NCBI GenBank assembly: GCA_003154555.1
Contig: PMDT01000191.1
Location: 1,173 to 12,729, forward strand
Direction of reading: 5' to 3'
DNA length: 11,557 nucleotides
Origin: Spirochaetaceae bacterium
Lineage (GTDB): Bacteria; Spirochaetota; Spirochaetia; SZUA-6; Fen-1364
Program-made: the position numbers and the translations under genes
In this document: one piece after another, positions 1-11,557 of the stretch
How the letters are laid out: each line of letters starts with the position of its first letter
Numbering within the stretch: position 1 is the first letter of the stretch
The notes under the pieces: generated by a model
What the model was told of the DNA's origin: nothing
The model's database searches: none
What the model saw: only the letters and a program-made list of their open reading frames with translations

Positions 1-506
1 ACCTCGTGCCACGGCAGACGGTCTTTGAAAACGTTCTGCACGGCCGGCTGGGGTACAAGTCGACCCTCGCGGGCGTCTTCGGCCTCTACACGGCGGCGGA
101 GAAGGAGAATGCCTACGATGTCCTGGACAGGCTCGGCCTTGCCGACCAGATGCACAAGCGCTGCGACCAGCTCTCTGGCGGGCAGAAGCAGCGTGTCGGC
201 ATCGCACGGGCGCTCGTGCAGGAGCCGCGGGTGATCCTCTGCGACGAGCCCATTGCATCACTCGATCCCAGCTCGGCGAAAAAGATCATGGACAAGCTGC
301 ATCACATCTGCCGCGAGATGAACATCACCATCCTCATGAACCTGCACCAGGTCGACGTGGCCATCCGCTATTCCGACCGGATCATCGGCATCCGCGAAGG
401 CCGGATTGTCTACGACGATGACGCGAACAAGCTGAAGAAGAAGATGGTCGCGGAGATCTACGGCTCGGAGGCCGACGACATCCTTTTCGAGGAGCAGGCG
501 GGATGA
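1..506 (+). CDS. phnC: Phosphonate ABC transporter ATP-binding protein (5' end outside window)
   Basis: This is the 3' part of the ATPase that powers phosphonate import through the PhnE permeases. The frame is open from the first base (codons begin at base 3), so the gene starts upstream; the GTG at 6 is internal, not a start. About 167 residues remain. The Walker A loop is missing because it lies upstream. Present are the ABC signature LSGGQKQR (nt 171-194), the Walker B segment [13 protein letters not shown] with its catalytic Glu, and the switch His in NLHQVD. The segment [12 protein letters not shown] just after the window edge matches the region behind the Q-loop in PhnC proteins. The stop codon overlaps the phnE1 start by 4 bp (ATGA), so the two are probably translationally coupled. 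PhnC is favoured over other ABC ATPases because of the two following PhnE genes. Confidence 0.93.
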
Positions 507-1303
507 CATCGGCCCTTGCCGTGCGCAAGGTGCTCCTCCGCCGCAACCTCACATTCCTCGGGGGACTCCTTGTCATCGGCGCGCTCACGGCGGGTTCCTC
601 CGTTCTCACGGACTTCAGCTTCCGCGACTGCCTGCGCTCGTTTCCCAAGGCCATGCAGTGGCTCGCCGCCAACTTCATCCCCAACGCGCGCGCCGTACGG
701 GCGCTGCCGAACATCGCGATGAAGCTTGCCGAAACAATACTCGTCTCGGTCATGGCGAGCGTGCTGGGAGCGGCCGCCGCGCTTGCCCTGGCGATCCTCG
801 CCTCCCGCACCACTCGCCCCCACGCCACCGTGACGCTGCTCGTCCGGCTCATCGCCTCCGTCTGCCGGAACATTCCCGTGGTCGCATGGGCGATGATCTT
901 CCTGCTCTCTTTCGGTCAGAACGTCCTCACCGGCCTCCTGGCGCTCTTCATCGGCACCGTGGGCTACCTCACGCGCGCCTACACGGAAGTGATCGAAGAA
1001 ACCGCCGACAGCTCGGTCGAGGCACTGCGCGCGTCCGGCGCATCGTGGCTGCAGATTGTGACCCAGGCCGTCTTTCCCTCCATCATGCCCCAGATCGCAA
1101 GCTGGATGCTCTACATGGTGGAGACGAATATCCGGGACGCGACGCTCGTCGGAATACTCACGGGAACCGGGATCGGTTTCCTGTTCGACGTGTTTTACAA
1201 GAGCATGAATTACCCCTCCGCCGCCCTGGTTGTCATCGGCGTGGTGATCGTCGTCATCGCTATCGAGACGGCGTCCAATGCGCTGCGAAGAGTCATCCTG
1301 TGA
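503..1303 (+). CDS. phnE: Phosphonate ABC transporter permease PhnE, first copy
   Basis: This is an inner-membrane permease of 266 residues. Hydrophobic segments lie around residues 16-36, 74-100, 108-134, 140-157, 187-206 and 238-256. The cytoplasmic EAA loop that docks on the ATPase is visible at about residues 173-192, starting EALRASGASW and followed by a conserved Pro. The C-terminal part (DATLVGILTGTGIGF) is typical of PhnE-type permeases of phosphonate and phosphite importers. The start is the ATG that overlaps the phnC stop by 4 bp, with a GAGGAG ribosome binding site upstream. The next permease gene follows with a 1-bp overlap. Paired PhnE proteins usually form a heterodimeric pore. 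The specificity for phosphonate rather than phosphite is inferred from the C-P lyase genes nearby. Confidence 0.93.
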   Translation: MTSALAVRKVLLRRNLTFLGGLLVIGALTAGSSVLTDFSFRDCLRSFPKAMQWLAANFIPNARAVRALPNIAMKLAETILVSVMASVLGAAAALALAILASRTTRPHATVTLLVRLIASVCRNIPVVAWAMIFLLSFGQNVLTGLLALFIGTVGYLTRAYTEVIEETADSSVEALRASGASWLQIVTQAVFPSIMPQIASWMLYMVETNIRDATLVGILTGTGIGFLFDVFYKSMNYPSAALVVIGVVIVVIAIETASNALRRVIL

Positions 1304-2118
1304 TGGATGCAACGCGCCGACTGCCCGTACGACGGAGGACCGCCTCCACCATTGCGCTGAACGCCACGCTCCTCATCCTCGCAGGCGTCACTGTCGCGGG
1401 CTTCTTTCTCCTTGACACGAGGCACCTCGATGTCGGCAAGGCGTCCCTCAAGCTCTTCCACGACCTGGGGGGCATGATGACGCGGCCGTCGGCGCAGCAC
1501 TTCAGCCTCTCGGAGGCGCTAAAGGCAATACTGGTGACGCTCAGCCTCGGCTTCCTGACGACGCTGCTCGGTGCGATCCTGGCGCTGATCGTCGGTCCAT
1601 TTGCCGCGAAGAATCTCAGCCCGCGCGGTGTCGTCAATGCCCTCAAGGGTTTCGTCGCGTTCATCCGGGCGGTGCCCACGGTGCTCTGGGTGCTGATCTT
1701 CGCCATCGGTGCCGGGCTGGGAAGCGTGGCCGCGGTCGTCGGCATGACATTCCATTCCTTCGCGTATCTCGTGAAGGCGTACTCCGAGGCATTCGAGGAG
1801 ATCGACGCGGGTGTGATCGAGGCGTTGAAGGCGTGCGGCGCGGGCTGGCTCACAATCGTCGTGCGCGCCGTCATCCCGTCGTCCATGGGCTCCGTGATTT
1901 CGTGGACATTCATGCGCTTCGAGATCAACTTTACGAACGCGGTAGCGATGGGAGCGGCGGCCGGTGCCGGAGGGATCGGCTTCGACCTCTTCATGGCATC
2001 GGGCTTCTACTTCAACATCGGCGAGGTGGGGTACATCACGTGGCTCATCCTGCTGGTTGCCATCGCGCTGGAGATCGGGGCGACCCGGCTCAAGCAGACC
2101 CGGCACGTCGCGATCTAG
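1303..2118 (+). CDS. phnE: Phosphonate ABC transporter permease PhnE, second copy
   Basis: This is a second PhnE-type permease (271 residues), homologous to the preceding gene but clearly diverged. It has a basic N-terminus (residues 5-12 rich in Arg), a first membrane segment at about 16-37, further segments at about 74-100, 117-140 and 142-158, and a last one at about 243-262. Its EAA loop begins EALKACGAGW at residue 173, the same position as in its partner. The start is the ATG at 1303, whose A is the last base of the phnE1 stop (TGATG); a GTG at 1300 is an in-frame alternative. It is the last gene of the plus-strand transport unit and ends 48 bp from the end of the convergent C-P lyase operon. 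With phnC and an unseen phnD it would complete the importer. Confidence 0.93.
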   Translation: MDATRRLPVRRRTASTIALNATLLILAGVTVAGFFLLDTRHLDVGKASLKLFHDLGGMMTRPSAQHFSLSEALKAILVTLSLGFLTTLLGAILALIVGPFAAKNLSPRGVVNALKGFVAFIRAVPTVLWVLIFAIGAGLGSVAAVVGMTFHSFAYLVKAYSEAFEEIDAGVIEALKACGAGWLTIVVRAVIPSSMGSVISWTFMRFEINFTNAVAMGAAAGAGGIGFDLFMASGFYFNIGEVGYITWLILLVAIALEIGATRLKQTRHVAI

Positions 2119-2122
2119 GTCG

Positions 2123-2142
2123 GCCGCGAGCTTGCGGCATTT
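2123..2142. terminator. Weak hairpin between convergent operons
   Basis: The 48-bp gap between phnE2 and the minus-strand operon holds a 5-bp perfect GC stem (GCCGC/GCGGC, 6-base loop) followed by ATTT. There is no real U-tract, so this is at best a weak bidirectional terminator. Beside it is a tandem heptamer CACGGCT at 2154-2167, which runs into the stop codon of the minus-strand gene. Confidence 0.22.
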
Positions 2143-2166
2143 GCGACGGGCCGCACGGCTCACGGC

Positions 2167-2727
2167 TCAGACGCGCCAGACCTTGTAGGGCATCCAGTCT
2201 TCCCCCTCAAGATAAAAGAGGCCCACGTTGTCGCAGGTCCACGCGAATCCTTCCGGCAGGGCACCGGGGGTCTGCTCCCGCCAGCGCTCGATGGATTGGT
2301 AGCCGTCGAGGTCCAGGTCGTCATAGGCAAGCGTAAGGTGAGGCTCGAAATGCAGCCGGTTGCTCGCGCGCCACGTGGAAAGCCGCAGGAGTCTTTCGTT
2401 CAGCGCGGCGAGCGCCTGGCTCTTCTCCACCCGGTAGCCCACGAGGTATTTCTCCCTTTCCCCGTCCATGTACGTCGTCTGCCAGATCCCCGCGGTGCGC
2501 ACGGGGAACGGCTCCCACGTACCGACCGCCGCGCCGAATGCGTCGAGGAAAGTCGAAACGAGCTCGGCCGGCACGCGCGCGCCCGTTCGGAGCGTCACAT
2601 GCGGCGGGTAGGCAAGCGCTGCCCGGGACCGGCCGATCTCGCCGATCAGGCGACGCGCAGTGTCGATTTCTCTCGACATCTCCGCCGGCGGCGTCGTGAT
2701 GACGACGAAACGCACTGCCTCGCTCAT
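2167..2727 (-). CDS. 2H phosphoesterase (2'-5' RNA ligase-like), candidate cyclic phosphodiesterase of the C-P lyase pathway
   Basis: This 186-residue protein has the two H-x-T motifs that define the 2H phosphoesterase superfamily: PHVTL (His43, Thr45) and PHLTL (His130, Thr132). Their spacing is right for one two-lobed catalytic domain. Family members open 2',3'-cyclic nucleotides and, in the eukaryotic CPDases, the 1'',2''-cyclic phosphate of ADP-ribose. It is the last gene of the C-P lyase operon. The ATG start overlaps the upstream phosphatase stop by 4 bp (ATGA) and has a purine-rich GGCGGGG upstream. A 2H-type protein family (DUF1045) is known near C-P lyase genes; whether this shorter protein belongs to it cannot be told by eye. 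I infer that it stands in for the metallo-beta-lactamase PhnP, which hydrolyses 5-phosphoribosyl 1,2-cyclic phosphate. The fold call is firm; the substrate is inference. Confidence 0.82.
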   Translation of the reverse strand: MSEAVRFVVITTPPAEMSREIDTARRLIGEIGRSRAALAYPPHVTLRTGARVPAELVSTFLDAFGAAVGTWEPFPVRTAGIWQTTYMDGEREKYLVGYRVEKSQALAALNERLLRLSTWRASNRLHFEPHLTLAYDDLDLDGYQSIERWREQTPGALPEGFAWTCDNVGLFYLEGEDWMPYKVWRV

Positions 2728-3539
2728 GCCCCCGCCTTTGAGTTGATCTCCTGATAGATGCCCGCGGCGCTCGCGATGACTTTCCATTTGCCCGGCTGGT
2801 ATTCCCGCGCATCGACCACGGCGCCCGCTTCCCGCGCCACCACGGCGGCGGCGGCGAAATCCCAGAGATTCGTGCCCATCTGCACGAAGGCCCCGACCCG
2901 GCCTGCCGCAACCTGCACGATATCCAGGGCAGTGCTCCCGAAGCTGCGGATCTTCCGCGCCGACCGCACCATGTCGGGAAAAAGCCGGCTCATGCAGGCA
3001 ATGCTCTCTTCGCGCGCACCGAATGACAGCGCGACGACAGATTGGTCCAGCCTCGACGCCCGCGGTGCCGGAAGGGGCACCTGATTCAGCGACGCACCTT
3101 CACCCGCCGCTCCGACGAACAATTCCTCCCGCAGCGGGTCGTACACCACGCCGACGAGCGGATCGCCGAGCACGCTTCCATCCGGCAAGATGCAATTCAC
3201 ATCACGGGCGGCCTCTTCCCCCAGCGCGTAACATGCGATGCTCGTGCAGAAGAACGGTATCCCATGATAGAAGTTCACTGTACCATCCAGGGGATCCACG
3301 ATCCAGAGGAAGGCGGCCTGCCCGGGGACATAACCTGCCTCCTCTGAGAGGATTGCGTGGTCTGGAAACGCATCGCGAATCGTACGGAGTATCTCCGCCT
3401 CGCAGGTGCGGTCCAGCGCGAGCTTCAGGTCGTGCGCTGGCGTGTCATCGACCACGAGTACGCGGCTGTTGCTGCGCCGGATGATGCCGCCCGCGCCGCG
3501 CGCGGCATCCGTGGCTGTTGCACGCAGGCGGTCGATCAC
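2724..3539 (-). CDS. Inositol monophosphatase-family phosphatase in the C-P lyase operon
   Basis: This 271-residue Mg-dependent, Li-sensitive-type phosphatase has the family metal ligands: LSEEAG (Glu66/67), the motif DPLDGT (Asp82, Asp85) and a C-terminal WD (Trp226, Asp227). The last motif reads WDFAAAAVV where the usual form is WDxAAG, so a conserved Gly is replaced by Ala. The chosen start is a GTG whose bases overlap the stop of the hexapeptide gene (GTGA, 4 bp). No clear ribosome binding site is visible, so it may depend on coupling. Family members remove phosphate from inositol phosphates, sugar phosphates, or the 3' position of PAP. In this operon, where no phnN kinase is seen, ribose 1,5-bisphosphate or another phosphoribosyl intermediate is a plausible substrate, but that is inference. 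A role as CysQ-type nucleotidase cannot be excluded. Confidence 0.85.
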   Translation of the reverse strand: MIDRLRATATDAARGAGGIIRRSNSRVLVVDDTPAHDLKLALDRTCEAEILRTIRDAFPDHAILSEEAGYVPGQAAFLWIVDPLDGTVNFYHGIPFFCTSIACYALGEEAARDVNCILPDGSVLGDPLVGVVYDPLREELFVGAAGEGASLNQVPLPAPRASRLDQSVVALSFGAREESIACMSRLFPDMVRSARKIRSFGSTALDIVQVAAGRVGAFVQMGTNLWDFAAAAVVAREAGAVVDAREYQPGKWKVIASAAGIYQEINSKAGA

Positions 3540-4222
3540 GGCGCTTGTGAGCGGGCGGGCGCTGAGGGGGCGGCGTGCCGGGAAAGAAAGACATCCAGAT
3601 CGCACAGGTCGCGCCAGTTGGCTTCGAGCTCCTCCCGGGTCCAGTCCCACCACCTGCTCTCGAGGATCCGCGCGATCACCTTTTCGCTGAAACGCGCGCG
3701 CAGGGGCCGCGCTGGCACACCGACCACGACATGGAAGGGCTCCACATCATGGGTGACCACCGCTGCGGAACCGACAATGGCGCCCGTGCCGATCTTCACA
3801 CCCGGCATGATGACCGCCGCGTGCCCGATCCAGACATCGTGCCCGATGATGCAGGGGTGCGCGCGGCGCCATGCGAAAAACTCGTCGTCATCATGCGTGT
3901 CCAGACCGAACTTGACCCGCCGATACGTCATATGATGCTGGGCGACCCGGTCCGGCGGATGATTGCCGGGATTGATGCGCACCCTGTTCGCAATTGAGCA
4001 GAACTTCCCGATATCCGCGTAGAATATGGAGGCATCCCCATCATCGTAGGTGTAATCGCCGATGGTCGATTCCACGATGTGACTGTTCAGCCCGATCTCT
4101 GTCCAGGAACCGAGCCGACTCGCCACCACCATGGCACCGTCATGGATGAAAGGAGTCTCCGAGAGCCGTGCACCCGAGGCGCCGCCGTGGGCGCGCGGCT
4201 TCATGTTGATGTCATACAGCAC
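3536..4222 (-). CDS. Phosphonate-locus hexapeptide-repeat transferase
   Basis: This is a left-handed beta-helix acyltransferase-type protein of about 228 residues. Hexapeptide repeats are recognisable twice: an N-terminal set (SWTEIGLNSHIVESTIGDYTY) and a C-terminal set around IIGHDVWIGHAAVIMPGV and IGTGAIVGSAAVV. Between them are the segments FCSIANRVRINPGNHP and DDDEFFAWRR, which I recognise from the TIGR03308-type family found beside C-P lyase genes. It resembles xenobiotic and antibiotic acetyltransferases of the CatB type, and no acceptor is known. It may acetylate an aminophosphonate, a job done elsewhere by the unrelated GNAT enzyme PhnO; this is inference. The GTG start is preferred because GGAGG lies 6 bases upstream; this overlaps the end of phnM by 11 bp. 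An in-frame ATG at 4204 (222 residues) is the alternative but has no visible ribosome binding site. Confidence 0.85.
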   Translation of the reverse strand: MLYDINMKPRAHGGASGARLSETPFIHDGAMVVASRLGSWTEIGLNSHIVESTIGDYTYDDGDASIFYADIGKFCSIANRVRINPGNHPPDRVAQHHMTYRRVKFGLDTHDDDEFFAWRRAHPCIIGHDVWIGHAAVIMPGVKIGTGAIVGSAAVVTHDVEPFHVVVGVPARPLRARFSEKVIARILESRWWDWTREELEANWRDLCDLDVFLSRHAAPSAPARSQAP

Positions 4223-5441
4223 GAGCCGCCTCCGGCAATGGCAGGGCTGCTTCCTCAGCCCATCGATCTCCCATGACATCCAGCGTGCCATCGCGCTTCT
4301 CGTAAACGCGATGACCGCTCACCCATGCGCCGACCACGACCGGGACCTCCATGTCGTTCACAAGGATCATGTCAGCGCGCTTGCCGACCTCAAGCGAACC
4401 AAGCTCCGTGTCGAGCCCCGCGGCCCGCGCGGGGTGAATGCTCGCCATCCGCACGGCATCGGCAATGGGCAGCACCCTGTCGCGCACCAACCGGAACACT
4501 GCGTGCAGCATGGCAGGGGTGTAGTAATCCGAGCAGAGGATGTCCGCCGCGTTGCTGGCGATCGCCTCGATCGCGCTGAGATTATCCGTCGTGGATTTGC
4601 CCCGGAGGACATTGGGTGCACCCACGGCAACGTGCAGCCCCCCGCGCGCGGCCGCGAGCGCCGCCGCCGGATCCACGGGGAACTCGGAGATGCTGACGCC
4701 CAGGTCCCGCATGCGGGCAACCTTTTCCGGGGTGTCGTCGTCGTGGGACGCGATCGGAAGACCTGCCGCGCGGGCAAGCGCCGCGAGCTTCTCCAATATG
4801 GCGCCGACTGCCGGATTGAGCGCCTTCCTGCTCCTTTCCTCGATCAGAGCATCCACCTCTGCGCGGGTGGAGTTGTATTTCCTCGCGTAGTAGCTCACGA
4901 GATGCTCGACATTCCTGTATTGCCCCTGCCCGGGGGTATGATCCATCAAGGACACCAGTCCTACTTGCCGGTCGTCGATCAGCCGGCAGAGGCGCTCGAA
5001 GTGCTGGATCTCCACCATCTCGTAGCGGGCATGCACGAGGTGACGGATCACGCCCGTGCGGCGAAGCCGATTCAGCTCGCGAATCGTCGGCTCGAGGTGT
5101 TCGGATTCAAGGCTTCCCTCCCGGCCGTCCATGAAGGAAAAAGAGTGGAAGATCGTCGTGATGCCGTGGCTCACGAGCCGGGATTCCATCGCCGGCAGGG
5201 CAACCGACAGCGGGATCACGGCGCGCGGCCGCGGCTCCAGCTCCTGCTCGATGCCGTCGTTGTGCAGGTCGATGAAACCCGGCAAGAGCAGCCTGCCGCG
5301 GCCGTCCACCGCGTCGACATTCGCGGCCGCCGCGCCACGGGTGATCGACACGATGCGCCCGTCGCGTGCTGTGAGGGTGCCATGGTCGATCACGACGCCG
5401 GGGGTCACGATGCGCACATTCATGATGACGGTGTCCTTCAC
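4212..5441 (-). CDS. phnM: Alpha-D-ribose 1-methylphosphonate 5-triphosphate diphosphatase
   Basis: PhnM removes pyrophosphate from the ribose 1-alkylphosphonate 5-triphosphate made by the PhnI complex, giving the substrate of PhnJ. This is an amidohydrolase-superfamily protein of 409 residues. It starts with the usual small beta-domain and has the family metal site GFIDLHNDGIEQ, followed by HARYEM, LMDHTPGQGQY, ASHDDDTPEKV and, near the end, GAPNVLRGKSTTDN and SDYYTP, all characteristic of PhnM. The start is a GTG with GGAGG 7 bases upstream (5449-5453); it overlaps the phnL stop by 4 bp (GTGA). The ATG at 5423 is an internal alternative (403 residues). The protein is somewhat longer than the E. 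coli enzyme, mainly at the C-terminus. Confidence 0.97.
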   Translation of the reverse strand: MKDTVIMNVRIVTPGVVIDHGTLTARDGRIVSITRGAAAANVDAVDGRGRLLLPGFIDLHNDGIEQELEPRPRAVIPLSVALPAMESRLVSHGITTIFHSFSFMDGREGSLESEHLEPTIRELNRLRRTGVIRHLVHARYEMVEIQHFERLCRLIDDRQVGLVSLMDHTPGQGQYRNVEHLVSYYARKYNSTRAEVDALIEERSRKALNPAVGAILEKLAALARAAGLPIASHDDDTPEKVARMRDLGVSISEFPVDPAAALAAARGGLHVAVGAPNVLRGKSTTDNLSAIEAIASNAADILCSDYYTPAMLHAVFRLVRDRVLPIADAVRMASIHPARAAGLDTELGSLEVGKRADMILVNDMEVPVVVGAWVSGHRVYEKRDGTLDVMGDRWAEEAALPLPEAARAV

Positions 5442-6139
5442 GACGCTGCCTCCACTTCGCGCATCGGTGCCATTTCGATCACGGTGTCGGAAAGCCGGGC
5501 AAGAAGCGCCGTGTCGTGGAAGACACCGATCATGGCCGTGCCTTCGGCCCGCAGCTCCTGGATCAGCGACACCGCCTCGCGCGCGGTGGCGGCGTCGAGG
5601 GACGCGGTGGGCTCGTCGAGCAGCAGGAGACGCGGGCGCGCGATGACGGCGTGGATGATATTGATGCGCTGCTTCTCGCCGCCGGAAAACGTGGAAGGAT
5701 ACATGGCCCACAGCCTCCGCGGAATCGCAAGCCGCTCCAGGAGCTCGCGCGCCCGCGTCTCGCTGTCGGCCCGGGGGTGGCCGCGCGCGACCATGCTGTT
5801 GGTGATCGTGTCCAGTGCGGAGACACGCGGAATGACCGGGAAGAACTGCGAGATGCAGCCGATCTCCTGGCGCCGCAGCCTCAGGACCACGTGCTCATCA
5901 GCGGCCGACAGGTTGTGCGTGTGGGCACGGGCATCCGTGTACCACATTTTGCCCGCGGAGGGCAGGTAGGTGCGGTAAAGGCATTTCAGGAGCGACGACT
6001 TGCCGCTGCCGCTCGGCCCGCTTACCCCGAGGAACTGGCCCGGCTCCAGCGTGAAGCTCACGTCGCGGAACGCCTCAATGCGTGCTCCCCCGCGCACGTG
6101 CAGGATGAAGCTCTTGGAAAGCCCCTCGCATCGCATCAT
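5438..6139 (-). CDS. phnL: C-P lyase accessory ABC-type ATPase PhnL
   Basis: PhnL is one of the two ATP-binding-cassette subunits that associate with the PhnGHIJ core; it is not a transporter ATPase. The 233-residue protein has Walker A GPSGSGKS (41-48), the signature FSGGEKQR (151-158), Walker B LLLLDEP with Glu176, and the switch His208 in FHD. The early FILHVRGG and WYTDARAHTHNL segments fit PhnL rather than PhnK. The chosen start is the ATG with AGAGGA 7 bases upstream. A GTG two codons earlier would sit directly against that ribosome binding site and is unlikely; another ATG is the second codon. There are 13 bases between the phnK stop and this start, the largest gap within the operon. 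The phnM start overlaps its stop. Confidence 0.96.
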   Translation of the reverse strand: MMRCEGLSKSFILHVRGGARIEAFRDVSFTLEPGQFLGVSGPSGSGKSSLLKCLYRTYLPSAGKMWYTDARAHTHNLSAADEHVVLRLRRQEIGCISQFFPVIPRVSALDTITNSMVARGHPRADSETRARELLERLAIPRRLWAMYPSTFSGGEKQRINIIHAVIARPRLLLLDEPTASLDAATAREAVSLIQELRAEGTAMIGVFHDTALLARLSDTVIEMAPMREVEAAS

Positions 6140-6152
6140 CTGCACGTCCTCT

Positions 6153-7007
6153 CTACAGCGTCGAATGCACCAGCAGCTGGGTGTAGGCGTGCTGGGGGTC
6201 CTCGAGTATCTGGTCGGTGAGCCCCTGCTCGACGACGCAGCCGTTCTTCAGCACCATGGTCCGATCGGCGAGCAGCCGGATGACACCCATGTCGTGGGAG
6301 ACGACGATCAGGGAGATTGCAAGCTCGTGCTGCAGCTCGCGTATCAGGTCAAGCACGCGCGCCTGCACGCTCACGTCAAGACCCGACGTGACTTCGTCCA
6401 ACAACACGAGCGGCGGGTTGTTCGCAAGGGCCTTGGCGATCTGGATGCGCTGCTGCATGCCGCCGGAAAGGGTGCGCGGAAGCGCGTCGATATACGACGC
6501 GGGAATCTCGGTCTTTGCCAGGAGCTCCCCTGCCCGCGCGCGGATGCGTGCGAAATGGAAAACCTCCGCCTCCAGGAGCTTCTCCGCTACATTCGCGCCG
6601 CTTGTGATGTCCACGCGAAGTCCGCGCAGCGGGTTCTGGTAGACCATGCCCATCAGGCTCGCGCGGATGCGCCGCTTCCGATTCCGCGCGAGCCTCAGCA
6701 CGTCATCATTCGGGTCGTGATCGCGCAGGCGCAGCTCCCCCGACGTAGCCTCGACGTCGAAATAGATGCACTGCACGAGCGTGCTCTTTCCCGAGCCGCT
6801 TTCACCGACAATGCCCAGGATCTCAGCTTCGCGCAGATCGAAGCTCACGCCGCGCAGGGCGATGATCGATCCACAGCGCGGGCAGACATTCGTTCCCCGA
6901 TCGGGTCCGGTCTCCTCTTCGCAGGCGTCGCATCCCAGGCCGTAGCGTTTGCCGATGTTCCGCGCGCTGAGGACCACGGACCTCTCGGTGACGGAGCTGT
7001 CAGTCAT
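6153..7007 (-). CDS. phnK: C-P lyase accessory ABC-type ATPase PhnK with a four-cysteine insertion
   Basis: PhnK binds as an ATPase to the PhnJ face of the C-P lyase core. The 284-residue protein has Walker A GESGSGKS (68-75), the signature LSGGMQQR, the D-loop GLDVSVQAR and the switch His in SHDMGV, and its C-terminus ends HAYTQLLVHSTL as in known PhnK. Two things are odd. Residues 26-45 form a C-X2-C-X12-C-X2-C motif inserted between the first two strands before Walker A; the E. coli protein has only a short turn there. Also, the Walker B end reads LLDEVTSG instead of DEP. The start is the ATG that overlaps the phnJ stop by 8 bp, with AAAGGG 8 bases upstream. The longer open frame upstream is the shadow of phnJ. 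Oligopeptide-type transport ATPases are the nearest alternative, but the operon position rules for PhnK. Confidence 0.95.
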   Translation of the reverse strand: MTDSSVTERSVVLSARNIGKRYGLGCDACEEETGPDRGTNVCPRCGSIIALRGVSFDLREAEILGIVGESGSGKSTLVQCIYFDVEATSGELRLRDHDPNDDVLRLARNRKRRIRASLMGMVYQNPLRGLRVDITSGANVAEKLLEAEVFHFARIRARAGELLAKTEIPASYIDALPRTLSGGMQQRIQIAKALANNPPLVLLDEVTSGLDVSVQARVLDLIRELQHELAISLIVVSHDMGVIRLLADRTMVLKNGCVVEQGLTDQILEDPQHAYTQLLVHSTL

Positions 7008-7893
7008 GCGGCGCGCCCTTTGCGGGAACGACCCCCGCCTGCACGAGGTCGCAAAAGCCGGAATCCGAGCAGACGCGTGAGGGCTTTCCCGTCCGCTCGT
7101 CATAGATTTCATCCAGGAAGGTGCCCGTCGATCCGCAGCGCGCGCAGGAAAGGCCGGCAAAGGATTCCACTTCGAATGGAAGATCGTCGAACTCCAGCGG
7201 ACGGACGCTCGTATGCGGGGGCACGGCATAGACGCGCTTTTCACGCCCGGCACCCAGCAGCGTGAGATGGGATGCCTGATTGAGCATCGGGAGGTCCCAG
7301 CGCGGCAAGGGTGACGGCGACATGATGTAGCTGCCATTCACGCGACAGGGGTAACCGGCCGCAAGGGAGATCGCGCCATTCTGTACGACGTCCTCGTACA
7401 GGGAGACCCACATGCGCGCGTAGTCGCCTTCGGCATGCATCCTGCGGGTCTCCACTTCGCTGGGCTCTACGAGCCGCAAGGGCTCGGGCAGCGGAACCTG
7501 GAGCACCGCGATCTGCCCCTCCGTCATCGGGATCTCAGGCAGGCGATGGCGCGACTGCAGCAGCGTAGACTCGCGCGAATCGAACGTCGTCCGCACGCCG
7601 GTCGTGGCGACCAGGAGCTTGCGAAGGTTCACGGCGTTCACGCTTCCGTCGCAGCCCTGGTCGATGATCTTCAGGACGTCGTCGGGTCCGATGAGGGACA
7701 TCGTGACCTGCAGCCCGCCGGTGCCCCATCCCCGCGCGATGGGAAGCTCGGGTGACGCAAAGGGGACCTGGTGGCCCGGTATCGCCACGGCTTTCAGGAG
7801 CGCGCGCCGGACCTCCCGTTTCGCCCCTTCATCCATGAAGGCGAAGTTGTAGCGGAACGCTCCGGCCGCCGGCAGAAGGTCGCGAAGGCTCAT
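7000..7893 (-). CDS. phnJ: C-P lyase catalytic subunit, radical SAM-type PhnJ
   Basis: PhnJ breaks the carbon-phosphorus bond of ribose 1-alkylphosphonate 5-phosphate by radical chemistry, releasing the alkane and 5-phosphoribosyl 1,2-cyclic phosphate. The 297-residue protein aligns closely with the E. coli enzyme. Gly40 in VAIPGHQVPF corresponds to the radical Gly32; Cys250, Cys253 and Cys275 correspond to the [4Fe-4S] ligands 241, 244 and 266; Cys281 corresponds to the thiyl Cys272. All catalytic residues are therefore intact. GWGTGG, DQGCDGSVNAV and LGAGREKRVYAVPP are also typical. The N-terminus is about 8 residues longer than in E. coli. The ATG start overlaps the phnI stop by 4 bp (ATGA), and its own stop overlaps phnK by 8 bp. 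Confidence 0.98.
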   Translation of the reverse strand: MSLRDLLPAAGAFRYNFAFMDEGAKREVRRALLKAVAIPGHQVPFASPELPIARGWGTGGLQVTMSLIGPDDVLKIIDQGCDGSVNAVNLRKLLVATTGVRTTFDSRESTLLQSRHRLPEIPMTEGQIAVLQVPLPEPLRLVEPSEVETRRMHAEGDYARMWVSLYEDVVQNGAISLAAGYPCRVNGSYIMSPSPLPRWDLPMLNQASHLTLLGAGREKRVYAVPPHTSVRPLEFDDLPFEVESFAGLSCARCGSTGTFLDEIYDERTGKPSRVCSDSGFCDLVQAGVVPAKGAPHD

Positions 7894-8981
7894 TCCTCGG
7901 ACCCCTGGAGGTTCCGCAGGCGGTCGAGGTCCGACTGGAACGTGACGTAGTGGGGAAGCTTGAAGTGCGAACAGAATCCCGACGACTCGATCCCGTCGGT
8001 ATGCAGCAGGACAAACTCCTGGTCCTCCGCCGGCGCATGGGGGCACGGGGACTTCATGGCCCGGTCCAGCACCGCAATCGATATCGCCTTCACTTCATTG
8101 TGTCCGAAGCAGGCGCCATAGCCCAGGCTGAAGGCCGGCTTTTCCTCCTGCTCGGAGCGCCGGACCGAAGCCACGATTTCCACCTCCGTGATCGCAAGAG
8201 ACCCGAGTGAGACGGCGGCGCCCGGACGGAAGGGATGGGGGATCTGGACGCGCACGTACCCGACGCGAAGCTCCGCGATTGTCGGGTGGATGCTGCCGTA
8301 GCCGCGCATGCTGCTGTACGCCAGCGCGAGCAGCCCTCCGGTCTCCGCGCGGGCGAGCATCTGGAGCCGGCCGCTGCGGTCCAGCGGAAACTCCGCCGAC
8401 TCCTGCGTGACGTCGGTGGGCTCTGCCGACAAGGCCGGGGCGAGCGGCGCGACGAGGCCCTGATCGCGCAGCATCGCAACGACCTTGCGAAACTGGTCGG
8501 GATCGAGACTTTCCTCAATGCCGTCGATGAAGGATTCGAACTCGCGCTTCGCGTCGCACTGCGTGCCCGCGGTCTCCTCCGCGAGCGAAAAATCAAGGAT
8601 GCGCTGCTCGTAGTCCGACGTGGAGCCCAGGACCTGTCCGCCGGGAATGGTCTTGAAGGCGCTGGAGATGCGCCGCAGGATCCGCATCTGGTCGGTTCGA
8701 ACGGGCAGCGAATCGACCAGGCGGCGGAGCGTCGAGCGATACGCGCGCAGCAGAAACGATGCCTCGATGGGGTCTCCGCTGGCCTGCTTCAGGGCCAGCG
8801 CCGCGTGGAACGGGGAGTGCAGGCTGCCTTCGCTCATCACGCGGTCTACGAGCGGCGCCATCTGCTCCATGATCTGCCGCACCGTGAGCGGCGCGCTCTG
8901 GCCGCGCAGGCGCAGGTAACGATTGAGCTTCTGGGAGTTCTCGATAGCGGTGATGCCGCCCTGGACCGCAACGTACCCCAT
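7890..8981 (-). CDS. phnI: C-P lyase core subunit PhnI (nucleosidase/phosphonate transferase)
   Basis: PhnI, helped by PhnG and PhnH (with PhnL needed in vitro), displaces adenine from ATP by a phosphonate to form ribose 1-alkylphosphonate 5-triphosphate. The 363-residue length matches the family. Characteristic segments are the start MGYVAVQGG, LALKQASGDPIEASFLLRAY, RRISSAFKTIPGGQVLG, LALAYSSMRGYG, the GYGACFGHNEVKA region and the C-terminal EFVLLHTDGIESSGF followed by HFKLPHYVTFQ. The ATG start shares its A with the phnH stop (TGATG), and GGAAG lies 7 bases upstream. The stop overlaps the phnJ start. No frameshift or missing block was seen. Confidence 0.98.
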   Translation of the reverse strand: MGYVAVQGGITAIENSQKLNRYLRLRGQSAPLTVRQIMEQMAPLVDRVMSEGSLHSPFHAALALKQASGDPIEASFLLRAYRSTLRRLVDSLPVRTDQMRILRRISSAFKTIPGGQVLGSTSDYEQRILDFSLAEETAGTQCDAKREFESFIDGIEESLDPDQFRKVVAMLRDQGLVAPLAPALSAEPTDVTQESAEFPLDRSGRLQMLARAETGGLLALAYSSMRGYGSIHPTIAELRVGYVRVQIPHPFRPGAAVSLGSLAITEVEIVASVRRSEQEEKPAFSLGYGACFGHNEVKAISIAVLDRAMKSPCPHAPAEDQEFVLLHTDGIESSGFCSHFKLPHYVTFQSDLDRLRNLQGSEE

Positions 8982-9610
8982 CAGGCCGCTTCCACGCGCG
9001 TCGAACGGGGAATGCCCGCTACCCGGCCGGCCTCGTCGACGAGGATCAGGTCGATACCCATGGGGGCGAACCGGTTGGCGCGGGCGCGCTCATCGACATA
9101 GCGGCCGTCCAGCCCCGAAACAGCCAGGGCGGCGCGCCCTTCCACCCCGGGGCCTTCCAGGGACAACGTGCGGACTGTCTCCACCGGTGCGGCCTGAAAA
9201 TCGGCAAGCGCTCCAATGCACAGGAGCGCCGTTGCCGAACGTTCAGGGAATTCCGGAGTCCCCCGCTTCAGGTAGGCGAACTCCTCGTCGAACCCTGCGC
9301 CGTCAAAAAGGACGAAATCGGCTTCCTCAAGGCGGCGGAAGGGCGTCGAGAGGTTCACCTCCAGGTACGATATCCACGCGCGGCGTTCATTCGGTCTGCC
9401 CAGGGAGAATGAGACCCGATGATCGCAGAGCGTCTTCAGCACCGAAAGCGCGGCCGCGGGGAAACCCGGGGGCGACCCGGTCCACGCGATGCCCGGAAGC
9501 TGAATGACCTTCCCCGGCCTGCTGAGGGCGTCGAGGAGGACCCGAAAGATCGCCTGGCTGTCGAAAACCTCGTCGAAAGCGACCTCTCGGACGACCCCCT
9601 GCGTGTACAC
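8981..9610 (-). CDS. phnH: C-P lyase core subunit PhnH
   Basis: PhnH is a structural and accessory subunit of the PhnG-H-I-J core complex, and its fold is distantly related to PLP-enzyme domains without binding cofactor. The 209-residue protein has the family N-terminal signature FDEVFDSQAIFRVLLDALSRPG and the later DFVLFDG, LKRGTPEFPERSAT and SGPGVEG-like (LEGPGVEG) segments. It starts at a GTG directly after the phnG stop (TAG then GTG, no gap). The ribosome binding site GAGG lies inside the end of phnG, about 8 bases upstream, so no ATG is needed. The last segment (FAPMGIDLILVDEAGRVAGIPRSTRVE) is the usual PhnH C-terminus. Confidence 0.95.
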   Translation of the reverse strand: MYTQGVVREVAFDEVFDSQAIFRVLLDALSRPGKVIQLPGIAWTGSPPGFPAAALSVLKTLCDHRVSFSLGRPNERRAWISYLEVNLSTPFRRLEEADFVLFDGAGFDEEFAYLKRGTPEFPERSATALLCIGALADFQAAPVETVRTLSLEGPGVEGRAALAVSGLDGRYVDERARANRFAPMGIDLILVDEAGRVAGIPRSTRVEAA

Positions 9611-10021
9611 CTAGCGCACCTCGAAGCTGACCCGGGTGGAGGCGACAGCCCTGCCCTCCCTGTTCCAGCGCTCTTCGATCCGCTTCTGCTCGGATTCAAG
9701 GAGGGGTCGAAGCTCGACGGCAAAGGCGTGCCCGCCGCCAACCACCGCGTCCACAAGAGCGGCGCACAATGCGTGCTCGTTACCGCCGCCCAGGATGCAC
9801 CCATAGCCCAGGAGACCGTCCACTTCGACCTCGCACTCGGTGACGAATGCCTCCCCGAGGAGGAAATGGGTGTTCTCCAGTGGATCCACGTGCCGCACCA
9901 TGACCATGCCGGGCGCGGGAGGCTTCAGGAGCTTTACCGGCAGGCGCGCGGCGATGGTCTCCGCGATACTCGTGACCGCTTCGAGACTGCCCTCTGCCAC
10001 GATCTGGGAATGTTCCATCAT
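9611..10021 (-). CDS. phnG: C-P lyase core subunit PhnG, first gene of the operon
   Basis: PhnG is the small subunit that pairs with PhnI in the C-P lyase core. The protein of about 136 residues has the conserved middle part MVMVRHVDPLENTHFLLGEA and VTECEVEV, followed by LLGYGCILGG and a helix ALCAALVDAV, in the expected order and length. The exact start is uncertain: GTG at 10024 and ATG at 10021 and 10018 lie in a row, and none has a strong ribosome binding site. Only a GGGA stretch about 10 bases upstream of the GTG is visible. It opens a ten-gene operon and is divergent from phnX, with which it shares the AT-rich control region. Confidence 0.93.
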   Translation of the reverse strand: MMEHSQIVAEGSLEAVTSIAETIAARLPVKLLKPPAPGMVMVRHVDPLENTHFLLGEAFVTECEVEVDGLLGYGCILGGGNEHALCAALVDAVVGGGHAFAVELRPLLESEQKRIEERWNREGRAVASTRVSFEVR

Positions 10022-10043
10022 CACGGCTCAAGGATCCCGAAGT

Positions 10044-10072
10044 TGTTTAGTTTTCCCTTAGCGCAGTGTTAA
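10044..10072 (-). promoter_or_regulatory. Candidate sigma70-type promoter for the phnG operon
   Basis: On the minus strand, TTAACA (10067-10072, 5 of 6 matches to TTGACA) and TAAACA (10044-10049, 3 of 6 to TATAAT) are separated by 17 bases. Transcription would start near 10037 and leave a leader of only some 15 bases before the phnG start. The -35 hexamer coincides with one half of the direct repeat, as expected of a site controlled by an activator. Confidence 0.3.
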
Positions 10073-10083
10073 GAATGTGTTGA
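10065..10083 (+). promoter_or_regulatory. Pho-box-like direct repeat
   Basis: TGTTAA (10067-10072) and TGTTGA (10078-10083) are direct repeats exactly 11 bp apart, the helical spacing of PhoB half-sites (consensus CTGTCAT, 4 bases, CTGTCAT). The match to the consensus core TGTCA is partial. An inverted copy, TAACACT, lies at 10124-10130 opposite AGTGTTA at 10065-10071. This could be a PhoB site or the operator of another dimeric regulator. Confidence 0.4.
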
Positions 10084-10107
10084 TTCCGATTCCGCCAATT
10101 TTATCCT
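10080..10107 (+). promoter_or_regulatory. Candidate promoter for phnXW
   Basis: On the plus strand, TTGATT (10080-10085) and TATCCT (10102-10107) are separated by 16 bases, each matching the sigma70 consensus at 4 of 6 positions. The -35 overlaps the second half-site of the direct repeat. The match is modest and was found by eye. Confidence 0.28.
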
Positions 10108-10152
10108 TTTCTTCACGCCAACCTAACACTCGCGGCGGCAGAATGGGCGCGT

Positions 10153-11019
10153 ATGAACCCATCTGCCGTGAATGGACATCAAGGTGGATCGGAGCGCGAA
10201 GCGGGCGTCCGGGCGGTCATCTTCGACTGGGCGGGAACGACGGTGGATTTCGGCTGTTTCGCCCCCGCGGTGTCAATGATCCAGGCATTCCGCGCGAACG
10301 GACTGGTCCTCACGATGGAGGAAGCGCGCGGACCGATGGGGCTGGAGAAGAAGGACCACATCCGTGCGCTGCTCTCCAAGCCGGTCGTGAAAGCGCGCTG
10401 GATGGAAAAGTGCGACGGAGAACCGACCGAGGCGGACGTTGAGGCGATTTACGCCGAGCTGGAGCCTCGTCTCATGGATGCCGTCCGGCAGCACGCGGAG
10501 CTCGTCCCGGGCATCGTCGAGCTCGCGGACGGGCTGCGTTCGCGCGGCGTTGCGATCGGGTCCACAACGGGGTATTCGCGCACGGTAATGAATGTGGTCG
10601 TCGCGGAGGCGGCACGCCGCGGCTACCGCCCCGATGAGGTCGTCTGTCCATCGGATGTTCCCGCGGGCCGCCCTTTCCCCTGGATGTGCTACCAGAACGC
10701 CATGCGCCTGAACGCGTACCCCTTCTCCCGCATGGTGAAAATCGGTGACACGCCAGCCGATATGCGGGAAGGCGTCAATGCCGGCATGTGGACGATCGGG
10801 CTCGTCCAGTGCGGCAACGAGATCGGTCTTTCACTCGACGACCTCGCGGCTATGCCCCAGGAAATCATCGCCGCGCGCCGGGAGCGCGCCTCCCTGCGCC
10901 TGCTCGGCGCAGGGGCTCATTACCTGGCGGATGACCTCACCGAATGCGCGGCCCGGATCCGGCGCATCGAGGAAAGAGTCCTTCGCGGCGACAGGCCATC
11001 CCGGGAGGACGCGCGATGA
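10153..11019 (+). CDS. phnX: Phosphonoacetaldehyde hydrolase (phosphonatase)
   Basis: PhnX splits phosphonoacetaldehyde into acetaldehyde and phosphate, the second step of 2-aminoethylphosphonate breakdown. This HAD-superfamily protein has 288 residues. The first motif FDWAGTTVD gives the nucleophile Asp25, with Ala27 two residues later as in phosphonatases (most HAD enzymes have Asp there). Lys66 in MGLEKKDHIRAL corresponds to the Schiff-base Lys53 of the Bacillus cereus enzyme. GSTTGYSR and KIGDTPADMREG are the second and acidic metal-binding motifs. The ATG start leaves an N-terminal tail of about 18 residues before the first strand; its ribosome binding site is weak, and a GTG at 10168 is possible. 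Its stop overlaps the phnW start by 4 bp. Confidence 0.97.
   Translation: MNPSAVNGHQGGSEREAGVRAVIFDWAGTTVDFGCFAPAVSMIQAFRANGLVLTMEEARGPMGLEKKDHIRALLSKPVVKARWMEKCDGEPTEADVEAIYAELEPRLMDAVRQHAELVPGIVELADGLRSRGVAIGSTTGYSRTVMNVVVAEAARRGYRPDEVVCPSDVPAGRPFPWMCYQNAMRLNAYPFSRMVKIGDTPADMREGVNAGMWTIGLVQCGNEIGLSLDDLAAMPQEIIAARRERASLRLLGAGAHYLADDLTECAARIRRIEERVLRGDRPSREDAR
11004..11008 (+). promoter_or_regulatory. Ribosome binding site of phnW
   Basis: A perfect GGAGG lies 7 bases before the phnW ATG, inside the end of phnX. It fixes the start of this overlapping gene. Confidence 0.8.
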
Positions 11020-11557
11020 TCCCGGATGACCTTCCTCCGAACCCCTATGTCCTCCTGACGCCGGGCCCACTGAGCACGACGAAAGGCGTGAGAGCAGCCA
11101 TGCTGCGCGACTGGTGCACCTGGGACGACGACTTCGGCAAAGTCGTGCAGGACATCAGGGCGCGGCTGACGGCGCTGGCCACCGCTCACGCCGGTTACAC
11201 CAGCGTCCTCATGCAGGGCTCGGGCACATTCTGCGTCGAGGCGACGCTCGGCACCGTCGTGCCCCCGGAAAGCGGGCTCCTGGTCGTCGCCAACGGGGCG
11301 TACGGGGAAAGGATGGGAACGATCGCCGCGCGACTGGGCATCCCGCACCGCATGCTGCGCTTCCCCGAGACTGAAGCCTGCAGCGCTGATTCAATCCTGA
11401 ACGCTCTGCGCGGAGACGATGCGACGACGCACGTCGCCGTCGTTCATTGCGAAACCACGACGGGCCTGCTGAACCCCCTGGAACGGATCGCGGCGGCGGT
11501 GCGGGAAAGCGGCCGCACGCTCATCGTGGACGCCATGAGCAGCTTCGGCGGCATTCC
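11016..11557 (+). CDS. phnW: 2-aminoethylphosphonate:pyruvate transaminase (3' end outside window)
   Basis: PhnW transfers the amino group of 2-aminoethylphosphonate to pyruvate, giving alanine and phosphonoacetaldehyde for PhnX. About 180 codons are present and the frame is open to the window end. I translated it by hand. The start MIPDDLPPNPYVLLTPGPLS is followed by DWCTWDDDF, the phosphate-binding loop LMQGSGTFCVEA, HCETTTGLLNPL and VDAMSSFGGIP; Asp172 in the last is the residue that contacts the pyridine nitrogen of PLP. All align with known PhnW of class V aminotransferases. The PLP-binding Lys would lie just beyond the window, so the intactness of the gene cannot be judged. The ATG overlaps the phnX stop (ATGA). 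Confidence 0.96.
   Translation, partial: MIPDDLPPNPYVLLTPGPLSTTKGVRAAMLRDWCTWDDDFGKVVQDIRARLTALATAHAGYTSVLMQGSGTFCVEATLGTVVPPESGLLVVANGAYGERMGTIAARLGIPHRMLRFPETEACSADSILNALRGDDATTHVAVVHCETTTGLLNPLERIAAAVRESGRTLIVDAMSSFGGI

Follow-up and report, generated by a model that had tools for sequence, protein, structure and literature searches.

Which enzymes complete the C-P lyase pathway in a phn gene cluster that contains neither phnP nor phnN is the question raised by a stretch of 11,557 bp (the window) from a Spirochaetaceae bacterium (GenBank assembly GCA_003154555.1, contig PMDT01000191.1; a metagenome-assembled genome of 418 contigs that is 69% complete, G000 in the following). In Escherichia coli, the diesterase PhnP and the kinase PhnN yield PRPP, as described in PMC3840354 and PMC10574752, and an alternative route through phnPP to ribose 5-phosphate is described in PMC8774927. 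The cluster in the window ends with genes for an IMPase-family phosphatase and a 2H phosphoesterase, and judging from gene content, order and conservation we consider it rather probable that this pair completes the C-P lyase pathway without ATP and replaces PhnPP in this lineage.

On the minus strand, the window contains, in this order, phnG (9611..10024; TIGR03293, 91.7 bits, cut-off 89), phnH (8981..9610; TIGR03292, 135.1 bits, cut-off 91.5), phnI (7890..8981), phnJ (7000..7893; PF06007, 422.9 bits), phnK (6153..7007), phnL (5438..6145; TIGR02324, 257 bits, barely above the cut-off of 256.3), phnM (4212..5429; NF011990, 409.1 bits, cut-off 233; TIGR02318, 381.1 bits, below the cut-off of 390.55), a gene for the hexapeptide-repeat acetyltransferase of phosphonate clusters (3536..4204; TIGR03308, 248.4 bits, cut-off 201.65), and the genes for the IMPase (2724..3539; 271 aa; PF00459) and the 2H phosphoesterase (2167..2727; 186 aa; PF13563). 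PhnI and PhnJ gave no match in the NCBIfam profile search at 0.001, and are 46% (over 365 residues) and 54% (over 267 residues) identical to their E. coli counterparts; PhnK, for which the top match (TIGR02323, 235.5 bits) is below the cut-off of 302.85, has 52% identity (231 residues) to its counterpart in E. coli. The stop codon of the acetyltransferase gene and the GTG start of the IMPase gene overlap by 4 nt (GTGA, 3539-3536), as do the IMPase stop and the ATG start of the 2H gene (ATGA, 2727-2724). Together with the open reading frames and the Pfam assignments, these overlaps confirm the first-pass annotation in its description of the two as the last, overlapping genes of the C-P lyase cluster; the start coordinates of both genes were chosen from the overlaps and from homologues, and the list of open reading frames has longer upstream starts.

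Convergent with the 2H gene, a phosphonate transporter is encoded on the plus strand (3..2118), comprising part of phnC (PF00005) and two phnE-like permease genes (two PF00528 domains); the product of the complete phnC gene (L044), which extends beyond the window on the contig, has 41% identity to the E. coli protein over 253 residues. On the far side of the cluster, genes for a HAD hydrolase and a class-V aminotransferase, as assigned by Pfam, diverge from phnG (10153-11557, plus strand); we take these to be phnX-like and phnW-like, in which case C-P lyase and a route for 2-aminoethylphosphonate would be encoded next to each other.

No phnP or phnN gene was seen in the window, in agreement with the first-pass annotation, and neither reached its cut-off in the 69% complete assembly (PhnP, TIGR03307, best match 25.6 bits, cut-off 272.25; PhnN, TIGR02322, best match 16-17 bits, cut-off 156). 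The same result was obtained for every genome that was searched as a whole (0/9 with PhnP or PhnN above cut-off: G000, G286, G305, G053, G104, G405, G409, G418, and G417, which is the same genome as G513). Sub-threshold PhnP-like matches of about 95 bits (cut-off 272; G104, G305, G286) and PhnN-like matches of 44-60 bits (cut-off 156; G418, G053, G104) may represent related MBL proteins and guanylate kinases, respectively. For G429, G442, G443, G456, G457, G500, G512 and G521 the search for PhnP and PhnN covered cluster DNA only. The fetched DNA of the 16 phn clusters that were compared (see below) gave no match to PhnP, PhnN or DUF1045 at E 0.001, with E. coli PhnP and PhnN and Paracoccus PhnN and DUF1045 as single-sequence queries.

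The 2H phosphoesterase, the proposed ring-opener of 5-phosphoribosyl 1,2-cyclic phosphate, is a member of the 2H superfamily by profile (PF13563, 46.9 bits, cut-off 27). In an alignment of 44 rows (A1), H43 and T45 are invariant and H130 and T132 are conserved in at least 90%, and both H-x-T/S motifs are present in all seven 2H proteins of phn clusters (G418 counted). The protein had been likened at first reading to eukaryotic cyclic phosphodiesterases (CPDases), for which the ring opened on ADP-ribose by the Arabidopsis enzyme is the 1'',2''-cyclic phosphate. This analogy stands in so far as Arabidopsis CPDase (1jh6/1fsi, PF07823; acting on ADP-ribose cyclic phosphate, Appr>p, by its PDB title) was the top Foldseek match (1jh6, E 2.4e-9) of the AlphaFold model (pLDDT 95.1). 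It does not extend further: YjcG and LigT aligned to the model (VIA-align) equally well or better than CPDase, so that the predicted fold does not discriminate a 1,2-cyclic substrate; the identity to the Arabidopsis enzyme is 14%, and the match to PF07823 is weak (13.3 bits, below the cut-off of 21; 20.3 and 20.7 bits for the relatives in G418 and G305, respectively). Similarly, the profile of A1 found YjcG at E 5e-7 and 1fsi only at E 0.016.

An assignment of the window's 2H protein to DUF1045 was ruled out by profile, with no match to TIGR03223 (limit E 10; the Paracoccus DUF1045 protein, as positive control, scored 272 bits) or to PF06299 (limit E 1), and with an hhalign probability of 0.3 for the DUF1045 profile against the single 2H sequence. 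Since PF13563 is matched by the Paracoccus protein as well (33.2 bits, cut-off 27), the two are distant kin within the superfamily. When the best eight or fewer candidates per genome were scored, 20 of 392 genomes of the phylum had a 2H match at E 0.001; the three strongest (G000, G305 and G286; E 8e-41 or better) are all PhnJ-positive, and none of the remaining 17 (E 6e-14 or weaker) is in the PhnJ-positive set. A 2H scan of genome contigs yielded three loci, including those of G409 and G513, and a scan of viral contigs yielded none.

The IMPase, proposed to be a sugar-bisphosphate phosphatase, belongs to its superfamily by profile (PF00459, 164.6 bits, cut-off 27), and the metal-site motifs (E-E, DPxDG[TS], WDxAA) are intact in all eight IMPases of the clusters. 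It reaches neither the SuhB equivalog level (NF008027, 134.5 bits, cut-off 332) nor that of the CysQ bisphosphate nucleotidase (TIGR01331, 66.7 bits, cut-off 228.8). It further differs from the inositol monophosphatases SuhB/IMPA1 in having HDLK at the position of NDFV in E. coli SuhB, and in the IMPase tree it falls outside the E. coli SuhB group. The HDLK motif was rejected as a marker of C-P lyase IMPases, since it also occurs away from phn genes in G015 and G060, and G443 has YDLT. These HDLK-type IMPases of two PhnJ-negative genomes are encoded at L092:9422-10312 (G015) and L093:9791-10657 (G060), and the proteins encoded downstream of them are, by eye, alike in both genomes. A single clade of all cluster IMPases was not recovered either (tree without G443, G512 and G521, and with several long branches); those placed fall into at least two distant groups.

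For comparison, we examined the cluster DNA of all 16 Spirochaetota genomes in which PhnJ was found (5/392 genomes of the phylum, 3/26 of the order and 14/394 of the class; 16 in union); a seventeenth genome, G418 (L017), is not included in the counts of 16. The cluster DNA was searched at E 0.001 with profiles for 2H, PHP and IMPase that were partly built from these clusters, so that positives include training members; contigs end within the cluster in G500 and G456, and G443 is represented by a 16-kb contig only. A PHP gene was found in 13 of the clusters, with G000, G443 and G104 as the exceptions, a 2H gene in six (G000, G443, G305, G286, G409, G513), and an IMPase in eight, either as a separate gene (G000, G443, G405, G409, G512) or fused to PHP (G305, G513, G521). 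Six clusters contain PHP with neither IMPase nor 2H. The position after the acetyltransferase gene is occupied by IMPase-2H in G000 and G443, by PHP-2H in G409, and by PHP-IMPase in G405; G405 and G409 are from the window's own order, and the IMPase gene of G409 sits in a second phn segment. G443 thus repeats the order acetyltransferase-IMPase-2H of the window, with 36% identity for each of the 2H and IMPase proteins. In G409, the 2H gene beside the PHP gene (L073:12987-13487) stops early, with a TAA within the match in the genome search.

All clusters except that of G104 have either PHP or 2H plus IMPase (15/16). In G104, a xylose-isomerase-like TIM-barrel protein is encoded directly after phnM (L050:13252-14166), in a cluster without PHP, 2H and IMPase; its NCBIfam matches (the phosphodiesterase CbiR, and Nfo) are weak, and it is possibly another ring-opening enzyme. 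A Halomarina plasmid carries an annotated sugar phosphate isomerase/epimerase gene in the position seen in G104 (L076:12723-13517).

The replacement of PhnP and PhnN, as claimed initially, was thus borne out in that both are absent as far as seen, and has to be amended in that the usual occupant in this phylum is a PhnPP-like PHP protein (13/16); the pair would accordingly stand in for PhnPP, not for PhnP plus PhnN. For all 13 PHP proteins of the clusters, NF041661 (PhnPP) was the best NCBIfam model, with scores of 193-279 bits that are all below the cut-off of 500. The test for an anti-correlation across genomes, which had been proposed at first reading with respect to phnP/phnN, rests on a single lineage of clusters: the adjacent IMPase-2H pair without PHP occurs only in G000 and G443 (Fisher p 0.025 for the adjacent pair versus PHP, ignoring kinship), and the PHP-less genomes G000, G443, G104 and G418 form one clade with support 100 in a tree of the core genes (PhnI, J, K; 910 columns). 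The absence of PHP may therefore be a single event, and the p value is not independent evidence. A strict exchange of 2H for PHP was ruled out, because the two coexist in four of the six clusters with 2H (G305, G286, G409, G513); 2H is thus not retained solely where PHP is missing.

The pair most likely converts phosphoribosyl cyclic phosphate to ribose 5-phosphate and Pi. We infer the substrates of both enzymes, the order of the steps and the products as follows: PhnJ would leave 5-phosphoribosyl 1,2-cyclic phosphate, the 2H protein would hydrolyse the cyclic ester, giving the 1,5- or 2,5-bisphosphate of ribose, and the IMPase would take off the phosphate that is not in position 5, to give ribose 5-phosphate and Pi. 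The same products had been suggested in the first-pass annotation, and fit the comparative picture. Acting at the same point of the pathway as E. coli PhnP and PhnN, two single-function enzymes would do what PhnPP reportedly does alone; PhnPP (NF041661; Elen0235) is a single enzyme of the PHP fold for both steps, whereas the cluster in the window encodes two unrelated folds, and no PhnPP was found in it. A 2H protein (RcsF/DUF1045) as stand-in for PhnP has already been proposed in PMC3840354 and PMC10574752, of which the latter, a review, gives rcsF in 16 operons without phnP in a survey of 54; a similar proposal for DUF1045 is described in PMC8235418. Like the window's protein, RcsF/DUF1045 (TIGR03223, PF06299) is a 2H-superfamily protein in phn clusters without phnP; unlike the window, in which the partner is an IMPase, the Paracoccus cluster retains phnN. 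A 2H stand-in is therefore in print, and no paper linking an IMPase to C-P lyase was found among CC-licensed PMC papers.

The three PHP-IMPase fusions (G305, G513, G521) join both domains in one chain. A database search with one of these (8000 candidates scored) yielded 115 proteins, 70 of which have both Pfam domains by hand count; some of the latter are named Maledivibacter, Clostridiaceae and Dendrosporobacter (Firmicutes). Within this fusion family (P0217-P0300), P0255 was named phosphoribosyl 1,2-cyclic phosphate 1,2-diphosphodiesterase by JGI. In the fusions of Spirochaetota and Firmicutes, the PHP domain would open the ring and the IMPase domain would remove the phosphate, and we give about even chances to the wider reading, that a 2H protein outside DUF1045 plus an IMPase is a further ATP-free end of the pathway, arriving at the same products as PhnPP, and that the PHP-IMPase fusions are one-chain versions. 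According to PMC11656708, there are PHP diesterases without monoesterase activity, and Elen0235 (PhnPP) hydrolyses both the diester and the resulting monoester of its cyclic substrate. A phosphatase partner makes sense in view of such pure diesterases; if the lone PHP proteins resemble Elen0235 in catalyzing both steps, there would be no need for a fused IMPase, and the six clusters with PHP alone indicate that the IMPase is not essential.

It is rather unlikely that the 2H protein opens the ring and the IMPase has another task in the cluster, for example the hydrolysis of some other phosphate ester that imported phosphonates give rise to, with the ribose bisphosphate left to a general phosphatase, a mutase or a kinase. 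Such a division would agree with the scattered origin of the cluster IMPases and their HDLK-type relatives outside phn clusters, and with the eight of 16 clusters that have no IMPase, among them that of G286 with both 2H and PHP; the repeated fusion of IMPase to a PhnPP-like domain, however, connects this enzyme with the step at the cyclic phosphate.

Returning to the ATP-free route by IMPase and 2H, it has to be considered that a third of the G000 genome is unassembled. A genome-wide PHP search, performed for G000 only, gave ten matches, of which eight loci were read. L062, which among these resembles the PHP proteins of the clusters most (31% over 254 residues), scored higher with the models for RNase Rnm (170.3 bits) and nucleoside bisphosphatase (198.7 bits) than with that for PhnPP (99.1 bits), L060 fits HisJ, L065 had no match at 1e-8, and the remaining loci read gave partial alignments or lie within longer frames. 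No PHP protein of the PhnPP family is encoded on the cluster contig of this 69% complete assembly. It is unlikely that the ring is actually opened by a PhnPP or PhnP encoded in the unassembled third, with the pair as accessory enzymes, e.g. for the clearing of side products. The incompleteness of the assembly would allow for it, and the 2H proteins that accompany PHP in four clusters may catalyze a different or additional step; against it, the PHP genes of the other clusters lie inside the phn cluster DNA (13/16), whereas the contiguous cluster of the window is without one, as is that of G443, and PhnP and PhnN were above cut-off in none of the nine whole genomes.

When 96 homologues of the 2H protein were compared with the best 120 of 4031 IMPase homologues, with equal contig size as proxy for the same contig, 24 pairs were found on equal-sized contigs, in comparison to a mean of 1.33 in a shifted-size control; 22 of these also share the source (the window itself is one), with 11 of the 22 on contigs below 7 kb. 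The pairing is thus not due to chance. In G403, a genome of the same genus (91% complete) with no PhnJ match, one contig carries remnants of IMPase, 2H and phnE2 in the order of the window (L072 10417-11241): a broken 2H gene (44% identity over 130 aligned positions), a short IMPase match (56 nt at 75%, E 3e-4) and a 22-residue match to phnE2, which suggests that the pair was lost together with C-P lyase. A role of the 2H protein at 2',3'-cyclic ends of RNA, with a SuhB-like housekeeping function for the IMPase and an incidental phn neighbourhood, is very unlikely. It would agree with the commonness of both superfamilies and with the match of the 2H fold to LigT; against it, the order recurs in G443, 22 of the 96 2H homologues are linked, 2H and IMPase are present in six and eight of the 16 clusters, respectively, and the window's IMPase is outside the SuhB group of the tree.

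With phnP and phnN as the yardstick, a cluster of the type found in the window would be taken for incomplete. If the proposed end by IMPase and 2H is true, unrelated hydrolases have been recruited several times to remake the final steps of the C-P lyase pathway, and the pathway ends here with ribose 5-phosphate and Pi, and not with PRPP. If the reading of the fusions is true, IMPases were recruited to the C-P lyase pathway at least twice, and there would be a testable substrate for a considerable number of PHP-IMPase fusion proteins.
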